From: Dehalococcoidia bacterium
Lineage (GTDB): Bacteria > Chloroflexota > Dehalococcoidia > SpSt-223
Direction: 5' to 3'
NCBI GenBank assembly: GCA_025054935.1
Contig: JANWZD010000013.1
Coordinates: forward strand, 1-64,000
Length of the DNA stretch: 64,000 nucleotides
Of the stretch, positions 1-64,000 are shown in pieces; the stretch's first letter is position 1, and every line of letters starts with the position of its first letter. Below the pieces are notes generated by a model that saw only the letters and a program-made list of their open reading frames with translations, made no database searches and was not told where the DNA came from. The translations under genes were made by a program, and so were the position numbers.

Positions 1-72
1 GCAGGCCGCCGCGGCAACCCCGGCCGCTGCACCCTCCGCCTGGAGCCGGCCGCTGCCGGCTTAGGTTCGGCC

Positions 73-110
73 GGGATAGCCGCGTTCGCTCCGCTCGCCC
101 GCAATGACGG
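73..110. repeat. Dispersed CATTGCGAG-type intergenic repeat, copy at the left edge
   Basis: Read on the minus strand, this stretch begins with CGTCATTGCG, continues through a GCGGAGCGAA core and ends in GCTATCCC. The CATTGCG start and the (CA/TA)TCCC end recur in the gene-free stretch around 38.8-39.4 kb. It lies just 3' of the MFS gene and has no coding support. The rest of bases 1-182 shows nothing I can call. Confidence 0.45.
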
Positions 111-182
111 CGAGGCGCAGTGCAGAGAAGGCGCACTCGCTCCTCGTCGGTCGCTTGCGGCGAGGCGTTCCGACAGCGGCGC

Positions 183-1442
183 TCAGGCGGCGAGGCGGCT
201 GCGATGGCGGACCAGACCAGGGAAGAGAGCGGCGACGACGCCGATGACGACAGTGGCGACGGCGGCGGCGATCCCGATCGCCGCCGCCGCGCCGAGCGTG
301 CCTGCCAGCCACCCGAGCGCGAGCACTCCGAATGGTTGGACACCGATTGCCACGGTCAAAGCGCCAAGCGCCTTGGCGCGTCCAGCCGGGCCGGCGGCTT
401 CGATCAGCACGGTGCTTTGAAAGGTGCCGAAGAACGACATCAGCATGCCAGAGGCGAAGATCAACAGCATTGCGAGTGGGAAGACATTCGCGAGGGAGAA
501 CAGGAAAAGCCCGAGCGCCGCGCCGAACGACCCGGCGGCAAAGAGCAGCCCGCTCCGGCGCGGCGAGAGGACAAACAGCACGACGTTCCCGAGGAGCGAA
601 CCGCCCCCCCATCCGCTCACCAGCAGACCGAGTTCGGCGGGCCCGACGCGCAGGACCTCTTTGGCGACGAGCGGCAGGAACTGGATCAATGGCAGCGCCA
701 GCCCATTCATCGCGACCGAAATCGCTAGGACGCCGCCGATCGCTGGCCGGCTGATAACGGCGCGATAGCCAGCATCACCCGCCCGGCTTTCGTATTCGCT
801 GACTGCTGCCGGCGGCTGGCGGAGCGCCACGATCAGCGGCAGTGCCAGCAAAAACGCCCCGAGTGCCAGCAGATAGGCCCCCTGCGGGCCGGCGAGCGGG
901 ATGATCGCGCCGGCGAGCGCCGAGAAGACGAAATTTGCTCCGACGAAGACAAAATTGTCGAGCGCGAGCGCGTTCGCGAGCGCCGCTCGGCCGGCGGTGG
1001 TTTCGGCGATCAGCGAGCGTTGGGAGGGAAACGAGAGCGCCCACAGCGAGTTGGTGGCGAGTGTCGTCACGACGAGCTGCCACGGCTGAATCGCGTTCAG
1101 CGCCGCTGCGCCGACCAGCCACGCCGAGATGAGGATGCCGCTCACAATCGCCCCCATCAGCACCGAGCGGCGCGGAACGCGCCCCGCGAGGATCCCGCCA
1201 GCAATCCCGAGAAGAAGCAGGGGGAGCGTCCGGCAAGCTCCGATCAAGGCGAGGAACACCGGGGAATCGGTCAGCGCGAGCGCTAGCCAGCCGGTCGTGA
1301 CAGTATCGATCCAGCGGGCAGCGTACCACGCCGCGCTGGTCAGCCAGAGCAGGCGGAAGTCGCGAAGGCGGAGGACGGCGACGAGCCGACTGGAGGCGCC
1401 GGATGATGTGACGACGGACACCGTCTGCCTAGGGTAGCGCAT
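183..1442 (-). CDS. MFS transporter (MFS_3 / EntS-like exporter)
   Basis: This 419-residue integral membrane protein is predicted to export a small molecule across the inner membrane; the substrate is unknown. It opens with the RLRDFRLLWL amphipathic helix typical of this MFS branch, followed by about 12 hydrophobic segments and a loop with GRVPRRSVLM between TM2 and TM3. I chose the ATG at 1442 (MRYPRQTV) rather than the upstream ATG at 1535, because the extra 31 residues are polar and not family-like. It is divergent from pseB, and about 190 bp between them should hold both promoters. The family is clear from the fold pattern; the function is not. Confidence 0.85.
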   Translation of the reverse strand: MRYPRQTVSVVTSSGASSRLVAVLRLRDFRLLWLTSAAWYAARWIDTVTTGWLALALTDSPVFLALIGACRTLPLLLLGIAGGILAGRVPRRSVLMGAIVSGILISAWLVGAAALNAIQPWQLVVTTLATNSLWALSFPSQRSLIAETTAGRAALANALALDNFVFVGANFVFSALAGAIIPLAGPQGAYLLALGAFLLALPLIVALRQPPAAVSEYESRAGDAGYRAVISRPAIGGVLAISVAMNGLALPLIQFLPLVAKEVLRVGPAELGLLVSGWGGGSLLGNVVLFVLSPRRSGLLFAAGSFGAALGLFLFSLANVFPLAMLLIFASGMLMSFFGTFQSTVLIEAAGPAGRAKALGALTVAIGVQPFGVLALGWLAGTLGAAAAIGIAAAVATVVIGVVAALFPGLVRHRSRLAA

Positions 1443-1634
1443 CCGCCGTTCGGCCGATGCGGCGTCGCCTCCTTCCCGGCTGCTCTCGGCGTGGCTCAGG
1501 CCGGCTGGCCCAGGCCAAATAGGGGAAAACCGCACCGGTGATCGCAGCGAACTCCTGATCCGGGCGTTCTCTGCCGAAACCTAGGATGAGCGTCGTAGCA
1601 CGGCGACATCGCGCTGCGTCCGGGAGCGGGAGGC

Positions 1635-2660
1635 ATGGATCTTACCGACAGCGTCATCCTTATCACCGGAGGAACAGGCTCCTTCGGCAACAAGTTCGTC
1701 GAGACGGTGCTGCGCCGGTGGCGACCGCGCAAGCTGATCGTCCTGAGCCGCGATGAGCTGAAGCAGCACGAGATGCGTCAGCGCTTCGATGATCCGTGCC
1801 TGCGCTTCTTCCTCGGCGACATCCGCGATCGCGACCGGCTCTACCGCGCTTTCCAAGGCGTCGACTATGTCGTCCACGCGGCCGCCCTGAAGCAGGTGCC
1901 CGCTGCCGAATACAACCCCTTTGAGGTCGTCAAGACCAACATTCTCGGCGGCCAGAACATCGTCGATGCGGCAATCGACAGCGGCGTCAAGCGCGTGATC
2001 GCCCTCAGCACCGACAAGGCGGTCAACCCGGTTAACCTCTACGGCGCAACCAAGCTGTGCATGGAGAAGCTGCTTATTCAGGGGAACTCGTATGCCGGCT
2101 CGGACGGGACGAAGTTCTCGGTCGTGCGCTATGGCAATGTCGTCGGCAGCCGCGGCAGCGTCATCCCGATCTTCTGGCAGCAGCGGCTGACCGGCAGACT
2201 GACAGTCACCGACCCGCGGATGACGCGCTTCTGGCTGACGCTCGACCAAGGGGTTGACTTCGTCTTGCGCTGTCTGGGAGTGATGCGGGGCGGCGAGATC
2301 TTCGTTCCCAAGATCCCGACAATGGGGATCATGGACCTCGTCGAGGCGATCGCCCCGGACTGCGAGGTCGAGTTCACCGGCATCCGCCCCGGCGAGAAGC
2401 TGCACGAAGTGATGATCTCGGCGGACGAGGCGCGCCTTGCCCGCGAACTCGACGATATGTTCGTGATTGAGCCGGCCCATCCGTGGTGGACGACCGACCG
2501 CGCCTGGCAAGGGGGGCGTCCGCTGCCGGACGGCTTCGTCTACTCGAGCGAGACAAACCCGTGGAAGCTGACGCCGGCAGAGCTGCGCGAGATGGTCGAG
2601 CGGCTCGGCTTGCCGAAGGTTGTCGAGCGGCGCGAGCGGTCCCTCCGAACAGTGGCGTAG
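1635..2660 (+). CDS. pseB: UDP-N-acetylglucosamine 4,6-dehydratase (inverting), PseB
   Basis: A 341-residue extended SDR enzyme for the first step of pseudaminic acid synthesis, converting UDP-GlcNAc to the 4-keto-6-deoxy-L-arabino-hexulose with C5 inversion. The sequence shows the NAD(P) loop TGGTGSFG at residues 11-18. It also shows the modified PseB/FlaA1 active site T126-D127-K128 in STDKAVNPVN, with Y136-xxx-K140 in YGATK. The length matches soluble, non-membrane PseB. It heads an operon whose next gene is pseC. The ATG at 1635 has GAGCGGGAGG upstream as ribosome binding site. Function follows from the family motifs and the neighbours. Confidence 0.95.
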   Translation: MDLTDSVILITGGTGSFGNKFVETVLRRWRPRKLIVLSRDELKQHEMRQRFDDPCLRFFLGDIRDRDRLYRAFQGVDYVVHAAALKQVPAAEYNPFEVVKTNILGGQNIVDAAIDSGVKRVIALSTDKAVNPVNLYGATKLCMEKLLIQGNSYAGSDGTKFSVVRYGNVVGSRGSVIPIFWQQRLTGRLTVTDPRMTRFWLTLDQGVDFVLRCLGVMRGGEIFVPKIPTMGIMDLVEAIAPDCEVEFTGIRPGEKLHEVMISADEARLARELDDMFVIEPAHPWWTTDRAWQGGRPLPDGFVYSSETNPWKLTPAELREMVERLGLPKVVERRERSLRTVA

Positions 2661-2776
2661 CCGCTTGGGGACGCCACTCGCGGCGTGCGGGGGAGAGCAC
2701 AGAACGCCGCAAGGCGGGCGACCCAGGAGGGGGACGTCCCGCGGCGAAGGGCAAAGACACGGATCGAGGTGCAGGG

Positions 2777-3970
2777 ATGCAGACGGTGGCCTCCACGCTC
2801 GCCCTCTTTGGCGGTCCGCCAGTCCGTGACCGCCTCCTCCCCTACGGCCGCCAGACGATCGACGAAGACGACATCGCCGCGGTTGTCGCTGTCCTACGGT
2901 CGGAGTGGCTGACGACAGGGCCGGCGGTTGCTGCATTCGAGGAGGCGGTTGCGGCGCGCGTCGGCGCCCGCTTCGCTGTCGCCTTCTCGTCTGGCACGGC
3001 TGCCCTCCACGCTGCGGCGTTCGCGGCTGGGCTCGGCCCGGGCGACGAGGCAATCACCACTCCCCTCACCTTCTCGGCGACGGCGAACTGCGTGCTCTAC
3101 CAAGGCGCGACGCCGCGCTTCGCCGACATCCGCCCGCTCGACCTGACGCTTGATCCGGACCGCGTGGCGGCCGCCATCACCCCGCGGACGCGCGCGATCC
3201 TGCCGATGGACTATGCCGGCCACCCCGCTGACCTCGACGCCCTGCGTGCGCTTGCCCAGCGGCATGGGCTCCTCATCATCGAAGATGCCGCCCACGCTCT
3301 CGGCGCAGTCTCGCGCGGCCGTCCTGTCGGCAGCCTTGCCGACATCACGATCTTCAGCTTCCATCCGGTCAAGCATGTCGCCGCTGGCGAAGGCGGAATG
3401 GCCGTTACCAACGACCCGGCGCTCGCGAGCCGGCTGCGCCGCTTCCGCACCCACGGGATCGTCTACGGCGTCGATGAGCGTGAGCCGTGGCGCTATGACC
3501 TTGTCGACCTCGGCTTCAACTACCGCCTCGCAGATCTGAACTGCGCGCTCGGTCTAAGCCAGCTCAAGAAGCTGGATGCCAATCTCGCGCGGCGGCGCGC
3601 TATCGCCGCTGCCTACCGCGAGGCGTTCGCTGGCTTGCCGTGGCTCACCCTTCCCCGCGAGCTGCCGGGGATGCAGAGCGCGTGGCATCTCTACCCTATT
3701 CGGCTGAATCTCGACACGCTCCGCGCAGGGCGCGCCGAGATCTTCCGGGCCCTGCGCGCCGAAGGGATCGGAGTGCAGGTGCACTACCTGCCGGTCCACC
3801 TCTTGCGGCTCTACCGGGAGCGGTTTGGCTATCGACCAGGCGCCTTTCCGCTTGCGGAAGCCGCGTACGAGCGGCTGATCTCGCTCCCGCTCTTCCCCGG
3901 CATGTCCGACGGCGACGTCGCCGACGTGATTGCCGCGGTCACGAAGGTGCTGAGGGCGTATGGCCGCTGA
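2777..3970 (+). CDS. pseC: UDP-4-amino-4,6-dideoxy-N-acetyl-beta-L-altrosamine transaminase, PseC
   Basis: A 397-residue DegT/DnrJ/EryC1/StrS-type PLP aminotransferase that should aminate C4 of the PseB product. The PLP lysine is K199 in FHPVKH, with GEGG just after it. The N-terminal LPYGRQTIDEDDIAAV and the SEWLTTGP segment are typical of PseC. The ATG at 2777 is preceded by a GAGGTGCAGGG stretch; the reading frame is open further upstream but that part is low-complexity and not family-like. The 116-bp gap from pseB is the only sizeable gap in the first part of the operon. The 3' end overlaps the next gene by 11 bp. Confidence 0.93.
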   Translation: MQTVASTLALFGGPPVRDRLLPYGRQTIDEDDIAAVVAVLRSEWLTTGPAVAAFEEAVAARVGARFAVAFSSGTAALHAAAFAAGLGPGDEAITTPLTFSATANCVLYQGATPRFADIRPLDLTLDPDRVAAAITPRTRAILPMDYAGHPADLDALRALAQRHGLLIIEDAAHALGAVSRGRPVGSLADITIFSFHPVKHVAAGEGGMAVTNDPALASRLRRFRTHGIVYGVDEREPWRYDLVDLGFNYRLADLNCALGLSQLKKLDANLARRRAIAAAYREAFAGLPWLTLPRELPGMQSAWHLYPIRLNLDTLRAGRAEIFRALRAEGIGVQVHYLPVHLLRLYRERFGYRPGAFPLAEAAYERLISLPLFPGMSDGDVADVIAAVTKVLRAYGR

Positions 3971-4985
3971 GAATGCTGGCGTCGCGCCTCGCGTGGCCGT
4001 GCTCGGCTGCGGCTCGATCGGTCGGCGCCATGTTGCCAACCTGAAAGCGCTCGGGGTCGAGGCGGTTGCCGTCTACGACCCGGTGCCGGAGCGGCTGACG
4101 GAGCTGCGCGCCGCCGCCGACGTGACGGCCTTTGCCGCGCTCGACGACATCTGGCGCTGGGAGCCGACAGTTGTCTTCGTCACCGCGCCGACTAGCTGCC
4201 ACCTTGAGCTTGCGCTCGCCGCGGCAGAGCGCGGCTGCCATCTCTTCATCGAGAAGCCGCTCGCCGACCGGCTGGCCGGGACGGAGCAGCTGGTGGCGCT
4301 CGTCCGAGAGCGCGGACTGGTTTCGCTCGTCGGCTGCAATCTCCGCTTCCAGCCGGGCCTGCAGGCAGTGAAGCGGTGGCTCGAGGCGGGCGCGATCGGG
4401 CGCGTCGTCGCAGCGCGGATCGAGTTCGGCCAATATCTGCCCGACTGGCGGCCGGGGAGCGCCTATCAGGCGAGCTACAGCGCGCGGCGGGCGCTCGGCG
4501 GCGGCATCATTCTCGACGCCATCCACGAGATCGACTACGCCCGCTGGCTGCTCGGCGAGCCGCTGGGGGTGGCCTGCTTCGCCGGCACGCTCAGCCACCT
4601 CGAGATCGAGACCGAGGACACTGCCGCTCTCCTGCTGCGGCTGCCGGATGCGATCGTCGAGATCCATCTCGACTACGTCCAGCGCGTTTACAGCCGCACC
4701 TGCCAGATCATCGGCGACGAAGGGACGATCCGCTGGGACTACAGCGCGGGGGAGGCGCGCTACTACCACGCGAGCGGCGCCTGCGAGCTGGTGTTCAATC
4801 CGCCAGCGTGGACGCCGAACGAGATGTACCTCGCCGAGCTGCGCCACTTCCTCGACTGTCTCGCCGGTCGCGCGGCACCGGCGCTCGATGTCGCTGGCGG
4901 CCGGCGCGTTCTCGAAATCGCCCTTGCGGCGAAGCAGGCGGCCGCTGAAGGCCGCGTCATCGCGCTCGGAGGCGCCGATGCCTAG
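3960..4985 (+). CDS. Gfo/Idh/MocA family NAD(P)-dependent sugar oxidoreductase
   Basis: A 341-residue two-domain oxidoreductase. The N-terminal Rossmann fold has GCGSIGRRH (residues 16-24), and the family lysine is K99 in FIEKPLAD. A conserved HEIDYARWL helix follows in the C-terminal domain. It starts inside pseC (11-bp overlap) and overlaps the following aminotransferase by 8 bp, so it is translationally coupled to the nonulosonic acid operon. Within such an operon it could oxidise or reduce a ring or side-chain carbon that the adjacent class III aminotransferase then aminates; that pairing is inference. The precise substrate cannot be read from sequence. Confidence 0.88.
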   Translation: MAAENAGVAPRVAVLGCGSIGRRHVANLKALGVEAVAVYDPVPERLTELRAAADVTAFAALDDIWRWEPTVVFVTAPTSCHLELALAAAERGCHLFIEKPLADRLAGTEQLVALVRERGLVSLVGCNLRFQPGLQAVKRWLEAGAIGRVVAARIEFGQYLPDWRPGSAYQASYSARRALGGGIILDAIHEIDYARWLLGEPLGVACFAGTLSHLEIETEDTAALLLRLPDAIVEIHLDYVQRVYSRTCQIIGDEGTIRWDYSAGEARYYHASGACELVFNPPAWTPNEMYLAELRHFLDCLAGRAAPALDVAGGRRVLEIALAAKQAAAEGRVIALGGADA

Positions 4986-6294
4986 CCTCTCCGCTGCGCT
5001 GCCCGCATCGCGCAGCATCGCCCGCTCGACCGCGCTCAAAGCGCGCGCTGCCCGCCGCATTCCCACGCTCGCCCAAACGTTCAGCAAAGCGCCGAGCCAG
5101 TTCGTCCAAGGGGTCGCCCCCGTTTATCTGGAGCGCGGGGCGGGTAGCCACGTCTGGGATGTCGACGGCAACGAATATATCGACTACCCGATGGCGCTTG
5201 GGCCGGTCATTCTCGGCCACAACGAACCGGCGGTCACGGCGGCGGCGATCGCGCAGCTGGAGCGCGGGATCGCCTTTTCTCTCCCGCATCCGCTCGAGCT
5301 CGAACTGAGCGAGCTGCTCTGCGAACTGATCCCCTGCGCCGAGATGGTGCGCTTCGGCAAGAACGGCTCGGATGTTACTTCGGGGGCGGTGCGCGCCGCC
5401 CGCGCCTACACTGGGCGCGACCTCATCGCCTGCTGCGGCTACCACGGCTGGCAGGACTGGTTCATCGGGACGACAACGCGCAGCCGTGGCGTCCCGCGCG
5501 CGGTCCGCGAACTGACGAAACCGTTTGCCTACAACGATCTCGACTCGCTCGAGCGCATCTTCGCTGCCTATCCCGGCGAGGTGGCGGCAGTCATCATGGA
5601 GCCGGTCGGCGTTGTTGAGCCGGCGCCCGGCTTCCTCGAGGCGGTGCGCGACCTTGCTCATCGCCATGGCGCGCTGCTCATCTTCGATGAAGTCGTCACC
5701 GGTTTCCGGCTAGATCTTGGCGGTGCCCAAGCCCGCTATGGGGTAACGCCGGACCTCGCCTGCTTCGGCAAGGCGATGGGCAACGGCTTTCCGATCGCGG
5801 CGGTCGTCGGTCGCGCCGACGTGATGGCGATCTTCGATGAGATCTTCTTCTCGTTTACCTTCGGCGGCGATGCCCTCTCGCTGGCGGCGGCGGTCGCCAC
5901 CATCCGCGTTCTGCAGCGCGAGCCGGTCATCCCGCATCTCTGGAAGCAAGGTGCGAGGCTGAAAGAGGGCTACAACCAGATCGCGGCGGAGCTCGGCCTC
6001 ACCCGCTACACCGAATGTGTCGGGCTGCCGCCGCGGACGGTGATCACCTTCCGCGACGACCATGGAGCCGAGTCGCTGGTCTTCAAAACCCTCTTCCAGC
6101 AGGAGTGCTTGAAGCGGGGCATTCTCTTCTCGGGCAGCCAGAACCTCTGCTACCGCCACAGCGACGATGATATTGCGGTCACGCTCGCGGTCTACCGGAC
6201 GGCGTTGGAGATCCTCGCGGACGCGATCGCGGCGGGCGATGTGCTCAGCCGGCTGGAAGGGCCGGTTGTCGAGCCGGTCTTTCGGAGAGCGTGA
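4978..6294 (+). CDS. Class III PLP aminotransferase (glutamate-1-semialdehyde aminomutase-like)
   Basis: A 438-residue fold-type I PLP enzyme. GSDVTSGAVRAARAYTGR is the family PLP-phosphate and substrate loop, DEVVTGFR carries the cofactor aspartate, and K265 in FGKAMGNGFP is the expected Schiff-base lysine. It resembles glutamate-1-semialdehyde 2,1-aminomutase. However, it sits between a sugar oxidoreductase and PseG and overlaps the former by 8 bp, so a sugar-modifying role in nonulosonic acid synthesis is more likely than tetrapyrrole synthesis. The ATG at 4978 was chosen because the open frame upstream merely shadows the previous gene. It ends one base before the next start codon. Confidence 0.85.
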   Translation: MPSLSAALPASRSIARSTALKARAARRIPTLAQTFSKAPSQFVQGVAPVYLERGAGSHVWDVDGNEYIDYPMALGPVILGHNEPAVTAAAIAQLERGIAFSLPHPLELELSELLCELIPCAEMVRFGKNGSDVTSGAVRAARAYTGRDLIACCGYHGWQDWFIGTTTRSRGVPRAVRELTKPFAYNDLDSLERIFAAYPGEVAAVIMEPVGVVEPAPGFLEAVRDLAHRHGALLIFDEVVTGFRLDLGGAQARYGVTPDLACFGKAMGNGFPIAAVVGRADVMAIFDEIFFSFTFGGDALSLAAAVATIRVLQREPVIPHLWKQGARLKEGYNQIAAELGLTRYTECVGLPPRTVITFRDDHGAESLVFKTLFQQECLKRGILFSGSQNLCYRHSDDDIAVTLAVYRTALEILADAIAAGDVLSRLEGPVVEPVFRRA

Positions 6295-6295
6295 G

Positions 6296-7789
6296 ATGAC
6301 GCCCCGACGGCTGCTGATCCGGGCGGATGCGAGCGAGCGAATCGGCACCGGCCATGTGATGCGCGGGCTCGCGCTCGCCCAAGCGTGGCGGGAGAGCGGC
6401 GGCGAGGCGATCTTCGCCCTCGCGCATGGGGAAGCGGCGATCGAGGCGCGGCTGCGGGGTGAGGGATTCGAGGTAATCCGCGTAGCGGCAGTGCCCGGAA
6501 GTCCCGCTGACGTTGAAGAAACGCTCGCGATCGCGGCGCACTGGGTCGCCGTCGACGGCTATCACTTCTCGGCCGACTATTTCGCTGCCATTCACGCTGA
6601 GCGCCGGCTGCTGGTCGTCGACGACTGGGGCCACGCGGTCCACTACGACGCCGATCTCGTCCTCAACGGCAACGCCTACGCCACGCCGGCTCTTTACCCC
6701 TCGACCCCCGCGCGGCTGCTGCTTGGAACGCGCTACGTGCCGCTGCGCCGCGAGTTTCTCGACGCTATCGCCCCGCGTCCGACGCCGCCGCTGGCGCGGA
6801 CAATCCTCGTCACCTTGGGCGGCGCCGACCCGGACAACCGGACGCTGCTCGTGGTCGAGGCGCTGCGGCGCCTGACGCTGCCGTTCGAGGCGCGGGTCGT
6901 TATTGGGGCGAGCAATCCGCACGGCGCGGCCATTCGCGCTGCAGCAGCAGGGGACGGGCGGATCTCCGTGCTCGAGCATGTGCGCGACATGCCGGCGCTG
7001 ATGAGGTGGGCCGATGTCGCGGTTGCCGGCGCGGGAACAACGACGTGGGAACTGTGCGCCCTCGGCGTGCCGTCGCTGCTCGCCGTGCTCGCCGACAATC
7101 AAGCGCCTGTTGCCGAGGCGGTGGCGGCGCGAGGAGCCGCGATCGCGCTCGGCCGCCTCGATGACCAGCTCCCCGACCGCATCGCCGCCCGTCTCGACCT
7201 CCTGATGCGGTCGGAGGTGCTGCGCCTGCTGCTCTCTGAGAGCGGGCGGGCGCTAGTGGATGGCCGGGGCGCGGCGCGGGTTGTCCGCGCGATGCATGCG
7301 GCCGACCTGCGGCTCCGCCCGGCAAACTCGGAGGACTGCGACCTCGTCTATCAGATCAACGCCCACCCGGCAGTGCGGCGCTGGTCATTCACGAGTGGCG
7401 CGATTGCGCTTGAGGAGCATCGCCGATGGTTTGCTGCCAAGCTAGCCGATCCCGCGTGTCTGCTCTTTGTCGCCGAAGAGAACGGCGAGCCGGTGGGGGT
7501 GCTGCGCTACGACCTTGCTGGCGACGAAGCGACTGTCAGCATCGCGATCGATCCCCAGCGGCAGGGACGCGGCTACGGAACGGCGGTGCTTCAGGCGGGC
7601 AGCGCGCTGCTCGGCGGCCGCGCGGTGCGCGTGCGCGCGCTCATCAAGCCGGACAACGTCGCCTCGATCCGGGTCTTCACGAGCGCCGGCTACCGGCCGG
7701 CAGGGGAGACGATGGTCAACGGCGAACGGGTCCTCGTTATGGCGCAGAACCTCTCCCAAGCTGATGCGGTCTGTGGAGCAGCCTCATGA
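6296..7789 (+). CDS. pseG: Fusion of PseG-type UDP-sugar hydrolase and GNAT acetyltransferase (PseH-like)
   Basis: This 497-residue protein joins two consecutive pathway steps. Residues 1 to about 330 are PseG (UDP-2,4-diacetamido-2,4,6-trideoxy-L-altropyranose hydrolase, GT-B fold): RADASERIGTGHVMR carries the presumed catalytic H20, followed by DDWGH, TLGGADPDN and GAGTTTWE. Residues from about 333 onward are a GNAT domain starting LRLRPANSEDCDLVY, with the acetyl-CoA loop QRQGRGYGTAV and NVASIRVFTSAGY. In Campylobacter and Helicobacter, PseH and PseG are separate proteins acting in that order. The ATG at 6296 is one base after the previous stop. The gene ends in an ATGA overlap with pseI. 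Confidence 0.92.
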   Translation: MTPRRLLIRADASERIGTGHVMRGLALAQAWRESGGEAIFALAHGEAAIEARLRGEGFEVIRVAAVPGSPADVEETLAIAAHWVAVDGYHFSADYFAAIHAERRLLVVDDWGHAVHYDADLVLNGNAYATPALYPSTPARLLLGTRYVPLRREFLDAIAPRPTPPLARTILVTLGGADPDNRTLLVVEALRRLTLPFEARVVIGASNPHGAAIRAAAAGDGRISVLEHVRDMPALMRWADVAVAGAGTTTWELCALGVPSLLAVLADNQAPVAEAVAARGAAIALGRLDDQLPDRIAARLDLLMRSEVLRLLLSESGRALVDGRGAARVVRAMHAADLRLRPANSEDCDLVYQINAHPAVRRWSFTSGAIALEEHRRWFAAKLADPACLLFVAEENGEPVGVLRYDLAGDEATVSIAIDPQRQGRGYGTAVLQAGSALLGGRAVRVRALIKPDNVASIRVFTSAGYRPAGETMVNGERVLVMAQNLSQADAVCGAAS

Positions 7790-8865
7790 ATGCGATCTCC
7801 CTCGGCAGGCGGCGCGTTGGCCCGGGACAGCCAGCCTATATCGTCGCCGAACTGTCTGCTAACCACCACGGCAGCTTTGACCGCGCGGCGGCGATCATTC
7901 GGGCGGCTGCCCGCGCCGGCGCCGATGCCATCAAGCTGCAGACGTACACCCCTGACACACTGACAATCGCCTGCGATCGCCAAGAGTTCCGGATTGGCGG
8001 CACGATCTGGGAAGGACGTACGCTCTACGACCTCTACCAGGAAGCGTTTACGCCGTGGGAGTGGCACGCTGAGCTGAAGGCGATCGCAGAGGCAGCGGGC
8101 ATCGACTTCTTCTCCGCTCCTTTCGACCCGACAGCCGTCGACCTGCTCGAGGCGCTCGATATCCCCGCCTACAAGATCGCCTCATTCGAACTCGTCGACC
8201 TCCCGCTCATCCGGCGGGTGGCGCGCACCGGCAAGCCGATCATCATGTCGACCGGCATGGCGACGCTGGAGGAGATTGATGAAGCGGTCGCGGCGGCTCG
8301 CGAGGCGGGGTGTCGTGACCTTGTGCTCCTCCACTGCAACAGCGGCTATCCCGCCGCGCCGAGCGAGATGCACTTGCGGACAATCCCCTTCCTTGCAGCG
8401 CGCTACGGCGTTCCGGTCGGGCTCTCCGACCACACTCTCACCCCTACTGCCGCGATCGCTGCCGTTACGCTTGGGGCGAGCCTCGTCGAAAAGCATCTGA
8501 CGCTCTCGCGGGCGGACGGCGGCCCTGATGCTGCCTTCTCTCTTGAGCCAGATGAATTTGCTGCGCTCGTGGCTGCAATCCGCGAGACCGAAGCCGCCCT
8601 CGGCGACGTGCGCCGCGGTCCGACCGAGCGCGAGCGCGCCAGCCGGGCGCTCCGGCGCTCGCTGTTTGTCGTCGAGGATGTCGCGGCAGGCGAAGTGCTC
8701 ACTGAGCGCCACGTCCGTTCGATCCGGCCGGGGCATGGGCTGCCGCCGAAGCATCTGGAGGCGGTAATCGGACGGCGGGCGGCGTGCGCGATCTCGCGCG
8801 GGACGCCGCTGCGCTGGGAGTTGGTAGACGGCCTGCCTCAAGAGCCGAGCCTGTCCGAACGATAA
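7786..8865 (+). CDS. pseI: Pseudaminic acid synthase, PseI (NeuB family)
   Basis: A 359-residue NeuB-family synthase that condenses the PseG product with phosphoenolpyruvate to give the nine-carbon acid. The TIM barrel shows IVAELSANHHG, DAIKLQTYTPDTLT, SAPFDPTAVDLL, YKIASFEL and GLSDHTLTPT. The C-terminal SAF/antifreeze-like domain follows from about residue 290 (RRSLFVVEDVAAGEVLT). The GGTIWEGRTLYDLYQEA stretch is PseI-like rather than sialic-acid-synthase-like. It overlaps pseG by ATGA. No cytidylyltransferase (PseF) follows, so CMP activation must be encoded elsewhere or upstream of the window. Confidence 0.95.
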   Translation: MNAISLGRRRVGPGQPAYIVAELSANHHGSFDRAAAIIRAAARAGADAIKLQTYTPDTLTIACDRQEFRIGGTIWEGRTLYDLYQEAFTPWEWHAELKAIAEAAGIDFFSAPFDPTAVDLLEALDIPAYKIASFELVDLPLIRRVARTGKPIIMSTGMATLEEIDEAVAAAREAGCRDLVLLHCNSGYPAAPSEMHLRTIPFLAARYGVPVGLSDHTLTPTAAIAAVTLGASLVEKHLTLSRADGGPDAAFSLEPDEFAALVAAIRETEAALGDVRRGPTERERASRALRRSLFVVEDVAAGEVLTERHVRSIRPGHGLPPKHLEAVIGRRAACAISRGTPLRWELVDGLPQEPSLSER

Positions 8866-8920
8866 CGACCGTAGCGACCGATACGCCGTGCTGCAGTCCG
8901 CCCGAGAGGAAGAACTGACC

Positions 8921-9547
8921 ATGACGATGCTCGAAATTGCGACCTTCTCGCCCCATTTCGACCCCGAGGAAGACGACTGCGCCGAGGACCGGTATCCCGA
9001 CGGCGGGACGCAGTTCCTGCGAGGCGAGCGGATCTACCTCCGGCCGCTCGAGGTGACGGATGCGACCGCAGAGTATGTCCGCTGGCTGAACGACCCCGAG
9101 GTGACGCGCTACCTCGAGGCCGGCAAATATCCGGCGACTCGCGAGAGCGTGCGCGACTACATCCGGTCATTTCAGGGGAGCCGGACGAGCCTCGCCTTTG
9201 CCATCATCGACCGCGCCACCGGCCGCCACATCGGCAACGTCACCCTTAACCATATCGACCCGATCCACCGAACGGCCGACACAGGGATCATGATCGGCTG
9301 TAAGGAGTTTTGGGGGCGCGGCATTGCCTATGAAGCCTGGTCACTCCTCATTCGCTACGCCTTCGATCGGCTGAACCTTCGCAAGATCGTGGCCGGCGCG
9401 GTGGTTGAGAACCGCGCCAGTATCCGCACCCTCGAGAAGCTCGGCTTCCGCATCGAGGGCACGTTCCGCGAAGAGAAGTGGGTTGACGGCCGCTATGTCG
9501 ATACTGTCCGCCTCGGCCTCTTCCGCGAGGAGTTCCGCCCGAAGTAG
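8921..9547 (+). CDS. GNAT family N-acetyltransferase (RimJ/RimL-like)
   Basis: A 208-residue acetyltransferase. After a 35-residue acidic N-terminal tail comes GERIYLRPLEVTDA, then the WLNDPEVTRYLE substrate region, the acetyl-CoA-binding segment FWGRGIAYEA, and NRASIRTLEKLGFRIEG. It is the last gene of the nonulosonic acid operon, 55 bp after pseI. I chose ATG 8921 because GAGAGGAAG lies about 8 bases upstream; a GTG at 8888 in the same frame is the alternative. It could be the true PseH or add another acyl group. Two GNAT domains in one operon imply two acylation sites or a division of labour. Confidence 0.85.
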   Translation: MTMLEIATFSPHFDPEEDDCAEDRYPDGGTQFLRGERIYLRPLEVTDATAEYVRWLNDPEVTRYLEAGKYPATRESVRDYIRSFQGSRTSLAFAIIDRATGRHIGNVTLNHIDPIHRTADTGIMIGCKEFWGRGIAYEAWSLLIRYAFDRLNLRKIVAGAVVENRASIRTLEKLGFRIEGTFREEKWVDGRYVDTVRLGLFREEFRPK

Positions 9548-9932
9548 GGGCTGCTGACGCTGCGCTCTCTGGTGCCTCCCGCGCAATCAGCGGGCGGCGC
9601 GTCGCCCGCGCTGTGGAGAGGCGAGAGACGGCATTTCCCCTGCTGCTGTTCCTGCGTCCGCCGCTGCTTCAGCGCTGCACCTTCCCCTGAGCGCGTTGCG
9701 GCGCTCCCTGCGGGCGCAGCAAGCCGATGCGGCATCTCGCGCACGCTCCTTCGCCGCGCGATGGCTCGGGAAAGGCTCGAGCGGCTGCGGGTGAAGCAGA
9801 GGAGCAGGAGACGGCGCGAGCGATGCTCAGCCGCTGGGCGTGTCGACCGCCACGGCGCGCTTCGGAAGAGGCGGCGCAGTTCACGTCGGGGCGCAACGTT
9901 CTGGGAAGGGTGCTCCGTCGGCAGGACGCCGG
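9548..9932. other. GC-rich gene-free spacer with possible terminator hairpin
   Basis: I see no convincing gene in these 385 bases. The open frames crossing it are arginine-rich shadows without family features. Just after the GNAT gene a GCGGGCG/CGCCCGC stem (9590-9596 with 9603-9609, 6-base loop) could end the nonulosonic acid transcript, but there is no T-tract. Confidence 0.4.
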
Positions 9933-10184
9933 CTACGTTGCCCGCCGCAGCTGTGCCGCGAACTGACGCGCTTGCTCGTCCCACTCGCGGCTGGTGATCT
10001 CGACAACCGTGCCGGCGCGCGTCGCCTGCGCTGAAACCGTGACCCCGCCGCCTCCGCCCTCGAAGGTGACGGAGGTGGCGTCGGCAGACGTTTCGGCGAG
10101 CCCATACCGCTCACCGAAGAAGGCGCGCGCAAGCCGAAGCACGGTTGCCGGCAGGGCACGCGTCGTCGTCTCAAGACGGATCAT
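9933..10184 (-). CDS. Small conserved-looking hypothetical protein coupled to the esterase
   Basis: An 83-residue protein beginning MIRLETTTRALP. It is predicted to be mainly alpha/beta, with a polyglycine turn (EGGGGGVTVSA) between two beta-like stretches and a C-terminal helix (EWDEQARQFAAQLRRAT). No signal peptide or membrane segment is visible. The ATG at 10184 overlaps the stop of the esterase gene as ATGA, which is why I prefer it to an upstream ATG at 10214. I do not recognise the family. Translation coupling suggests it works with, or is simply co-expressed with, the esterase. Confidence 0.65.
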   Translation of the reverse strand: MIRLETTTRALPATVLRLARAFFGERYGLAETSADATSVTFEGGGGGVTVSAQATRAGTVVEITSREWDEQARQFAAQLRRAT

Positions 10185-11194
10185 GCGCGCCGCTCCATGC
10201 CGAGCGCTCGCCACACCTCGCCGGCGCGGCGAAAGGACGTCTCAACCCGATAGGTCACGCCGGAGTGTCCTCCGTCGTACTCGTCGTGCAGATGGGGGAT
10301 GCCGGCCTCCCGCAGCTGGCGTGCCAGAAGGCGCGTGCCGTAGTGGAGGTGATATTCGTCGCGGCTGCCGCAGTCGAGGTAGAGCAGGCGCAGCGAGCGG
10401 AGGGCGCTGCTGAACTGGGGGACAAGCCGCACCGGGTCATGGCGGAGCCAACGCTGCCAGACCGCTTCGCGGAGGGTGCCGGTCTCCTCATCCCACGGCA
10501 GGTCGACGCCGGCGGGCGCGTCGGGATTGGGCGAGTAGGCGGCTGCCATCGCGATCAAGCTCAGCCCCGCAATGGCATCACTCCGCACGGAGTCCTGCGC
10601 CCAGAACCACGCCACGAATTGGGCAGGGCCGCCTTGGCGGGCGATGAGATGCTGATACTTGGCGATGTCTGGCAGATAGCAGTATTCGAAATAGGCGTCG
10701 CCGCTATGGGAGATGACAAGCCCGAACGTCTCTGGCCGCTGCATGCCCATCAGAAGGGCGCCGTAGCCGCCGCTCGAATGACCGGCGACCGCACGTCCCT
10801 CCGGCGCAGCGATCGTCGCGAAGTGTCGGTCAACCCAGCTCACGAGGTCGAGCGCAATGGCGTCTTGGTAGCGGCCGTTCGTCGGCGAATTGAGATACTG
10901 GCTGCCGCCGTAACGGGTGAAGCCATCGGCGACGACGAGGAGTGCAGGCGGGATCGCCCCGCTGACGATCAGCCGGTCGAAACGTTCGAAGAGGTTCGGC
11001 TCGAAGCCGCTGACGTTTGCGCGCGAGAGCGCGGTGCCGGAGTAGCCGGGCAGCCAGTAGATCACGGGATAGCGCTGGGCCGGCGTGTAGCCGGGGGGCA
11101 GGTAGAGCGGGATCGGTCGCTCGACCGGGTCGCCGAGCCAATTCCCCGCGAGGGAGGGATGCGCCACGCGTTCGATCCGAAGCTCGCCCTGCAC
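10181..11194 (-). CDS. Alpha/beta-hydrolase, putative esterase (esterase D / enterochelin esterase type)
   Basis: A 337-residue serine hydrolase. YPVIYWLPGYSG provides the oxyanion region, GHSSGGYGAL the nucleophile elbow, and EYDGGHSGVTY near the C-terminus the catalytic histidine; an aspartate in LDCGSRDEYHLH fits the third triad member. No signal peptide is evident, so it is probably cytoplasmic. The start is a GTG at 11194, with GAGGAG six bases upstream; the much longer frame upstream is antisense to the DUF1800 gene. The substrate is unknown. It is the first gene of a two-gene operon divergent from DUF1800. Confidence 0.87.
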   Translation of the reverse strand: MQGELRIERVAHPSLAGNWLGDPVERPIPLYLPPGYTPAQRYPVIYWLPGYSGTALSRANVSGFEPNLFERFDRLIVSGAIPPALLVVADGFTRYGGSQYLNSPTNGRYQDAIALDLVSWVDRHFATIAAPEGRAVAGHSSGGYGALLMGMQRPETFGLVISHSGDAYFEYCYLPDIAKYQHLIARQGGPAQFVAWFWAQDSVRSDAIAGLSLIAMAAAYSPNPDAPAGVDLPWDEETGTLREAVWQRWLRHDPVRLVPQFSSALRSLRLLYLDCGSRDEYHLHYGTRLLARQLREAGIPHLHDEYDGGHSGVTYRVETSFRRAGEVWRALGMERRA

Positions 11195-11338
11195 GCACGT
11201 CTCCTCGAAGTGTCTCCTGCAACAGCGTACCAAACCGGACGATTCCTGGTCGCGCTGCCGTCGGGGATGAAACGATTGCGCGGCGTGGTTCGTGTTGACG
11301 ATGGAAGCCCTTGAGCGGCTCGCGTGGAGGAAGGCGGA

Positions 11339-12688
11339 ATGCCTGTGGTCGCCGATCCGACCGTCCGGTCGGTCATCTTGGAACGCTCTGCCGAGACATC
11401 GCGCATCGCCCACCTGCTGCGCCGCGCGGCGTTTGGAGCAAGCCCGACAGAACTTGCCCGGTCGGTCGCCCTCGGGTTTGAGCGGACGGTCGATGCGCTC
11501 CTCGACTTCGATGCCGTTCCCGATATGCCCGACCCGGCGGCCGTGATCCCGAACTTCGATCCCGAACGGATCGCCAGCATGCAGCAGCGATGGGTCTATC
11601 GTCTCGTCGGCTCCCCCAAGCCGCTGCAGGAGAAGATGACCCTCTTCTGGCACAGCCACTTTGCGACCGCCAACTCGAAGGTGAACAACGCTGGCTGGAT
11701 GTGGAACCAGAACGAGCTGTTCCGTCGGCATGCCCTCGGCAACTTCCGGACGCTCGTCCACGAGGTGGCCAAGGACCCGGCAATGATGCGCTGGCTTGAC
11801 ACAGTCACCTCGAAGAAGGGCCGCCCAAACGAGAACTTCGCCCGCGAGCTGTTCGAACTGTTCACGATGGGCATCGGCAACTACACCGAGGAAGACATCA
11901 AAGAGGCGGCGCGCGCCTTCACCGGCTGGGAGGTCCGGAACGACGCCTTCTTTTTCAACCGCGCCCAGCATGATAGCGGGCAGAAGACGATCTTCGGCCG
12001 GACAGGCGCGTTTACGGGCGAGCAGGTGATCGATCTCGCGGTGTCTCATCCCGCGACGGCGCGCTTCATTGCCACCAAGCTGTATGTCTACTTCGTTGAC
12101 GATCATCCAAGCAAGCAGACCATCGACCGCCTCGCCACCATCTTTACTCAGAACGGCTACGAACTGAAGCCGCTAGTGCGGGCGATCCTGCTCTCGCCTG
12201 AGTTTTCGAGCCCTGCTGCCTATCACGCCAAGATCAAGAGCCCGGTCGACTTTGTCATCGGCTCAGTGAAGGCCCTCGGCATTCCGGCTTTTCCTCAGCT
12301 TGCCGCTACGCTCACGTCGCTTGGACAGGCGTTGTTCAATCCGCCGACCGTGAAGGGCTGGCCGGAGGGCGTCGAATGGATCAGCGCCTCTTCGCTGCTC
12401 GCGCGCCAGAACTTCGCGAATCAGTTGACGAGTGGCCGCAACGCTGCACGTAGGCCATGGATCACGCCGGCAGAGGATCTCGCCGCGCTCGGCTTGCGCA
12501 AAGACGAGGAGGTGGTCGATTTCTATCTCAATCTCCTCGTCGATGGGGATGTTACGCCCGCAATGCGCAACGCTCTCCTCGCCTATCTCGCCAGCGGGTC
12601 GCGCGCGCCGGGCCGCCGGGGGTGGGACGGCAAGGTGCGCGGGCTGATCCATCTCATCATGTCCTCACCGGTCTACCAGTTCAACTGA
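11339..12688 (+). CDS. DUF1800 domain-containing protein
   Basis: A 449-residue protein of the DUF1800 family, which is usually encoded directly before a DUF1501 protein, as here. Family hallmarks are AHLLRRAAFGASP near the N-terminus, LFWHSHFATA, the strongly conserved RPNENFARELFELFT with the following AARAFTGW, and VKGWPEG later. No signal peptide is seen. The biochemical role is not established. ATG 11339 was chosen over an in-frame GTG at 11324 because GGAGGAAGG sits about five bases before it. The next gene follows after 23 bp, so the two are co-transcribed. Confidence 0.92.
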   Translation: MPVVADPTVRSVILERSAETSRIAHLLRRAAFGASPTELARSVALGFERTVDALLDFDAVPDMPDPAAVIPNFDPERIASMQQRWVYRLVGSPKPLQEKMTLFWHSHFATANSKVNNAGWMWNQNELFRRHALGNFRTLVHEVAKDPAMMRWLDTVTSKKGRPNENFARELFELFTMGIGNYTEEDIKEAARAFTGWEVRNDAFFFNRAQHDSGQKTIFGRTGAFTGEQVIDLAVSHPATARFIATKLYVYFVDDHPSKQTIDRLATIFTQNGYELKPLVRAILLSPEFSSPAAYHAKIKSPVDFVIGSVKALGIPAFPQLAATLTSLGQALFNPPTVKGWPEGVEWISASSLLARQNFANQLTSGRNAARRPWITPAEDLAALGLRKDEEVVDFYLNLLVDGDVTPAMRNALLAYLASGSRAPGRRGWDGKVRGLIHLIMSSPVYQFN

Positions 12689-12711
12689 CGGCGCAGAGAA
12701 GGAGCAGCACA

Positions 12712-13953
12712 ATGGCGTATACCCGCCGCGATTTCTTGAAGATGGGCGCGCTCTTCGTCTCGATCGGGGCGACGGCGCCGGCGTTCATCACGCGCACCGT
12801 TGAGGCCGCCAGCAGCTCCGTGCCGCGCATCCTCGTCGTCGTGCAGCTTTCTGGCGGCAATGACGGCCTGAACACGGTCGTTCCGTATACCGACCCGAAG
12901 TATCGGGAGCTGCGGCCCACAATCGCCCTGCCCCAAGACGAAGTCCTGCCGCTTGACGATCGGCTGGCGTTCCACGGCGCGATGACGCGGCTCTACGAAC
13001 GCTACGCTCGCGGCGAGGTCGCCGTTATCGAAGGGGTCGGCTATCCGAACCCAAACCGCTCTCATTTCCGCTCGATGGAGATCTGGCACACGGCGATCCC
13101 GGAGAAGATTGAGCGGTCCGGCTGGATCGGCCGCTACCTCGACGCAAATTGCTGCGGGACGGCGCCGGTGACCGGGGTCGAGGTGTCGAACGCCGCGATC
13201 AATATCGGCAGCACGCTGCCGCTGTCGTTCTGGACAACCCATGTCCTGGTGCCGGCGATCGGCACGGTCAGCGCCTTCCAGTTCCAGACCGACGGCGAAT
13301 ATCCCGACGACCGGCAGAATCAGTTGAGCGCGATCCGCGAGATCTATGCGCGCGCGTCCAGCCCGCGCGAGTATGACGAGTTCGTCCGAACCGTCGGGCG
13401 AGGAGCGCTCGAAACCAGCGAACGGATCCAGCAGCTCGCCCGGACCTACACGCCGCAGGCCGCGTATCCGAACGATCAGTTTGCGCAGAACCTGAAGCTG
13501 ATCGCGCAGCTGATGCAGGCTGACCTCGGCACGCGCATTTACTACGTCGCGCTGGGAGGGTTCGACACCCATTCGCGCCAAGCGCGCACGCATGCGGCGC
13601 TGCTGAAGACGTTCAGCGACGGCATCGACGCATTCCTGACCGACTTGGAAGCGCAAGGGAAGGCAGATGAGGTGCTGATCCTCTCCTTCTCAGAGTTCGG
13701 CCGGCGAGTGCGGCAGAACGGCAGCGACGGCACCGACCACGGCACCGCCGCCCCAATGTTCGCGATCGGCCACAAAGTGCGCGGCGGCATTCATGGCGCT
13801 GCGCCGGACCTCGCCAACCTCGTCGATGGCGACTTGAAGTACGAAATTGACTTCCGCTCGGTCTACTCGACGGTGCTCGAAAGCTGGCTTCAGGCGAAGC
13901 CGGAGCAGGTGCTCGGCCGCCGCTACGACCCGGTACCGTTTCTTGCGCGCTAG
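12712..13953 (+). CDS. DUF1501 domain-containing secreted protein with Tat signal
   Basis: A 413-residue protein with a twin-arginine signal (TRRDFLKMGALFVSIG, possible cleavage after about residue 33), so it is probably exported folded. DUF1501 proteins belong to the alkaline-phosphatase/sulfatase-like superfamily. Visible motifs are VVVQLSGGNDGLNTV, the GFDTHSRQ metal-site segment, and FSEFGRRVRQNGSDGTDHG near the C-terminus. AGAAGGAG stands eight bases before the ATG. It pairs with DUF1800 upstream. The two are presumed to act together at the envelope, though the substrate is unknown. Confidence 0.93.
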   Translation: MAYTRRDFLKMGALFVSIGATAPAFITRTVEAASSSVPRILVVVQLSGGNDGLNTVVPYTDPKYRELRPTIALPQDEVLPLDDRLAFHGAMTRLYERYARGEVAVIEGVGYPNPNRSHFRSMEIWHTAIPEKIERSGWIGRYLDANCCGTAPVTGVEVSNAAINIGSTLPLSFWTTHVLVPAIGTVSAFQFQTDGEYPDDRQNQLSAIREIYARASSPREYDEFVRTVGRGALETSERIQQLARTYTPQAAYPNDQFAQNLKLIAQLMQADLGTRIYYVALGGFDTHSRQARTHAALLKTFSDGIDAFLTDLEAQGKADEVLILSFSEFGRRVRQNGSDGTDHGTAAPMFAIGHKVRGGIHGAAPDLANLVDGDLKYEIDFRSVYSTVLESWLQAKPEQVLGRRYDPVPFLAR

Positions 13954-13959
13954 GAACGG

Positions 13960-14631
13960 TCAGTATTTCGAGACGTTGATCTCTTCCATTCGCCCGGTGA
14001 CGGTGTAGACAACGCGTTCGCAGATATTGGTCACGCGGTCGGCGATCCGCTCCAAGTTGTGCGCTGCCCAGAGCAGATAGGTCGCGACCGTGATGACGCG
14101 CGGGTTCTCGATCATGATCGTCAGCAGCTCGCGGTAGACCTGATCGTACAGGCCGTCGATGAGGTCATCTTCTTGGGCGATGGCCTTTGCCGTCTCGGCG
14201 TCGCGGTTGACAAAGGCGTCGAGAGAACGCCGGAGCATGCTCCGCGCCAAGTCGCTCATGCGGGGGATGTCGATGAGCGGCTTCGGAAGGGGCTTGTCTC
14301 CGATCATGAGGCTGATCTTGGCAATCCCCTCGGCATGGTCCGCCATCCGCTCGAGGTCGGTGATGATGCTGGCAATGGCATAGATCAAGCGTAGGTCAGA
14401 GGCGGTCGGCTGCTGGGTGGCAATCAGCAGGATCGAATGCTGCTCAATCTCCCAGCGCTTGCGGTCGATCAGCGAGTCTTCGTCAATGACCTGGGCGCTC
14501 GCCTCAAGGTCGCGTCGCTTCAGCGCATCGACCGCCGCCGCGATTGCGGTATCGACCATGCTGCCCAGAACGAGCATCTCATCCTGCAGCTCACGGAGCT
14601 GCTGCTCGAAATGCGTTCGGATTCCTGCCAT
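13960..14631 (-). CDS. phoU: Phosphate signalling protein PhoU
   Basis: A 223-residue all-helical protein with two PhoU repeats, each carrying an E/DxxxD metal motif: DLERMADHAEGIAKI in the first and NLERIADRVTNICERVVY in the second. PhoU links the Pst transporter to the phosphate-responsive histidine kinase and represses the Pho response when phosphate is plentiful. It is the last gene of the pst operon, 80 bp after pstB. The ATG at 14631 has GGAGGAGG immediately upstream; an earlier ATG at 14661 is less likely. Confidence 0.95.
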   Translation of the reverse strand: MAGIRTHFEQQLRELQDEMLVLGSMVDTAIAAAVDALKRRDLEASAQVIDEDSLIDRKRWEIEQHSILLIATQQPTASDLRLIYAIASIITDLERMADHAEGIAKISLMIGDKPLPKPLIDIPRMSDLARSMLRRSLDAFVNRDAETAKAIAQEDDLIDGLYDQVYRELLTIMIENPRVITVATYLLWAAHNLERIADRVTNICERVVYTVTGRMEEINVSKY

Positions 14632-14711
14632 GCCTCCTCCTTCTGGCTGCCTCCCTGTCAAGCGCCGGGCAGAACTGCGCCCGCAGCCGACCGCGCTGAC
14701 AGCGGGAGCCG

Positions 14712-15563
14712 CTAGCCGAACCGCCCCGTAATGTAGTCTTCCGTGCGCTTCGACTTCGGATTGGTGAATACCTCAGACGTCGGCCCGTACTCGACGAGCA
14801 TGCCAGTCGTCACATCGTCGCTCAGCATAAACGCGACGTTATCAGAGACCCGTGCCGCCTGCTGCATGTTGTGCGTGACGATGAGGATGGTGTACTGCTT
14901 GGCGAGGTCGCGCATCAGTTCCTCGATCCGGAGCGTGGAGATAGGGTCGAGGGCTGAGCACGGTTCATCCATCAGGATGACCTCTGGCGCCACCGCGATC
15001 GCGCGGGCGATACACAGCCGCTGCTGTTGGCCGCCGGAGAGCGCCAGGCCGTTCTTGTTCAAATCGTCTTTGACTTCGTCCCAGAGCGCCGCGCGGCGCA
15101 GGCATTCCTCGACCAGCTGGTCATAATCGCCCTTGTAGCCGTTGATCTTGGCGCCGAAGAGAATGTTTTCGCGGATGGAGCGGGGGAAGGGATTGGGCTT
15201 TTGAAAGACCATCCCAATCCGGCGGCGCACCTCGACCGGGTCGACCCCCTTGGCGTAAATATCCTGGCCGTCGATCAGCACCTTCCCCTCTGTGCGCACG
15301 CCTTTGATCAGGTCGTTCATCCGGTTGATCGCGCGGAGAAGCGTGCTCTTCCCGCAGCCGGATGGACCGATCAACGCGGTGATCTGGTTCCGCGGGAAGT
15401 CGATAGTGACATTAGTGAGTGCTTGCTTCTTGCCGTACCAGAGGCTGAAGTTCTGCACCGAGATTACGGTGTCAGCCTGGGGCATCGAGTGATAGTAGGT
15501 GGAGGGAACCTCTGTTCGCAGGTTCCCGCTCGTCAGTCGGGTGGCCGCATCTTGAACGGTCAT
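14712..15563 (-). CDS. pstB: Phosphate ABC transporter ATP-binding protein PstB
   Basis: A 283-residue ATPase energising phosphate import. Motifs are Walker [11 protein letters not shown]-loop FQKPNPFP, signature LSGGQQQRL, Walker [11 protein letters not shown] and H-loop VTHNMQQA. It carries a 35-residue N-terminal extension compared with the minimal PstB. Three in-frame start codons lie together (GTG 15572, ATG 15569, ATG 15563). I chose 15563 because the CGAGG upstream is then at good spacing; this is uncertain by three codons. It follows pstA by about 14 bp. Confidence 0.96.
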
Positions 15564-15577
15564 CGCCATCACCTCGG

Positions 15578-16471
15578 CTAGAACTGGGTGCGGAAGCGCC
15601 AGCGCAGGAAGATCGCCAGCGAGTTGAGCACCAGCAGCACCGTGAGCAGCACGATGATGCCGGCGGCGGCGACGTCATGGAACGCTTCCTGCGGTCGTGA
15701 GGTCCAGTTGAAGATCTGGATCGGGAGGACGGTGAAGAGGTCAAGCGGGCTGTTCGGGGTGAACGGGACGAACGTCAGGGCGCCAATCGCGATCAGCGGG
15801 GCTGACTCGCCGATCGCGCGGGCGGCGGCGAGGATATTACCGGTCATGATCCCCGACAGGGCGTAGGGCAGCACATGATGGCGGATCGTCTGCCACTTCG
15901 TCGCGCCGAGCGCGAGCGAGGCGTCGCGAATGCTGGGCGGGACCGCGCGCAGCGCTTCACGCGAGGCGACGATGATGATAGGGAGGATAACCAGCGCCAT
16001 CGTCAAAGCACCGGCCAGAACGCTGCGGTTCAGCCCCATCGCCCGGACGAACAGCTGCAGGCCGAGAAGACCGTAAATGATGGAGGGAACGCTCGCGAGG
16101 TTGGAGATATTGATCTCGACAAGGCGGGCGAACCAGCTGTCGCCCGCATACTCCTCCAGATAGATCGCGGCCGCGACGCCGAGCGGGAGTGCAGCGATAA
16201 TGGTGAAGCCCATCATATAGACGGTGCCGGCAAGCGCCGCCAAGATCCCTGCTCGCTGGGGGAAGCGCGAGTCGAAGCTCGTGAGGAAGTCCCACGTCAG
16301 ATAGGGGAGCCCTCGCGAGAAGACGTCGAAGAGCAGGAGCAGGAGCATAAAGAGGCCGAACGAGATGCTGAGGAAGCCGAGGCCGATGAAGAACCAGCCG
16401 ATCGCCTTTCGCCGCGGCAGATCGACCGAGAACTCTTTGACCGTTTCCGCCGGGAGCTGTCCTACTACCAT
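15578..16471 (-). CDS. pstA: Phosphate ABC transporter permease PstA
   Basis: A 297-residue inner-membrane permease with six predicted TM segments. It has the PstA features [16 protein letters not shown], the [11 protein letters not shown] segment, and the EAA-like coupling loop [19 protein letters not shown] that docks on PstB. It starts with ATG overlapping the TAA of pstC by one base, so translation is coupled. It forms the channel together with PstC. Confidence 0.96.
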
Positions 16472-17430
16472 TAGTCGTACTCCTCACGGAAGCGTCGGAC
16501 GAACCAGAAGCTCGCCATGTTCATGAAGAAGGTCAGGACGAACAGGGTGGCGCCGACCGCGAACAGGGTGAAGTACTCGAGCGATCCGTAGGGGGTGTCG
16601 CCGAGGCTCACTTGAACAATATATGCAGTCATGGTGGCGACAGGCACGAAGGGGTTGAAGGTAAAGGTCGGGTTCTGCCCTGCTGCGATCGCCACGATCA
16701 TCGTCTCACCCACCGCGCGCGAGAGCGCGAGGATGCACGACGCGACAATCCCCGAGAGGGCGGCCGGCACGACCACCCGCCACGCGACTTCGAAGCGGGT
16801 CGCGCCGAGGCCGTAAGCGCCTTCACGCAAGGCGTTGGGCACCGCCGAGAGCGCATCCTCGCTAAGTGACGATACCAGCGGGATGATCATGATGCCCATC
16901 ACGAAGCCGGCGCTGAGGGCGTTGAACGTGCTGACCTCAATCCCGAAGGCGTTGAGAAACCAGTCCTGAATGAGAGGCGTGATGAAGGTCAAGGCGAAGT
17001 AGCCGTAGACGACCGTCGGGATGCCGGCCAGCACCTCAAGGGTCGGCTTGAGCACGTCGCGCACCTGGGGCGGAGCGAACTCGCTGAGGAAGATCGCGAT
17101 GATGAGCCCTAAGGGGAGGGAGAGAGCGAGGGCGATCAGCGACGTGAGCACGGTAGCGGAGACCAGCGCCCAGATGCCGAACCGTTTGTCCGCAAAGAGC
17201 GGGGTCCAGACGGTGTCAAGGAAGAAGGCGGTGAGAGGAACGCGTCGAAAGAATTCGATGGCGTCGAAGGCGAGCGCGAAGACGATGCCGAACGTCACAA
17301 GAATGGCAACACCGGCGGCTGAGGCCAAGATCGTGCGCACGCTGCCTTCGGTAAGGCGGCGCTGCGCCGTGCCGGCGAGGCTTGCCCGCGGCGGGTACCA
17401 TTCGCGTCCAAGGACCCCAGTACTCTGCAT
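16471..17430 (-). CDS. pstC: Phosphate ABC transporter permease PstC
   Basis: A 319-residue permease, partner of PstA. Six TM segments are predicted. Family motifs are [29 protein letters not shown], and the coupling loop [19 protein letters not shown]. The gene lies 87 bp downstream of pstS, and that gap carries a very stable hairpin (see 17457-17491). It is probably expressed at a lower level than pstS, as is common for binding-protein-dependent importers. Confidence 0.96.
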
Positions 17431-17456
17431 TGCTCACCCCACTTGGCTTGACGGAG

Positions 17457-17491
17457 AAAGGCGGAGGAAGTATGCGACTTCCTCCGCCTTT
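17457..17491 (-). terminator. Intercistronic 15-bp perfect hairpin between pstS and pstC
   Basis: Bases 17457-17471 (AAAGGCGGAGGAAGT) pair perfectly with 17477-17491 around the 5-base loop ATGCG. In the pst transcript the stem is followed by CTCCGTCAAG rather than a U-tract. It therefore looks more like an attenuator or mRNA 3'-end stabiliser, setting pstS above pstCAB expression, than like a full terminator. The structure is seen directly; the role is inferred from its position. Confidence 0.7.
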
Positions 17492-17517
17492 GGCGGAAGT
17501 CCCTTTCCCTCGCGATC

Positions 17518-18645
17518 TCAGCGGAGATAGCGGTCGAGCGTTGCGCCCACTTCTTGCCCGTTCGGGAAGAGCGTGCCCGTCACCTGGTTCTGGAAGCGGC
17601 GCTGGATCGCAGCGTAAACGTTGTCCTCAAGCGGGACGTAGCCGATCTCCTTCGTCGGAATGAGCGGCGTGAACGACTTGCTGAGGTAGAAGTTGACGAA
17701 GCCCTGGACCTCGGGGCGCGCGGCGTCCTGCTTGCGCACGTAGATGAAGATCGGGCGCGAGAGCGGCTGATACGTCCCGTTCTTGATCGTCTGCTCCGAC
17801 GGCTCAACGCAGTTGCCGTCCCCCTTCGCATCGATCGCCACCAGCTTCAACTTCCCGGGGTTCTCGACGTAGTAGGCATATCCGAAGAAGCCGAGCGCAT
17901 CCGGGTCGTTCGCCACGCCTTGGACGAGCACGTTGTCATCTTCGCTGGCTTGATAGTCGCCTCGCGATGCCTTCGCGCGACCGACGATCGCTTCGGTGAA
18001 GTAGTCGAACGTGCCCGAGTCCGCGCCGGCACCGAACAGCTTCAGCGGCCGATCCGGGAAGGTGGGGCGAATCTGGTTCCAGCGGGTGATCCGGCCCTGC
18101 GCTTCCGGCTCCCACATGCGCTTCAGCTCGGCCACTGTCAGACACTTGACGAAGTCGTTGCGCGGGCTGACCACGACCGAGAGCCCGTCGAACGCCACCG
18201 GCAACTCGATAAACTCGATCCCTGCCTTTTCGCAGGCTTCGCGCTCCGACACCGAGATCGGCCGCGAAGCGTTCGAGATCGCGGTCTCGCCGGCGCAGAA
18301 CCGCTTAAACCCGCCGCCTGTGCCGGAGATGCCGACGGTGATGCGGACGTTCGGAGCGTACTTCCGGAACTCTTCTGCCGCCGCCGCCGTAATCGGGAAC
18401 ACCGTGCTCGAGCCGTCGATAACGATGTCGCCGCGCAGACGGGAGAGCTCTGCTGCGTTCGCCGGCGGCTGAACGGTGACCCGCTGGCCGCCCGGTTGCT
18501 GCTGTTGCCCGCCACCCGTCTGGCCTTGAACGGAAGGGGCGCCGCCGCCAGTCTGCGCTTGGGGCTGACAGGCACTCAACACGAGCGTGGCGGCCAGCAA
18601 GCCAACCACGCCGCGGCCGCGCCATCCTGATAACGATGAGACCAC
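17518..18645 (-). CDS. pstS: Phosphate-binding lipoprotein PstS
   Basis: A 375-residue extracytoplasmic phosphate-binding protein. A lipoprotein signal ends in LVLSAC (lipobox), followed by a low-complexity Gln/Gly-rich linker. The mature domain has [28 protein letters not shown] and SDSGTF-type phosphate contacts (here [10 protein letters not shown]). The GTG at 18645 has AGGAGG six bases upstream and leads straight into the signal peptide, so I prefer it to ATG 18708, whose extension is polar and overlaps the predicted operator and promoter. It is the first gene of pstSCAB-phoU and sits directly downstream of a PHO-box-like array. Confidence 0.95.
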
Positions 18646-18699
18646 TGCTTTCCTCCTGTTTCTGCGTCCATTTGACCTGCTGGAACCGTAGCCGACGCA

Positions 18700-18739
18700 A
18701 GTAAACACGACTGAATTTCTTCGTTAACGGAAGGTAAAC
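18700..18739 (-). promoter_or_regulatory. PHO-box-like operator upstream of pstS
   Basis: On the minus strand, 7-base units recur every 11 bases: GTTTACC (18733-18739), GTTAACG (18722-18728), a degenerate AATTCAG (18711-18717) and GTTTACT (18700-18706), with 4-base spacers. The 7+4 spacing is that of direct-repeat PHO boxes bound by PhoP/PhoB-type response regulators, for example GTTCACC units in Streptomyces. It lies 55-94 bases upstream of the pstS start. This is strong by position and periodicity, but the regulator itself is not in the window. Confidence 0.7.
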
Positions 18740-18833
18740 ACGGCGTTCTGTACGAAGTTCTTACACTCCACAACGGCACATTGCGCCTTGGGCGGCCAAG
18801 AAATAGAAAACACCTCGAATACGGAGTATCAGC

Positions 18834-19601
18834 ATGGATCTTCAGCTGGCTGGAAAAATCGCCCTCGTCACCGGGGCCAGCCGCGGCATCGGCAAGGCGA
18901 TTGCGCTCGGCCTCGCTGCAGAAGGCGCGCACGTCGCGCTCGTCGCCCGGGGCGGCGACGCGCTGCGGCAGGCGGCGGCAGAGGGCGCGCGCTGGGGTGT
19001 TCGGACTCTGCCCATCGAAGGAGACGTCACGGTCCCGGCGGACCTCGAGCGGATCGTCTCGCGAACGGCGAGCGAGCTTGGCGGGATCGACGTGGTTGTC
19101 GCCTGCGCCGGCGGCGCGCGCCACCTCCCCGCGATCGAAGCGACCGACGCCGACTGGCAGGATGGCATTGCGCGCAATCTCCTTCATGTCGCACGCCTCG
19201 CCCGCCTTGTCTATCCGTATCTTCGTCGAGGACCAGGACGGATGATCGTCATCGCTTCTATCTGGGGACGCGAGGCGGGCGGGTCAGTCATTTACAACGC
19301 GGTCAAAGCCGCCGAGATCAGCCTCGCCGCGATGCTCGCGCGGGAATGGGCGAAAGACGGGATCGGCGTCGTCGCCCTCTGTCCGGGCTCGATCATCTTT
19401 CCCGGCGGCAGCTGGGAGCGGCGCCAGCGCGACGATCCGGAAGGCATTGCAGCTTTCCTCCGCCAAGAAATCCCGATGGGGCGCTTCGGTACGCCTGAAG
19501 AGGTGGCCGACGTCGCAGTCTTCTTGGCGTCGCCCCGCGCGCGTTGGGTAACCGCGACAACCGTGGTCGTCGACGGCGGCCAGAGCCGCTCCCTCCACTG
19601 A
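18834..19601 (+). CDS. SDR family oxidoreductase
   Basis: A 255-residue classical short-chain dehydrogenase/reductase. TGASRGIGKAIALG (from about residue 13) is the NAD(P) glycine motif. A serine in VIASIWG plus YNAVKAA (YxxxK) supply catalysis, and PMGRFGTPEEVADVAVFLAS and VVVDGGQS are the C-terminal family signatures. It is divergent from pstS, with 188 bp between the start codons. GGAG lies about seven bases before the ATG. The substrate is unknown. Nothing in the sequence links it to phosphate beyond the shared intergenic region. Confidence 0.9.
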   Translation: MDLQLAGKIALVTGASRGIGKAIALGLAAEGAHVALVARGGDALRQAAAEGARWGVRTLPIEGDVTVPADLERIVSRTASELGGIDVVVACAGGARHLPAIEATDADWQDGIARNLLHVARLARLVYPYLRRGPGRMIVIASIWGREAGGSVIYNAVKAAEISLAAMLAREWAKDGIGVVALCPGSIIFPGGSWERRQRDDPEGIAAFLRQEIPMGRFGTPEEVADVAVFLASPRARWVTATTVVVDGGQSRSLH

Positions 19602-20104
19602 TCGCGGGCAGCGCCCTGCCACTCGTGTTTCGGGAAGCCGGGCGCGACGAGGAGCGCGCTTCGCGGCAGTGCCGCGCCCCGAGAGGAGGGGCTGCCGGTT
19701 TACGAGCGGCGAGGACGAGCGCTGCTCGCCCCTCTTCGCAGCGGCGCGATGCTCTGAGCGGCAGGTTCGAGCGCGGATGTGCTCACCCCTTGGGGGACGC
19801 TCTGCCTCGTTCGAGCGTTGGTACGCGCTGCTGCAACGTTCACGCCACTTCGATGGCCGTTTCCAAGCGGAGCTCGTCCATTTCCTCACCCAGCGAGACC
19901 GCCGTCTCCGCCGGCAGCAGCGAGCGCCGTCTCGTCGCTCATGCCGGCAGAAGTGGGCGACGCTTCGGAGCGCGGCGCGATTGGCCGGTGAAGCAGAGCG
20001 GGAGCGCACGTTCCCGCTCGCTCATAGTTCCAGTGCCTGCTGCGGCGAGCGCGTGACTGCGCCGGTGGGAGCGCTGCCGTCGCGAGCCGACGCCGCGCCC
20101 TGCA
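19602..20104. other. GC-rich gene-free spacer
   Basis: I see no gene here in any frame. Open frames crossing it are Arg/Ser-rich and lack family features. It contains short inverted repeats, for example GAGCGGGA (19996-20003) with TCCCGCTC (20012-20019), and a run of GAGCG/CGCTC-rich words similar to those in other spacers of this window. It could be an eroded gene; no identity can be recovered. Confidence 0.4.
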
Positions 20105-21004
20105 TCACCCCGCCTGCTCAGCAACTGCGCGCGCGACTTCAGCGGCGAGGGCGGCATTGCGCTCGAGGAGGGCGACATTCACGGCGGTTAGCCGTCCGCC
20201 CGACCGGCGGCCGATGGCGTCAAGCAGCGCGGGGGTGCGGGCACTGCCGCGTATCCCGGCGAGCTCGTCTTCGGCAGCCGCGATGATCGCGCGCACCTCC
20301 TCCAGCGGGCAGGAGATAGGCGGGGGCACCGCGAGCAGCACCGCGCTCGACAGCCCAAGGGCGCGCGCGGCACGGAACAGCCGTGCCGCTTCGGCGGGCG
20401 AGTTCACCCGCCGCTGCACTGGCAGCCCCGAGGAGCGAGTGTAAAACGCCGGCAGTTCGTCTACGCCGAGCCCCGCGACAAGAACCCCACTCGTCTCCAG
20501 CCGTTCGACCGTCGCTTCAAGGTCGAGGATCGATTTCGCGCCGGAGCAGACAACGATCGCACTCGTCGTTGCAAGAGCGGCGAGGTCTTCCGACACGTCA
20601 ATGCCGCCGGGGTGGACGCCGCCGATGCCGCCAGTGGCGAAGACGGTAATGCCTGTCAGTGTGCAAACGTGCAGCGCCGCGCTCACCGTTGTGCCGCCCG
20701 TTTCACCGAAGGCCGCCGCCGCCGGCAGATCGCGCCGCGCGATTTTGAGGACACCGCGGCCGCCGGCAAGCCGCTCGAGGTCTGCGGCGTCGAGGCCGAC
20801 CCGGATCACCCCCTCGATCACGCCGATGAACGCCGGAACAGCGCCGCCAGCGCGGACGGCGGCCTCCATCCGTGCCGCCGCCTCAAGGTTGACCGGCCGC
20901 GGCAGGCCGTGGGCGATGACGCTCGTTTCTAGGGCGACGACCGGCTGGCGCGCCTCGAGCGCAGCGCGCACGTCCGGCAGCACGGCGAGCGGGGCGGCGG
21001 TCAT
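20105..21004 (-). CDS. psuG: Pseudouridine-5'-phosphate glycosidase PsuG
   Basis: A 299-residue enzyme that cleaves the C-C bond of pseudouridine 5'-phosphate to uracil and ribose 5-phosphate. Family motifs are VALETSVIAHGLP (E26 conserved), FATGGIGGVH, and CSGAKSILDLEAT with K157 as the Schiff-base lysine. The usual length is about 300. Its start overlaps the stop of the class V aminotransferase as ATGA. No pseudouridine kinase (PsuK) gene adjoins, so the kinase is elsewhere or substituted. Confidence 0.95.
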   Translation of the reverse strand: MTAAPLAVLPDVRAALEARQPVVALETSVIAHGLPRPVNLEAAARMEAAVRAGGAVPAFIGVIEGVIRVGLDAADLERLAGGRGVLKIARRDLPAAAAFGETGGTTVSAALHVCTLTGITVFATGGIGGVHPGGIDVSEDLAALATTSAIVVCSGAKSILDLEATVERLETSGVLVAGLGVDELPAFYTRSSGLPVQRRVNSPAEAARLFRAARALGLSSAVLLAVPPPISCPLEEVRAIIAAAEDELAGIRGSARTPALLDAIGRRSGGRLTAVNVALLERNAALAAEVARAVAEQAG

Positions 21005-22170
21005 GCCAGCGCCACGATCTCGGCAACGAGGGCGTCGAGGTCCTCTTCAGTGTTGAAGTAGTGGCAGCTGGCACGGATCGCTGCCGGGTAGTCGACCGCG
21101 CGAACGACAATCCGGCGCCGCTCCCAGAGCATGTCGACGACCTCGCGCGGTCGGCGGTCGCCCACGCGGAAAGAGACGAGCCCCGAGGCAGTCTCTTGGC
21201 GCGTCGGACTGACAAGGGCGACGCCGGGGATCGCCGCAAGCTTCGCGGCGAGAAGCTGGCCCAAGCGCCGAGTTCGCGCTTCGATGGCTGCGGGGCCGAT
21301 CTCCCGGTAGAGCGCCATCGCCTCGAGGAATCCCTGGAAAAGCGCCCCGTTGACGGTGGTGAGCTGAAACTTCTCCGGCGTGTCCCGCTTCGGCGTGTAG
21401 GCGCCCTCGTAGTCGAAATGTTCGGCCGCATGGATTGAGACGGCGGTCGGCTGGAGCGCCGGCAGCCGCTCGCGACGGACGAAGAGCGCCCCCGCGCCCT
21501 CCGGACCGAGCAGCCATTTATGGCCCGTGAAAGCGTAGTAGTCTGCTCCGCTGGCAGCGAGCTGGAGGACGATCTGTCCCGCGGTTTGGGCGCCATCGGC
21601 GAGCACCTGCGCCCCTCGCGCATGCGCCATCGCGCAGATCGCCTCGAGCGGCAGCCGCAGCCCTGTGCTGTAGGAGATGTGGCTGACAACAAGGAGGCGC
21701 GTCGTCGCCGTCATCGCTGCTTCGAACTTGGCGACGATAGTCTCAGGACTGTCGTTGACATCGAGCCGGGCAAACCGAACGTCAACGCCCTTCCGCTCGC
21801 GCAGGTGATACAGGGGGACGAGGACCGAGTGGTGCTCAAAGTTGTAGGTGACGACATTGTCGCCGGGCGACCACGGCAGCCCGTTCAGAACGAGGTTAAT
21901 CCCTTCGGTGGTGTTGGCGGTCGTGACGATCTCGTCGGGCTGAGCGCCGAAGGTCGCTGCAACCCCATCCCGGACCTCATCATGCAGCCGCCAGAAGCGC
22001 TCAAGCACCTGGGGCGCCGTCGGCCCCTCGTCGTTCTCCCAGCGGAGCCGCTCGATCACACGGTCGATCACCCGCTGCGGCGACGGCCCGGACCACCCCG
22101 AGTTGAGGTAGAGCGTTTTGCGCAGCGTCGGGATCTGCTCCCGAAGCGCGAGCACGTCATCGATGACCAT
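21001..22170 (-). CDS. Class V aminotransferase (cysteine desulfurase / isopenicillin-N-epimerase-like)
   Basis: A 389-residue PLP enzyme. LYLNSGWSGPSPQRV is the N-terminal substrate region, NTTEGINLVLNGL and NFEHHSVLVPLY fit the fold, VLADGAQTAGQIVL carries the cofactor aspartate, and the PLP lysine is in FTGHKWLLGPEGAGAL. The catalytic cysteine loop of NifS/IscS is not evident, so desulfurase activity is doubtful. An amine-lyase or epimerase role is as likely. ATG 22170 has GCAGGAGG before it. It sits in a minus-strand group between an acyltransferase and psuG. Confidence 0.88.
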   Translation of the reverse strand: MVIDDVLALREQIPTLRKTLYLNSGWSGPSPQRVIDRVIERLRWENDEGPTAPQVLERFWRLHDEVRDGVAATFGAQPDEIVTTANTTEGINLVLNGLPWSPGDNVVTYNFEHHSVLVPLYHLRERKGVDVRFARLDVNDSPETIVAKFEAAMTATTRLLVVSHISYSTGLRLPLEAICAMAHARGAQVLADGAQTAGQIVLQLAASGADYYAFTGHKWLLGPEGAGALFVRRERLPALQPTAVSIHAAEHFDYEGAYTPKRDTPEKFQLTTVNGALFQGFLEAMALYREIGPAAIEARTRRLGQLLAAKLAAIPGVALVSPTRQETASGLVSFRVGDRRPREVVDMLWERRRIVVRAVDYPAAIRASCHYFNTEEDLDALVAEIVALA

Positions 22171-22204
22171 GAAGCCTCCTGCTGCCTTGGGCGATTGTAG
22201 GCAA

Positions 22205-23083
22205 TCAGTCGTCAAGCGGGTCGGCCCAGACGTTGTGGAACATCACCCACTGGTCGGGAGCAGCGCGGAGCTGCCGCTCGAGGAAGCCGGCAATCCGCTC
22301 GGTCGTGGCGCGCGTCCGTTCGTGCAGGGTTCCCCCCTCGGCGGCCGGGAGCGGCGGCTCGATCGTCAGGCGAAAGCGGGTGAGACCGACGCGAATGCAG
22401 GTGAGCGGCACGAGCGGCGCGCCATAGCGCAGCGCCACGATCGCGGGTCCGGCAGGGAGCCGCATCCGATGCCCGAAGAGCGGCACCTCGATGCCCGTTC
22501 CGCTGATATCCCAATCGATGGCGATGCCGAGGGCGGCATTCTGCCTGAGCGCGGTGCCGGCGCGCTTCACGGCATCTGGCCCAAGGGGGATCAGCTGCCC
22601 CCCGAACCGCTCGCGCAGGGCTGCGACCAGCGCGAAGAGCTCGGGCGGCTGGAGCGGCTCGACAAGGGCGGCGCCCGGCAGGCCGAGAGCGGTGAGGGCC
22701 AGCCCGGCCATGTCGACCGAGCCGACATGCCCCGAGATCACGACTGCGCCGCGCGCTCCTGCCAGCGCGCGCTGCAGGTGCTCGAGACCGCGCATCTCTA
22801 CCCTAGCGAGGAGCTCGGCCCGGCTGAGCCGCCGCGAGCGGAAGAGGTCGAGGTAGTTGAGCGTCTGGACGCGCACAGCCCGCCGCGCGAGCTGCCGCAC
22901 CGATGGGTCGGCCGGAGACCGGCCGACGACGCGGGCGATGTTGCGGCGGTGAGCCCGGTTCTGCGGCGTGTTGCGCGCGGCGAGCAGGTCGGCAAAGGGC
23001 AGTGCCAGCGCCACAAGGACGGAGCGCGGCAGCCGCGGGGCGAGGGCGGTGCCGAGCCGGAAGGCGAGCAGGGCGGCGGTCAC
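22205..23083 (-). CDS. LpxL/HtrB-like lysophospholipid acyltransferase (PatA-type)
   Basis: A 292-residue membrane-associated acyltransferase. The HxxxxD catalytic motif is in SGHVGSVDMAG. RNIARVVG near the N-terminus, IAIDWDISGTGIEVPLFG in the middle, and the closing QWVMFHNVW are typical of the LpxL/PatA superfamily (usually QWxWxHxRW). In an organism without LPS this would acylate a glycolipid or phosphoglycolipid; that is inference. The start is a GTG only five bases after the amidohydrolase stop, without a clear ribosome binding site, which suggests coupled translation. Confidence 0.85.
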   Translation of the reverse strand: MTAALLAFRLGTALAPRLPRSVLVALALPFADLLAARNTPQNRAHRRNIARVVGRSPADPSVRQLARRAVRVQTLNYLDLFRSRRLSRAELLARVEMRGLEHLQRALAGARGAVVISGHVGSVDMAGLALTALGLPGAALVEPLQPPELFALVAALRERFGGQLIPLGPDAVKRAGTALRQNAALGIAIDWDISGTGIEVPLFGHRMRLPAGPAIVALRYGAPLVPLTCIRVGLTRFRLTIEPPLPAAEGGTLHERTRATTERIAGFLERQLRAAPDQWVMFHNVWADPLDD

Positions 23084-23088
23084 CGCGC

Positions 23089-24018
23089 TCAGGCGGGTCG
23101 GCCGGTGAGGGCTTCTGGCGCAGAGTAGTCTGCCTCGGCGGTGGTGGCGACAGGAGCGATCGCTGGCGGCTCAAGGCCATACAACTCGGCGCCGTTGCGC
23201 CACCAAATGCGCTCGCGTTCGTCCTCACGTAGCCCGATGCGCTCGAAGAGGGCGACGAACCGATCGACATGCGCTTGGATCTCATCCGCCGCGCAGTCAG
23301 ACCCCCAAAGCAGTTTTTCAACGCCGATCTCGTAGCCGATCAGCCGGCGCTCTTCGGCGTGACGCTCAATGGTCTCGCCGCCGGACAAGTCGAAAAAGAC
23401 ATTCGGCCGCCATCGCGCCACCGATGCTGCGGCATCGTAGTTGCCCGTGCCGCCGAGGTGAGCGCCGATCAGCTTCAGCTTGGGGAAGTTATTGGCGAGC
23501 GTATCGAGATGGAACGGGTGCATCCGGATTGCGCTGGTGTCGCGCGCGCCGATCCGCTGCTGCCAGCGCGCGAGCCGTTCGGCGGCAGCCCGATCGCGGC
23601 GCGGGTGGGTCCGCTGGAAATCGACGGGCCCCCCGATGACGCCGAGATGAAAGAGGATCGGCATCTCCAGCTCTTCGGCCGCCTCGTAAAGCCGAAAGTA
23701 GTCGTAGCTGTCATACGGCTTTTTGACGCCGATCATTTTCAGCCCGCGATAGCCAAGCGCATGCAGTTCGCGCACCATCCGGCCGGAGGTCTCCTCCGGG
23801 TCGACGACCGCCACGGGGATTGCGAACCCGGCGTGCCGCTCCAAGCAGCGGAGCGCGCGCTCATAGGACGGCCCGAAGCGGCCTCCAGAGAGGACGCAGA
23901 CAGCGGCGATCCCTGCCGCCCGCGCTTTCTCGAGCGTTTCATCGAGCAGCGGCTGCGGGTCGGCGTCGGGGTGCTCCCAGTCGCGAGGAAAATGCAAGTG
24001 CACATCGAAGATCTTCAC
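23089..24018 (-). CDS. Amidohydrolase family metal-dependent hydrolase (amidohydrolase 2 type)
   Basis: A 309-residue TIM-barrel hydrolase. FDVHLHFP near the N-terminus is the metal-binding HxH, FHLGV and GAHLGG carry later histidines, and LLWGSDCAADE has the catalytic aspartate near the C-terminus. This matches the decarboxylase/hydrolase branch (amidohydrolase 2). The GTG at 24018 has GGAGGAGCG upstream; the ATG at 24084 would add a tail unlike the family. It is first in a four-gene minus-strand group and divergent from the ABC fusion gene. Confidence 0.87.
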   Translation of the reverse strand: MKIFDVHLHFPRDWEHPDADPQPLLDETLEKARAAGIAAVCVLSGGRFGPSYERALRCLERHAGFAIPVAVVDPEETSGRMVRELHALGYRGLKMIGVKKPYDSYDYFRLYEAAEELEMPILFHLGVIGGPVDFQRTHPRRDRAAAERLARWQQRIGARDTSAIRMHPFHLDTLANNFPKLKLIGAHLGGTGNYDAAASVARWRPNVFFDLSGGETIERHAEERRLIGYEIGVEKLLWGSDCAADEIQAHVDRFVALFERIGLREDERERIWWRNGAELYGLEPPAIAPVATTAEADYSAPEALTGRPA

Positions 24019-24163
24019 GGACCGCTCCTCCGGAGATGCCGTTGGAACCAAAACTGTAGCCGATTGCTCCCAATTCCAGCGCACCTCCTGCGCGGATGAC
24101 CGGTATACTCAAGGATTGCCGCTGCCGGCAGTGAAGCGCGCAGACTTGCCGGAAGGAGCGTCC

Positions 24164-27100
24164 ATGCAGGACGCGTGGCTCGACCCGTATAGGGAGCTGT
24201 ACCCCTCCTTGCCGACGCGCTGGGTCGCCTATTCAACTGAACAGTTCCTCTTTCGGTATCCCGCCTCCGCGCCGCTCGACCTGAAAGTCCGAGAGAGTGC
24301 TAAGGAGATCGAGCACCTGGTCGGCGTGCTCACGGAGACGCTGCAGTTGCGGCGCCTGCCGGCCGAGCCGCTGGAAGTGGTGCTGACCGCCTCCGAGGAA
24401 GACGAACCGCCCGCGGAAAGCGCGACCGGCGCTCGCTGCCTTCAGGTTGTCTGCCGCGCCGACACCCCGGTGGTCGATATTGCGCGGGCGGTTGTGCAGC
24501 GGCTGCTGGTCGAGGCGTGGGGCGCCAACGCTGCCAGAGCCGACCTCGTCGTCGACGGTCTGCTCGGCATCGCCAGCGAACTGGCTCGCACTGGAAGCCT
24601 CGCCAAGCTGAACGCCTCCCTCCACGCTGAGCGCGAGCGAGGAGTGAGGGTCGGCCTTGCCGAGCTGTTCGCCGGCGTGGCGGTGCTGCCGCGTCCGCAC
24701 TATGCGCGCCTCGCAACTTCGTTTCTCGGCTATCTTGTCACGGCCTACGGCCCCGCGCGCGTGGCCGACCTCGCCCGGGCGTTCGACCGCGCAAGCCCCG
24801 GGCGCAGCTTCGAAATCGCCTTCGGCAAGCCTCCGGCAGCGCTCGAGCAGGAATGGCTCGCTTCGTTGCGCGCGAGCCGCTTGCGTGTCCTCGGCAGCGA
24901 CGGGATGCTCGCGCGGCTGCTGCCGCTTGTCCGCGCTCATGCCGGGCTCGTCGCCGTCCTCCTCCTCGCGGTGCTGCTCGGCGTGGTCTACAGCCTGAGC
25001 GAGCCGTTTCTTATCAAGGCCCTCGTCGAGGAGGTGGCGCTCGCCCGCTCAGCCGACCCTGCGCCGAGAAGCGGCGGGGGCGTGGCAGTGGTTCTCCTGC
25101 TCCTGACCGTCGCCGCGGCTATTCAGGGAGTTGGCCGGCTCCTCACGGCGCGCACTGGCGCCCTCTTGGGCGCTGCGGTCGCCGGCGACCTTCGGCTGCG
25201 GCTGTTCGAGCGGATCCAGGCGATGGCGCTCGACCCCTTCGACCGCTCGCGCGCGGCAGAAGCGCTCACGCGCCTGAGCACCGAGGTCGACTTTGTTGAG
25301 ACGGTGCTCCGTCGGTCGGTGCCCGTCCTGATCTCGGCGCTGCTGACCCTCGTCCTCGCCCTCCTCCTGATCGCGGTCTTCATCAACTGGCGAGTAAGCC
25401 TCATCGCCGCGCTCGTTGTCGCCGGGCTGGCGCTGCTGGCGCGCCGGTTCGGCCGCCTGGTCACCGCCGCCAATGCGCGGCGTGCGGAGGCCAAGACGGC
25501 GCTGACCGCTGTTCTCGACGAGAGCATCCTCACGGCTGTCGTGGCGACGGTATTCGGTCTCAACGCGCAACGGCGTCAGACGATGCGGCGCGCTCTCGAG
25601 ACGGTCGCCGCTTCCGCTAGGCAGGTCGCGCTCGTAACCGGGGCGCAACGCGCGGTCGGCATGCTTGCTCTCGTCGTGCTGTACCTCGCCGCCCTAGGAG
25701 GAGGAGCGCTGGCGCTGAGCGGGGCGCTCACGGAAGGGCTGGCGATCATCGCCCTCGTTTTGCTGTTCCGGCCGATGGCGCAGGCGCTAGGACAGCTCGC
25801 CACGGTGTCTGACCCGCTTCAGCGGGTGACTGGCGCTCTGGCGCAGATTGGCGACGTGCTCAACCAGCCGGTGGAGAGAGGGGAAGAGGAAGGGGCGCAC
25901 CCGCTGCCGCTGCTCGAGCGGGAGATCCGCTTTGACAACGTCTCCTTCTCCTATCTTGCGGGGCAGCCCGTGCTCGACCGGATCGATCTCGTCATCCCCG
26001 CCGGCACCACCTTTGCGATCGTTGGTCTCAGCGGGGCGGGCAAGTCGACTATCGTCCGTCTCCTGAGCCGCCTCGTCGACCCGACGATCGGCAGCGTGCG
26101 GTTCGATGACTACGACCTCCGCATGGTCAGCCGCGCCTCGCTCTATGCGCAGATGGGGATTGTCTTCCAGCAGCCGGTGCTCTTCGACCGGTCGATTAGG
26201 GAGAACATCCAAGTGGGCAAGCCGGACGCCAGCGACGCAGAGATCGAAGCGGCACTGCGCGCGGTCGACCTATTCGACCTCGTCTCTTCGCTGCCTCAGG
26301 GGATCGAGACGCGCATCGGCGCCGGCGGGGTCCATCTCTCGCTCGGGCAGCGCCAGCGGCTGGCGTTGGCGCGAGCCCTTGTCCGCCAGCCGCGGCTGCT
26401 CGTGCTCGACGAGGCGACGGCAGCGCTCGACCCCGAGGCTGAGGCGGCGCTGTTCGAGTTGCTTCGCAAGACGGCGGACGGCCGAACGGTTGTCTTCCTG
26501 ACCCAGCGGGTTGCCACTGCCCGTCATGCCGACCAGATCGCGGTGCTCAGTCGCGGGCGGATTGTCCAGCAGGGGACCCACGACGAACTGGTCGCGGAAG
26601 AGGGGCTGTATCGCCGGCTGTGGCAGGCGCAAAGCGAAACCCTCGCCGAAGGGCGGGTCGCCGACCCGGCGCTCATCGCTGCTCGGCTCAAGGCGATCCC
26701 CCTCTTCCGCGACTTCGACGAAGCCGGACTGGCGGCGCTCGCCGCGCGGCTGGCGACCGAGGAATTGAACGCGAACGAGATCGTCTTCGCGCAGGGAGAT
26801 CCTGCCGACAAGCTGTATCTCATCCTCTCTGGCCAAGTCGAGGTGACGACGGTTGGGCCGGCCGGCGAGGAGCGGCTGTTCGCCGTGCTGAACGAAGGAG
26901 ACCACTTCGGCGAAATGGCGCTCCGCCGCGAATCGCCGCGCACCACCACGGCCCGAACGCGCACGCCGACCGTCCTGCTTTCGCTCGACCGGCGCCAAAT
27001 TTTGAAGAGCATCGCCGACGTTCTCGCGATCCCTGATGCGCACCGTTCGCTGATCCGGTGGCTGCTCCGGCGCGAGTCCGCGAGCCTCGCCGAAATCGTG

Positions 27101-27280
27101 CAGCAGCTGAATGTCGGCATCGACGAGGCGCTCCGGACGGTCGAAAGCCTCATCCAGCGCGGTTTTCTCACCGAGGTCGAGGTCGACGGGCAGGTGCGCT
27201 ACCGCGCCCGACTGGCTCCCCGTCGCGGCCGCCATCTGCCGGCCGGCATCTGGCGCGCCCTCGACCGTGAAGAGAACTAA
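24164..27280 (+). CDS. Multidomain ABC exporter with N-terminal degenerate peptidase-MA-like domain and C-terminal cNMP-binding and winged-helix domains
   Basis: A 1038-residue fusion. Residues 1 to about 245 resemble the gluzincin peptidase MA family, including the C-terminal YG-x-DLARAFDRA and FGKPPAALEQEW helices, but the expected HExxH is replaced (VVQRLLVEA, about 109-117), so it is probably inactive. Residues about 262-550 form a type I exporter membrane domain. The nucleotide-binding domain has GLSGAGKST at about 621, LSLGQRQRLAL at about 725 and LLVLDEATAAL at about 745. Residues about 870-945 are a cyclic-nucleotide-binding fold (FAQGD, LILSGQVEV, GDHFGEMALRRESPRTTTA). A winged helix (LAEIVQQLNVG, RTVESLIQRGFL) ends the protein. 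ATG 24164 has GGAAGGAG upstream. Lipid or peptide export gated by a nucleotide or internal sensor is inference. Confidence 0.88.
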   Translation: MQDAWLDPYRELYPSLPTRWVAYSTEQFLFRYPASAPLDLKVRESAKEIEHLVGVLTETLQLRRLPAEPLEVVLTASEEDEPPAESATGARCLQVVCRADTPVVDIARAVVQRLLVEAWGANAARADLVVDGLLGIASELARTGSLAKLNASLHAERERGVRVGLAELFAGVAVLPRPHYARLATSFLGYLVTAYGPARVADLARAFDRASPGRSFEIAFGKPPAALEQEWLASLRASRLRVLGSDGMLARLLPLVRAHAGLVAVLLLAVLLGVVYSLSEPFLIKALVEEVALARSADPAPRSGGGVAVVLLLLTVAAAIQGVGRLLTARTGALLGAAVAGDLRLRLFERIQAMALDPFDRSRAAEALTRLSTEVDFVETVLRRSVPVLISALLTLVLALLLIAVFINWRVSLIAALVVAGLALLARRFGRLVTAANARRAEAKTALTAVLDESILTAVVATVFGLNAQRRQTMRRALETVAASARQVALVTGAQRAVGMLALVVLYLAALGGGALALSGALTEGLAIIALVLLFRPMAQALGQLATVSDPLQRVTGALAQIGDVLNQPVERGEEEGAHPLPLLEREIRFDNVSFSYLAGQPVLDRIDLVIPAGTTFAIVGLSGAGKSTIVRLLSRLVDPTIGSVRFDDYDLRMVSRASLYAQMGIVFQQPVLFDRSIRENIQVGKPDASDAEIEAALRAVDLFDLVSSLPQGIETRIGAGGVHLSLGQRQRLALARALVRQPRLLVLDEATAALDPEAEAALFELLRKTADGRTVVFLTQRVATARHADQIAVLSRGRIVQQGTHDELVAEEGLYRRLWQAQSETLAEGRVADPALIAARLKAIPLFRDFDEAGLAALAARLATEELNANEIVFAQGDPADKLYLILSGQVEVTTVGPAGEERLFAVLNEGDHFGEMALRRESPRTTTARTRTPTVLLSLDRRQILKSIADVLAIPDAHRSLIRWLLRRESASLAEIVQQLNVGIDEALRTVESLIQRGFLTEVEVDGQVRYRARLAPRRGRHLPAGIWRALDREEN

Positions 27281-27371
27281 GGGGGACGTGCAGCGCGCCG
27301 CAGTTCTTGTTTTCCCGCTCTTGGGGTGGCAAGGTCCGGCCGCAGTTCAACGCTCGAGGAACGGAGAACGC

Positions 27372-27512
27372 ATGGCAAGGCAGGCGCTCTCCCGCGCCGA
27401 GCGGCCGCTCGTGCTTCCCGGTGTGCTCGGCGGGGTAGTGATTATCCTGCTCGGCACTCGGCTGGGCAGAATAGGGGGCGGCGGCGCTCAGCCGGCGCCC
27501 GCCGCAGCTTAG
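27372..27512 (+). CDS. Possible 46-residue single-pass membrane protein
   Basis: The sequence encodes MARQALSRAERPLVLPG, then a hydrophobic stretch (VLGGVVIILLGTRL), then a short Gly/Ala/Pro tail. A basic N-terminus followed by about 15 hydrophobic residues suggests a small inner-membrane protein. GGAG lies five bases before the ATG. It starts 91 bp after the ABC fusion and could be co-transcribed. Its end overlaps the convergent M20 gene by a few bases. There is no family match I can name, and it could be chance. Confidence 0.35.
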   Translation: MARQALSRAERPLVLPGVLGGVVIILLGTRLGRIGGGGAQPAPAAA

Positions 27513-28687
27513 CTTTCGCTGAGGTAGGAAAGCGCAGCGCAGGCGTACACCTGAGCAGCGCGCGGGATCTGGTCGACGGCGATCCACTCATCGACCGTAT
27601 GCGCCTGCTGGATGTGGCCGGGCCCGAAGATCACCGACGGGATCCCCGCGTTGAGCGCCACCAAGGCGGAGCATCCCCCGGGAAAGCCGGCGCGCGCCGC
27701 CTGACCGAGCACCCGGGCGGCCGCTCCTTCGACAGCCTGCAGCAGCGGGTCATCCAGCGCAATTTGAGCGGCTCGCCAGGGCGCAACGCGCGGCGCCCAC
27801 TCGACGATCAGGTCGGGGTCGGCAGCTCGAAGCCGGTCGAGCATTGCCTCGAGCGCGGGGCGCAGCCGTTCTGGCGGAAGACCGGGATTGAGCCGGATAT
27901 CAACCCGGAGATCGCAGCGGTCCGGCACGGAGGCGCTCACCATGCCTCCGCCGGCGATCTGCTCGCAGTTCACGGGCGACCGGCCCCAGGCCGGCTCTTC
28001 CTCCGCGAACTCCGGAAGGGCGTAGAGCGCCTCGATGACGCGAGCCATCTTCTGAATGGCATTGATGCCGTGGTGGGCCATGCCGCTATGGGTGGCCACG
28101 CCGTAGGTAGTGATGGTGAGCGGCATTCCTCCCCGCGCCCCGATATGCACCTCGAGGTTGGTGGGCTCGGCGCAGATCATGGCGTCGCAGGCGCCCGGCC
28201 CGGCGAGCAGCTGGGGGAAGGTCCAGCCGCCGCCTTCTTCTCCGACCTCGAAGCCGACGAGCAGCGTGCCGCGCCGAAGCGCCCCCGTGTCGCGCACAGC
28301 GCGAGCGGCAACGAGGATGGCCGCGACACCGCTCTTCATGTCGCAGGCGCCGCGTCCCCACAGCCGGCCATCGCGGATCGCGGCGCCGGTCGGGTCGATC
28401 GTCATCCCGTCGAACGGCTTGGTGTCGAGGTGGCCGTTCAGGAGGAGCCGCGGTCCCGGCGCCGCGCCTTCGAGACGGCCGATGACGTTCACGCGCCCGG
28501 GCGCGATTTCCTGAAGGTCAGTCGCGATGCCGTGGGCGGTCAGCCAGGCGGCGACGGTCTCCGAAATGGCAGCGCCTTCGCGTCCGGTGACGCTCGGAAT
28601 GCGGATCAGCTGCTGGGCGAGCGCAATCGTCTCCGCTGGATCGATCGCGGCGAGCGCCTGGTCGATCGCGCGCGCGAGTTCCGTCAC
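27509..28687 (-). CDS. M20 family metallopeptidase (ArgE/DapE/ACY1-like)
   Basis: A 392-residue di-zinc amidohydrolase or deacylase. The first metal histidine is in LLNGHLDTKPFDG, the bridging aspartate in GRGACDMKSG, the catalytic Glu and metal Glu in VGFEVGEEGG, and a late histidine in FGPGHIQQAHTVDEW. The lid domain (VHIGARGGMPLT onward) is present. It probably hydrolyses an N-acyl amino acid or dipeptide; the substrate is unknown. The GTG at 28687 has GGAGG seven bases upstream, better than the ATG at 28723. Confidence 0.9.
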   Translation of the reverse strand: MTELARAIDQALAAIDPAETIALAQQLIRIPSVTGREGAAISETVAAWLTAHGIATDLQEIAPGRVNVIGRLEGAAPGPRLLLNGHLDTKPFDGMTIDPTGAAIRDGRLWGRGACDMKSGVAAILVAARAVRDTGALRRGTLLVGFEVGEEGGGWTFPQLLAGPGACDAMICAEPTNLEVHIGARGGMPLTITTYGVATHSGMAHHGINAIQKMARVIEALYALPEFAEEEPAWGRSPVNCEQIAGGGMVSASVPDRCDLRVDIRLNPGLPPERLRPALEAMLDRLRAADPDLIVEWAPRVAPWRAAQIALDDPLLQAVEGAAARVLGQAARAGFPGGCSALVALNAGIPSVIFGPGHIQQAHTVDEWIAVDQIPRAAQVYACAALSYLSES

Positions 28688-28739
28688 GCCGGACCTCCGT
28701 GATGAACTGGCGCAGTGTATCATGGGCGAGCGGTGGGGG

Positions 28740-29422
28740 ATGACCGAACGCCCGCCGCGGCCGAGCGAGCCGGCGCCCCCGGCTGACCTCCCGGTGCGAG
28801 AAGGGGTCGACTATGCGGCGCGCCACGGTCACGACACAGGGCGGCTCCTCGCCTTCAGCGCCGGCGTCTTTGCGACCGCGATCACCCTGCTTGCGCGCAA
28901 TATCCGCCTCCCCAGCTTGGACCATAGGAGCGCCGAGGCGCAGCCCCAGGCGCTCTTGAGCCGCACGAGCCGGTGCTCGTCTCCCTCCAGAGCTTCTTCA
29001 TCGTGGGCGCAGCTATGGGATGGCGCACCATCGCCTGTTTCAACTGACCCGGGCATCGGACTGCCGCTGCGCCGGCTGAACTGTTCTTTCGGATGGCCAT
29101 CGCCTGTCTGCCGGTGCCGAGCGCGGTGGTAACCGAACAGGATAGTGCCGTGCCCGCTGTTCTCCTCTCCTCGGCGTATCGACGGTGACAGCGGTGCTCG
29201 ACCGCGCGATCTGGCGCTCCGCGGTCAATCGCCGGCTGCTGCGCAGGGAGGGGGCTGCCGCAGCGCGCGCTCCATGACGCTCCGCGTGCTGTTCCTGTCG
29301 TCCTCTTCGCGCTCGGCGTTCCCATCGCCTTCTTCTCCATCCGCCTCGTCTGGGCGATTCTCCTCGCGATCGGTGTCCTCTCCGCGACGCGTGGTCCGAT
29401 CTCCGGACGTTGTGTTCGCTAG
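28740..29422 (+). pseudogene. Decayed TMEM175 / DUF1211 family potassium-channel-like gene
   Basis: The family's landmarks appear in order but in different frames. From ATG 28740: DTGRLLAFSAGVFATAITLL (first helix; FSAG where FSDG is usual). Around 28967: EPVLVSLQSFFIVGA. Around 29020: MAHHRLFQLTRASD (the HHRLF signature). Around 29078: ELFFRMAIACLPVPSAVV. Around 29188: AIWRSAVNRRLL. Around 29291: VPVVLFALGVPIAFFS. Each change of frame is separated by stops, so at least four frameshifts have accumulated. The intact protein would be about 200-220 residues with six helices. It is a clear remnant rather than a sequencing slip. Confidence 0.8.
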
Positions 29423-29432
29423 GGCAGGCGCG

Positions 29433-29459
29433 GCCGTCGGCGCAGCCCGCGCCGACGGC
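29433..29459. terminator. 11-bp perfect hairpin between the TMEM175 remnant and the solute-binding gene
   Basis: GCCGTCGGCGC (29433-29443) pairs with GCGCCGACGGC (29449-29459) around AGCCC. There is no T-tract on either side, so factor-independent termination is uncertain. It sits 10 bases after the last stop of the pseudogene and upstream of the promoter of the next gene, as expected for a transcriptional boundary. Confidence 0.45.
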
Positions 29460-29479
29460 ATAGTTGCAGGCGCCACCAC

Positions 29480-29508
29480 TTGCATAAGCATGTTGCATAC
29501 GAAATAAT
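29480..29508 (+). promoter_or_regulatory. Predicted housekeeping promoter for the solute-binding lipoprotein gene
   Basis: TTGCAT (29480-29485) and AATAAT (29503-29508) are separated by 17 bases, in an unusually AT-rich patch of this GC-rich sequence, and stand 28 bases before the ATG at 29536. A TTGCATA word is repeated at a 13-base period within the patch. Confidence 0.5.
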
Positions 29509-29535
29509 TGTCCCCGACTGCGCGGAGGAGGGAGT

Positions 29536-31101
29536 ATGCACCGTGTAATGCCTCGCCTGCCGGTTGTCCTCCTGTTGGTCGCTGTGGCCTGCGCGCCGGC
29601 TGCCCCTGCACCCTCGGGTCCCGGCGCCCCTGCCGAGCCGAAGCGCGCTGCGAACCAAGTGCTGCGGATCGGAACGAACGTCTTTCCGAACGGGGTGACC
29701 CCCTTCTCGACCGCGTTCGGCTTCTGGTCGATCGGCAATCAGTTCGACTCGCTGCTCAACTTTGACAGTAACTACGACCTCGTTCCTGGGGTCGCCGAGC
29801 GCTGGGAGCTTGCGCCGTCCGGCGACGCGTGGCGCTTTTATCTCCGCAAAGACCTCACCTTCTCGACCGGGGAGCGGCTGACGGCCGAGGACGTTGCCCA
29901 CGTGATCGAGACCGGGCGTGCCGAGCGGATCCCGGTCTCCCAGCAGGATACCTACCTGCGGGGCGCCCGCATCATCGATGACTACACCGTAGATATTCTG
30001 ATGGCCGAGCGGAACGTCGCGACGCTCTATGTCGCGCCGAGCTGGCAAATCTGGTCGAAAAAGCACTACGAGAGCGTCGGCAAAAGCGGCTTTCTCGCCA
30101 ATCCGGTCGGCAGCGGTCCGTATGTCCTCGCAGAGTATGTGCCGAGCCAGACCTTGGTCTACCGGCTGCGCACCGACCGCCCGCATCCCTACCGCCGGGC
30201 GATCCTGACCGAGATCCGCATCACGAATGTCCCTGAGCCGAGCGCCCTCATCAATGGGATGCGCACCGACGAGATCGACATGGCGATCGGCAGTTTTAGC
30301 CCCGACCAGGCGCGCCAAGCAAAGGACTCGGGCATCAATGTCATCCAGCCGCCGCGCCAAGCGAGCTACTACGCCATTCTGTTCAATAAAGACCCGATCC
30401 GGGGCACACCCTACGAAGATAAGCGCGTCCGTCTCGCCCTGAACTACGCCGTTGATAAGGAGACTATCGTCAAGACGCTCTACGCCGGCTTCTCCCAGCC
30501 GCTCAGCCAGCTCTCCGTGCCCGGCGATCCGAGCTACAACCCGGACCTGAAGCCTGTGCCGTACGACCCGGCGATGGCGCGGCGGCTGCTCGCCGAGGCC
30601 GGCTATCCGAACGGCTTCCGCGCCGGCGCGATCGACTTTGTCCCGCGCCCGCTCAACACCTCGGTGCTGCAGGCGGTCCAAAGCATGCATCGCGATATCG
30701 GCGTCCATTGGGACCTGAACCCGGTCGAGTCGGGCATCTATGTCGATATCGCCTACGGGCTGAACGGGCGAGATGCGCTCCGCAAGGAGATGATCGAGGC
30801 GGGCGGGTCGAACAATAACGGGATCTGGACCTTCCCGTGGGCGTTCCTAAAGTGCGCTCAGCCGAAGCCGCTCTACTGCTCGCCCGAGCTCGACCGTCAT
30901 ATGCAGCTTGCGCTTGCCGAACTCGACAAGGAGAAGCGGAACGCCCATCTTCGCAACGCGATGAAGGCGTGGGTGGAGGAATGGTCGATGATCTACCTCG
31001 TCAGCACCCCGCAATTCAGCATGCTCGGGAGCAAAGTGCGCGGCTTCACGTGGACGACCCAAGCGTTCTATTCCCTCGACGGCACGTATAAGGTCGAGTA
31101 G
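29536..31101 (+). CDS. ABC transporter substrate-binding lipoprotein, family 5 (peptide/nickel type)
   Basis: A 521-residue extracytoplasmic binding protein. A short signal ends in VAVAC (lipobox), then a Pro/Ala-rich linker. The mature fold shows VPGVAERWELAP, the FYLRKDLTFSTGERLTAEDV family-5 signature, NPVGSGPYVLAEY, DKRVRLALNYAVDKE and ARRLLAEAGYPNGF. The ATG has GGAGGAGGGAG directly upstream. No permease or ATPase gene follows, so this is an orphan binding protein that must use a transporter encoded elsewhere. It is paralogous to the gene at 54545. Confidence 0.93.
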   Translation: MHRVMPRLPVVLLLVAVACAPAAPAPSGPGAPAEPKRAANQVLRIGTNVFPNGVTPFSTAFGFWSIGNQFDSLLNFDSNYDLVPGVAERWELAPSGDAWRFYLRKDLTFSTGERLTAEDVAHVIETGRAERIPVSQQDTYLRGARIIDDYTVDILMAERNVATLYVAPSWQIWSKKHYESVGKSGFLANPVGSGPYVLAEYVPSQTLVYRLRTDRPHPYRRAILTEIRITNVPEPSALINGMRTDEIDMAIGSFSPDQARQAKDSGINVIQPPRQASYYAILFNKDPIRGTPYEDKRVRLALNYAVDKETIVKTLYAGFSQPLSQLSVPGDPSYNPDLKPVPYDPAMARRLLAEAGYPNGFRAGAIDFVPRPLNTSVLQAVQSMHRDIGVHWDLNPVESGIYVDIAYGLNGRDALRKEMIEAGGSNNNGIWTFPWAFLKCAQPKPLYCSPELDRHMQLALAELDKEKRNAHLRNAMKAWVEEWSMIYLVSTPQFSMLGSKVRGFTWTTQAFYSLDGTYKVE

Positions 31102-31782
31102 GACACGGGGCCCGCGGGCGGATGCTCCGGCAGCACGGTGGCCCCAGGCTGCCGGAGCGCTGCGCCGGCTGCCGCCTCGCCGCGGCGCTTCTGGCAGGAG
31201 CGGCGGCTTCCCCAATTTCGGCACCAGCCGCCCCAGTTCGCCGAACGGCGCTCTCTCGCGGGGAAGCGCGCCCGAGCCGATCAGGTGCTAGTCAGATGTA
31301 GGAGAGCAGCCGGTCGGCGGGCATCGCTGCCCCGTGGTCGCCGCTGTTCCAGCTGCCGGAGGCGGCGCGTTGGCAGGCAGATATCGGGGAGGTTGCAGGA
31401 GGAGACGACCCCGGCTCGACGATGCTGCAGTCAGACAGCAGCGTCCCGCCGCGGAGCGGAAAGAGCATCGCCATGGTCGAGGCCGAATGGCGCGCTCCAA
31501 CGCAGTGGAGCGTGACGCGACGCCGCCGAGCGTCGCCACCTCCTCACTATCGACCTAGCCGCGTCGCCGAGAAGATGGTCGGGGCGGTGCGCTGAGCGAG
31601 GCGCTAGGCGGCGAGGCGGTGCGCGACGATTTCGGCCGCGGGCGCCAGATTCGCGGCGCCGGCGATATGGTCCTTGCGCTCGTGGCGGTAAATAATCGCG
31701 CGGCTGGGGGCGTTGGTCACGGAAGCGATCGCCTCGCGGCAGGCGCGGGCGGCTCCCGCGAGCAGTCGGCCTGAGCGACGAG
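31102..31782. other. Gene-free spacer with a strong hairpin and a possible gene remnant
   Basis: Just after the solute-binding gene, GCTCCGGCAGC (31124-31134) pairs with GCTGCCGGAGC (31148-31158) across a 13-base loop, a plausible terminator without a T-tract. On the minus strand, ending at the TAG at 31604-31606, a short frame reads ACREAIASVTNAP and AIIYRHERKDHIAGA, which looks protein-like. It has no start and no family I recognise. The other frames crossing this region are arginine-rich shadows. Confidence 0.4.
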
Positions 31783-34329
31783 CTAAGCCCAGCGGACGAG
31801 CCGCATTTCGTAAGGGTCGTGGAGGTCGGGATGGTGCGGAACGACGCGGACGCCGTACCCAAGCATGCCGGTGGTCTCGAGCGGGATCTCGCCCGCGAAG
31901 AGATACCCTCCCTGTCCGTCGCGCTCGACCGGCTGCAGCCGCACCGTTCGCCCCTCTGTCACTTGTCGGCGGCCGTCGACCGGGCCGTAGAACGCCTCGA
32001 CCGCGACCTCTTCCGGCTGAACGCGGCCAAGGAAGACGCGCGCACGCACCGGCAGCGTCGAGCCGACCATCGATTCGGTCAGGTCGTTCGCTTCAACACG
32101 GTCGATCCAAATGTCGCTCCAGCGTTCAGTGAGGGAGCGCTTCCAAGCAGCAAGCTCGCGCGCCCGGCGTTGGCCGTCTGCGTCGAGGCGAAGCGCGCGG
32201 TGGGCGCTGGGAAGATACGCTGCCTCGAGGTACTGCTCGATCATGCGGTCGGTGTTGAAGAAGGGGGAGAGCTCGGCGATCGCGTTTTTCATCAGCTGCA
32301 CCCAGCGGCGCGGCACGCCGCGAACCCGGTCGTAGAACGTCGGAACGATCTCGTGCTCGAGCAGGTCGTAGAGGAGCTCGCTCTCGACTTGGTTCTGGGC
32401 CTCGATCGAGGGGTAGACCTCGTGACCGCCGATCGCCCACCCGAGGCCAGGCTGGTACGCTTCTGCCCACCAGCCGTCGAGGGTGGAAACGTGGAGCACG
32501 CCGTTGCAGGCGGCCTTCATGCCGCTGGTGCCGCTCGCTTCCTGGGGACGCAGGGGCGTGTTCAGCCAGATGTCGCAGCCTTGCACCAGCCGTTTGGCGA
32601 CGAGAATGTCGTAGTTCTCGATAAACGCGACGCGCGAGCGGAGGTCTGGCCGGCGGAAGAGGTGGATGATTTCGCGGATGAGGGCCTTGGCCGGCTCGTC
32701 TTGAGGGTGAGCTTTGCCGGCGATGATGATCTGAACGGGGCGCTCGGGGTGGTTGAGGATGCGGGCCAGCCGGTCGGGGTCGCGGAAAAGCAGCGTGGCG
32801 CGCTTGTAGAGCGCGAACCGGCGCGCGAACCCGATCGTCAAGGCCTGCGGGTCGAGAAGCCGCGACGCCTCTTCGATCGTGGCGGGGAGCGCTCCTGTCG
32901 CGCGGAGCTGCTGGACGACGCGCTCCCGGGTGAAGGAGACGAGCTGCTCCCGTGCGCGCTCGTGCGCGCGCCACAGCTCTTCGTCTGGGATCCGCGCGAC
33001 GCCCGCCCAGTTGGCGCGGTCGGCTGGACGGTCCCACCAGCCGGCACCGAGATAGCGGGTGAACAGAGCGGCCAGTTCGGGGTTGATCCAGGAGCGGTGA
33101 TGCACGCCATTCGTCACGTGCGTGATCGGCACCTCGCTATCCGGCACGTCGGGCCAGAGGCCGCGCCACATTCCGCGCGATACCTTGCCGTGCAGCTGGG
33201 AGACACCGTTGACCGTGTCTGACAGGCGGATGCCCAGTACGGCCATCGAGAACAGTTCGTTGTGGTCGTGGGGGTTCTGGCGGCCGAGGCCGAGAAACTC
33301 CTCGCGGCTGAGCCCGAGCTGCGGCCAGTAGTGGCCAAAATAGCGGTCGAGGAGGTCGGGCGCGAACATGTCGATCCCGGCGGGCACCGGCGTGTGGGTC
33401 GTGAAAACGTGGCTTGCCGAAGCCAGTTCACGCGCTTCGTCGAAGGAGAGCCCATGCTTGCGCATCAGAACGCGGATGCGCTCTAGGGCCAAGAACGCGG
33501 AATGCCCTTCATTCATATGGCAGATCGGTTTGTCGATGCCGAGGGCTTCCAGCAGCCGAATCCCGCCGATCCCCAAAACGATCTCCTGCTTGATGCGGTG
33601 CTCGATGTCGCCGCCGTAGAGACGGTCGGTGATGCTGCGGTCCTCCGGCAGGTTCTCCGGGACGTTGGTATCGAGCATGTAGCAGGGGATCCGGCCGACT
33701 TGGATCCGCCAGACGCGGGCGACGACGCGCCGTCCCGCGAGATCGATCTCGACCGTGAGCAGCGAGCCGTCGGGGCGGCGCTCCGGGATAATGGGGAGGC
33801 GGGCATAGTCGACGTCGGCGAATTCCTGCTGCTGCCATCCGTCGGCGTTGAGATACTGCCGGAAATAGCCGCGGCTGTAGTGCAGCCCGATCCCGATCAC
33901 GGGCAGCGCGGTATCGCTCGCTGACTTGAGATAGTCGCCCGAGAGGATGCCGAGGCCGCCGGAATAGATGGGGAGACAGGCAGCAATTCCGAACTCGAAG
34001 CAGAAGAAGACGATCGTGTGCCCTCTCAGCTCAGCAGTGAGAGGATGGGGGGGGCGGTTGAGATGCTCATGCAGCTGTTCGACGGCGCGGGCAAGCTGCG
34101 ATCGAAAGCCGGGGTCGTCTGCTGCTGCCTTCAGCCGGTCTTGGTCGATCTCGGCCAGAAGCCGCACCGGGTTCTCGCCGGTTTTTTCCCACAGTTCGGG
34201 GTCGAGCCGTTGGAAGAGGGTGCGGGTTGTCTCGTCCCACGACCAGAACAGGTTGTAGGCAAGGTCGCGCAGCGGCGCCAAACTCGGCGGCAGCGTGGGC
34301 ACCACACGAACGGTGTGAAAGGTCGGCAC
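31783..34329 (-). CDS. glgP: Alpha-glucan phosphorylase (short GlgP form with DUF3417 N-terminus)
   Basis: An 848-residue GT35 enzyme releasing glucose 1-phosphate from glycogen or maltodextrin. The N-terminal LRDLAYNLFWSWDETTRTLF is the DUF3417 signature of the archaeal/Thermus-like form. CFEFGIAACLPIYSGGLGILSGD, CHMNEGHSAFLALERI, THTPVPAGID and FARRFALYKRATLL are conserved. The PLP lysine is K605 in EASGTSGMKAACNG. It has about the usual length of this subgroup. Two small genes precede it on the same strand with short gaps, so it is probably the last gene of a three-gene unit. Confidence 0.96.
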   Translation of the reverse strand: MPTFHTVRVVPTLPPSLAPLRDLAYNLFWSWDETTRTLFQRLDPELWEKTGENPVRLLAEIDQDRLKAAADDPGFRSQLARAVEQLHEHLNRPPHPLTAELRGHTIVFFCFEFGIAACLPIYSGGLGILSGDYLKSASDTALPVIGIGLHYSRGYFRQYLNADGWQQQEFADVDYARLPIIPERRPDGSLLTVEIDLAGRRVVARVWRIQVGRIPCYMLDTNVPENLPEDRSITDRLYGGDIEHRIKQEIVLGIGGIRLLEALGIDKPICHMNEGHSAFLALERIRVLMRKHGLSFDEARELASASHVFTTHTPVPAGIDMFAPDLLDRYFGHYWPQLGLSREEFLGLGRQNPHDHNELFSMAVLGIRLSDTVNGVSQLHGKVSRGMWRGLWPDVPDSEVPITHVTNGVHHRSWINPELAALFTRYLGAGWWDRPADRANWAGVARIPDEELWRAHERAREQLVSFTRERVVQQLRATGALPATIEEASRLLDPQALTIGFARRFALYKRATLLFRDPDRLARILNHPERPVQIIIAGKAHPQDEPAKALIREIIHLFRRPDLRSRVAFIENYDILVAKRLVQGCDIWLNTPLRPQEASGTSGMKAACNGVLHVSTLDGWWAEAYQPGLGWAIGGHEVYPSIEAQNQVESELLYDLLEHEIVPTFYDRVRGVPRRWVQLMKNAIAELSPFFNTDRMIEQYLEAAYLPSAHRALRLDADGQRRARELAAWKRSLTERWSDIWIDRVEANDLTESMVGSTLPVRARVFLGRVQPEEVAVEAFYGPVDGRRQVTEGRTVRLQPVERDGQGGYLFAGEIPLETTGMLGYGVRVVPHHPDLHDPYEMRLVRWA

Positions 34330-34340
34330 GACGCAGACTC

Positions 34341-34613
34341 CTAGTGAGAGCGAGCTTCCCAGCGTGCCAGCAAGTCGACCGAAGCGTGAGGGGTGTCTGG
34401 AAAGCTCGGATTGGTGATCGCGATATTTGCGCGGAGGAGCTCAACGAAACGCTCGCCAGTGAGCGGAAATTCGACGAGCGTGCCGAGCAATTTCTCGAGA
34501 TACTGGATGCGCCAGGCGCAGGCGGCGGCGCGCGGGTCGCCGGCGGCAGTCAGGGCGGCGTGGCGCGCGGTCTCCTCCTCGAGTAACTCCTCGACGAGCG
34601 TAGCAGGGTCCAT
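34341..34613 (-). CDS. Small helical hypothetical protein
   Basis: A 90-residue protein starting MDPATLVEELLEEE, acidic and predicted to be almost entirely helical, with no signal or membrane segment. It lies 17 bp downstream of the DUF423 gene and 11 bp upstream of glgP, so the three are probably co-transcribed. I do not recognise the family. The ATG at 34613 was chosen because the open frame upstream is antisense-like and runs into the DUF423 gene. Confidence 0.6.
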   Translation of the reverse strand: MDPATLVEELLEEETARHAALTAAGDPRAAACAWRIQYLEKLLGTLVEFPLTGERFVELLRANIAITNPSFPDTPHASVDLLARWEARSH

Positions 34614-34630
34614 CCGCACTTCCGCAGAGA

Positions 34631-35032
34631 TTATTTCCGTCGGGAGGCGCCCGCGAAGGCCCAGGCGAGCGCTGCCCATCCGACCACGAAGGAAGCGCCG
34701 CCGACCGGCGCGATCATGCCGAGCCACCCTTGGCCAGTGAGGGCGAGCACGACGAGGCTGCCGCAGAAGAGCACGATGCCGAGCGCGAAGGCGCTCCCCG
34801 CGAGCATGGCAGCCCAGCTTGGCCACCGGTCGGCAACCCAGGCGACCGCCAGCAGCGCCAATCCATGGTACATCTGGTAGCGTGCCGCTGTCTCGAAGAT
34901 GGCGAGACGGTCTGTCGGGAGCACGCTGCGCAGCGCATGAGTGCCAAACGCGCCGGCAGCAACTGCGAGGCCAGCGAGCACCGCGCCGGCGATGCCGTAC
35001 CAGCGGGCAGTTGAGCCGTGGGCTGCGTTCAT
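34631..35032 (-). CDS. DUF423 family membrane protein
   Basis: A 133-residue inner-membrane protein with four predicted helices. The family hallmarks are the N-terminal GLAVAAGAFGTHALR and the ETAARYQMYHGLALL segment, followed by FCGSLVVLALTG and APVGGASFVVGW. The molecular function of DUF423 is unknown. The start is ATG 35032, since the longer frame upstream is basic and unlike the family. It is divergent from a small SnoaL-like gene. Confidence 0.9.
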   Translation of the reverse strand: MNAAHGSTARWYGIAGAVLAGLAVAAGAFGTHALRSVLPTDRLAIFETAARYQMYHGLALLAVAWVADRWPSWAAMLAGSAFALGIVLFCGSLVVLALTGQGWLGMIAPVGGASFVVGWAALAWAFAGASRRK

Positions 35033-35133
35033 GCCACCGCGAAGTATAGGCGAGCGGTCGGCGGCTGGCACTCGCCGAGGAGGCGCCTTCGCGTATGGCC
35101 GTGCTGGCCGCTGGGAGCTGGGAGGCGGCAAGG

Positions 35134-35544
35134 ATGAGCGACCTGCGGGCCGAGTTCGAAGCCGCGGTCCGATATAGCTATGGCTCCTTCCTCCAATTCG
35201 ATCCCGAGGCGATCGAACGGGGCGACGCCGATGACGGCGCGGTCTGGCATGGCTGGTTCCTCGATCCGGTGCGAGGCAAGGCGGGGCGCGCCGACGATAT
35301 AGCGGCCGCCAAACGGCGCGGCCCGCTGCGCCTCGACCTCGAGCCGCCCGTCGTCACCTTCCACGGGAACGTCGCCATCGCCCGCTACTACCTGGACTTC
35401 GCCTTCGCCCCGCCGAACGCGACGAGCGGCCGCGTCTGGGTGACGCCCGTCTTCGAGCGCGACCCCTCCGCTCCGGCCGGCTGGCGGCGGCTCCACCGCC
35501 ATGAGGGGATGGTTCCGGCGGGGCGGCCGCCGCTTCCTGACTGA
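35134..35544 (+). CDS. Small SnoaL/NTF2-like hypothetical protein
   Basis: A 136-residue protein starting MSDLRAEFEAAVRYSYGSF. The pattern of an N-terminal helix followed by strands such as PVVTFHGNVAIARYYLDF and GRVWVTPVFERD, and then WRRLHRHEGMV, suits an NTF2/SnoaL-like ketosteroid-isomerase fold. No catalytic residues can be assigned. GGGAGGCGGCAAGG precedes the ATG at 35134. It is a single-gene unit 84 bp upstream of the moxR gene. Confidence 0.6.
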   Translation: MSDLRAEFEAAVRYSYGSFLQFDPEAIERGDADDGAVWHGWFLDPVRGKAGRADDIAAAKRRGPLRLDLEPPVVTFHGNVAIARYYLDFAFAPPNATSGRVWVTPVFERDPSAPAGWRRLHRHEGMVPAGRPPLPD

Positions 35545-35628
35545 ACGCACCGATTTGAAACTTCTGTCATCGACTCGCGATACTCCGTCGCAGCAGGCCT
35601 GGGCGACACGCCGAGGCAGGAGGCGGCT

Positions 35629-36630
35629 GTGGCGGGATCGCGCCTTGACCGGTCGGTCTGGGAGAACGTTCTGTTCGAGATCAAGAAAGTGATCGTCGGG
35701 CAGGAGCACCTGCTCGAGGTGATGCTCGTTGCGCTTCTCGCGAAGGGACACATTCTGATCGAGGGCGTGCCGGGGCTGGCGAAGACCCTCGCCATTAAGA
35801 CAATGGCGCAGGTTATCTCGGGCAAGTTCCAGCGCATTCAGTTCACGCCCGACCTCGTCCCCGCCGATCTGGTCGGCACGCGTATCTACAACCAGCAGAC
35901 GGGGGAATTCGGCACGCAATTCGGGCCGGTCTTTACCAATCTCCTGCTCGCCGATGAGATCAACCGTGCTCCCGCCAAAGTCCAATCGGCACTGCTGGAA
36001 GTGATGCAGGAGCATCAAGTGACGATCGGCAACGAGACCTACCGCGTGCCGGAGCCGTTTCTTGTTCTCGCCACTCAGAACCCGATCGAGAGCGAAGGGA
36101 CCTATCAGCTCCCGGAGGCGCAGATCGATCGCTTCATGTTTAAGACCGTTATCGGCTATCCCAGCCCGAGCGAGGAGGCGACAATCGTCGCCCGCGTCAC
36201 GGATGCCAACCCGCCGGTTGCGCGGCCGATTGTCACGACGGCCGACCTCATTGAGGCGCAGCGCCAAGTCGAGCTGGTCTATGTCGACCCCAAGGTGATC
36301 GAATATGCCGTCATGCTCACCACTGCGACGCGCCGGCCAGCGGATTTTGGGCTACCGCAGCTCGCCAAGTTCATCGCTTTCGGCGCGAGCCCGCGCGGCT
36401 CGATCAACCTGATCTTGGGCGCAAAGGCGCTCGCCGTGCTGCGCGGGCGCGACTATGTCGTGCCGGATGACGTGCGCGACCTTGCGCTTGACGTGCTTCG
36501 CCATCGGATGGTGCTGTCCTACGAAGCGCTGGCTCAGGAGGTCACCGGCGATAACATCGTGCGGGCGATCTTGACCGCGGTGCGGCCGCCGAAGCTTGAC
36601 CTGACGGGCCGGCCGGTCTCTGTCTCCTAA
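35629..36630 (+). CDS. MoxR family AAA+ ATPase
   Basis: A 333-residue AAA+ protein of the MoxR branch, a chaperone-like ATPase usually paired with VWA-domain proteins. Walker A is EGVPGLAKT, Walker B is LLLADEINRAPAKVQ, the MoxR motif FTPDLVPADLVG is present, and sensor 1 lies in VLATQNPIESEGTY. It starts with GTG 35629, with AGGAGG seven bases upstream. TAATG links it to the DUF58 gene. The three-gene moxR-DUF58-VWA arrangement is standard and likely acts on envelope or metal-enzyme maturation. Confidence 0.95.
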   Translation: MAGSRLDRSVWENVLFEIKKVIVGQEHLLEVMLVALLAKGHILIEGVPGLAKTLAIKTMAQVISGKFQRIQFTPDLVPADLVGTRIYNQQTGEFGTQFGPVFTNLLLADEINRAPAKVQSALLEVMQEHQVTIGNETYRVPEPFLVLATQNPIESEGTYQLPEAQIDRFMFKTVIGYPSPSEEATIVARVTDANPPVARPIVTTADLIEAQRQVELVYVDPKVIEYAVMLTTATRRPADFGLPQLAKFIAFGASPRGSINLILGAKALAVLRGRDYVVPDDVRDLALDVLRHRMVLSYEALAQEVTGDNIVRAILTAVRPPKLDLTGRPVSVS

Positions 36631-37529
36631 TGGATACCGCCGACAAACTGCTCAAGTTCCTCCAGTTCAAGGTCGTCCGCCGCTTGGACGGCATCCTGCA
36701 GGGGGACTACACCGGGGTCTTCTACGGTCCTGGCATGGAACTGGGCGAGGTCCGCGAATATCAGCTGGGCGACGATGTCCGCCGCATCGACTGGAATGTC
36801 ACCGCCCGCACTACCCGCGTCCATGTCCGCCAATACATTGAGGAGCGCGAGATCACGGCGTGGCTGCTTGTCGACCGGAGCCCCTCGATCGATTTCGGCA
36901 CGACCCTCCAGTCGAAGCATGACCTCGTAACCGAGTTTGTTGGGCTGATGGCGCATCTGTACACGCGCCACGGCAACCGGGTGGGGATGGTGACCTTCTC
37001 GAGCGAGATCGACCGGGTGATCCCGCCTGCCGGCGGCCGCCTTCAGACGCTGCGGCTGATCAGCGCGCTCCAGAACCCGGGCGCAGCGGCGTTCAGCGGC
37101 ACCACTAATCTTGCCGCTGTCCTAGAACGCGCCCACCGCTTCCTGCGTCGGCGCAGCCTCGTTTTCGTCATTTCGGACTTCATCGTCCCGAGCGGCTGGG
37201 AGCGCCATCTTCAGCTGCTCGCCCAGCGCCACGACGTCGTCGTGGTGCATGTTGTCGACCCGCGCGAGCGCGAACTGCCGGATATTGGGCTGCTGCGGCT
37301 GGAAGACCCGGAGACCGGCGAGCAGCTCTGGATCGACACCTCGCACAAGCCGACGCGGGAGCGGTTCCGGACAGCGGTGGCGGAGCGCGACCGTCGGCTG
37401 TCCGCCACGCTTGCGAGCGCCGCTGTCGACCTTGTTACACTTTCCACGGCGGAGCCGTTGATCGAGCCGCTTTTGCGGTTTGTCGCGCTGCGCAAAAGGA
37501 GGCGCCCGTGGGTTTCTCTTGGCCGCTAG
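36630..37529 (+). CDS. DUF58 domain-containing protein
   Basis: A 299-residue protein. The DUF58 signature is GMELGEVREYQLGDDVRRIDWNVTART (read in part at residues 30-60), and WLLVDRSPSIDFG begins a degenerate VWA-like fold. No membrane helix is present. It starts one base into the moxR stop codon and overlaps the VWA gene by 22 bp, so all three are translationally coupled. DUF58 proteins usually bridge MoxR and the VWA partner. Confidence 0.93.
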   Translation: MDTADKLLKFLQFKVVRRLDGILQGDYTGVFYGPGMELGEVREYQLGDDVRRIDWNVTARTTRVHVRQYIEEREITAWLLVDRSPSIDFGTTLQSKHDLVTEFVGLMAHLYTRHGNRVGMVTFSSEIDRVIPPAGGRLQTLRLISALQNPGAAAFSGTTNLAAVLERAHRFLRRRSLVFVISDFIVPSGWERHLQLLAQRHDVVVVHVVDPRERELPDIGLLRLEDPETGEQLWIDTSHKPTRERFRTAVAERDRRLSATLASAAVDLVTLSTAEPLIEPLLRFVALRKRRRPWVSLGR

Positions 37530-38521
37530 CCCTCTTGGGGTTGCTGGTCATTCCGTTGCTCATCGCAACGTATATCCTGCTGCAGCGCCGCCGTACTCGC
37601 TATGCCGTGCGCTTCACGAACCTCGCGCTGCTGAAGGAGGTCGCCCCTCGGGCGCCGGGCTGGCGGCGGCATATCCCGGCGGCACTCTTCCTGCTCGCCG
37701 TCACGGCGATGATCCTCGCCCTCGCTCGTCCGCATCTCGAGGTACCCGTGCCTATCGAGCAGAGCTATGTCATGCTCGCGATTGATACGTCGCGCAGCAT
37801 GGAAGCGAACGACATGCAGCCGACGCGGATGGAGGCAGCAAAAGAGGCCGCCAAGCAGTTCGTCAGCTCGCTCCCGAAGACTGCTCGCGTCGGCGTTGTC
37901 TCCTTCTCGGATCGCGCGGTCATAAACCTTCCGCCAACGGATGATCACAAGATCGTCATCGAAACGATCGACAAGCTCGGCACCCAGGCCGCGACTGCGA
38001 TCGGCGAAGGGATCATGGCCAGCCTCTCCGTGCTGCCGGGCGGCGAGCTGGCGCAGCAGCGCCCGGGCAATCCCTCCTCGCCAGCCAATCCGCCAAGCCG
38101 GGGCGGGCAGCCCCAGCGGCCGCCCGCGAATGTGCCCTCGACTATCGTGCTGCTCTCTGATGGAGCGTCCAACCGCGGCATCTCGCCGCTCCAAGCGGCG
38201 CGTGAAGCGAAGGAACGCAACGTCAAGGTCTATACCATCGGCATCGGTACCCGCGAAGGCGGCACGGTGATAAGTGGCGGTCAGGTGCTGCGCGTCTATC
38301 TCGACGAGGCGACGCTGCGGCGCATCGCCGAGATCACGGAGGCTGAGTATTTCTTCGCGCCAAACGAGCGCGACCTTGCCCGTGTCTACAAGAGCCTCGG
38401 CTCGACGGTCGGGTGGGAGCGCCAGCAGACGGAGGTGACTGCCGGCGTGACTGCCGCTGCTCTCATCCTCTCGCTCGCCGGCGGCCTGCTCTCCTTGCTC
38501 TGGTTTAACCGGCTGCCGTAA
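37508..38521 (+). CDS. VWA domain-containing membrane protein (BatA-like)
   Basis: A 337-residue protein with two N-terminal membrane helices (WPLALLGLLVIPLLIATYIL and PAALFLLAVTAMILAL), a cytoplasmic or periplasmic VWA domain, and a C-terminal helix (AALILSLAGGLLSLLWF). The MIDAS motif is DTSRSM with later T and D residues (VLLSDGASN). A proline-rich insert (residues about 190-210) interrupts the VWA fold. The GTG at 37508 has AAGGAGG upstream. It ends the moxR operon. Confidence 0.93.
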   Translation: MGFSWPLALLGLLVIPLLIATYILLQRRRTRYAVRFTNLALLKEVAPRAPGWRRHIPAALFLLAVTAMILALARPHLEVPVPIEQSYVMLAIDTSRSMEANDMQPTRMEAAKEAAKQFVSSLPKTARVGVVSFSDRAVINLPPTDDHKIVIETIDKLGTQAATAIGEGIMASLSVLPGGELAQQRPGNPSSPANPPSRGGQPQRPPANVPSTIVLLSDGASNRGISPLQAAREAKERNVKVYTIGIGTREGGTVISGGQVLRVYLDEATLRRIAEITEAEYFFAPNERDLARVYKSLGSTVGWERQQTEVTAGVTAAALILSLAGGLLSLLWFNRLP

Positions 38522-38779
38522 AGGGCGCCGTGTCGGGCGGTCCTCGCGCCCGGGCGCATTCAGCCTGCTCGTGCTGCGGCTGTGGGTGCCGCTCGGGCGG
38601 TCGCGGCACGTACCTTTCGGGCGTGCGCTCTCCCGAGCAGGGGGGCCGCGCTTGTTCCAAAGGCGGGATAGTCGCTTTTCCGAGTGCGCTCGGCGCGGCA
38701 TGTTCCCGCATCCACTGCCGCTTTTGTGATCGCTCCCGGCGCGGCTGGAGGTGCGGCGAGCAGCGTCCCTGCTGCGGTC

Positions 38780-38823
38780 GGGATTGCCGTGGCCCTCCTT
38801 CCAGTCGGACCTCGCAATGGCGG
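38780..38823 (+). repeat. CATTGCGAG-type dispersed repeat, copy 2
   Basis: It begins GGGATTGCCGTGGCC and ends CCTCGCAATGGCG. The ends match those of the copy at 38971-39010, and the inverse orientation matches 39372-39408. Confidence 0.55.
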
Positions 38824-38970
38824 TGGCGGTGAGCACGGGGTTCGAGGCGGCACGGCAGACAGTCCCGGTTCGGAGCGGGCCGCGCGGTGACGATGGTCGT
38901 GGCCGGCGCGTCTGTGGCGGTTTTCGCCTGCTCCCCCCGCGCGGTGTCGGCGCCTCGAATGGCCGCGTTC

Positions 38971-39010
38971 GGGATTGCCACGGCCGCCTCCGGCGGGCCT
39001 CGCAATGACG
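38971..39010 (+). repeat. CATTGCGAG-type dispersed repeat, copy 3
   Basis: It begins GGGATTGCCACGGCC and ends CCTCGCAATGACG, with a CCGCCTCCGGCGG palindrome in the centre. It runs directly into the 32-base direct repeat. Confidence 0.6.
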
Positions 39011-39104
39011 ATGGAGTTGGGCGCTGGGTGTCGCCCTCGGCAAATTCTGAAAATTTGGCCGAGGGAACCTCCCAATGACGATGGAGTTGGGCGCTGGGTG
39101 TCGC
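39003..39104. repeat. 32-base direct repeat at 70-base period flanking an imperfect hairpin
   Basis: CAATGACGATGGAGTTGG and the following GCGCTGGGTGTCGC occur identically at 39003-39034 and 39073-39104. Between them, CCCTCGGC...GCCGAGGG with an inner AAATT/AATTT pairing (39034-39065) forms an imperfect hairpin. With only two copies and a palindromic spacer it is not a CRISPR array. Confidence 0.7.
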
Positions 39105-39371
39105 TGGTGGGCGACAGACGCTCCCGCGCATGCCTGGCGTCGCGCGGGCGTGGAACGGATGCCCGGAGCACCCCATTCACTTGCAGCCGTCATGCCAAGA
39201 AAAGCCGTGTCTGCCATGCCCCGTGCCGTCTGGAAGTGGACCGAGTGGGACCGCCGTTTAGCTGGCATTGCGGCGGCGGCTGGCGACGGCATGGCTACCC
39301 CCCTTGCCGCACGGCAGCATTGCGAGCGGAGAACAGAGACGGAGGAGATGGCTACCCGCCTCGTTGCCGGG

Positions 39372-39408
39372 CGTCATTGCGAGGCCGCGCAGCGGCCGCG
39401 GCACTCCC
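39372..39408 (-). repeat. CATTGCGAG-type dispersed repeat, inverted copy
   Basis: It begins CGTCATTGCGAGG, has the palindromic core CCGCGCAGCGGCCGCGG and ends GCACTCCC, which is the inverse of the copies at 38780 and 38971. A partial copy starting GCATTGCGAG lies about 55 bases upstream, and ATGGCTACCC follows each partial copy. Confidence 0.55.
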
Positions 39409-39642
39409 GACCGTGCCACGACCGCGCGCTTTCGTCCTCCTCGCCGCTTTGGAAGGCGTGCGGCAGACGGGGTGCCCAAACCCGCCGGAGCTAGGCCCCG
39501 CCAGCATCCGTTCGGCCGAGCGATCGTTCACCGTGACAGGCGGCTCGTGAGCGCCTCGTCACTGCCGTTCTCGGCCCGGGGCGCGGCAGCAGGGGCAGGG
39601 CGGCAGCCCGCAGAAGGCACGTGAACGCTATCCTAGCTCGAA

Positions 39643-41202
39643 GTGAGCAGCGACCTTCTGACTCGCAAGCGGACATCCGCGCCGGTGCGCCTGACCCCGA
39701 GCGGGGTCGTCGTTGGCGCCTACCTCGGCAGCGTCGCGCTCAGCCTCGTCATCGCCTTGGGCTTGAGCGGCGGCCGGTTCGCTTACTCCCTCGATGATCC
39801 GTACATCCACCTCGAACTGGCGCGGTCGATCGCGCGCGGCCACTACGGCGTCAATCCGGGCGAGGTCTCTTCCCCGGCATCGAGCGCGCTCTGGCCGTTC
39901 CTGCTCGCGCCGTTCGCGGCGCTCGGGGTCGAAGAGTTTGTCCCGCTCGTCGCCGGGATCGGGTTTAGCGCGGCGACAGCGCGGCTGGTCGTCGCAGTTG
40001 TTGAGCGGGCGCTGCCGGGCGTTTCCTTCCGGCGCCGGGCGGGCGTGGTCATCCTCGCCCTAGCGATCATCCTCGCGACCAATCTCATCGGGCTGGCGCT
40101 GAACGGGATGGAAACCTCCCTCCAAGTGCTGCTCGCCGGGCTTGCCCTGCTCGGGTTGCTGCGCGAGCGCGAGACGGGGCGCGTCGACGGCTGGCTCGCG
40201 CCGGCCCTCATTCTCGGCCCTCTCGTCCGCTATGAGAACCTCGCGCTCACCGTGCCGGCTGTCGGCTATCTCCTCCTGCGGCGTCAAGCGATGGCGGCCC
40301 TTGTTACCCTCGGCGGCGTGCTGCTGACGCTCGGCGCGTTCACGGCGTTTCTGCTCCTGCTCGGCCAAGGCCCGCTGCCGACCTCGGTGCTTGCCAAGAG
40401 CGGTCTTGCTGCCGGGAGCGGGCTGCACAACTGGCTCGCCGACCAGCTGACGACGTCCCTGCGCGCCCAGCCGTTCGTGCCGGGCTGGATGCTGATCCTC
40501 GCTATCAGCTGGCTGGCCGGCAGCGCCGACCGGCCGCTCATCGGCTGGCTGCTCGCCGCAGCGACGCTCCAGATCGTCGCCGGCAGATGGGGCTGGATGG
40601 GCCGCTATGAGATGTATCTCATGCTCCCGCTCTACCTCGTCGTCACGCTCGTGATCAGCCCGCTGCTGCGGCCGTTCGTCGACCGCCGGCCGCCGCTCTA
40701 TCTCGCCGCTGCCGTCATCTTGACGCTCGTCGTGACCGCGCGCACCGGTGTGTACCCGACCCTCGTCACCCCGCCGATGATGGCCAACGTTGCCCACGAG
40801 CACGGCACGCTCCACCGCATCGCCGTCGCCTACGGCCGGCCGGTCGGCGTGAACGACCTCGGCTGGGTCTCCTATCGCAACGACGCCTACGTGCTCGATT
40901 TTTGGGGGCTCGCCTCGCGGGAGGCGCTGACGCGGCGGCTGGTCGGCGGCGACTGGATGGACAGCCTTGCCGAGCGCTATGGCGTCCAACTCGTGCTGAT
41001 CTACGACGAGTGGTTTCCCGAGCGCCCGAAGAGCTGGATCCGCGTTGCCACCATCCGGCCGGCGATCGTCCGCAATCACCCGGTCGCCGTCTTCGCCCGC
41101 GATGCTGTCACCGCGGCCGAGGCGCGCCGGCTGCTCGCCGACCTCGCCGGAACGCTCGGCGGCGTCGCGATCGACTTCCCGCCCGAGACAGCGGCGCGTT
41201 GA
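39643..41202 (+). CDS. Polytopic membrane protein, GT-C glycosyltransferase-like
   Basis: A 519-residue protein with about ten membrane helices and a soluble C-terminal region from about residue 385. After the first helix comes LDDPYIHLELARSIARGHYG: an acidic DD pair (residues 51-52) in the first extracytoplasmic loop is the hallmark of lipid-phosphosugar-dependent GT-C transferases. SSPASSALWPFLLAPF and GMETSLQVLL follow. The C-terminal part (VNDLGWVSYRNDAYVLDFWGLAS) recurs in this membrane-protein group. The start is GTG 39643. Donor and acceptor are unknown. It lies 43 bp upstream of the CoA-transferase gene. Confidence 0.75.
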   Translation: MSSDLLTRKRTSAPVRLTPSGVVVGAYLGSVALSLVIALGLSGGRFAYSLDDPYIHLELARSIARGHYGVNPGEVSSPASSALWPFLLAPFAALGVEEFVPLVAGIGFSAATARLVVAVVERALPGVSFRRRAGVVILALAIILATNLIGLALNGMETSLQVLLAGLALLGLLRERETGRVDGWLAPALILGPLVRYENLALTVPAVGYLLLRRQAMAALVTLGGVLLTLGAFTAFLLLLGQGPLPTSVLAKSGLAAGSGLHNWLADQLTTSLRAQPFVPGWMLILAISWLAGSADRPLIGWLLAAATLQIVAGRWGWMGRYEMYLMLPLYLVVTLVISPLLRPFVDRRPPLYLAAAVILTLVVTARTGVYPTLVTPPMMANVAHEHGTLHRIAVAYGRPVGVNDLGWVSYRNDAYVLDFWGLASREALTRRLVGGDWMDSLAERYGVQLVLIYDEWFPERPKSWIRVATIRPAIVRNHPVAVFARDAVTAAEARRLLADLAGTLGGVAIDFPPETAAR

Positions 41203-41245
41203 CGTTCCGCCAGCACCACGGTAGCATCGCCGCGACGGAGGGACC

Positions 41246-43609
41246 ATGACCGTCTCGGCGTTGGACGGCGTGCGCGTGCTCGACCTTGCCGGGCCGCTCG
41301 GCTGGTACTGCACGAAGGTGCTGGCCGACCTCGGCGCCGATGTGCTGCGGATTGAGCCGCCGGGCGGCGACCCGGCGCGCCGGCTTGGACCGTTCCTCGA
41401 CGGCGACTCGCTCTCCTACCGCTTCTTCAACACCTCGAAGCGGGCGCGAACGCTCGACCTTGCCGACCCGATGGGCGTTGCGGCGCTGCGGGCCTTGGCG
41501 CGGGAGGCCGACCTGCTGGTGACGACCGAGCGGCTGCCGCTGCGCTACGAAGAGGCCGCCGCCGACAACCCGCGGCTGGTCTGGACGGCGATCACCCCCT
41601 TCGGCCTAAGCGGCCCGCATGCCGAGTGGCGGGCGACCGACATCGTCGGCCTCGCTGCCGGCGGTCTGCTGCACCTTGCGGGCATGCCCGGCAGCCCGCC
41701 GAGCCACCCGCCGCAGGAGTTCGCCTATTTCCAAGCGGGGCTGATGGGCGCCGTCGGCTCGCTCATCGCGCTGCGTCAGGCCGCGCGCACCGGCCGCGGC
41801 CAGGTCGTCGATGTTTCAATGCAGGAGTCGCTCCTCAATGCGCTCGAGAACACCCTCGGCTTCTGGGATCTGATGGGCATCGCGCGCTGCCGGCTTGGCC
41901 GAAAGTCGTTCAGCGGTCAAGCCGCTGTCATCAAGTGCGCCGACGGCTACATCATCGGCTGGCTCGGCCGGCGCTGGCCGCCCTTCGTCCAGTGGCTGGA
42001 GCGCGAAGGACTGCTCCCCGACCACTGGCGCGGCCCCGAATGGGACGACGTTGAGTACCGCTTCCAGCACCTCGACGAGATCGACGAGGTGATGCAGCGG
42101 CTGATCGCCAAACTCGACCGCGCCACCCTCGTCGCCGAGTCGCAGCGGCGGCGGATCGCCAATGGCCCCGTCATCAACCTGAAGGAGCTGCTGGAGGAGC
42201 CGCAGCTCATCGGCCGCGACTACTGGGTGGACGTGGAGCATCAGGACGGCCGCGTTGTCCGCTACCCCGGTGCGCCCTACAAGCTGTCGAAGACGCCGTG
42301 GCGGGTCCGGCGGCCGGCGCCGGTGGCGGGCGAGCATGACGGCCAAGGCTGGCTCGCCGAACGGCTGCCCGCTCCGGCACCGAGCAGCGCCGGCCGGCTC
42401 CCGCTCGACGGCATCCGGATCATCGACTTCACGTGGCAGATCGCCGGGCCGCTCAGTTCGCAGATCTTCGCCGACCACGGCGCCGAGGTGATCAAAGTGG
42501 AGAGCAGCGTCCATCCGGACGGGCTACGGACGATGCTCGTTCCCCGCCCGCCCTGGACCGACAGCCTGAACCAGAGCGGGATCTTCAACATGTTCAACAC
42601 CTCGAAGCGGTCGATCACGCTCAACCTCCAGACCGAGGGCGGGCACGCCCTCCTCCGCCGGCTGATCGCGGTCGCGGATGTCGTGATCGACAATTACGGC
42701 GTCGACCCCTACCCCCGCTGGGGAATGAGCGAAGCGGCGCTGCGGGCGATCAACCCGGACATCATCATCGCTCGCTCGTCGGTCATGGGGCGCTCCGGCC
42801 CCCAGCAGCACTTCATCGGCTTCGGCTACTCGATCAGCGGCCAAGCAGGGCTCAATGCCGCAATCGGCTTCCCGGGCGACCCGCCCGTTGCCGTCTGCAC
42901 CGCTCACCCGGATTATTCCTGCAATCCGTATCACCTAGTGATCGCCATCCTCGCCGCGCTCCACCATCGCGACCGGACAGGCGAAGGACAGCTGATCGAC
43001 CTCTCGCAGCACGAGAGCACGGTGGTGATGAACGGCGCGTCCCTGCTCGACTACACTGCCAACGGCGTCGTCGCCCAGCCGAGCGCGAACCGGCATCCTC
43101 AACGCGCTCCCCACGGCGCCTATCCTGCCCGCGGCAACGACCGCTGGGTGGCGCTCGCCTGCGAGAGCGACGACGAGTGGCGGCGCCTTGCGGCCGCGAT
43201 CGGCCAGCCCGAGCTTGCTGACGACCCGCGCTTTGCCACTCTTGCAGCGCGCAAAGCGAATGAGGACGCCCTCGATGCCATCATCGCCGGCTGGACCCGG
43301 CAGTGGACCCCGCGGGAGGCCGCCGAACGGCTGCAGGCGGCGGGCGTTCCGGCCGCGCCGGCAAACACGGTAACCGACCTTCTGCGCGACCAGCATCTCC
43401 TCGCGCGGCGGCGCTACCGGCGGATCGACCACCCTGAGCTTGGATCTACCCTCGTCAGCGAACCAGGGTTTCTGCTCACCGAGACGCCTCTCCTTCCGCG
43501 CCGTCATCCTGTTCTGCTCGGCGAGGATACCGAGGCGATCCTGCGCGACCTGCTCGGCCTCGATGACGAGGCGATCGCGATGCACTATGTCGAAGGCGTG
43601 CTGCAGTAG
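41246..43609 (+). CDS. Tandem-fused type III CoA-transferase (CaiB/BaiF), two full copies in one chain
   Basis: A 787-residue protein with two complete family III CoA-transferase domains, about residues 1-375 and 390-787; typical enzymes are about 400 residues and dimerise as interlocked rings. Both copies have the start motif (DGVRVLDLAGPLGWYC; DGIRIIDFTWQIAGPL), the NTSKR motif, and the catalytic aspartate: D189 in VVDVSMQES and D585 in LIDLSQHEST. Both sites look competent. It is convergent with the iclR gene, whose stop codon lies two bases away. The substrate acid is unknown, probably a degradation intermediate. Confidence 0.94.
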   Translation: MTVSALDGVRVLDLAGPLGWYCTKVLADLGADVLRIEPPGGDPARRLGPFLDGDSLSYRFFNTSKRARTLDLADPMGVAALRALAREADLLVTTERLPLRYEEAAADNPRLVWTAITPFGLSGPHAEWRATDIVGLAAGGLLHLAGMPGSPPSHPPQEFAYFQAGLMGAVGSLIALRQAARTGRGQVVDVSMQESLLNALENTLGFWDLMGIARCRLGRKSFSGQAAVIKCADGYIIGWLGRRWPPFVQWLEREGLLPDHWRGPEWDDVEYRFQHLDEIDEVMQRLIAKLDRATLVAESQRRRIANGPVINLKELLEEPQLIGRDYWVDVEHQDGRVVRYPGAPYKLSKTPWRVRRPAPVAGEHDGQGWLAERLPAPAPSSAGRLPLDGIRIIDFTWQIAGPLSSQIFADHGAEVIKVESSVHPDGLRTMLVPRPPWTDSLNQSGIFNMFNTSKRSITLNLQTEGGHALLRRLIAVADVVIDNYGVDPYPRWGMSEAALRAINPDIIIARSSVMGRSGPQQHFIGFGYSISGQAGLNAAIGFPGDPPVAVCTAHPDYSCNPYHLVIAILAALHHRDRTGEGQLIDLSQHESTVVMNGASLLDYTANGVVAQPSANRHPQRAPHGAYPARGNDRWVALACESDDEWRRLAAAIGQPELADDPRFATLAARKANEDALDAIIAGWTRQWTPREAAERLQAAGVPAAPANTVTDLLRDQHLLARRRYRRIDHPELGSTLVSEPGFLLTETPLLPRRHPVLLGEDTEAILRDLLGLDDEAIAMHYVEGVLQ

Positions 43610-43611
43610 GC

Positions 43612-44373
43612 TCACCGGGCGCCGAAGGCGCGGCTGATCGCCTGCGCGGCCGTTTGGACGTCGGGGAGATGGGCAGCGGCGCGCGCGAGCGGCCAGCGCG
43701 ACGCTGGTCCGACGACTGAGAGCGCCGCGATCGCTCCCCGCGGCCCGAGCACGGGGACCGAAACGACATTGAACTCCGGCGCTCGCTCTGCCGGCCCAAT
43801 CTGATAGCCGCGCGCCGCGATTTCCTCGATGAGCGCGCGCAGCCGGCCGGCCTCCTCCTCGCCGCGGGTGGCGCGCACCCAGTCGAGATAGGCGTCGCGG
43901 GCGGGGGACGGCGCGAAAGCGAGCAGCACCTTTCCCGGCACGCCCGCTTCAAGGCGGTCTGGCGTGTCGAGCGCGGCGGCGAAGTGGGCGGGATGGCGGC
44001 TCTCGACTTGGAGAATGCAGACGCGCTCGCGGCCGAAGCTGGTGACGAGCGTGACTGTCTCCCCGGTGCGGTCGCGCAGGTCCTGCATCGGCGGCAAGGC
44101 AGCCCAGCGCAGATGATCGCGCTGGTTGAACTGCTCGACCAGCACCCAGAGACGAGCACTAACGCTGTAGCGGCCTGTCACCGGGTCGTCGTAAATGACG
44201 CCGAGGTCGAGGAGCTCTTGAAGAAGCCGGTGGGCAGTTGCAGGCGCAAGCCCGGCGCGGCGCGCGATCTCGCGTGTTGACGCGCCGGCGGGAGCGGCAG
44301 CGAGCCCTTCAAGCAGGGCGAGGTAGCGCCGGAAGGCGCCGCGCCGGACGGCTGGTTGACGGCGGGTCGGCAT
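43612..44373 (-). CDS. IclR family transcriptional regulator
   Basis: A 253-residue regulator. The N-terminal winged HTH is STREIARRAGLAPATAHRLLQELLDLGVI, and the C-terminal IclR effector domain includes LEAGVPGKVLLAF and FNVVSVPVLGPRGAIAALSVVGP. Start choice: ATG 44373 (MPTRRQ) or ATG 44391; ATG 44412 would put coding sequence over the operator. It is divergent from the LLM gene at 44441, and a direct repeat between them is its likely binding site. It probably controls the LLM genes and possibly the CoA-transferase, which ends two bases from its own stop. Confidence 0.92.
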   Translation of the reverse strand: MPTRRQPAVRRGAFRRYLALLEGLAAAPAGASTREIARRAGLAPATAHRLLQELLDLGVIYDDPVTGRYSVSARLWVLVEQFNQRDHLRWAALPPMQDLRDRTGETVTLVTSFGRERVCILQVESRHPAHFAAALDTPDRLEAGVPGKVLLAFAPSPARDAYLDWVRATRGEEEAGRLRALIEEIAARGYQIGPAERAPEFNVVSVPVLGPRGAIAALSVVGPASRWPLARAAAHLPDVQTAAQAISRAFGAR

Positions 44374-44429
44374 GGTGGCTATACTGCTCATACTTGAAAC
44401 AGTGTAGCTCATTTTTGAAACAGCGACAA
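44356..44429. promoter_or_regulatory. Divergent overlapping promoters with 21-bp direct-repeat operator (iclR / LLM)
   Basis: Plus-strand promoter: TTGACG (44356-44361), 18 bases, TATACT (44380-44385), serving the LLM gene at 44441. Minus-strand promoter: TTGTCG (complement of 44424-44429), 17 bases, TACACT (complement of 44401-44406), serving iclR. Overlying both are two near-identical units at a 21-base period: GCTCATACTTGAAACAG (44386-44402) and GCTCATTTTTGAAACAG (44407-44423), 15 of 17 identical. This is two helical turns, so a tetrameric or paired IclR dimer could bind one face. Confidence 0.65.
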
Positions 44430-44440
44430 GGAGGAGAGCG

Positions 44441-45640
44441 GTGCGTGTCGGGCTCTACATCAACCCCCAGACGCCGGGGCCGGGCCATGATTACCGATTG
44501 ATCACCGAGGTGATCGACCAAATCGAACTGGCGGAATCGCTCGGCTTCGAGGACGTCTGGCTGACGGAACACCACTTCACCGATTACAACGCCTATAGCG
44601 ACCCGGTCGTATTCGCTGCCGCTCTCAGCCAGCGGATCAAATCGATGACGGTCGGCTTCTCGCTCGCCGTTGTCCCCTTCCATCATCCGATCCGCTTCGC
44701 GACGCAGATGAACTTGCTTGATAACCTGCTCGATGGCCGCCTGATCGTCGGCGTCGGCCCCGGCAACTCGCCCGATGAGTTCCGCGGCTTCGGATTGGAC
44801 GCCACCAAGCGTCATGAGATGAACCGCGAATTCATGGAGATCGTCGAGCAGGCGTGGGCGGCGCCGCCGGAGGGCTTCGAGTATCACGGCACGTACTGGA
44901 GCGGGGTCGTCAAGGGCCGGATCATTCCGGAGCCGGTCCAGAAACCGCGTCCGCGCGTTGCGTGGGCTACTCTGACGCCAGAGACCGTCTACTTTGCCGG
45001 CAAGAAGGGCTATTCGTGGCTGATCGGTCCCCAGAACCAGTACTGGGTCGCGCCGCGCATCAAGCGCTATATGGATGGCTTGCGCGACAGCGGCCTCTCT
45101 GAGGAGATGCAGCAGCGCGCCTGGTACGGCACCGGCATCCTCCGTCAGATCTACTGCGCCGCGCCGGGGGAAGATTGGCGCGAGACGATCGGTCCGTATA
45201 TCGACACGTACATCCGCAAGGCCGCCAAGGCGAATACCGGCATCGACGACCTGCCGAAAGATGACTTCGAGCGGCGCAAGCAGGGCTATCTCGGCAACTG
45301 GCTGTATGCTGGTACCGCCGAGGAGCTCGTCGAGAAACTGGCGCCGTTCGGCCGGCTGGGCGCGCGCCATCTAATGTGCTGGCTGAACTTCGGCCACCTG
45401 CCGGACAAGCTGATCAAAGAATCGATGCTCCGCTTCGCTGCTGATGTTCTGCCGAAGCTGAAAGAGGTCACCTTCGAGCCTGCCTATGTCGACGAGGTGA
45501 TCGCTGCCACGCCCGAAGGCCCGCAGTTCTGGTCGCCGTCGGTTACCGCCTCCGGCAAGCGCGAGAAGGGCGTCGCCCTCACCGAGGAGCAAGCGGCGGC
45601 ACAGGCGGCGGTTGGCCTGCAGGTGCAGAACATCCCCTAG
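44441..45640 (+). CDS. LLM class flavin-dependent oxidoreductase
   Basis: A 399-residue TIM-barrel flavin monooxygenase or oxidoreductase of the bacterial-luciferase superfamily. Landmarks are INPQTPGPGHDYRLI near the N-terminus, ESLGFEDVWLTEHHF (beta2-alpha2), VVPFHHPIRFATQMNLLDNL, and GRLIVGVGPGNSPDEF. It uses reduced FMN or F420, which cannot be told from sequence. The GTG at 44441 has AAGGAGGAG upstream. It is a close paralogue of the two LLM genes at 52-54 kb. IclR control is likely, given the shared intergenic region. Confidence 0.93.
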   Translation: MRVGLYINPQTPGPGHDYRLITEVIDQIELAESLGFEDVWLTEHHFTDYNAYSDPVVFAAALSQRIKSMTVGFSLAVVPFHHPIRFATQMNLLDNLLDGRLIVGVGPGNSPDEFRGFGLDATKRHEMNREFMEIVEQAWAAPPEGFEYHGTYWSGVVKGRIIPEPVQKPRPRVAWATLTPETVYFAGKKGYSWLIGPQNQYWVAPRIKRYMDGLRDSGLSEEMQQRAWYGTGILRQIYCAAPGEDWRETIGPYIDTYIRKAAKANTGIDDLPKDDFERRKQGYLGNWLYAGTAEELVEKLAPFGRLGARHLMCWLNFGHLPDKLIKESMLRFAADVLPKLKEVTFEPAYVDEVIAATPEGPQFWSPSVTASGKREKGVALTEEQAAAQAAVGLQVQNIP

Positions 45641-45659
45641 GGCGCTGGCCTACTCCGCT

Positions 45660-45685
45660 CGGGCGAGGCGTGCCAGCCTCGCCCG
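45660..45685 (+). terminator. 10-bp perfect hairpin after the first LLM gene
   Basis: CGGGCGAGGC (45660-45669) pairs with GCCTCGCCCG (45676-45685) around GTGCCA. It lies 20 bases after the stop and 66 bases before the next gene. There is no T-tract, so it may attenuate rather than stop read-through into the second LLM gene. Confidence 0.5.
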
Positions 45686-45751
45686 GACCGTGGGTGCAGG
45701 GACTTTCCCGCTCGCTCCCAGCTTGCGCGCGGCGGGACAGGAGGTGCGGCG

Positions 45752-46795
45752 TTGAGGATCGGGCTCGCGAACATCTACAGTCTTCGGCCCGGGTCGACGT
45801 GGCGCGAAAGCTGGGAGCATCTCGTCTGGCAAGTGCAGTTCGGCGATGCGCACGGCTTCGCGAACTTCTGGCTGACCGAGCATCACTTCACCGAGTACGG
45901 CGCGAGCGGGTCCCCAAGCGTCATCCTCGCCAATCTCGCCGCGCTGACGCGCCGTATCCGGCTTGGCTACAGCGTGGCGCTCTTGCCCTTTCACCATCCG
46001 GTTCGTCTCGCCGAGGAGATGCTCCTCATCGATCAAATGAGCCAAGGCCGGCTCGACATCGGCGTCGGCCGCGGCCATGCGCCGCTCGAGACCGCGGTCC
46101 TGTGCCCGGACCCCGAGCGCGCCGTCGACCTCTTCGAGGATGCCTTCGCTCTGATCGCGCTCGCCTTCCGCGGCAAGCCGTTCGCTTTTGCGGGCAAATA
46201 CTGGCGCTTCCCTGAGATCCAGCTCTACCCCTTGCCCTACCAGCAGCATCCCGAGATGTATATGGTGATGACCTCGCCGCGCTCGATCGCCTTCGCGGCG
46301 CAGCACGGCGCCATCCCCGTGCTCGGCAACCGGCCAGGCGAGATGCTGCGCGAGCAGCTCCGTCAGTACGAAGAAGCAGCGCGCGCCGCCGGCACTCCCG
46401 AGGACCTGCTCCAGCATCGGCTGCGCCGCGTTTCGGCGTCTCGGTTCGTGGCGATCGGCGACTCACGCCAAGAAGCGTATGAGACAGCGCTCCGCGAGGT
46501 GGCGCACTATCGCTATGCGCTCCAACTCTATCAGCTGCCGGTCGGTGACCCTGCGTTCCACCGCGAGATCCGAGAAACGGTGCCGGTGGTGGCGACGGAG
46601 GAAGAACTGCTGGGAGCAGTGCTGTGGGGCACCGCGAGCGACCTGATTGAGCAGCTGCGCGAACTCGAGCGCGTCGGGATACGTCAGCTCTCAATCTCGC
46701 TCGACTCGCCAGTGACGCCGCCCGAGGAGGGGCGTCGCCGGCTCGAGCGCTTCACCCGGGAGGTGCTGCCCGCGCTCGATGGCGCGGCCGCCTAA
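45752..46795 (+). CDS. LLM class flavin-dependent oxidoreductase (diverged paralogue)
   Basis: A 347-residue luciferase-like protein. FANFWLTEHHFTEYG, RLGYSVALLPFHHPVRLAEE, and GRLDIGVGRGHAPLE are the superfamily landmarks. It lacks the NPQTxGP start of the other three LLM proteins here, so it is a separate subfamily. The start is TTG 45752 (reading MRIGLANIY), with AGGAGG seven bases before it; no ATG or GTG gives a better N-terminus. It lies 111 bp downstream of the first LLM gene. Confidence 0.9.
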   Translation: MRIGLANIYSLRPGSTWRESWEHLVWQVQFGDAHGFANFWLTEHHFTEYGASGSPSVILANLAALTRRIRLGYSVALLPFHHPVRLAEEMLLIDQMSQGRLDIGVGRGHAPLETAVLCPDPERAVDLFEDAFALIALAFRGKPFAFAGKYWRFPEIQLYPLPYQQHPEMYMVMTSPRSIAFAAQHGAIPVLGNRPGEMLREQLRQYEEAARAAGTPEDLLQHRLRRVSASRFVAIGDSRQEAYETALREVAHYRYALQLYQLPVGDPAFHREIRETVPVVATEEELLGAVLWGTASDLIEQLRELERVGIRQLSISLDSPVTPPEEGRRRLERFTREVLPALDGAAA

Positions 46796-47245
46796 GCGCG
46801 GCGACAGGCGAACAGCACCGGGCGGCAATGATCGGGACGCGGCGCGAGCAGCGCGTTGCTCGTTGAGCATGAGGCCGACAACAGGTCGCGCCGCAGGAGA
46901 AGAAAGCGGCTCTCCGGCTCGCAGCGCAGCCCTCGCCGGCCGCACTGTCGGCGTCGAGGAACTGGATGACGAGCGACGTCCTGCTCAAGCGTTCGCGCCG
47001 ACCGTCACGATGCAGGCGCTTCAGGGACGAGACGCCGACTGCCGCCCAGGAACGGGAGCGATGTCGCCCCCGCTCATCCGCGCAGGGGTGACCAGTTCGC
47101 CGAATGTCCTGGCGCCGAACTGCAGAACACCGCCCAGGATCAGCGGGTCGAGAAGGGGCTCGAAGGATGCCCGCCAAACGCTCACCGAGCGCGGTGTCCG
47201 CCCGTTCTGACCGGCGGCTCGCCGGCGCGGTCGGAAAGAAGGCCG
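46796..47245. other. Gene-free spacer with a possible decayed minus-strand gene
   Basis: No intact gene is present. On the minus strand around 47060-47200 a frame reads EPLLDPLILGGVLQFGARTF and GELVTPARMSGGDIAPVPG, which looks protein-like. It then meets stops near 47030, and VVGLMLNEQRAARAA appears farther on in the same frame. I cannot name the family. It may be a remnant lying downstream of the herA-type gene. Confidence 0.4.
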
Positions 47246-49099
47246 TCAGTCAATCAGCCGCAGCTTCACCGGCGTGGGATCCATCGCGACGAGCAGGGGC
47301 TGGCTGATGCTGGTGAAGGAGACGACCGCCTGCCCGGGCGCAAGGCTGCCAAGCTGCCGCCACAAGCCGTCGTCCACGGTGCCGAATGCCTGGCGGAGGT
47401 CGCGGAGGACCGTCGCGTCGGTCAGTCGGTGGAGGATGACGTTGTTGACGAGGCCGAGGATTTCCCGCGGCAGGTGCTGCGGCGACTGGGAGACGAAGCA
47501 CAGCCCGAGGCGGCGCTTGCGGCCGCGCCGCGCGATGCGGGCGATTTGGTTGAACAAGATCGGCATCTGCTTCACCCGCTCGGCGGAGATGAACTCGTGG
47601 GCCTCTTCGACAATCACGAGCGTGCGCGGCGGCGGATTGCCGTTCCGAACCGAGCGGTCAAAAGCTTTTTCTTGTTCCACCTGCACCAGCCGCAGCACCT
47701 CCGCGATGGCGAGGTTGCGCTGGTAGGGCGACTCCATCTCTGAAAGGTCAAAAATGCTGACGGTCCCGGGTTCGACCAGCTTCACTTTAGTGAGGCGGGT
47801 GCCTTTCTCGTTGTCGAACATGCGCAAACGGCGGATGACGCCGAGCCGGCCTTGAAGCGCGCGCCAGCTTGCGACGTTTTTCGGCGGCTGCTCGTTGATC
47901 GCCGCTTTTATTGCTTCAGGGAAGTGGCTTGACCAGAGCGGATTTGGATCCCAGAGGGAAGAAGGCTCCTTCTTGCCGTCGAGCCAATCGGCAAAGGCGC
48001 GCACCACGTCATAGAGCGCCGAGAGGCGCAGCCCTGGGAAGCCGCGCTCTTGGTCGTCCCACTGCAGTCGTCGCTCGCGCTCGCCGTTGAGGAAGACGTG
48101 GATCGTGAGATCGACGGCAAGCTCATACGCGCGGTAAAACCGCTCGATTTGCGCTTCGCTCAGTTCCAAAATCTCAGCGATGGTTGCTGGCGCAAGCTGG
48201 TCGAACATGAGGGTAAACGGCTGCCGGCACGGATGCGCGGGGTTGCTTGACCCATGGCCGACGAGGTGATAAAGCCGGATCGCCTCTTTGGGGATCCCTC
48301 GCGCCTCCTGACCACGCTCCCGCAGGAAGCGCAGCATCGTGGCGTCGTCTGTCGGTTCGTGAATGAAGGTATATTCGCCTTCGACATCGAGGACGATGAT
48401 CGCCATCCCTCGCGCTCGCGCTTCGGCGATCAGGCGCGAGACGGTCGTGCTCTTGCCGCTGCCGGTGCTGCCGAGGACGGCAAGGTGGCGCGGCAAAACA
48501 CTCTTGTCGCTCGAAGGGATCCGCACCTCGAGATTGTTGTAGCCGACGGCGCGGCCGAGCAGGATGTCGCCCTCGACCTTGAGGAAGCGCTTGACCTCCT
48601 CTTCCGACAGGAGAAAGACGGGGCTGTTTGGCCGCGGCCGGAAGCGCGGCGGCTGCAGCTGCAGCGAGCCGTCCTCCACCTCCTCGCCGAGGATCTCGAC
48701 CGCCGCGCGTCCGTGATAGTGCGGGAGGAACATCGAACTTCCGCGCGCGGCCGTCGTCGTGATGATCGGCGAGTCGCCGCGCAGCCCGTCCGGTTCGTGA
48801 AAGGGGCCGCTGATGACCACACCGAGGAATGAGCGCGCCGCGGCATTATCGGTTGCCTCGGTGCGGATGCGGACGAATGTCCGATTGGCCACCCGGTCGA
48901 GCTGGCCGGCGGGCACGATCACCGTCACCGTGCCGTCATCGCTCGCTGGGGTGTCGAAGAGGGTGACGCCGACCGACCCCTGCCGATGGGCTGCAGGCTG
49001 CAGTTCGCCGCCGAGGGCGGTGATCTCCTCGTCGATACGGGCGACTGCCGCTTCGGGAACGGGCCGCGGGGTCACTTCAGTCGTCAGGCTCGTGCTCAT
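47246..49099 (-). CDS. herA: HerA-type DNA translocase / helicase (DUF87 ATPase)
   Basis: A 617-residue FtsK/HerA superfamily ATPase. The N-terminal about 180 residues include a beta-barrel-like HAS domain (residues about 25-130). Walker A is LGSTGSGKST (about 209-218), then IIVLDVEGEY, Walker B is LVIVEEAHEF (about 493-502), and ARRGRKRRLGLCFVSQSPQHLP is the HerA arginine-finger and sensor region. HerA forms hexamers that pump DNA and partner the nuclease NurA in end resection. ATG 49099 has GGAGGTGCC upstream. It is the last gene of a five-gene operon, 13 bp after the nurA-type gene. Confidence 0.92.
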   Translation of the reverse strand: MSTSLTTEVTPRPVPEAAVARIDEEITALGGELQPAAHRQGSVGVTLFDTPASDDGTVTVIVPAGQLDRVANRTFVRIRTEATDNAAARSFLGVVISGPFHEPDGLRGDSPIITTTAARGSSMFLPHYHGRAAVEILGEEVEDGSLQLQPPRFRPRPNSPVFLLSEEEVKRFLKVEGDILLGRAVGYNNLEVRIPSSDKSVLPRHLAVLGSTGSGKSTTVSRLIAEARARGMAIIVLDVEGEYTFIHEPTDDATMLRFLRERGQEARGIPKEAIRLYHLVGHGSSNPAHPCRQPFTLMFDQLAPATIAEILELSEAQIERFYRAYELAVDLTIHVFLNGERERRLQWDDQERGFPGLRLSALYDVVRAFADWLDGKKEPSSLWDPNPLWSSHFPEAIKAAINEQPPKNVASWRALQGRLGVIRRLRMFDNEKGTRLTKVKLVEPGTVSIFDLSEMESPYQRNLAIAEVLRLVQVEQEKAFDRSVRNGNPPPRTLVIVEEAHEFISAERVKQMPILFNQIARIARRGRKRRLGLCFVSQSPQHLPREILGLVNNVILHRLTDATVLRDLRQAFGTVDDGLWRQLGSLAPGQAVVSFTSISQPLLVAMDPTPVKLRLID

Positions 49100-49112
49100 G
49101 GCACCTCCAGCA

Positions 49113-50306
49113 TCAGCGGGTCTCGCGCTCGCTGAGGTAGCGGTAGGGCTTGCCGCGCGCTGCGTAGGCAGCCCGGACGAGGTCAGCGATCGAGGCGGGG
49201 TCAAAGACTGCGCGTGCCACTGCGTCCGCGAGGTCGATCAGCAAGGGAAAGCCGCGGTGCTCATGAAGCGTCGAGTCGGCAAGCGCGATCAATGCTGCTT
49301 CGTGGACGCGCTCGCGGTGAGCGTAGAAGACATAGGGAGGAGCGAACTCGGAGGCGCGGTAAACGCCGCGCACCAGCTTCGGCCCGTACTCGTCGATGAA
49401 CTCGCGCGCCTCATCGCGGGAGCGGCGGAGGTAGGTCTCTGCCTCGACGATGCGGCGCATCGCGTCCTCAGCCGTGTCGTAGACGACGTACTCCAGCGGG
49501 CGAAGCGCATCGCCGATCGTCAGGAGGTCGCGTTCGGTCGTCTCGCTTTGGACGAAGACGAACTTCTCGAAGTCGATGAGCCGGCGCAGCAGGTCGAGGC
49601 TTTTCCTCAAGAACTCCGCGCTGCCCGAGCCGGTGAGGAGCGGGAAGGAAACGGGATTGCCGTGGCCTAAGCGCCAGGGCGCGCGTCCCATCTCGAGCAG
49701 GATGGCGCGCTCCATGTAGGCCATAATGCCGGAGCGGCCAAGTTGAGTCAGCCGCGCGTGGCGGTCAGCGGGATGCCCATTCTCGCGGATGCGGCGGTCC
49801 AGCAGTGCCACCAGCTCGTCGAACGGCGTCATCCCGCGCAGCCGGAGGTCACGCCGGTAGAGCCGATGCCCCCACGTGCCGTAGCTGCCGTCGTAGGAGA
49901 CCAGCACGACGCCGATCGACATGACGGTCAGCGGGAGCGTGTCGTGGGCGACGCTTGTGCCGTCGGCCGCCTCCACTCCGCCGCGGAAGAGGAGCCCGAA
50001 ATGCTGGCGGCGGATCAGCTCCGGGGTGGCGGCGTAGAAGCCTATCTCGTCCCCGAGGTCGCGGCTGGCGAGCCGGGCTTCCTCGATGCGGCCAAAGATG
50101 TGCTGCCGCACGGCAAGTTTCGTGGCATCGGCCTGGCGAAGTGCTTCGTCCACCTCCTCATCCAGCCGGCGGTAGAGGTCATCGAGCTGATCAGCGGGCT
50201 GCCAAGCACGCGGGTCGAGGACGCGGTCGAGCGGTTCGCCGTAGCCGGCGGCAAACTCGTCGCTTGGCGGCGCGGGGCCGTTGCCGGGGAGCAAGACGTC
50301 GCTCAT
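49113..50306 (-). CDS. nurA: NurA-like DNA double-strand-break repair nuclease
   Basis: A 397-residue protein matching the NurA nuclease in layout. A helical N-terminus precedes a beta strand with the metal-binding aspartate D115 in VEAADGTSVAHD, then LPLTVMSIGVVLVSYDGSYG, an internal helical region, and a C-terminal GFPLLIDLADAVARAVF helix corresponding to the NurA C-terminal acidic/His motif. It is followed by the HerA gene, its usual partner. The start overlaps the ImmA stop as ATGA. The call depends partly on that context, because NurA proteins are divergent. Confidence 0.8.
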   Translation of the reverse strand: MSDVLLPGNGPAPPSDEFAAGYGEPLDRVLDPRAWQPADQLDDLYRRLDEEVDEALRQADATKLAVRQHIFGRIEEARLASRDLGDEIGFYAATPELIRRQHFGLLFRGGVEAADGTSVAHDTLPLTVMSIGVVLVSYDGSYGTWGHRLYRRDLRLRGMTPFDELVALLDRRIRENGHPADRHARLTQLGRSGIMAYMERAILLEMGRAPWRLGHGNPVSFPLLTGSGSAEFLRKSLDLLRRLIDFEKFVFVQSETTERDLLTIGDALRPLEYVVYDTAEDAMRRIVEAETYLRRSRDEAREFIDEYGPKLVRGVYRASEFAPPYVFYAHRERVHEAALIALADSTLHEHRGFPLLIDLADAVARAVFDPASIADLVRAAYAARGKPYRYLSERETR

Positions 50307-51037
50307 GGCGTCTGCGCTCCGGCAAGCCACGCCGGCAGCCGGCGGTCAAGGTGAAGGCACGTGAGCAAGCGCCCCGCATAGCTGGCCGCGACCGCCGGCG
50401 GAAGGGAGAACGCCGCGACCAGACGCTCGGTCAGGACTGTCGGGCGCTCCAAGGGCGGCAGGTCGGCCGTCGCTGCCGCGAGCGGCAGCGCTGCGTCCGC
50501 TGGCGCGATCAGCTCGATCGCGAGGCGGTCGGCGTCGCTCTCATGCGCCATTGTGGCGAGGGTGTCGTATTCGAACAGATCAACGTAGGCACCAAGGGGA
50601 ACACCTCGCAGCACTGCGCTCAGCCGCTCGTCGTCGGTGGGAGGGCGATCGCCATCCAGCACCGGCGCGATGGCAGGGCCGAGCAGCCTGAGTGCGCGCT
50701 CGCGCGGACGCTGATAGTCAGCGAGATAGTGGGCGAGCTCGTGGGCGAGGGTGAACTGCTGCTCCTCTGGAGGGTCGCTGCCGTCGATGAAGATGACGCC
50801 GGTGTCACGCTGGACGAGCAGGCAGCCATGCAGCCGCCCGCTTCTGCCGTCAAGCTGGGGCGCGATCCCATAGCGGGCCAGCCACGCATTCACCGACTGG
50901 GGGCGGAGCCGAGGCAGGCGGACGACAACGAGCGGCGTCACGAGGCTGATGGCATCTTCGAGGCGGGGGCGCGGTCCCGGGCCGACTGCGCGCCAGAACG
51001 CCTCGGCGAGCCCCTCGATCCACGCCGGGTTGAGCAC
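50303..51037 (-). CDS. ImmA/IrrE family metallo-endopeptidase
   Basis: A 244-residue zinc protease. The HExxH motif is H99-E100-L-A-H103 in FTLAHELAHYLADY, and the third ligand region is HESDADRLAIELIAP, as in ImmA and Deinococcus IrrE. Such proteases cut a partner HTH repressor after DNA damage or phage signals. The start is GTG 51037, directly abutting the TAA of the HTH gene, with GAGGAG seven bases upstream; the stop overlaps nurA. The immediately preceding HTH protein is the natural candidate substrate, by analogy with IrrE-DdrO and ImmA-ImmR. Confidence 0.92.
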   Translation of the reverse strand: MLNPAWIEGLAEAFWRAVGPGPRPRLEDAISLVTPLVVVRLPRLRPQSVNAWLARYGIAPQLDGRSGRLHGCLLVQRDTGVIFIDGSDPPEEQQFTLAHELAHYLADYQRPRERALRLLGPAIAPVLDGDRPPTDDERLSAVLRGVPLGAYVDLFEYDTLATMAHESDADRLAIELIAPADAALPLAAATADLPPLERPTVLTERLVAAFSLPPAVAASYAGRLLTCLHLDRRLPAWLAGAQTP

Positions 51038-51385
51038 TTACGGCTCCTCGTCCTCCTCGCGCCAGCGCGCTGCCTGCAGGTTGAATAATTCTTCTCGACG
51101 CGGCCTTCGCCCGAAATGCGTCATGCGAACGATCCGGGCCAGCGCAAAGGGCGAGGCGCCGGTCCGGTCAGCGATGGCGCGGATGTCTTCCGCGAAGAAT
51201 TCGTCACGCGGGATGCCGCAGAGGGCAAGGCGCGCCAGCCCCCTTTCATCGACGCCAAGCTCTTTCGCCAGCATCTCGTCGGTCAGCCGGTGGACCTCTT
51301 GATGACGCGCCAAGAGCGACCCCAAAAGCTTCGGCTCCTGGCGGGCGCGGCGGGCGGCGTGAAGGAGGAAGGCCTCAGTTTCCAT
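51038..51385 (-). CDS. Small XRE-like HTH protein, putative ImmA substrate/repressor
   Basis: A 115-residue protein. The helix-turn-helix region is LTDEMLAKELGVDERGLARLAL (residues about 33-55), followed by helices reading DEFFAEDIRAIADRTG and PFALARIVRMTHFGRR, and an acidic C-terminal tail. No membrane segment is seen. The ATG at 51385 lies inside the end of the sigma-factor gene (11-bp overlap), and the stop abuts the ImmA start. It probably binds DNA or RNA polymerase; repression of this operon is inferred by analogy with DdrO/ImmR. Confidence 0.75.
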   Translation of the reverse strand: METEAFLLHAARRARQEPKLLGSLLARHQEVHRLTDEMLAKELGVDERGLARLALCGIPRDEFFAEDIRAIADRTGASPFALARIVRMTHFGRRPRREELFNLQAARWREEDEEP

Positions 51386-52013
51386 AGCGCCACCCTCGCC
51401 GCCGCAGCGCCCGCTTGAGCCGGATCCTGATGCGATCCTTCGTCTGCTTGACTCGGCGCCGCTGCTCCTCTTGGCTCAGATGCGTGATCCGGAGGACGCG
51501 GGCAAATGCCTGCGTCGAGCGCACGCCGCGCGCCATCAATAGGAACACCTGACGATCCTGTTCGTCCGGCAGCTCGCGGAGAATGGTATCGATAAGCACC
51601 GGGTCCACCTCCTGTACCCAGCGGTCCGGATCGACTGTCGGGTCGGCGAGCCGTTCCGCTAGTGGAGTGTTCCCTTCTTCCGCGAATTCTGCGACAGCCT
51701 CGAGGGACAAGACCTGCTGATGCTTGCGCTCGCTATTGATTCGATTCTTCAGGTCTCTCTCGGCACTCATCCGAAGGTAGCCGAAGAGGGAGCCGCGATC
51801 CGGCTGATACGTCGTGGGGCGGTGGATCAGGTCAAAGAGGGTGTCGGTCACGGCGTCGGCAATCCACGTCTCATCGACGCGGTATTTCCCGGCGAGCCAT
51901 CGCGTGAGTGCCGGCCCTGCGTGCTCCACAAGGTCGAGCGACGCAGTCGGGTCGCCAGCGAGAAGGCGTTCGTGGGTCGCGCGCAGTGCGGTTTCGTTCA
52001 TCCAGTCCATCAT
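51375..52013 (-). CDS. RNA polymerase sigma-70 family (ECF-like) sigma factor
   Basis: A 212-residue protein. Region 2 is recognisable in ETWIADAVTDTLFDLIHRP and GSLFGYLRMSAERDLKNRI. A linker follows, then a region-4-like helix set in LRELPDEQDRQVFLLMARG and a basic C-terminus (KQTKDRIRIRLKRALRRRG). The fit to region 4 is weaker than to region 2, so it may be a divergent or non-canonical sigma factor. ATG 52013 follows a TATAAT by four bases, suggesting leaderless expression. It is the first gene of the HTH-ImmA-NurA-HerA operon. Confidence 0.8.
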   Translation of the reverse strand: MMDWMNETALRATHERLLAGDPTASLDLVEHAGPALTRWLAGKYRVDETWIADAVTDTLFDLIHRPTTYQPDRGSLFGYLRMSAERDLKNRINSERKHQQVLSLEAVAEFAEEGNTPLAERLADPTVDPDRWVQEVDPVLIDTILRELPDEQDRQVFLLMARGVRSTQAFARVLRITHLSQEEQRRRVKQTKDRIRIRLKRALRRRGWRYGN

Positions 52014-52016
52014 ATC

Positions 52017-52046
52017 TATTATACGCGATCTTCGCGCAGAATGCGA
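52017..52046 (-). promoter_or_regulatory. Promoter of the sigma-HTH-ImmA-NurA-HerA operon
   Basis: On the minus strand TATAAT (complement of 52018-52023) is preceded, 18 bases upstream, by TTCGCA, which matches TTGACA at four of six positions. Only GAT/AGAT separates the -10 from the ATG at 52013, so transcription should start at or just before the start codon and give a leaderless mRNA. The AT-rich patch stands out in this GC-rich DNA. Confidence 0.55.
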
Positions 52047-52109
52047 ACATCTGTTTTGGTGGAGCTCCACAGGACGGGATGCGCGCTCGCTGCTGAGGGA
52101 AACCGGCGC

Positions 52110-53207
52110 TCAGCGGCGCGGCGCAATGTGCTCGCCTTCGGCCGCGATCCGGCGCTGCAGATCTGGGTCGGGAGCGATAGCCGCGAGAGCAGGAAGCACG
52201 TCGGCAGCGTAGCGCGTGATCGAGCGGCGCACGAGCTCATCGGGCAGGTAGCCGAAATTGAACCAGCACATGAGATGGCCGATGCCGAGCTTCGCGTAGG
52301 GCGTGAAGCGTTCGATCAGTTCCTCTGCCGTCCCGTAGGCGAGCCACTTTTCCTTGAAAAAGGCGCGGCGCTCCTCGAATTTGTCCTTCGGCATGTTGTC
52401 GATGCCGAAGTTTGCCTTCAAACTCTCGCGCACATAGTGCGTGATGTACTCTCCGATCGACTCCTCGATATCCTCCCCGGGAGCGAGCACGTAGATCTGG
52501 CGCATGTAGCCGGTATGCGCCCAAGCGCGGGCCCGCGCTTCCTCGCTCACGCCTGCTTCGCGCTGCCCCTTGTCGAGCCGATAAATCAGCGGCTTGAGCG
52601 TCTCCAAGGTGTGGTAGGGCGCAATCAGCCATGACCATCCTTTGCGGCCGATCAATTCGACGGTCGCCGCAGTATCGGTGCCCCAGGCCACATGCGGATG
52701 AGGCTGCTGCACTGGCGCCGGGATGACACGCCCTTTCACTGTGCCGCGCCAGAATTGGCCTTCGTAAGAAAATCCGTCGGGGTCTTGCTGCCACGCTTTT
52801 TCGAGCACTTCGACGAACTCGGCGATCATCGCGTGGCGGTCGGCGGCGTTGAGCCCATACCCGCGGAATTCGTCCTCGGCGTTGCCCGGCCCGATGCCGA
52901 TGACGACGCGCCCATCCGTTAGCTGGTCGAGGAGGTTCGCCTGCACTGCGAAGCGGACCGGGTGATGGAGGGGAGCGACGGCGAGCGAGAAGCCGATCCG
53001 CAGGCGCGGAGTACGCTGACTGATCGCCGCAGCGAGCAGGAGGGGGTCGCTGTAGGTGTTGTAGTTGCTGAAGTGATGCTCGGTCAGCCAGACGTCCTCG
53101 AAGCCGAGCCGCTCGGCGAGGTCGATCTGCCCCAACACTTCCTTGATGAGGCGGCGGTCGTGAGCAGGGCCGCGGGTTTGAGGGTTGATATAGATGCTCG
53201 ATCGCAT
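52110..53207 (-). CDS. LLM class flavin-dependent oxidoreductase
   Basis: A 365-residue luciferase-like protein starting MRSSIYINPQTRGP. RLGFEDVWLTEHHFSNYN, LAVAPLHHPVRFAVQANLLDQL and GRVVIGIGPGNAEDEF match the paralogue at 44441 almost position by position. GAGGAGG lies six bases before the ATG. It is the second gene after the LLM gene at 53236-54330, 28 bp apart, on the same strand. Flavin type and substrate are unknown. Confidence 0.93.
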   Translation of the reverse strand: MRSSIYINPQTRGPAHDRRLIKEVLGQIDLAERLGFEDVWLTEHHFSNYNTYSDPLLLAAAISQRTPRLRIGFSLAVAPLHHPVRFAVQANLLDQLTDGRVVIGIGPGNAEDEFRGYGLNAADRHAMIAEFVEVLEKAWQQDPDGFSYEGQFWRGTVKGRVIPAPVQQPHPHVAWGTDTAATVELIGRKGWSWLIAPYHTLETLKPLIYRLDKGQREAGVSEEARARAWAHTGYMRQIYVLAPGEDIEESIGEYITHYVRESLKANFGIDNMPKDKFEERRAFFKEKWLAYGTAEELIERFTPYAKLGIGHLMCWFNFGYLPDELVRRSITRYAADVLPALAAIAPDPDLQRRIAAEGEHIAPRR

Positions 53208-53235
53208 CAGCTGCCTCCTCGGAAGAGCGCGGCGG

Positions 53236-54330
53236 CTAGCGCGGGCGCCACGCTTCGGCTTGGACACCCTCGGCGACGATCTGATCGACATACCCCGGCT
53301 CCGGCTTCGTTGCGGCGAGGACCGGGGCGACATCGGCGGCGAAGCGCATCATCGACTGGCGAACTTGCCAGTCTGGCATGTGGCCGAAGGTGAACCAGCA
53401 CATCAGGTGCGCGATCCCCATTTTGGCGGCCGGCGTCAGCCGCTCGATCAGCTCTTCGGCGGTGCCAGCGATCAGCCAGTTCTTGAGGTACCCTTCTTTG
53501 CGCCGCTCGAGGTCATCTTTCGGGAGATAGTCGATCCCGGAGTTGGCAAGGGCGCTTTTGCGGATGTAGGTCTCGATGTAGGGGGCGATCGTCTCGCGCC
53601 AGTTTTCGCCGGGGGCAGCGCAGTAGATCTGGCGCAACTGACCAGTGTCGAGCCAGGCGCGCGCCTTCGTTGCTTCGTCCAGCCCCGCCTCGTCCATAGC
53701 GCGGGCGTAGGCTTGGAGTCGGGGCGCGACGATACTCTCGTGCTGGGGGCCGATCAAGAGCGACCAGCCGCGGCGGCCGATGCGCTCGATCGTTTCCATC
53801 GTTGTCGTGCCCCAAGCGATGTGCGGATGCGGCCGTTGGAGCGGCGTCGGGATGACGCGTCCCCGCACCTCGCCGTTCCAGTATTTCCCTTCGTAGCGGA
53901 AGTTCTCTTGAGTCCAGGCCTGCTCACAGATCGCAAGAAACTCATCGAGCATCGCGTGGCGTTCGTTCACCGGCAGCCCGTAGCCGCGAAACTCGTCCGG
54001 CGAGTTTCCCGCTCCGATCCCGATCACCAGCCGGCCGCCGCTCAAGCGGTCGAGCAAGTTGCACTGAGTGACGAAGCGGATCGGGTGGTGGTAGGGGATG
54101 ACTGCGACAGAGAAGCCGATCTTCAGGCGCGGATTGCGCTGGCTGATCGCGGTCGCCAGCACGAGGGGGTCTGAGTAGGCGTTGTAGCCGGTGAACGCAT
54201 GCTCGGTGATCCAGACGTCGTCGAACCCGAGCTGCTCGGCGAGATCCACCTGCCCGAGCACTTCATCGATAATGCGTCCGTCATCCTCAGGGCCAGGGGT
54301 CTGCGGGTTGACGTAGAAGCCGACGCGCAT
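53236..54330 (-). CDS. LLM class flavin-dependent oxidoreductase
   Basis: A 364-residue luciferase-like protein starting MRVGFYVNPQTPGP. EQLGFDDVWITEHAFTGYN has Ala where the paralogues have a second His (TEHHF); this His often contacts flavin or substrate, so specificity may differ. VAVIPYHHPIRFVTQCNLLDRL and GRLVIGIGAGNSPDEF follow. GGAGGACG precedes the ATG. It is divergent from the solute-binding lipoprotein at 54545, which may bring in the substrate; that link is inference. Confidence 0.93.
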   Translation of the reverse strand: MRVGFYVNPQTPGPEDDGRIIDEVLGQVDLAEQLGFDDVWITEHAFTGYNAYSDPLVLATAISQRNPRLKIGFSVAVIPYHHPIRFVTQCNLLDRLSGGRLVIGIGAGNSPDEFRGYGLPVNERHAMLDEFLAICEQAWTQENFRYEGKYWNGEVRGRVIPTPLQRPHPHIAWGTTTMETIERIGRRGWSLLIGPQHESIVAPRLQAYARAMDEAGLDEATKARAWLDTGQLRQIYCAAPGENWRETIAPYIETYIRKSALANSGIDYLPKDDLERRKEGYLKNWLIAGTAEELIERLTPAAKMGIAHLMCWFTFGHMPDWQVRQSMMRFAADVAPVLAATKPEPGYVDQIVAEGVQAEAWRPR

Positions 54331-54470
54331 GGAGCGTCCTCCGGACGGTGATCAACGTCGAAGGATACGCTGCTCTCCCAGTTCGAGACAAATAGCGGCG
54401 CGTCTCCCGTTCTCTCGGCGCGACTGTCGAGACAACCGCCAAGAGGTATTGGCGAAGTCAATCGGAAATA

Positions 54471-54499
54471 TTGCCGACGATACTTTTTCGTTCTAGGAT
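54471..54499 (+). promoter_or_regulatory. Predicted promoter for the second solute-binding lipoprotein gene
   Basis: TTGCCG (54471-54476) and TAGGAT (54494-54499) are separated by 17 bases, about 46 bases upstream of the ATG at 54545, in the most AT-rich part of the divergent intergenic region. GAGAGGAGG precedes the start codon. Confidence 0.45.
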
Positions 54500-54544
54500 A
54501 CAGTCGATCTCCGCATCGAGACTGGGGTAGACGAGAGGAGGCGT

Positions 54545-56116
54545 ATGGGACACAAGTTCTGGAAGGCAACCCTCGCAATCGCGCTCCTTCTTGCCGGGTG
54601 TACGCCCGCGCCGACCGGCGGCCTCGCTCCTGGCGCGCCCGCGCCGCCGGGTGAACAGCGTGCCGAGAACCAAGTGATCCGGGTCGGCGTCAACGCGCTC
54701 CCGAACAATCTCACCCCCCAAGCGACGACCACATTCAACCATATGTTCTACCCGCTCTACGACTCGCTGACGGTGCTGAACAACCGCTATGAGCCGCAGC
54801 CGCAAGTCGCAGAGCGCTGGGAGCTGTCGGGCGATGGGCTGACCTGGCGCTTCTTCATCCGCAAGGATTTGAAGTGGCCGGATGGGTCCAGCCTGACGGC
54901 GCAGGATGTCGTCTTCACCATCAGGACGACCCTCGAGCAGAACTGGGCGAACCGCACCAACCTCGCGAGCATTCAAGAGGCGGTGGCGGTCGACGACTGG
55001 ACCGTTGAGATCCGTACCCGCATTCCAGACATGGCGCTGGTGAACAACGGGATCTACACCTACATTGTGCCGCAGAAATATTTCGAGTCGGTCGGCTTCG
55101 AGGGGTTTGTCCAGCGGCCGGTCGGCAGCGGGCCGTATGAACTGGTCGAATATCAGGCCGGCCAGATCGCCCGCTTCCGCAAGAAGGCGTCCGGCCACCC
55201 CTTCCGCCAAGTGCAGCACGACGAACTGATCTTCCAAGTGCTGCCCCAAGCCACCGCTCAGATCAGCGGACTGCGCACCGGCGAGATCGACCTCGTCACC
55301 CAAGTTTCCTACGTGGGCGACCAAGTCGAAACGCTGCGGCGGGCTGGCCTTGAGATCATTGTCAGCGAGACGGCGAACATCACGTTCAACTTCCCCAAAG
55401 TGACCTTCGAGACGAACAACACTCCGCTTCGGGACAAGCGGGTGCGCGAGGCGCTCAACTACGCGGTTGACAAAGAGGCGATCGCGAATATCATCTTCAA
55501 AGGGCTCAATCGCGCGGTCGGCCAGTACGGCACGCCGGGCTCCCCGTTCTGGGATGACTCGGTGCGGCCGATCCCCTACAACCCAGCGCGCGCTCGTCAG
55601 CTGCTTGCTGAGGCGGGCTACCCGAACGGCTTCAAGCTGACGCTGGATACGACGCCCGGCTTTGTCCCGCCTGATGTCGCGCTCGCAGTGCAGTCCAACC
55701 TGCGCGATGTGGGCGTTGAGGTCGAGATCAACCAGATCGAGGCGGCGGCCTTCTTCGACAAGTATTTCGGTCGTGCCGCCAAGGGCGATATCTTCCCGCT
55801 CCAGTCGGGCGAATCGAACGGCTTCTTCGGCTCGCTCCGCAACGCCTTCTCCTGCACCGGGCCCGGCGGAAGCCCCGGCCTCGGCTTCTACTGCAACCCC
55901 GAGTTCGATCAGCTGATCGCCCAGGCCTACGCCGAGCGCGACCCGGCGAAGCGGCGGGAGATCTTCCTGCGCGCCAACAAGGTCATCCGCGAGGACTTCC
56001 CCGGGATCTTCCTCGTGACGCAGCCGGCGCTCACCGTCCACAATCCGAAGATCAAGGGCATCTCGCTGATGACCCCGAACATCTACCGCTTCGATAGCGC
56101 CTATCGCGTCCAGTAA
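54545..56116 (+). CDS. ABC transporter substrate-binding lipoprotein, family 5 (peptide/nickel type)
   Basis: A 523-residue extracytoplasmic binding protein. The signal ends in LLLAGC (lipobox) and a Pro/Gly-rich linker follows. Family-5 landmarks are PQVAERWELSGDGLTWRF, FIRKDLKWPDGSSLTAQDV, RPVGSGPYELVEY, DKRVREALNYAVDKEAIAN and ARQLLAEAGYPNGFKL. GAGAGGAGG precedes the ATG. No permease or ATPase genes are nearby. It is paralogous to the protein at 29536, and a strong terminator follows. Confidence 0.94.
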   Translation: MGHKFWKATLAIALLLAGCTPAPTGGLAPGAPAPPGEQRAENQVIRVGVNALPNNLTPQATTTFNHMFYPLYDSLTVLNNRYEPQPQVAERWELSGDGLTWRFFIRKDLKWPDGSSLTAQDVVFTIRTTLEQNWANRTNLASIQEAVAVDDWTVEIRTRIPDMALVNNGIYTYIVPQKYFESVGFEGFVQRPVGSGPYELVEYQAGQIARFRKKASGHPFRQVQHDELIFQVLPQATAQISGLRTGEIDLVTQVSYVGDQVETLRRAGLEIIVSETANITFNFPKVTFETNNTPLRDKRVREALNYAVDKEAIANIIFKGLNRAVGQYGTPGSPFWDDSVRPIPYNPARARQLLAEAGYPNGFKLTLDTTPGFVPPDVALAVQSNLRDVGVEVEINQIEAAAFFDKYFGRAAKGDIFPLQSGESNGFFGSLRNAFSCTGPGGSPGLGFYCNPEFDQLIAQAYAERDPAKRREIFLRANKVIREDFPGIFLVTQPALTVHNPKIKGISLMTPNIYRFDSAYRVQ

Positions 56117-56135
56117 GCCCCTCTTCTTCGCGATC

Positions 56136-56161
56136 GAGCGGCGGGCGGAAGCCCGCCGCTC
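56136..56161 (+). terminator. Hairpin terminator of the second solute-binding gene
   Basis: GAGCGGCGGGC (56136-56146) pairs perfectly with GCCCGCCGCTC (56151-56161) around the tetraloop GGAA, followed by CTGCTTTCTT. It is the best terminator-like structure in the window and lies 20 bases after the stop codon. Confidence 0.75.
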
Positions 56162-56770
56162 CTGCTTTCTTCGCGCTGCCGGGCGAGCACGCTCGCTCTC
56201 GGTCAGCCTAGTGCGCTCGCCTCCCCCGCCGCTCGGCCCCGGCGGGAACAACAGCGAAAGCGAGGCTGACTGCCCGAGAGGCGCTGCTGAGGGCGGGGCT
56301 CGACCCTCGGGATGACGCCTGCTCTGGCGAACGGCGCCGCCCAACGGCTGGCTGCGCAGCCGTCCCCCAATGAGGCGCAGCTTGGCGGCGACAAGGGGCG
56401 CAGAGGAGGGCACCGCTCATTCGCGCGCCCGGTGACCGCGATGCTCCCTCCCCGCGACGGAAGGGGCGCGTGGTTTCGGCAGAGCGCCGGTGATGCCCCG
56501 GTGGCCGCGGCGGGAACGTGCCGACCGTGGCGCTTGCTGAGCCGGTCGATCGCCGGCGACCGCTCCGACGCGGTGGAGAGGCGAACGGACGGAGCTCGAG
56601 ACCCCAGTCTGCCGGCGGCGTCCCTCGCGGGGAGCGCGGCAGCGACGGTTGCGGTCCCTGCGGGGGCAGCGGTGTGAAGAACGCGCCCGCCGCCCGGAAA
56701 GAGCGTGCCAACAGGCGCGGCACTGTCGCGCGCTGCGAACTGAACTGCTTCGTGCCGCGCTGCCGCCGCC
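56162..56770. other. GC-rich gene-free spacer
   Basis: No gene was found on either strand in these roughly 600 bases. A long minus-strand open frame is Arg/Ala/Ser-rich with no family landmarks. Short GC-rich inverted repeats are frequent, such as CGAGC-ACG-GCTCG-like words near 56183. It is possibly an eroded region between two convergent transcripts. Confidence 0.4.
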
Positions 56771-57313
56771 TCAGCGCGAGAAGTCGCGGTAGAGCGCCGG
56801 CGTATCGCGGCCGAGAAACCCCTCTGCGCGGACAAGCGTCGGCGTGGTGCGCAGCAGAAGGCGAACCCAGTCGTCTCCCGGGTGGAGGTCGCCGAAGCCG
56901 GTGACTGCGCGCCGGCGCTCGTAGAACGCTTGGATCTCTTCCGGGTCCTCGATGATCTCGCAGACGCCTTGCAGCCAGACGCTCTTCAGCCACCGGTCGC
57001 CCGGCGGGTTCAGTTCGACCCAGAGGTAGCCTACCTGCGGGTTGTTGCGGATATGGCGGTTCTTGAGGTGCTCGCGCTGGCTGATCGTCTGCACGGTCCA
57101 CCCTTCGGTGAAGGCGCTCACCGGTCGGCAGTGCGCTCGGCCGTCCTTGCGGTGGGTGATCAGAAACTTGGCCGTTCCCGGCGCGTGATGCTGGATAAAC
57201 GCTTTCACCTCCGCGCGGACGCGCTCCGCATCTTCTGGCGGTGCTTCGCGCTCGCGCGCAAGGATTTCCGCTCGCGTCATCGCTCGGTAGTGGTCGATGA
57301 ATTTGTGCTCCAC
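56771..57313 (-). CDS. Pyridoxamine 5'-phosphate oxidase (PPOX) family flavin/F420-binding protein
   Basis: A 180-residue split-barrel protein. The pattern ERVRAEVKAFIQHHAPGTAKFLIT, KDGRAHCRPVSAF, WTVQTISQREHLKNRHIRNNPQVGYLWVE and LQGVCEIIEDPEE is that of PPOX-like FMN- or F420-binding enzymes. The role could be a reductase for an F420-dependent pathway; this cannot be decided. The start is GTG 57313 with GGAGGAGG seven bases upstream. It is divergent from the MFS gene at 57389. Confidence 0.85.
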   Translation of the reverse strand: MEHKFIDHYRAMTRAEILAREREAPPEDAERVRAEVKAFIQHHAPGTAKFLITHRKDGRAHCRPVSAFTEGWTVQTISQREHLKNRHIRNNPQVGYLWVELNPPGDRWLKSVWLQGVCEIIEDPEEIQAFYERRRAVTGFGDLHPGDDWVRLLLRTTPTLVRAEGFLGRDTPALYRDFSR

Positions 57314-57388
57314 AGGCCCCTCCTCCGTGCAGCACAGCGTAGGCCGTCAGCAGCGCGGACGCAATCGGCCGCCGTGTATGCTCTCGCT

Positions 57389-58636
57389 ATGTTCTACGGC
57401 TGGTGGATTGTCATCGCGTGCGGCGCGATCCTCGGCACGGTGATCGGGTTCAGCTTTTTCGCCTTCGGGGCGTTCTTCGCGCCGCTCGAAGCGGAGTTCG
57501 GCTGGACGCGCGGCCAGATTTCATCGGCCGTGTCGCTTTCGTTTTTGGCCGGCGGGACTCTCTCTTTCGTCGTCGGCCGGCTCGTCGACCGCATCGGGCC
57601 GCGCGCGGTCATCGCCTGCGGCGGCGTGGTGCTCGGCGGGGCGCTCATTCTCTTCTCGCTCATCAGCCAGTTTTGGCAGCTGATGGCCGTTCTGCTCCTC
57701 ATGTCGGTCGGCCGCGTCGCCTCGACGAACCCGGCGCTCAACGTCACGATCGCGACGTGGTTCATCCGCCGCCGCGGGCTCGCCTTCGGTCTCTCCCGCA
57801 TCGGGCTGAGCGTCGGGTCGCTCGTGGCGGTGCCGTTCACCGCCGCCGTGATCACGGCCTTCGGCTGGCGGACAGCGGTCCAAGTAAGCGCGGCGCTGAC
57901 GCTCGCGATTGTCGTGCCGCTCGCGGTCCTCGTCCTGCGTCGCCGTCCTGCCGATCTCGGGCTCCGGCCGGATGGCGACCCGCCGGCCGCGCCGGCGTCC
58001 GGCATTGCTCCCGCTCACGGGGAATCGACCCTCGGCGCGACGTTTCGCGATGCCGTCCGAACGCGCGCCTTCTGGGCGATCGCCATCGCGATGGTCTGTT
58101 ATTTCTTCGGGACCGACGCACTCAATCTCCACCTGGTGCCTTTTCTGACTGGGAGGGGAATGGACTACCAAGCGGCGGCGGCAGTTGCCGGCGCGATCCC
58201 TGCCACCTACATGATTGGAGGACTGGTCGGCGGCGCCCTCGCCGACCGCTGGTCGCCGCGGCTCGTGCTGGCGGTCGCCTTTGCAATGACGGCGCTTTCG
58301 ATGGCGGGGCTGTGGGCCGTTGGCGGGAGCGCGCTCATCTGGGTGGTTGTCCCGATCTTCGGCATCGCCGCTGGCGGTGTCATCGCGGTTCACGCCTCGT
58401 TCATCGCCGATCTCTTCGGCCTGCGAGCGTATGGCTCGATCCTCGGCGCGGTCTTCCTCGTGATGACGGCCGGCACCGTCCTGGGGCCGATGACGGCCGG
58501 CCTTCTCTTCGATCACACCGGGAGCTATGACCTTCCGTTTCTCCTGTTTGTCCTGATGGAGCTCGTGGGGGGCAGCGTCATCTTGCTTGCCCGTCCGCCT
58601 CGGCCGGCGCTCACTCCTGTTGCGGAGGCGGTCTAG
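57389..58636 (+). CDS. MFS transporter (oxalate/formate antiporter-like, monocarboxylate type)
   Basis: A 415-residue transporter with about 12 helices. It begins FYGWWIVIACGAILG, followed by FGAFFAPLEAEFGWTRGQIS, which is typical of the MCT/OFA branch. GRLVDRIGPRAVIACG is the loop 2-3 motif, and the central loop carries RPADLGLRPDG. It may move an organic acid; the substrate is inferred from the subfamily only. ATG 57389 was chosen because upstream in-frame sequence is antisense to the PPOX gene. It is convergent with the DUF4173 gene, the stops overlapping by three to four bases. Confidence 0.92.
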   Translation: MFYGWWIVIACGAILGTVIGFSFFAFGAFFAPLEAEFGWTRGQISSAVSLSFLAGGTLSFVVGRLVDRIGPRAVIACGGVVLGGALILFSLISQFWQLMAVLLLMSVGRVASTNPALNVTIATWFIRRRGLAFGLSRIGLSVGSLVAVPFTAAVITAFGWRTAVQVSAALTLAIVVPLAVLVLRRRPADLGLRPDGDPPAAPASGIAPAHGESTLGATFRDAVRTRAFWAIAIAMVCYFFGTDALNLHLVPFLTGRGMDYQAAAAVAGAIPATYMIGGLVGGALADRWSPRLVLAVAFAMTALSMAGLWAVGGSALIWVVVPIFGIAAGGVIAVHASFIADLFGLRAYGSILGAVFLVMTAGTVLGPMTAGLLFDHTGSYDLPFLLFVLMELVGGSVILLARPPRPALTPVAEAV

Positions 58637-60235
58637 CGCCCTTGTCGAGAAGCGGTTGCGCCGACGTCCTCGGGAAAGAGAGCGTCGAAGGGTCGGCTGC
58701 TCCGCTCTTCACGCAGCGGCGGCCCGAAGCGGGCATCGAGCGCTTGGCGAGCGAGGAGGACCGAGAGGTTGGCGCTGCGCCAGTCGCGTTCTTGCCCTGC
58801 GAGTTCGCGCTGCTTGCGGCGGAGGATCGTCGCCAGCTCGCGCTGCTCTGCGGGCGGCAGGGTGTCGAGCGCTGCGACGAGGGTCGGCACGGCGTCGGTT
58901 GACGTCCGGCCGAGGTACGCCACGTCGAGCGATTTGCCGTAAACGGTCAGCCGCTCGATATTGCGGGCAGCGATGAAAGCGTCTGGGTCGAGCGCGTTCA
59001 GCCCGATGACGAACGCGATGCACGACCCGAGCAGCCCCGCTGAGAGGATCCGGCTGCGACCGGTCCACAGCGCGGCGACGAAGAAGGCGAACACCGCTCC
59101 CAGCCAGAGCGTCACTCCATGAGAAAAGAGCCGAGCTTGGGTGAAGCCGAATTCCAGTTCATAGAGAAACAGCCGCCGGAATGAGGAGAGAAGCATCACC
59201 ACCGCGCAGGCGACCATCACCGTCGCGAGCGCGTTGAAAACAATCCGCTGCGCCGGCTGCTCGCGCCGCGTGCGCCATTCCAGCGTCCAGATGACGCCGA
59301 GCGTCAGGATCGCCGCCACAAGGAGCTGAAAGAACCCTTCGCGGGCGTACTGCGCGTACGAGATACCGTCTCCGCGCAGCGCGAGATGGTCCGGCCCGAG
59401 GAAGAGATACTGGAGCTGGATCGCGACGAACGCCAAAAAGAGCAGGTCGACAAGGACGAGCGCGATCGTCGCCTCGACAAAGCCAAGCCGCGGCAGAGCG
59501 ACCACGGTCGGCGCGCCCGGCGCGCCGAAGAGCGCCCGCAGCGGGTCGCGCTCTTTTGGACCGAGCGCGAGATCGAGCGCTCCCACTGCCAGCCAGCTGA
59601 ACAAGGCGATGAGCCCTCCTTGCTGCAGGAGATCGCGGAAGGCGAACTGAGAGAGCAAATCGCCGACATAGCCGGCGAAAACGCGGTCGGCCGAAATGAA
59701 GAGGGCGGTGAAGAGGCAGAGCAGGGGAGAGGCGAGAACGAGCCCGCCGGCGACCGGCAGCATGGCGCGACGCGCGGCTTCGCTCGGTCGCCCGCCCTGC
59801 CGCGGCCAGCACTGCAAACGGCCGGAAGGCGAGGTTGAACCACGTCACGAACTGCGCCCATGACTGACTGCCGACCCCGAGGCGCGTGACCGGCGGCCCA
59901 GCATACCGCGCCAGCAGCAGCCCGCTTAGGCCGATGATTGCGAGACTGTTCATCAGGAGAAGCAGCAGGTTGGCCCGCGCCGCGATCATCGCCGCGCAGA
60001 AGAGGACCACGAGCAGCAGCCACAGGTTCGCTCTCGCCGGCCGAACCCCGACCGCAAATCCGAGCCCCATCAGTATCGCGAGTCCAAGGAGGATCGAGAG
60101 CGAGATGCCGGCGCCCGGCGCTTGTCTGGAGATCAGCAGCGTAGCGGTGACACCGAACCCCAGCCCGGCTGCGACAACAACGGTTGGGGAAAGCTGGCGC
60201 ACGGGTGCGTTCAAGCCGGCCTCCAGCAGGATCAA
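58633..60235 (-). pseudogene. DUF4153/DUF4173-type membrane protein, interrupted by a frameshift
   Basis: Two frames make one protein. The N-terminal part (from a TTG near 60235 to about 59816) has helices such as ISLSILLGLAILMGLGFAV and WAQFVTWFNLAFRPFAVLA. The C-terminal part (58633-59817) continues with RRAMLPVAGGLVLASPLLC, ALFISADRVFA and several more helices, ending in a domain with YLGRTSTDAVPTLVAALDTL. These are the landmarks of DUF4173 proteins, which are about 500 residues in one frame. The switch needs a net +1 shift between about 59780 and 59817, near GGG runs. It could be a real mutation or an assembly error. Confidence 0.7.
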
Positions 60236-60392
60236 CGTTCGGCATCCCTTGCGGTTCCGGTTGGGCAGGCATTTGCAGCGGCGCGCCGGAGAGCGCCGAC
60301 GCCCGAATGTGCCGGAGGAAGGTGAGTGCCGTGGAGAGTGCCGCGCGATCGGCGTGCCTGCGGTTTACGAGGCAGCCTGGACAGCGACCGCG

Positions 60393-60848
60393 CTAGTCCT
60401 CGAAGCGGATAATCTCTTCCAGTTCGCGAATGCGCGCGTCCGGCAGGCGGACGAACAGCCCGCGGAGGGTGGCGACGAGAGCGTTGTCATCGGCGCGGCG
60501 CGCCTCGCCAGCGAGTTCCAAGGCGCGCGAGCGCTCGCTGACGATCCGCCCGGTGAACCGCAGCGCCTCGCCAAGGCGCGCTGGCTGGAGGTAGCGCACT
60601 TCGGCGCGCGCGGTAACGACCCACGAGGCGCGCAGGTAGGCTGCCCGGCCGGTCACTTCGTCGAGGATCGCGTAGAGCAGCCCGCCGTGGACGATGCCGG
60701 GGTAGCCTTGGTGGCGCTCGTCCGGCGTGAACTCCGTCCACACGGTCTCGCCGTCTTGCCAGAACGTCAAGTTGAGCCCGATCGGATTGGCTGCTCCGCA
60801 GACGAAGCAGCCCTGGTAGCGCGGCTGGCGGCTAGTCGACGCGCTCAT
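60393..60848 (-). CDS. PaaI family thioesterase (hot-dog fold)
   Basis: A 151-residue acyl-CoA thioesterase. CFVCGAANPIGLNLTF is the N-terminal signature of this PaaI subgroup, and GYPGIVHGGLLYAILDEVTGRAAY carries the HGG motif and catalytic acid on the hot-dog helix, followed by ARAEVRYLQPARLGE. The ATG at 60848 lies 17 bp inside the end of the ketosynthase gene, so translation is coupled. Pairing with a ketosynthase suggests it trims or releases an acyl chain. Confidence 0.9.
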   Translation of the reverse strand: MSASTSRQPRYQGCFVCGAANPIGLNLTFWQDGETVWTEFTPDERHQGYPGIVHGGLLYAILDEVTGRAAYLRASWVVTARAEVRYLQPARLGEALRFTGRIVSERSRALELAGEARRADDNALVATLRGLFVRLPDARIRELEEIIRFED

Positions 60849-62226
60849 ACCGGCTGAAGACGAGGCAGGCGTTCTGGCCGCCGAAGCCGAAGCTGTTCGA
60901 CAGCACATGCTGGACGCGGATTTTGCGCGCTCCTTCGGTCACATAGTCGAGGTCGCAGGCGGGGTCGGGAGTGCGGAGGTTGATTGTCGGGTGGATCTGT
61001 TGGTCCCGGATGGCGAGGACGCAGGCGACCGCTTCGAGTCCGCCTGCGGCGCCAAGCGCATGCCCGATCATCGACTTCGTCGCCGACACCGGGATCCGGT
61101 AGGCTGCCTCGCCAAACGCGCGTTTGATCGCATTCGTTTCGGCGACATCGCCAAGTTCGGTTGAAGTGGCGTGGGCGTTGATCCAGCTAATGTCGGACGG
61201 ACTGAGGCCGGCATCGGCGATGGCGCGGAGCATCGCGAGCGCTGCGCCCCGGCCCTCGGGGTCCGGCGCAACGAGATGATAGGCATCGGCCGAGGCGCCG
61301 TATCCCGTGATCTCCGCCAGAATGACCGCTTCGCGGGCGAGCGCGTGCTCGAGGCTTTCGAGAATGAGGATGGCCGCACCTTCGGCAGGAACAAAGCCGT
61401 TGCGGGTCAGGTCAAAAGGACGCGAAGCGCGCGGCGGGTCGTCGTTGTCCGTTGCTAAAGCGCGCATGACACAGAAGCCGGCCAAGCCAAGCTCGCTAAT
61501 CCCCGCTTCCGTGCCGCCGGCGATCATCACATCTTGCGCTCCCCGCCGGATCAGCTCGACGGCCTCGCCGATCGCTTGGGTTGCCGCAGCGCACGCTGTC
61601 GTTACGGTCGAAGAGTAGCCGGTCAGCCGGTGGCGCAGCGAAATCTGCGACGCCGCCATGTTCGGCAGGATCATGGGGAAAAAGAGCGGGCTTACTTTCA
61701 TTCCGCCGCGAGCGACGAGGGTGCGCATCTCGGCATCGATATTCGGAAAGCCGCCGTTCCCGTTGCCGATAAGGACCCCAATCCGGTCACGGTCTTCCGC
61801 CTCGGGACGCAGCCCCGCCGCTTGGATCGCTTGGTCTGCCGCCGCTACCGCCAGCTGCGTAAACCGCGCCATCCGGCGCGCCTCTTTGGCATCAAGATAG
61901 TTCCGCGGGTCGAAGGTGCGCACCTCAGCGGCAATCCGGCAGGGATAGTTGGTGGGGTCGGTGAGGGTCATCGGGCCGACGCCGGACTCGCCGGCGAGCA
62001 GGGCGGCCCAGAAGGCGTCAGGGCTTTCGCCGAGCGCGGTCATCGCGCCGAGGCCGGTAACGACGACGCGATGGCGAGCGCGACCCGGTCGGAGCGACTC
62101 GAGCAGCGGCCGCGCTTCGGGCGGACGCCCAAGCGCTTCTTCCGCTTCTTCGACCGCTTCCTCAATCGATTGTTCGAGCAGACTGCGGGGAGGGCGCGAG
62201 GCGGAGTACGGGTCAGCGGAGGTCAT
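60832..62226 (-). CDS. fabF: Beta-ketoacyl-ACP synthase II (FabF type) with N-terminal extension
   Basis: A 464-residue condensing enzyme. The complete Cys-His-His triad is present: C212 in TTACAAATQA, H352 in INAHATST and H389 in KSMIGHALGAAGG, each shifted by 49 residues relative to Escherichia coli FabF. The extra 50 or so N-terminal residues are acidic and helical (LLEQSIEEAVEEAEEAL), before RVVVTGLGAMTALG. ATG 62226 has GGGAGGTGG upstream. It forms a two-gene unit with the PaaI thioesterase and is divergent from the sirtuin. No other fab genes are in the window. Confidence 0.93.
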   Translation of the reverse strand: MTSADPYSASRPPRSLLEQSIEEAVEEAEEALGRPPEARPLLESLRPGRARHRVVVTGLGAMTALGESPDAFWAALLAGESGVGPMTLTDPTNYPCRIAAEVRTFDPRNYLDAKEARRMARFTQLAVAAADQAIQAAGLRPEAEDRDRIGVLIGNGNGGFPNIDAEMRTLVARGGMKVSPLFFPMILPNMAASQISLRHRLTGYSSTVTTACAAATQAIGEAVELIRRGAQDVMIAGGTEAGISELGLAGFCVMRALATDNDDPPRASRPFDLTRNGFVPAEGAAILILESLEHALAREAVILAEITGYGASADAYHLVAPDPEGRGAALAMLRAIADAGLSPSDISWINAHATSTELGDVAETNAIKRAFGEAAYRIPVSATKSMIGHALGAAGGLEAVACVLAIRDQQIHPTINLRTPDPACDLDYVTEGARKIRVQHVLSNSFGFGGQNACLVFSRYERVD

Positions 62227-62341
62227 GGAGCCACCTCCCAGAACGCAGACGAGATCGGCAGGTGGAGGTAGGCGTGGGCTACCATCAAAGCGACCAATTG
62301 TACACCGCCGGCACGCCGCCGCTGCCGGCGAAGGAGGCGTC

Positions 62342-63136
62342 ATGCCAGCCAGTGCCCCGCTGCGCGAAGCGCGGGACGTGCTTGCCCGCTGGATCGACGA
62401 GTCGCGCTGCTTTGTCATTTTCACCGGCGCGGGGATCAGCACGGAGTCGGGCATTCCCGACTTCCGTGGGCCAAACGGCATCTGGACTACGGTCAACCCG
62501 GCGCAGTATGACTTCCAAGCCTATCTCACCGACCCCGAGCTGCGCCGCCAGCGCTGGCGGGCCTACTGCGAGGGCGGGCTTGGCGCTTCCGCGGAACCGA
62601 ATGCGGCTCACTACGCCGTCGCCGAGCTGATCCGGCTGGGGATCGCCGACTGCGTCATCACGCAAAACGTCGATGGGCTCCATACGCGCTCCGGCGTGCC
62701 GGATGACCGGCTGCTCGAACTGCACGGCAGCAACCGCTTTGCCAAATGTCTCTCCTGCTGGACACGCTATCCCCGCGAGGTGACCCTCGCATGGCCGCCT
62801 GATCCTGTCGCGGGAGTGCCGCTCTGCCCGGGCTGCGGCGGGCTGATGAAATCGGGCGGGGTTTCCTTCGGCGAGCCGATGCCTCCTGCCGAGACTGCCG
62901 AAGCGATCCGCCGCTCGCGCGCGGCCGACCTCTTTTTGGTCATCGGCTCCTCTTTGCTGGTGTACCCCGCCGCCGCGATGCCGGTATATGCCGTCGAAAG
63001 CGGCGCGCGGCTCGTCATCCTGAACATCGGGGAGACCCCGCTCGACCGCATCGCCGATCTTCGGATCGAGGCGAAGGCGGGCGAATTTCTCCCCGGCGTC
63101 GTGGAGCAGGTGAAGCGGCGGCGGGGGATCGCGTGA
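62342..63136 (+). CDS. NAD-dependent protein deacylase (Sir2 family)
   Basis: A 264-residue sirtuin. The NAD motif is FTGAGISTESGIPDFRG, followed by CVITQNVDGLHTRSG; the catalytic histidine is in LELHGSNRFAKC; the zinc cysteines are in CLSC and CPGC; and VIGSSLLVYPAAAMP and ILNIGETPLD are late signatures. GAAGGAGG lies six bases before ATG 62342. Its stop overlaps the next gene as GTGA, so the two are coupled. It is divergent from fabF, with 115 bp between the starts. Confidence 0.95.
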   Translation: MPASAPLREARDVLARWIDESRCFVIFTGAGISTESGIPDFRGPNGIWTTVNPAQYDFQAYLTDPELRRQRWRAYCEGGLGASAEPNAAHYAVAELIRLGIADCVITQNVDGLHTRSGVPDDRLLELHGSNRFAKCLSCWTRYPREVTLAWPPDPVAGVPLCPGCGGLMKSGGVSFGEPMPPAETAEAIRRSRAADLFLVIGSSLLVYPAAAMPVYAVESGARLVILNIGETPLDRIADLRIEAKAGEFLPGVVEQVKRRRGIA

Positions 63137-64000
63137 GGATCCTCGCTGTCGACGTCGGAACGGGCACCCAAGACGTTCTGCTCTTCGACCCGGCGCGGGA
63201 GATCGAAAACTGTCTTCAGCTGATCCTGCCGTCGCCGACGGTGGTTGTTGCGGAACGGATTCGCGCCGCGACCCGGCGCCGCGACCCGGTTGTGCTGACG
63301 GGCCGGCAGATGGGCGGAGGGCCCTCGGCGTGGGCGGCGCGCGACCATGCGCTCGCCGGACTGCCAATCGCCGCGACCCCTGAAGCTGCGACGACCTTCG
63401 ACGACGATCTCGACCGTGTAAGGGAGATGGGGATCACGCTCGTCTCGGAGGAGGAAGCGGCGCGCTTGCCCGGCGTTCACCTCCGTCTCGGGGATATCGA
63501 CCGCGCGCGGCTGCTCAGCATTCTTGCCGCCTATGACGTGCCGCCGCCTGAGGGGTGGGCGGCAGCGGTCTTTGACCACGGCGCTGCCCCGCCGGGCGTC
63601 AGCGACCGCGCCTTCCGCTTCGACTACCTCGCCAGTCGGATCGATGAGGGGCTGACTGGGCTCGGCTTCCTCGCGGCGGAGATCCCGCCGCAGATGAGCC
63701 GGCTCCGTGCCGTGGCTGCGGAACTGAACGAGAGCGGGCCGCTGCTGGTCATGGATACCGGGCCGGCGGCGGTGCTTGGGGCGCTCGATGACCCGGCGGT
63801 ATGCTGCCCTGGCATTGTCGCGAACCTCGGCAATTTCCATACGCTCGCCTACGCGCTTGACGAAGACGGGATCGCGGGTCTCTTCGAGCATCACACGGGC
63901 GAGCTGACGGCATTCCAGCTTGAGCGCTTGCTCCGACGGCTCGCTGATGGCACGCTCACCAACCGTGAAGTGTTCGAGAGCCAAGGTCACGGCGCGATTG
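63133..64000 (+). CDS. DUF1786 family protein, 3' end beyond the window
   Basis: The open frame begins with GTG 63133 and continues uninterrupted for 289 codons to the window edge. The start reads ILAVDVGTGTQDVLLFDP, followed by LPSPTVVVAERI, VLTGRQMGGGPSAW and, later, LVMDTGPAAVLGAL and IVANLGNFHTLAYAL. These are the landmarks of DUF1786, an ASKHA-like family with unestablished function. The GTGA overlap couples it to the sirtuin. It is truncated by the window, not by mutation. Confidence 0.85.
   Translation, partial: MRILAVDVGTGTQDVLLFDPAREIENCLQLILPSPTVVVAERIRAATRRRDPVVLTGRQMGGGPSAWAARDHALAGLPIAATPEAATTFDDDLDRVREMGITLVSEEEAARLPGVHLRLGDIDRARLLSILAAYDVPPPEGWAAAVFDHGAAPPGVSDRAFRFDYLASRIDEGLTGLGFLAAEIPPQMSRLRAVAAELNESGPLLVMDTGPAAVLGALDDPAVCCPGIVANLGNFHTLAYALDEDGIAGLFEHHTGELTAFQLERLLRRLADGTLTNREVFESQGHGAI

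Follow-up and report, generated by a model that had tools for sequence, protein, structure and literature searches.

The gene at 24164..27280 (plus strand, as are all features given here) of the window, the whole 64,000-nucleotide stretch of Dehalococcoidia bacterium DNA that was analyzed, encodes a single chain joining a degenerate peptidase-MA homolog to an ABC exporter, a cyclic-nucleotide-binding domain (CNBD) and a winged helix. Sixteen fusions of this N-terminal domain to an exporter were read, spread over 12 Chloroflexota genomes. The dead domain evolves under purifying selection. The explanation that we tentatively favor, at somewhat short of an even chance, is that the protein is a cytoplasmic-membrane ABC half-exporter in which the pseudo-peptidase would dock cytosolic cargo and the C-terminal CNBD would gate ATP-driven export.

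Gene and domain layout

The frame is open from the ATG at 24164 to the stop codon at 27278-27280, and a Shine-Dalgarno-like GGAAGGAG (24151..24158, read from sequence) lies 5 bases before the ATG. The ortholog L001 (Dehalococcoidia bacterium KatS3mg060; genome G003, of the window's own genus) is full-length, 64% identical and likewise one frame. The single 1038-residue chain described in an earlier sequence-only reading of this DNA is thereby upheld. A separate N-terminal protein was ruled out by the one frame, its single good start and the ortholog; no separate expression of that part was seen, and relatives keep the fusion. A sequencing or assembly fusion was also ruled out, as the same chain occurs in another assembly (G003) and in 14 further fusions.

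Three Pfam domains are above cut-off: ABC_membrane (PF00664, E 8.3e-23; transmembrane region, residues 265-533, 24956..25762), ABC_tran (PF00005, E 4.8e-30; ATPase, residues 604-753, 25973..26422) and cNMP_binding (PF00027, E 2.3e-23, 82 bits; CNBD, residues 866-948, 26759..27007). By these matches the protein is a type IV ABC exporter with its transmembrane region and ATPase on one chain. The sequence-only reading counted four modules. Its exporter, CNBD and N-terminal domain stand; the winged helix (about residues 958-1017, 27035..27214) matches only below cut-off in the window (TrmB) and above the MarR cut-off in L001 (Pfam). Within the conserved tail RRGRHLPAGIWRALD, a short C-terminal helix (27242..27265) is predicted with low confidence.

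The N-terminal domain

Residues 1-245 (24164..24898) matched no family in a plain Pfam scan, no C39 domain by Pfam or profile comparison, and no PDB sequence up to E 10. The sequence-only reading had called the domain a degenerate peptidase MA and suggested a profile search, and it is at profile level that the similarity was found. Four fused domains aligned against 12 HExxH domains by hhalign gave a probability of 98.4%, and 13 fused domains against 12 HExxH proteins gave 99.2% (E 9.1e-20, 213 columns), the homology with Peptidase_MA_2 (PF13485) spanning the whole N-terminal domain in these profile-profile comparisons. Two of the 12 reference proteins (L136 and L117) were scanned with Pfam, and both are Peptidase_MA_2; a further relative, L139, matched PF13485 below the cut-off (E 0.021). 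The wide alignment contains 12 of the 13 fused and 10 of the 12 HExxH domains.

The position of HExxH in the window domain reads A109-V-V-Q-R113 (24488..24502), as the earlier reading had seen, and Asp131 of a DG pair (24554..24556) aligns with the distal Glu of the EG motif of the relatives. HExxH is absent from all 15 fusions readable at the site, the window included, which rules out a loss confined to the window genome. No frame joining HExxH to an ABC motif was found in 80 loci, some of which are the same gene twice. The N-terminal domain is, by these alignments, a degenerate peptidase-MA homolog and not an active MA peptidase.

Peptidase_MA_2 proteins of Chloroflexota such as G000:C2 (L136) share the whole domain and the same W and EG/DG landmarks. 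Those seen differ from the window domain in being separate proteins with HExxH and, by eye, a signal peptide and a C-terminal membrane anchor, whereas both HExxH and a signal peptide are missing from the window domain. Two sequences went into the AlphaFold2 model of the window domain, which is poor, with a pLDDT of 47. A Foldseek search with it returned nothing at E <= 0.001, and several metallopeptidases are among the 50 insignificant matches listed.

Occurrence of the fusion

Relatives were surveyed for the same architecture, as the sequence-only reading had proposed. The fusions are in the window genome, G003, G025, G056, G514, G458, G416, G521, G474, G479 (2), G451 (3) and G584 (2, one partial); that of G416 is cut by a contig end before the CNBD and that of G514 within it. 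A CNBD is above the Pfam cut-off in 11 of the 16, in a scan that omitted L179 and L182, both of which end soon after the ATPase, and the L184 fusion has none at E 1e-4. The G025 and G056 fusions start with a double zinc ribbon, and the former has a C-terminal FHA domain.

Within the class, 24 of 393 genomes match the N-terminal domain and four hold fusions (G000, the window genome, with G003, G025 and G056); much of the remainder consists of separate HExxH proteins, and several weak matches without HExxH look like chance. A four-row profile matched 142 of 400 genomes of the phylum at E <= 0.001, nine of them with fusions. The non-fusion matches inspected, which are those in the loci returned, are HExxH proteins. 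In the class of G458 (29 genomes), a cut-off of 1e-10 leaves eight matching genomes: six contain fusions, and the remaining two contain HExxH proteins alone. G044, the third genome of the window's genus, has neither an N-terminal-domain match nor a full-length match.

Beyond the phylum, no fusion was found in 34 genomes drawn from those of 79 other loci (two of the 34 are Anaerolineales/Anaerolineae); eight match the N-terminal domain, all with HExxH in the matched frame and no ABC motif there. A Planctomycetota sample of 246 genomes (the phylum of G739, the genome of L002) yielded no fusions and three matches, two with HExxH and one frame-broken with neither HExxH nor an ABC motif. The phylum of the Actinomycetes genome G757, which holds L028, yielded one frame-broken fusion among 296 genomes (G1173), in which an N-terminal domain without HExxH leads into a transmembrane region and the frame is interrupted both by a stop and by a shift.

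Phylogeny and selection

A tree was calculated for 38 exporter cores: 15 of the 16 fusions (one being cut by a contig end), seven exporters of the window genome and 16 of the 79 other loci, hand-picked. The 15 fused cores and the unfused L002 form one branch with support values of 96/93, and 21 unfused exporters fall outside it; own_L088, unfused and on a long branch, is at the drawn root. The label "fused" requires two changes on this tree, against a mean of 12.1 when shuffled. L002, from a Planctomycetota MAG, has an exporter and, C-terminally, a CNBD whose cassette is very similar, and differs in having no winged helix and no N-terminal domain, the latter being absent from both the frame and the 13.7-kb locus. 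Because its core is nevertheless inside the fused clade, either the domain was lost there or the exporter and CNBD are the older pair.

Between the window and L001, dN/dS is 0.23 for the N-terminal domain, 0.45 for the transmembrane region, 0.16 for the ATPase, 0.08 for the CNBD and 0.18 for the winged helix, with dS about 0.8-1.1. The N-terminal value is half that of the transmembrane region, and the CNBD is the most conserved part. The dead domain has therefore been retained for some role. Selection has preserved the dead protease across related bacteria, which suggests a present role in handling cargo, not in cutting it.

Comparison with known exporters

C39 and C39-like domains stand directly ahead of the exporter core and dock cargo in PCAT1 and HlyB, and the C39-like domain of HlyB is inactive and tethers unfolded cargo, according to the part of the account available (PMC8277102). 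HetC of Nostoc PCC 7120 carries a CNBD, an active C39 domain and an exporter on one chain; its CNBD binds ppGpp in vitro and is required in vivo, and gating of export was proposed, in the portion of the report available (PMC10986499).

The window protein resembles HetC, as described there, in that a single chain carries the exporter, a CNBD and, N-terminally, a peptidase domain. It differs in that the peptidase of HetC is an active cysteine peptidase (C39) and its CNBD is N-terminal, whereas in the window protein the peptidase domain is dead and of metallopeptidase type, the CNBD is C-terminal and there is a winged helix. With HlyB-type exporters it shares an inactive peptidase-derived domain directly before the core, but as far as the source goes theirs has a cysteine-protease fold and no CNBD accompanies it, while the domain here is of the peptidase-MA family and a CNBD is present. 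Among the genes neighboring the window gene, no membrane-fusion partner or RTX cargo like those of HlyB was noticed. Without a C39 or C39-like domain the protein is by definition not a PCAT, and the likeness is one of how it would work. HetC and the C39/CLD work were the only relevant items that searches of the open-licence PMC literature brought up. The earlier statement that no described protein has all four modules held in those searches, but HetC combines an exporter, a peptidase domain and a CNBD (PMC10986499).

The exporter logic common to HlyB and HetC, carried here by an unrelated dead protease domain, leads to the favored reading of cargo docking and CNBD gating. The N-terminal domain, having lost its zinc and catalytic motif, would face the cytosol and lead straight into the first transmembrane helix, a placement taken from type IV exporter topology; no transmembrane-like segment is present ahead of residue 249. 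By analogy, it is most likely a cargo-docking, chaperone-like module in the role of the unrelated C39-like domain of HlyB. The CNBD would bind a nucleotide signal and gate ATP-driven export, as proposed for HetC. These features are consistent with the suggestion of the sequence-only reading that the N-terminal domain may bind or chaperone a peptide and that a nucleotide signal gates export.

The exporter core and its cargo

The window ATPase has Walker A, the Q-loop and Walker B with Glu750. It had been described as intact, yet the H-loop His is replaced by Gln781 (26504..26506) and the signature is LSLGQ, so this description is not confirmed. Eleven of the 14 other readable fusions have the His (L001 and ten others), and the remaining three also have Gln. 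The Gln at 781 and the LSLGQ signature may make for a weaker ATPase. In G479, G451 and G584, two kinds of fusion occur together: one bears a CNBD and has a degenerate Walker B, signature and H-loop, and the other has canonical motifs and ends soon after the ATPase, with no room for a CNBD. Judged by these motifs, each pair looks like the two halves of a heterodimer, though the genes are on different contigs. The window genome has no second fused exporter, so the window protein probably works as a homodimer.

All NCBIfam exporter models scored far below their cut-offs, with those for MsbA (lipid) and HlyB (protein) about equal and MsbA at the top (322 bits, cut-off 602). With lipid and protein models mixed in this way, peptide cargo is only putative. 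An alternative that we consider unlikely, though it is the strongest of those weighed, is that the N-terminal domain has no role beyond structure or regulation, as a dimer contact or a gate on the ATPase, and that a lipid, a glycan or a small molecule is exported instead of a peptide. The MsbA score fits this alternative, as does the lack of an adjacent peptide gene, and the division of labor in the G479, G451 and G584 pairs points to regulation. It accounts less well for the position of the domain, which is that of the cargo-docking C39/CLD domains in the available part of their description (PMC8277102), and for its parent family, presumably a peptide-binding fold.

The CNBD and the winged helix

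The phosphate cassette of the window CNBD, FGEMAL...PRTTT, is intact-looking, in agreement with the sequence-only reading. In the AlphaFold2 model of fragment 826-1038, residues 958-1017 were modeled as H-H-H-E-E with block pLDDT of 70-88, and the CNBD half is of low confidence. The only two Foldseek matches of this C-terminal model at E <= 0.001 are Clr-cAMP-DNA complexes; beyond E 0.001 there are many MarR/ArsR winged helices and CRP-type matches too. HTH_Crp matched neither the window protein nor L001 at the thresholds used. As its winged helix matches MarR/TrmB, the window protein is, on sequence grounds, not a CRP/FNR regulator. The winged helix noted earlier is not constant in the family, being present in two of the 16 fusions (the window protein and its ortholog in G003).

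A membrane-bound sensor-regulator, relaying nucleotide and transport state to a DNA-binding winged helix, would fit the CRP/FNR layout of CNBD plus winged helix, the Clr-cAMP-DNA matches, and the overlap in G506 of a CNBD gene with the gene for a similar winged-helix-plus-tail protein. We nonetheless regard it as improbable: only two of the 16 fusions have the winged helix, and the sequence of its predicted third helix, IDEALRTVE, is acidic at the start. Under the favored half-exporter reading, the winged helix would extend the CNBD in the window lineage and is more likely to make protein contacts than to bind DNA; the sequence-only reading had suggested that it could pack against the CNBD. 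The winged helix with its tail has matches at E <= 0.001 in nine of 151 genomes of the phylum. Small proteins of this kind in G402 and G506 adjoin MinD/ParA-like genes.

Gene neighborhoods

Next to the window gene lie, on the upstream side, a gene of the opposite strand and, on the downstream side, what is left of a DUF308 gene; the signaling genes found near its relatives are absent. The surroundings of L001 are the same, with DUF308 intact. A 46-codon frame at 27372-27512, considered as an adjacent small-peptide cargo gene, proved to be the DUF308 remnant and was rejected. No cargo gene was found at the window locus.

Decay of the window copy would account for the H-loop Gln, the altered signature and the deleted DUF308 neighbor, and G044 shows no copy; it is even less probable than a sensor-regulator, as the frame is open across 1038 codons and dN/dS, though averaged over both lineages, is well below 1 in every domain. 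Least probable is an N-terminal domain still enzymatic through other residues, for although the distal position is Asp or Glu in 14 of 16 rows (Asp131 in the window), HExxH has no substitute in the form of a conserved His or Glu, and only G132, F187 and W231 are invariant among 13 fused-domain rows.

The relatives have richer neighborhoods, and among the observations made these alone bear on nucleotide gating. The gene order in G056 is fusion, CRP (CNBD plus HTH_Crp), GAF, subtilase. In G521 it is subtilase, fusion, CRP and a RyR/TPR-S/cyclase-domain protein, consecutive genes overlapping by a few bases. The order in G416 is GAF, subtilase, fusion, and that in G458 is fusion, CRP. RimK-like ATP-grasp genes are on both sides of the G474 fusion, together with a protein kinase, and a gene near the CNBD-bearing copies of G479, G451 and G584 resembles an ECF sigma factor by eye.

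A broader proposal, which we put forward as doubtful, is that a clan MA metalloprotease was recruited as the cargo receiver of a nucleotide-gated peptide exporter, an independent invention parallel to the C39 domain in HlyB-type exporters, and that in some Chloroflexota it forms an operon with a regulator, a subtilase and a cyclase. Protease-derived front ends of exporters are otherwise C39 or C39-like in the literature found, to the extent that it was available. Were a second protease family, unrelated to C39, established in the same position, always dead and kept by selection, it would show that such front ends exist for docking cargo, not for cutting it, and it would provide an independent test case. 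The C-terminal CNBD would place an ABC exporter under nucleotide control, as proposed for HetC, in a form that is testable in a soluble fragment.

The signaling association of the fusions is patchy. A CRP-family gene is directly downstream in three of the 14 fusions for which that side could be read, and the three genomes concerned have 7, 11 and 19 HTH_Crp_2 matches. The cyclase neighbor, intact in one locus only, is weak evidence because cyclase domains are common: there are 1-26 matches per genome, seven of them in the genome of the sole intact cyclase neighbor and one (L209) in the window genome. The adjacency is possibly due to chance. A cyclase near the G025 fusion, recognized by eye, is a fragment at a contig end and was left out of the count.

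The genomes G479, G451 and G584 each encode two kinds of fused exporter, in which a pseudo-peptidase MA domain precedes an ABC exporter in one chain. The fusions that carry a cyclic-nucleotide-binding domain (CNBD), at loci L178, L183 and L181, respectively, have degenerate ATPase motifs; another fused exporter of each genome (L179, L184 and L182) has canonical ATPase motifs, and its chain ends shortly past the ATPase. L178/L179, L183/L184 and L181/L182 are perhaps heterodimer halves. Directly 3' of the CNBD-bearing fusion is a gene that by eye is ECF sigma factor-like, joined in L178 and L181 by a gene judged by eye to be anti-sigma-like; these stretches are L178 4129-5000, L183 4287-5003 and L181 3249-4153.

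In the locus L180, a single run (4965-11669) comprises genes for a subtilase, the fused exporter, a CRP regulator and a RyR/TPR-S/cyclase-domain protein, beyond which lies a frame that looks TIR-like by eye. In L177 (4990-10985), the fused exporter has a RimK-like ATP-grasp gene on either side, and a gene for a protein kinase lies there too. Small winged-helix proteins with a tail of the same kind as that of the window protein adjoin MinD/ParA-like ATPases in L222 and L223; the gene in L223 overlaps a CNBD gene, and the one in L222 has an ATP-grasp gene close by.

Beside the window gene, a 46-codon frame (27372-27512, forward strand) is the leftover of a gene for a DUF308 (HdeD-like) membrane protein, its middle deleted; in the same place the full-length ortholog L001 has an intact DUF308 gene (189 aa). 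The window's genome also encodes a separate Peptidase_MA_2 protein with HExxH (L136, G000:C2). One fusion, L229, comes from a genome sampled outside Chloroflexota (G1173); its frame is broken, which may reflect an assembly error or a pseudogene.

Follow-up and report, generated by a model that had tools for sequence, protein, structure and literature searches.

A conserved sigma/HTH/protease operon with NurA-like and HerA genes in Chloroflexota: a candidate restriction-like anti-phage cassette

Described relatives and the operon in the window

HerA-NurA cuts DNA and resects its ends in archaea (PMC12977600), and DUF4297-HerA blocks phage by abortive infection (PMC11291478). Regulated proteolysis has been documented in other settings. 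Cleavage of HTH repressors is stimulated by ssDNA in the action of CapP on CapH and of PprI on DdrO (PMC10904395), and in type III-E CRISPR a protease releases a defence sigma factor (Csx29-Csx30-sigma; PMC10028731). MORC ATPases have been described in restriction-modification settings (PMC2292703).

The window analysed here is a stretch of 64,000 nucleotides, on contig 13 in a draft assembly of 3.57 Mb; the sister species, which was found through HerA, is represented by a metagenome-assembled genome of the Dehalococcoidia (Chloroflexota). Five genes run along its minus strand. They encode an ECF-like sigma factor (51375..52013), a small HTH/XRE-like protein of 115 aa (51038..51385), an ImmA/IrrE-type zinc metallopeptidase (50303..51037), a NurA-like protein of 397 aa (49113..50306), which belongs to a divergent family and is tied to NurA by gene position and weak profile evidence, and a HerA-type hexameric DNA translocase of 617 aa (47246..49099). 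The junctions given in the initial annotation, and the end of herA at 47246, proved exact to the base: the sigma stop (51375) and the HTH ATG (51385) overlap by 11 bp, the ImmA GTG at 51037 abuts the HTH gene, the ImmA stop (50303) and the NurA-like ATG (50306) overlap by 4 bp in a common ATGA, and a 13-bp gap lies between the NurA-like stop (49113) and the HerA ATG (49099). The 5′ end of the sigma gene had to be revised. It had been placed near 52046, and a TATAAT box occupies 52023-52018, so that translation probably starts at one of the in-frame ATGs just downstream of it, at 52013, 52010 or 52001, giving about 208-212 aa according to the ATG chosen. This box belongs to a predicted sigma-70-type promoter on the minus strand, TTCGCA-18-TATAAT (52018..52047), directly upstream of the sigma gene; it was the single match, at 10/12 positions, in a scan of 5.5 kb.

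An inverted repeat, TTCGC-N7-GCGAA (52031-52047), covers the −35 element of this promoter and is tentatively a candidate operator for the HTH protein. An N8 version stands upstream of sigma in genus g77; the repeat is absent from that position in L022, and no operator upstream of sigma was common across the loci compared. Close to the sigma start the N7 or N8 repeat was seen in just two lineages, one of them the window's, and it was picked with the data already in view; we therefore do not claim it as a conserved operator. Four paralogous genes, luciferase-like monooxygenases by appearance alone, flank the cassette on both sides (44441-46795 and 52110-54330), and their order is the same in L022.

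Judged from its sequence, the fifth gene product is certainly a HerA, as initially annotated. It matches PF01935 (DUF87) at 4.5e-20, its profile matches the solved DNA helicase HerA 9x1l at 8e-34, and the Walker A (G-x-TG-x-GKS) and Walker B (EE) motifs are invariant or nearly so. The profile also matches several solved HerA-type ATPases beyond the archaeal repair ones. No relatives of this HerA were found in the plasmid collection.

Conservation and neighbourhood of the cassette

Gene-order conservation, which the initial annotation had proposed as a check, was surveyed in 401 Chloroflexota genomes; beyond this set, one search with exact peptides of a single protein returned the sister species as sole match. 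The NurA-like gene is present in 19 of the 401 genomes, and in 16 of these 19 the complete sigma-HTH-ImmA-NurA-like-HerA series stands in order on one contig. Contig edges truncate two of the remaining three; in the third (G073), the sigma/HTH/ImmA trio and the NurA-like/herA pair are split between contigs, and a helicase gene precedes the pair. All five genes also occur in the sister genome L022, in a genome of the same class (L087) and on a viral contig (L045). The notion that the regulatory trio is never adjacent to nurA-herA in related genomes is thereby contradicted. The ImmA subfamily is found in all 19 NurA-like-positive genomes and in one more of the 401, where the contig ends after ImmA (hypergeometric 1e-31). 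Chance adjacency is ruled out by this co-occurrence together with the conserved order, and the five genes are a conserved operon in Chloroflexota. Since the family distances of sigma, ImmA, NurA-like and HerA correlate strongly (Mantel r 0.82-0.95), the cassette is taken to move as one unit. Its order is kept across many families; its presence is patchy, even within genus g77, and scans of viral contigs found it on two contigs only.

The combination of sigma/HTH/ImmA with NurA-like/HerA was not found described in the literature searched, which included few subscription papers. None of the PADLOC-listed systems (MADS, Sir2-HerA, BREX, DISARM and others) has its full gene set at the window; PADLOC returned generic HerA, capP and mad8-type matches, a weak TniQ match for the HTH protein, and none for sigma or the NurA-like protein.

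At 16 of 22 informative loci the cassette has a sixth gene as direct neighbour, which encodes an N4/N6 DNA methyltransferase (PF01555; PADLOC type II methyltransferase). Three arrangements occur: the gene may precede the cassette in the same direction, be divergent from it, or lie convergently after herA. Because adjacency is constant while orientation varies, a functional link is suggested rather than transcription read-through. The close subfamily of this methyltransferase is present in 11 of the 401 genomes, ten of which carry the cassette (hypergeometric 4e-14). Relatives below ~50% identity were rejected as cassette markers, as they are not cassette-specific; distant ones adjoin MORC-like GHKL ATPases, a Z1 protein or NgoMIV-type restriction enzymes, which are restriction-modification contexts similar to those known for MORC ATPases (PMC2292703). 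Where the neighbour is a MORC-like ATPase or the Z1-domain protein (L182-L185, L199), a methyltransferase of one kind is thus combined with different presumed restriction modules.

CRISPR-cas genes neighbour the cassette in five loci, as Cas10-Cmr1, Cas6, Cas4-Cas1 or Cas1-Cas3. Type I restriction-modification genes and a serine recombinase stand beside it in L045, and L047 carries phage-tail genes. The methyltransferase and CRISPR neighbours point to restriction-like phage defence over repair. Of the damage- or phage-induced module that had been put forward at annotation, DNA damage becomes the weaker reading in view of these neighbours. In one locus (L032:2428-6407), type III-B cmr1 and cas10 follow directly downstream of herA and no methyltransferase is adjacent.

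The cassette occupies the same chromosomal place in three species of the window's genus. It is intact in the window's species (G000) and in G401, and comparison with the sister species gives it a dN/dS of 0.14-0.24, as against 0.05-0.10 for the neighbours, so it evolves under purifying selection, yet faster than its surroundings. In the third species, G400 (L086, G400:C253:1-4600), sigma, nurA-like and herA carry frameshifts and the HTH and ImmA genes are gone, while the flanking genes can still be aligned for the most part; the erosion could be either real decay or a draft-assembly error. No methyltransferase of the cassette family was found within the 64-kb window or at L022. An orphan type II-like methyltransferase gene does exist elsewhere in the window's genome (L092:6753-8084, G000:C5), between a ParA-like gene and a UvdE (UV endonuclease) gene. 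It is syntenic in G401, at 76% identity, and is missing beside the same ParA-like gene in G400. It is a candidate trans partner of the cassette, for which a concordance from three species is suggestive only.

These data bear on the foremost rival to a restriction-like reading, namely that the cassette is an anti-phage HerA-nuclease system acting by abortive infection, with no methylation-based discrimination of self from non-self and with the methyltransferase as a neighbour that is independent or has a regulatory role, in the manner of DUF4297-HerA or Sir2-HerA type systems. The four loci with no methyltransferase adjacent or nearby (the window, L022, L032 and L037), the match of the HerA profile to ATPases beyond the archaeal repair ones and the abortive infection reported for DUF4297-HerA (PMC11291478) speak for it. 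The adjacency at most informative loci, the near-specific co-occurrence of the methyltransferase subfamily and the concordant loss of cassette integrity and methyltransferase in G400 weigh against it, and we regard it as unlikely.

The NurA-like protein and the regulatory genes

The fourth gene had been called a NurA-like nuclease. Its position and a weak C-terminal profile similarity uphold that name; a recognisable canonical NurA it is not. It matched nothing in Pfam, NCBIfam, PADLOC or the PDB, and none of the 18 members of its family matches PF09376 (NurA), which in the genome picked out only another gene, a canonical NurA at G000:C10. D115, E199, R200, E272, D344 and D358 are invariant in the 18-member alignment. 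Going by rough spacing, D115, which is part of a DG motif, would correspond to motif I of canonical NurA and E199 to motif II, and the predicted motif-III Asp is an invariant T225, in a mapping built on spacing and a weak profile alignment. Comparison of 18 relatives with canonical NurA by hhalign gave P=0.0016 over 93 C-terminal columns, as against 0.1-0.7 for the other cassette profiles used as controls and 0.019 for the window HerA profile; GFPLLIDLAD was aligned with GYPYALERAD, and several relatives carry the canonical AH. Canonical NurA identity was rejected, hhalign alone having given a signal, with Pfam, PDB-profile and mutual HMM searches no better than shuffles. From shallow alignments, AlphaFold reached a mean pLDDT of 48.6 with three sequences and 36.8 with four, and a Foldseek search with the better of these poor predictions returned only noise. 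No relatives were found in the plasmid or phage collections. In a separate locus (L089:5266-9700, G407:C28), a NurA gene (PF09376, weak), a HerA gene and a queuine tRNA-ribosyltransferase-like gene are consecutive, an arrangement that may connect HerA-NurA with deazaguanine-type DNA modification.

It may be asked, then, whether the NurA-like protein has a structural or adaptor role within the HerA hexamer, with another host enzyme doing the cutting. The threonine at motif III, the missing PF09376 match and the poor fold prediction would suit such a role. The motif-I Asp, Glu199 and the C-terminal D358 site, kept in 18/18 members, and the C-terminal co-linearity with canonical NurA argue for a catalytic one; an adaptor is rather improbable, and the protein is probably, not certainly, a nuclease.

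As for the regulatory genes, the ImmA/IrrE zinc protease with its HELAH motif was confirmed. It matches the M78 family (PF06114) at 9.4e-10, and H99-E100-H103 of the HExxH motif and the downstream E166 are invariant in 13/13 sequences. Its profile matches the structures of IrrE (3dte), PprI/IrrE (8slm) and CapP (7t5t), which are the nearest solved relatives and place the protein, by sequence comparison, in the IrrE/CapP superfamily. Since it belongs to that superfamily, protease-triggered control of the cassette is plausible by analogy.

The XRE-like HTH and ECF-like sigma assignments hold in part, profile matches being present for both. The HTH identity of the 115-aa protein is weak: the window protein matches HTH_31 at E=0.018, the same model is matched by five of nine family members, and a C-terminal AA motif is invariant in the alignment. 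It is presumed to be a repressor or anti-sigma factor and the substrate of the protease. The sigma factor appears ECF-like at scores under curated cutoffs, with 39.4 bits (4.6e-10) against a cutoff of 42.9 for TIGR02937, which is matched by 7 of 15 family members, and 18.2 against 24 for Sigma70_r2; its profile matches a solved structure of ECF sigma-E region 2 at E=0.002.

A DNA-damage response, in which ImmA senses damage, frees the HTH protein or sigma and induces HerA-NurA end resection for repair, would suit the kinship of the protease with IrrE/PprI, which senses ssDNA (PMC10904395), and the end resection by archaeal HerA-NurA (PMC12977600), and is nevertheless quite improbable because a canonical NurA exists elsewhere in the genome and the patchy spread, the decay in a sister species, the fast evolution relative to neighbours and the defence-type surroundings are unlike a repair core.

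Proposed mechanism and comparison with known systems

We consider it moderately probable that the cassette is a restriction-like anti-phage operon, a regulated HerA plus NurA-like effector with a methyltransferase marking self. Gene content, order, conservation, selection and the methyltransferase and CRISPR associations are the observations from which this proposal starts. HerA as motor and the NurA-like protein as probable nuclease would form a DNA-degrading effector. The methyltransferase, whose gene is as a rule a direct neighbour and probably lies elsewhere in the genus of the window, would label host DNA as self. Such an effector would be kept under control because it is dangerous: the small HTH protein may keep the operon silent, the sigma factor inactive, or both, until a signal, for example ssDNA during infection or damage, activates the ImmA/IrrE protease and the HTH protein is cleaved, after which the sigma factor would boost expression. 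Nuclease activity, self-marking, cleavage, trigger and sigma target are thus the proposed part. More tentative, and possible at best, is the full chain of an inducible restriction-modification system in which, with self marked by methylation, an ssDNA-sensing ImmA-type protease cuts an HTH anti-sigma or repressor, frees sigma and so turns on HerA/NurA-like. The missing family methyltransferase at the window and L022, the lack of a nearby one at L032 and L037, the three-species basis of the trans partner, the weak NurA homology with its apparently missing motif-III acidic residue, the weak HTH assignment and the lack of a conserved operator count against the favoured explanation.

If true, the cassette would bring together three principles so far known apart, namely self-marking by methylation, DNA destruction driven by HerA and transcription controlled through a triggered protease. 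It would also make testable the idea of a restriction system that infection signals switch on, in place of one that is permanently active. Of further value are the divergent NurA-like family, whose active site is altered, and the compact sigma/HTH/protease switch, which might be reconstructed in laboratory strains.

HerA-nuclease defence is a known kind of system, and the regulated five-gene form looks undescribed. With canonical HerA-NurA the cassette shares a clear HerA motor, a gene of NurA size immediately before herA, the NurA-like C-terminal pattern and the DG motif; it differs in a NurA-like protein unmatched by PF09376, with Thr for the predicted motif-III Asp, in the separate canonical NurA of the genome and in the fixed sigma/HTH/ImmA genes. 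DUF4297-HerA and Sir2-HerA likewise pair a HerA ATPase with an effector gene, whereas the effector family here is different and the regulatory trio and methyltransferase are added. Similar to CapH-CapP (CBASS) and PprI/IrrE-DdrO, whose solved protease structures (CapP, PprI and IrrE) are matched by the profile of the cassette protease, an HTH gene adjoins an ImmA/IrrE-type protease in a defence-like operon; here, however, an ECF-like sigma is added, a HerA nuclease replaces the CBASS or damage regulon, and cleavage is putative. Type III-E CRISPR (Csx29-Csx30-CASP-sigma) also holds a protease, a small partner and an ECF-like sigma in one defence locus, and one cassette sigma family member weakly matches the III-E sigma model, but the cassette has a metalloprotease instead of a CHAT protease, an HTH protein instead of Csx30, and no Cas7-11. 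Finally, related PF01555-type methyltransferases are found in restriction-modification-like systems with MORC/paraMORC ATPases, Z1 or NgoMIV and in MADS. In PADLOC, mad8 is matched by the cassette HerA and mad2 by the methyltransferase; no other MADS genes were seen adjacent to the cassette, and in contrast to the MORC, Z1 and NgoMIV systems its restriction module would be HerA plus the NurA-like protein.
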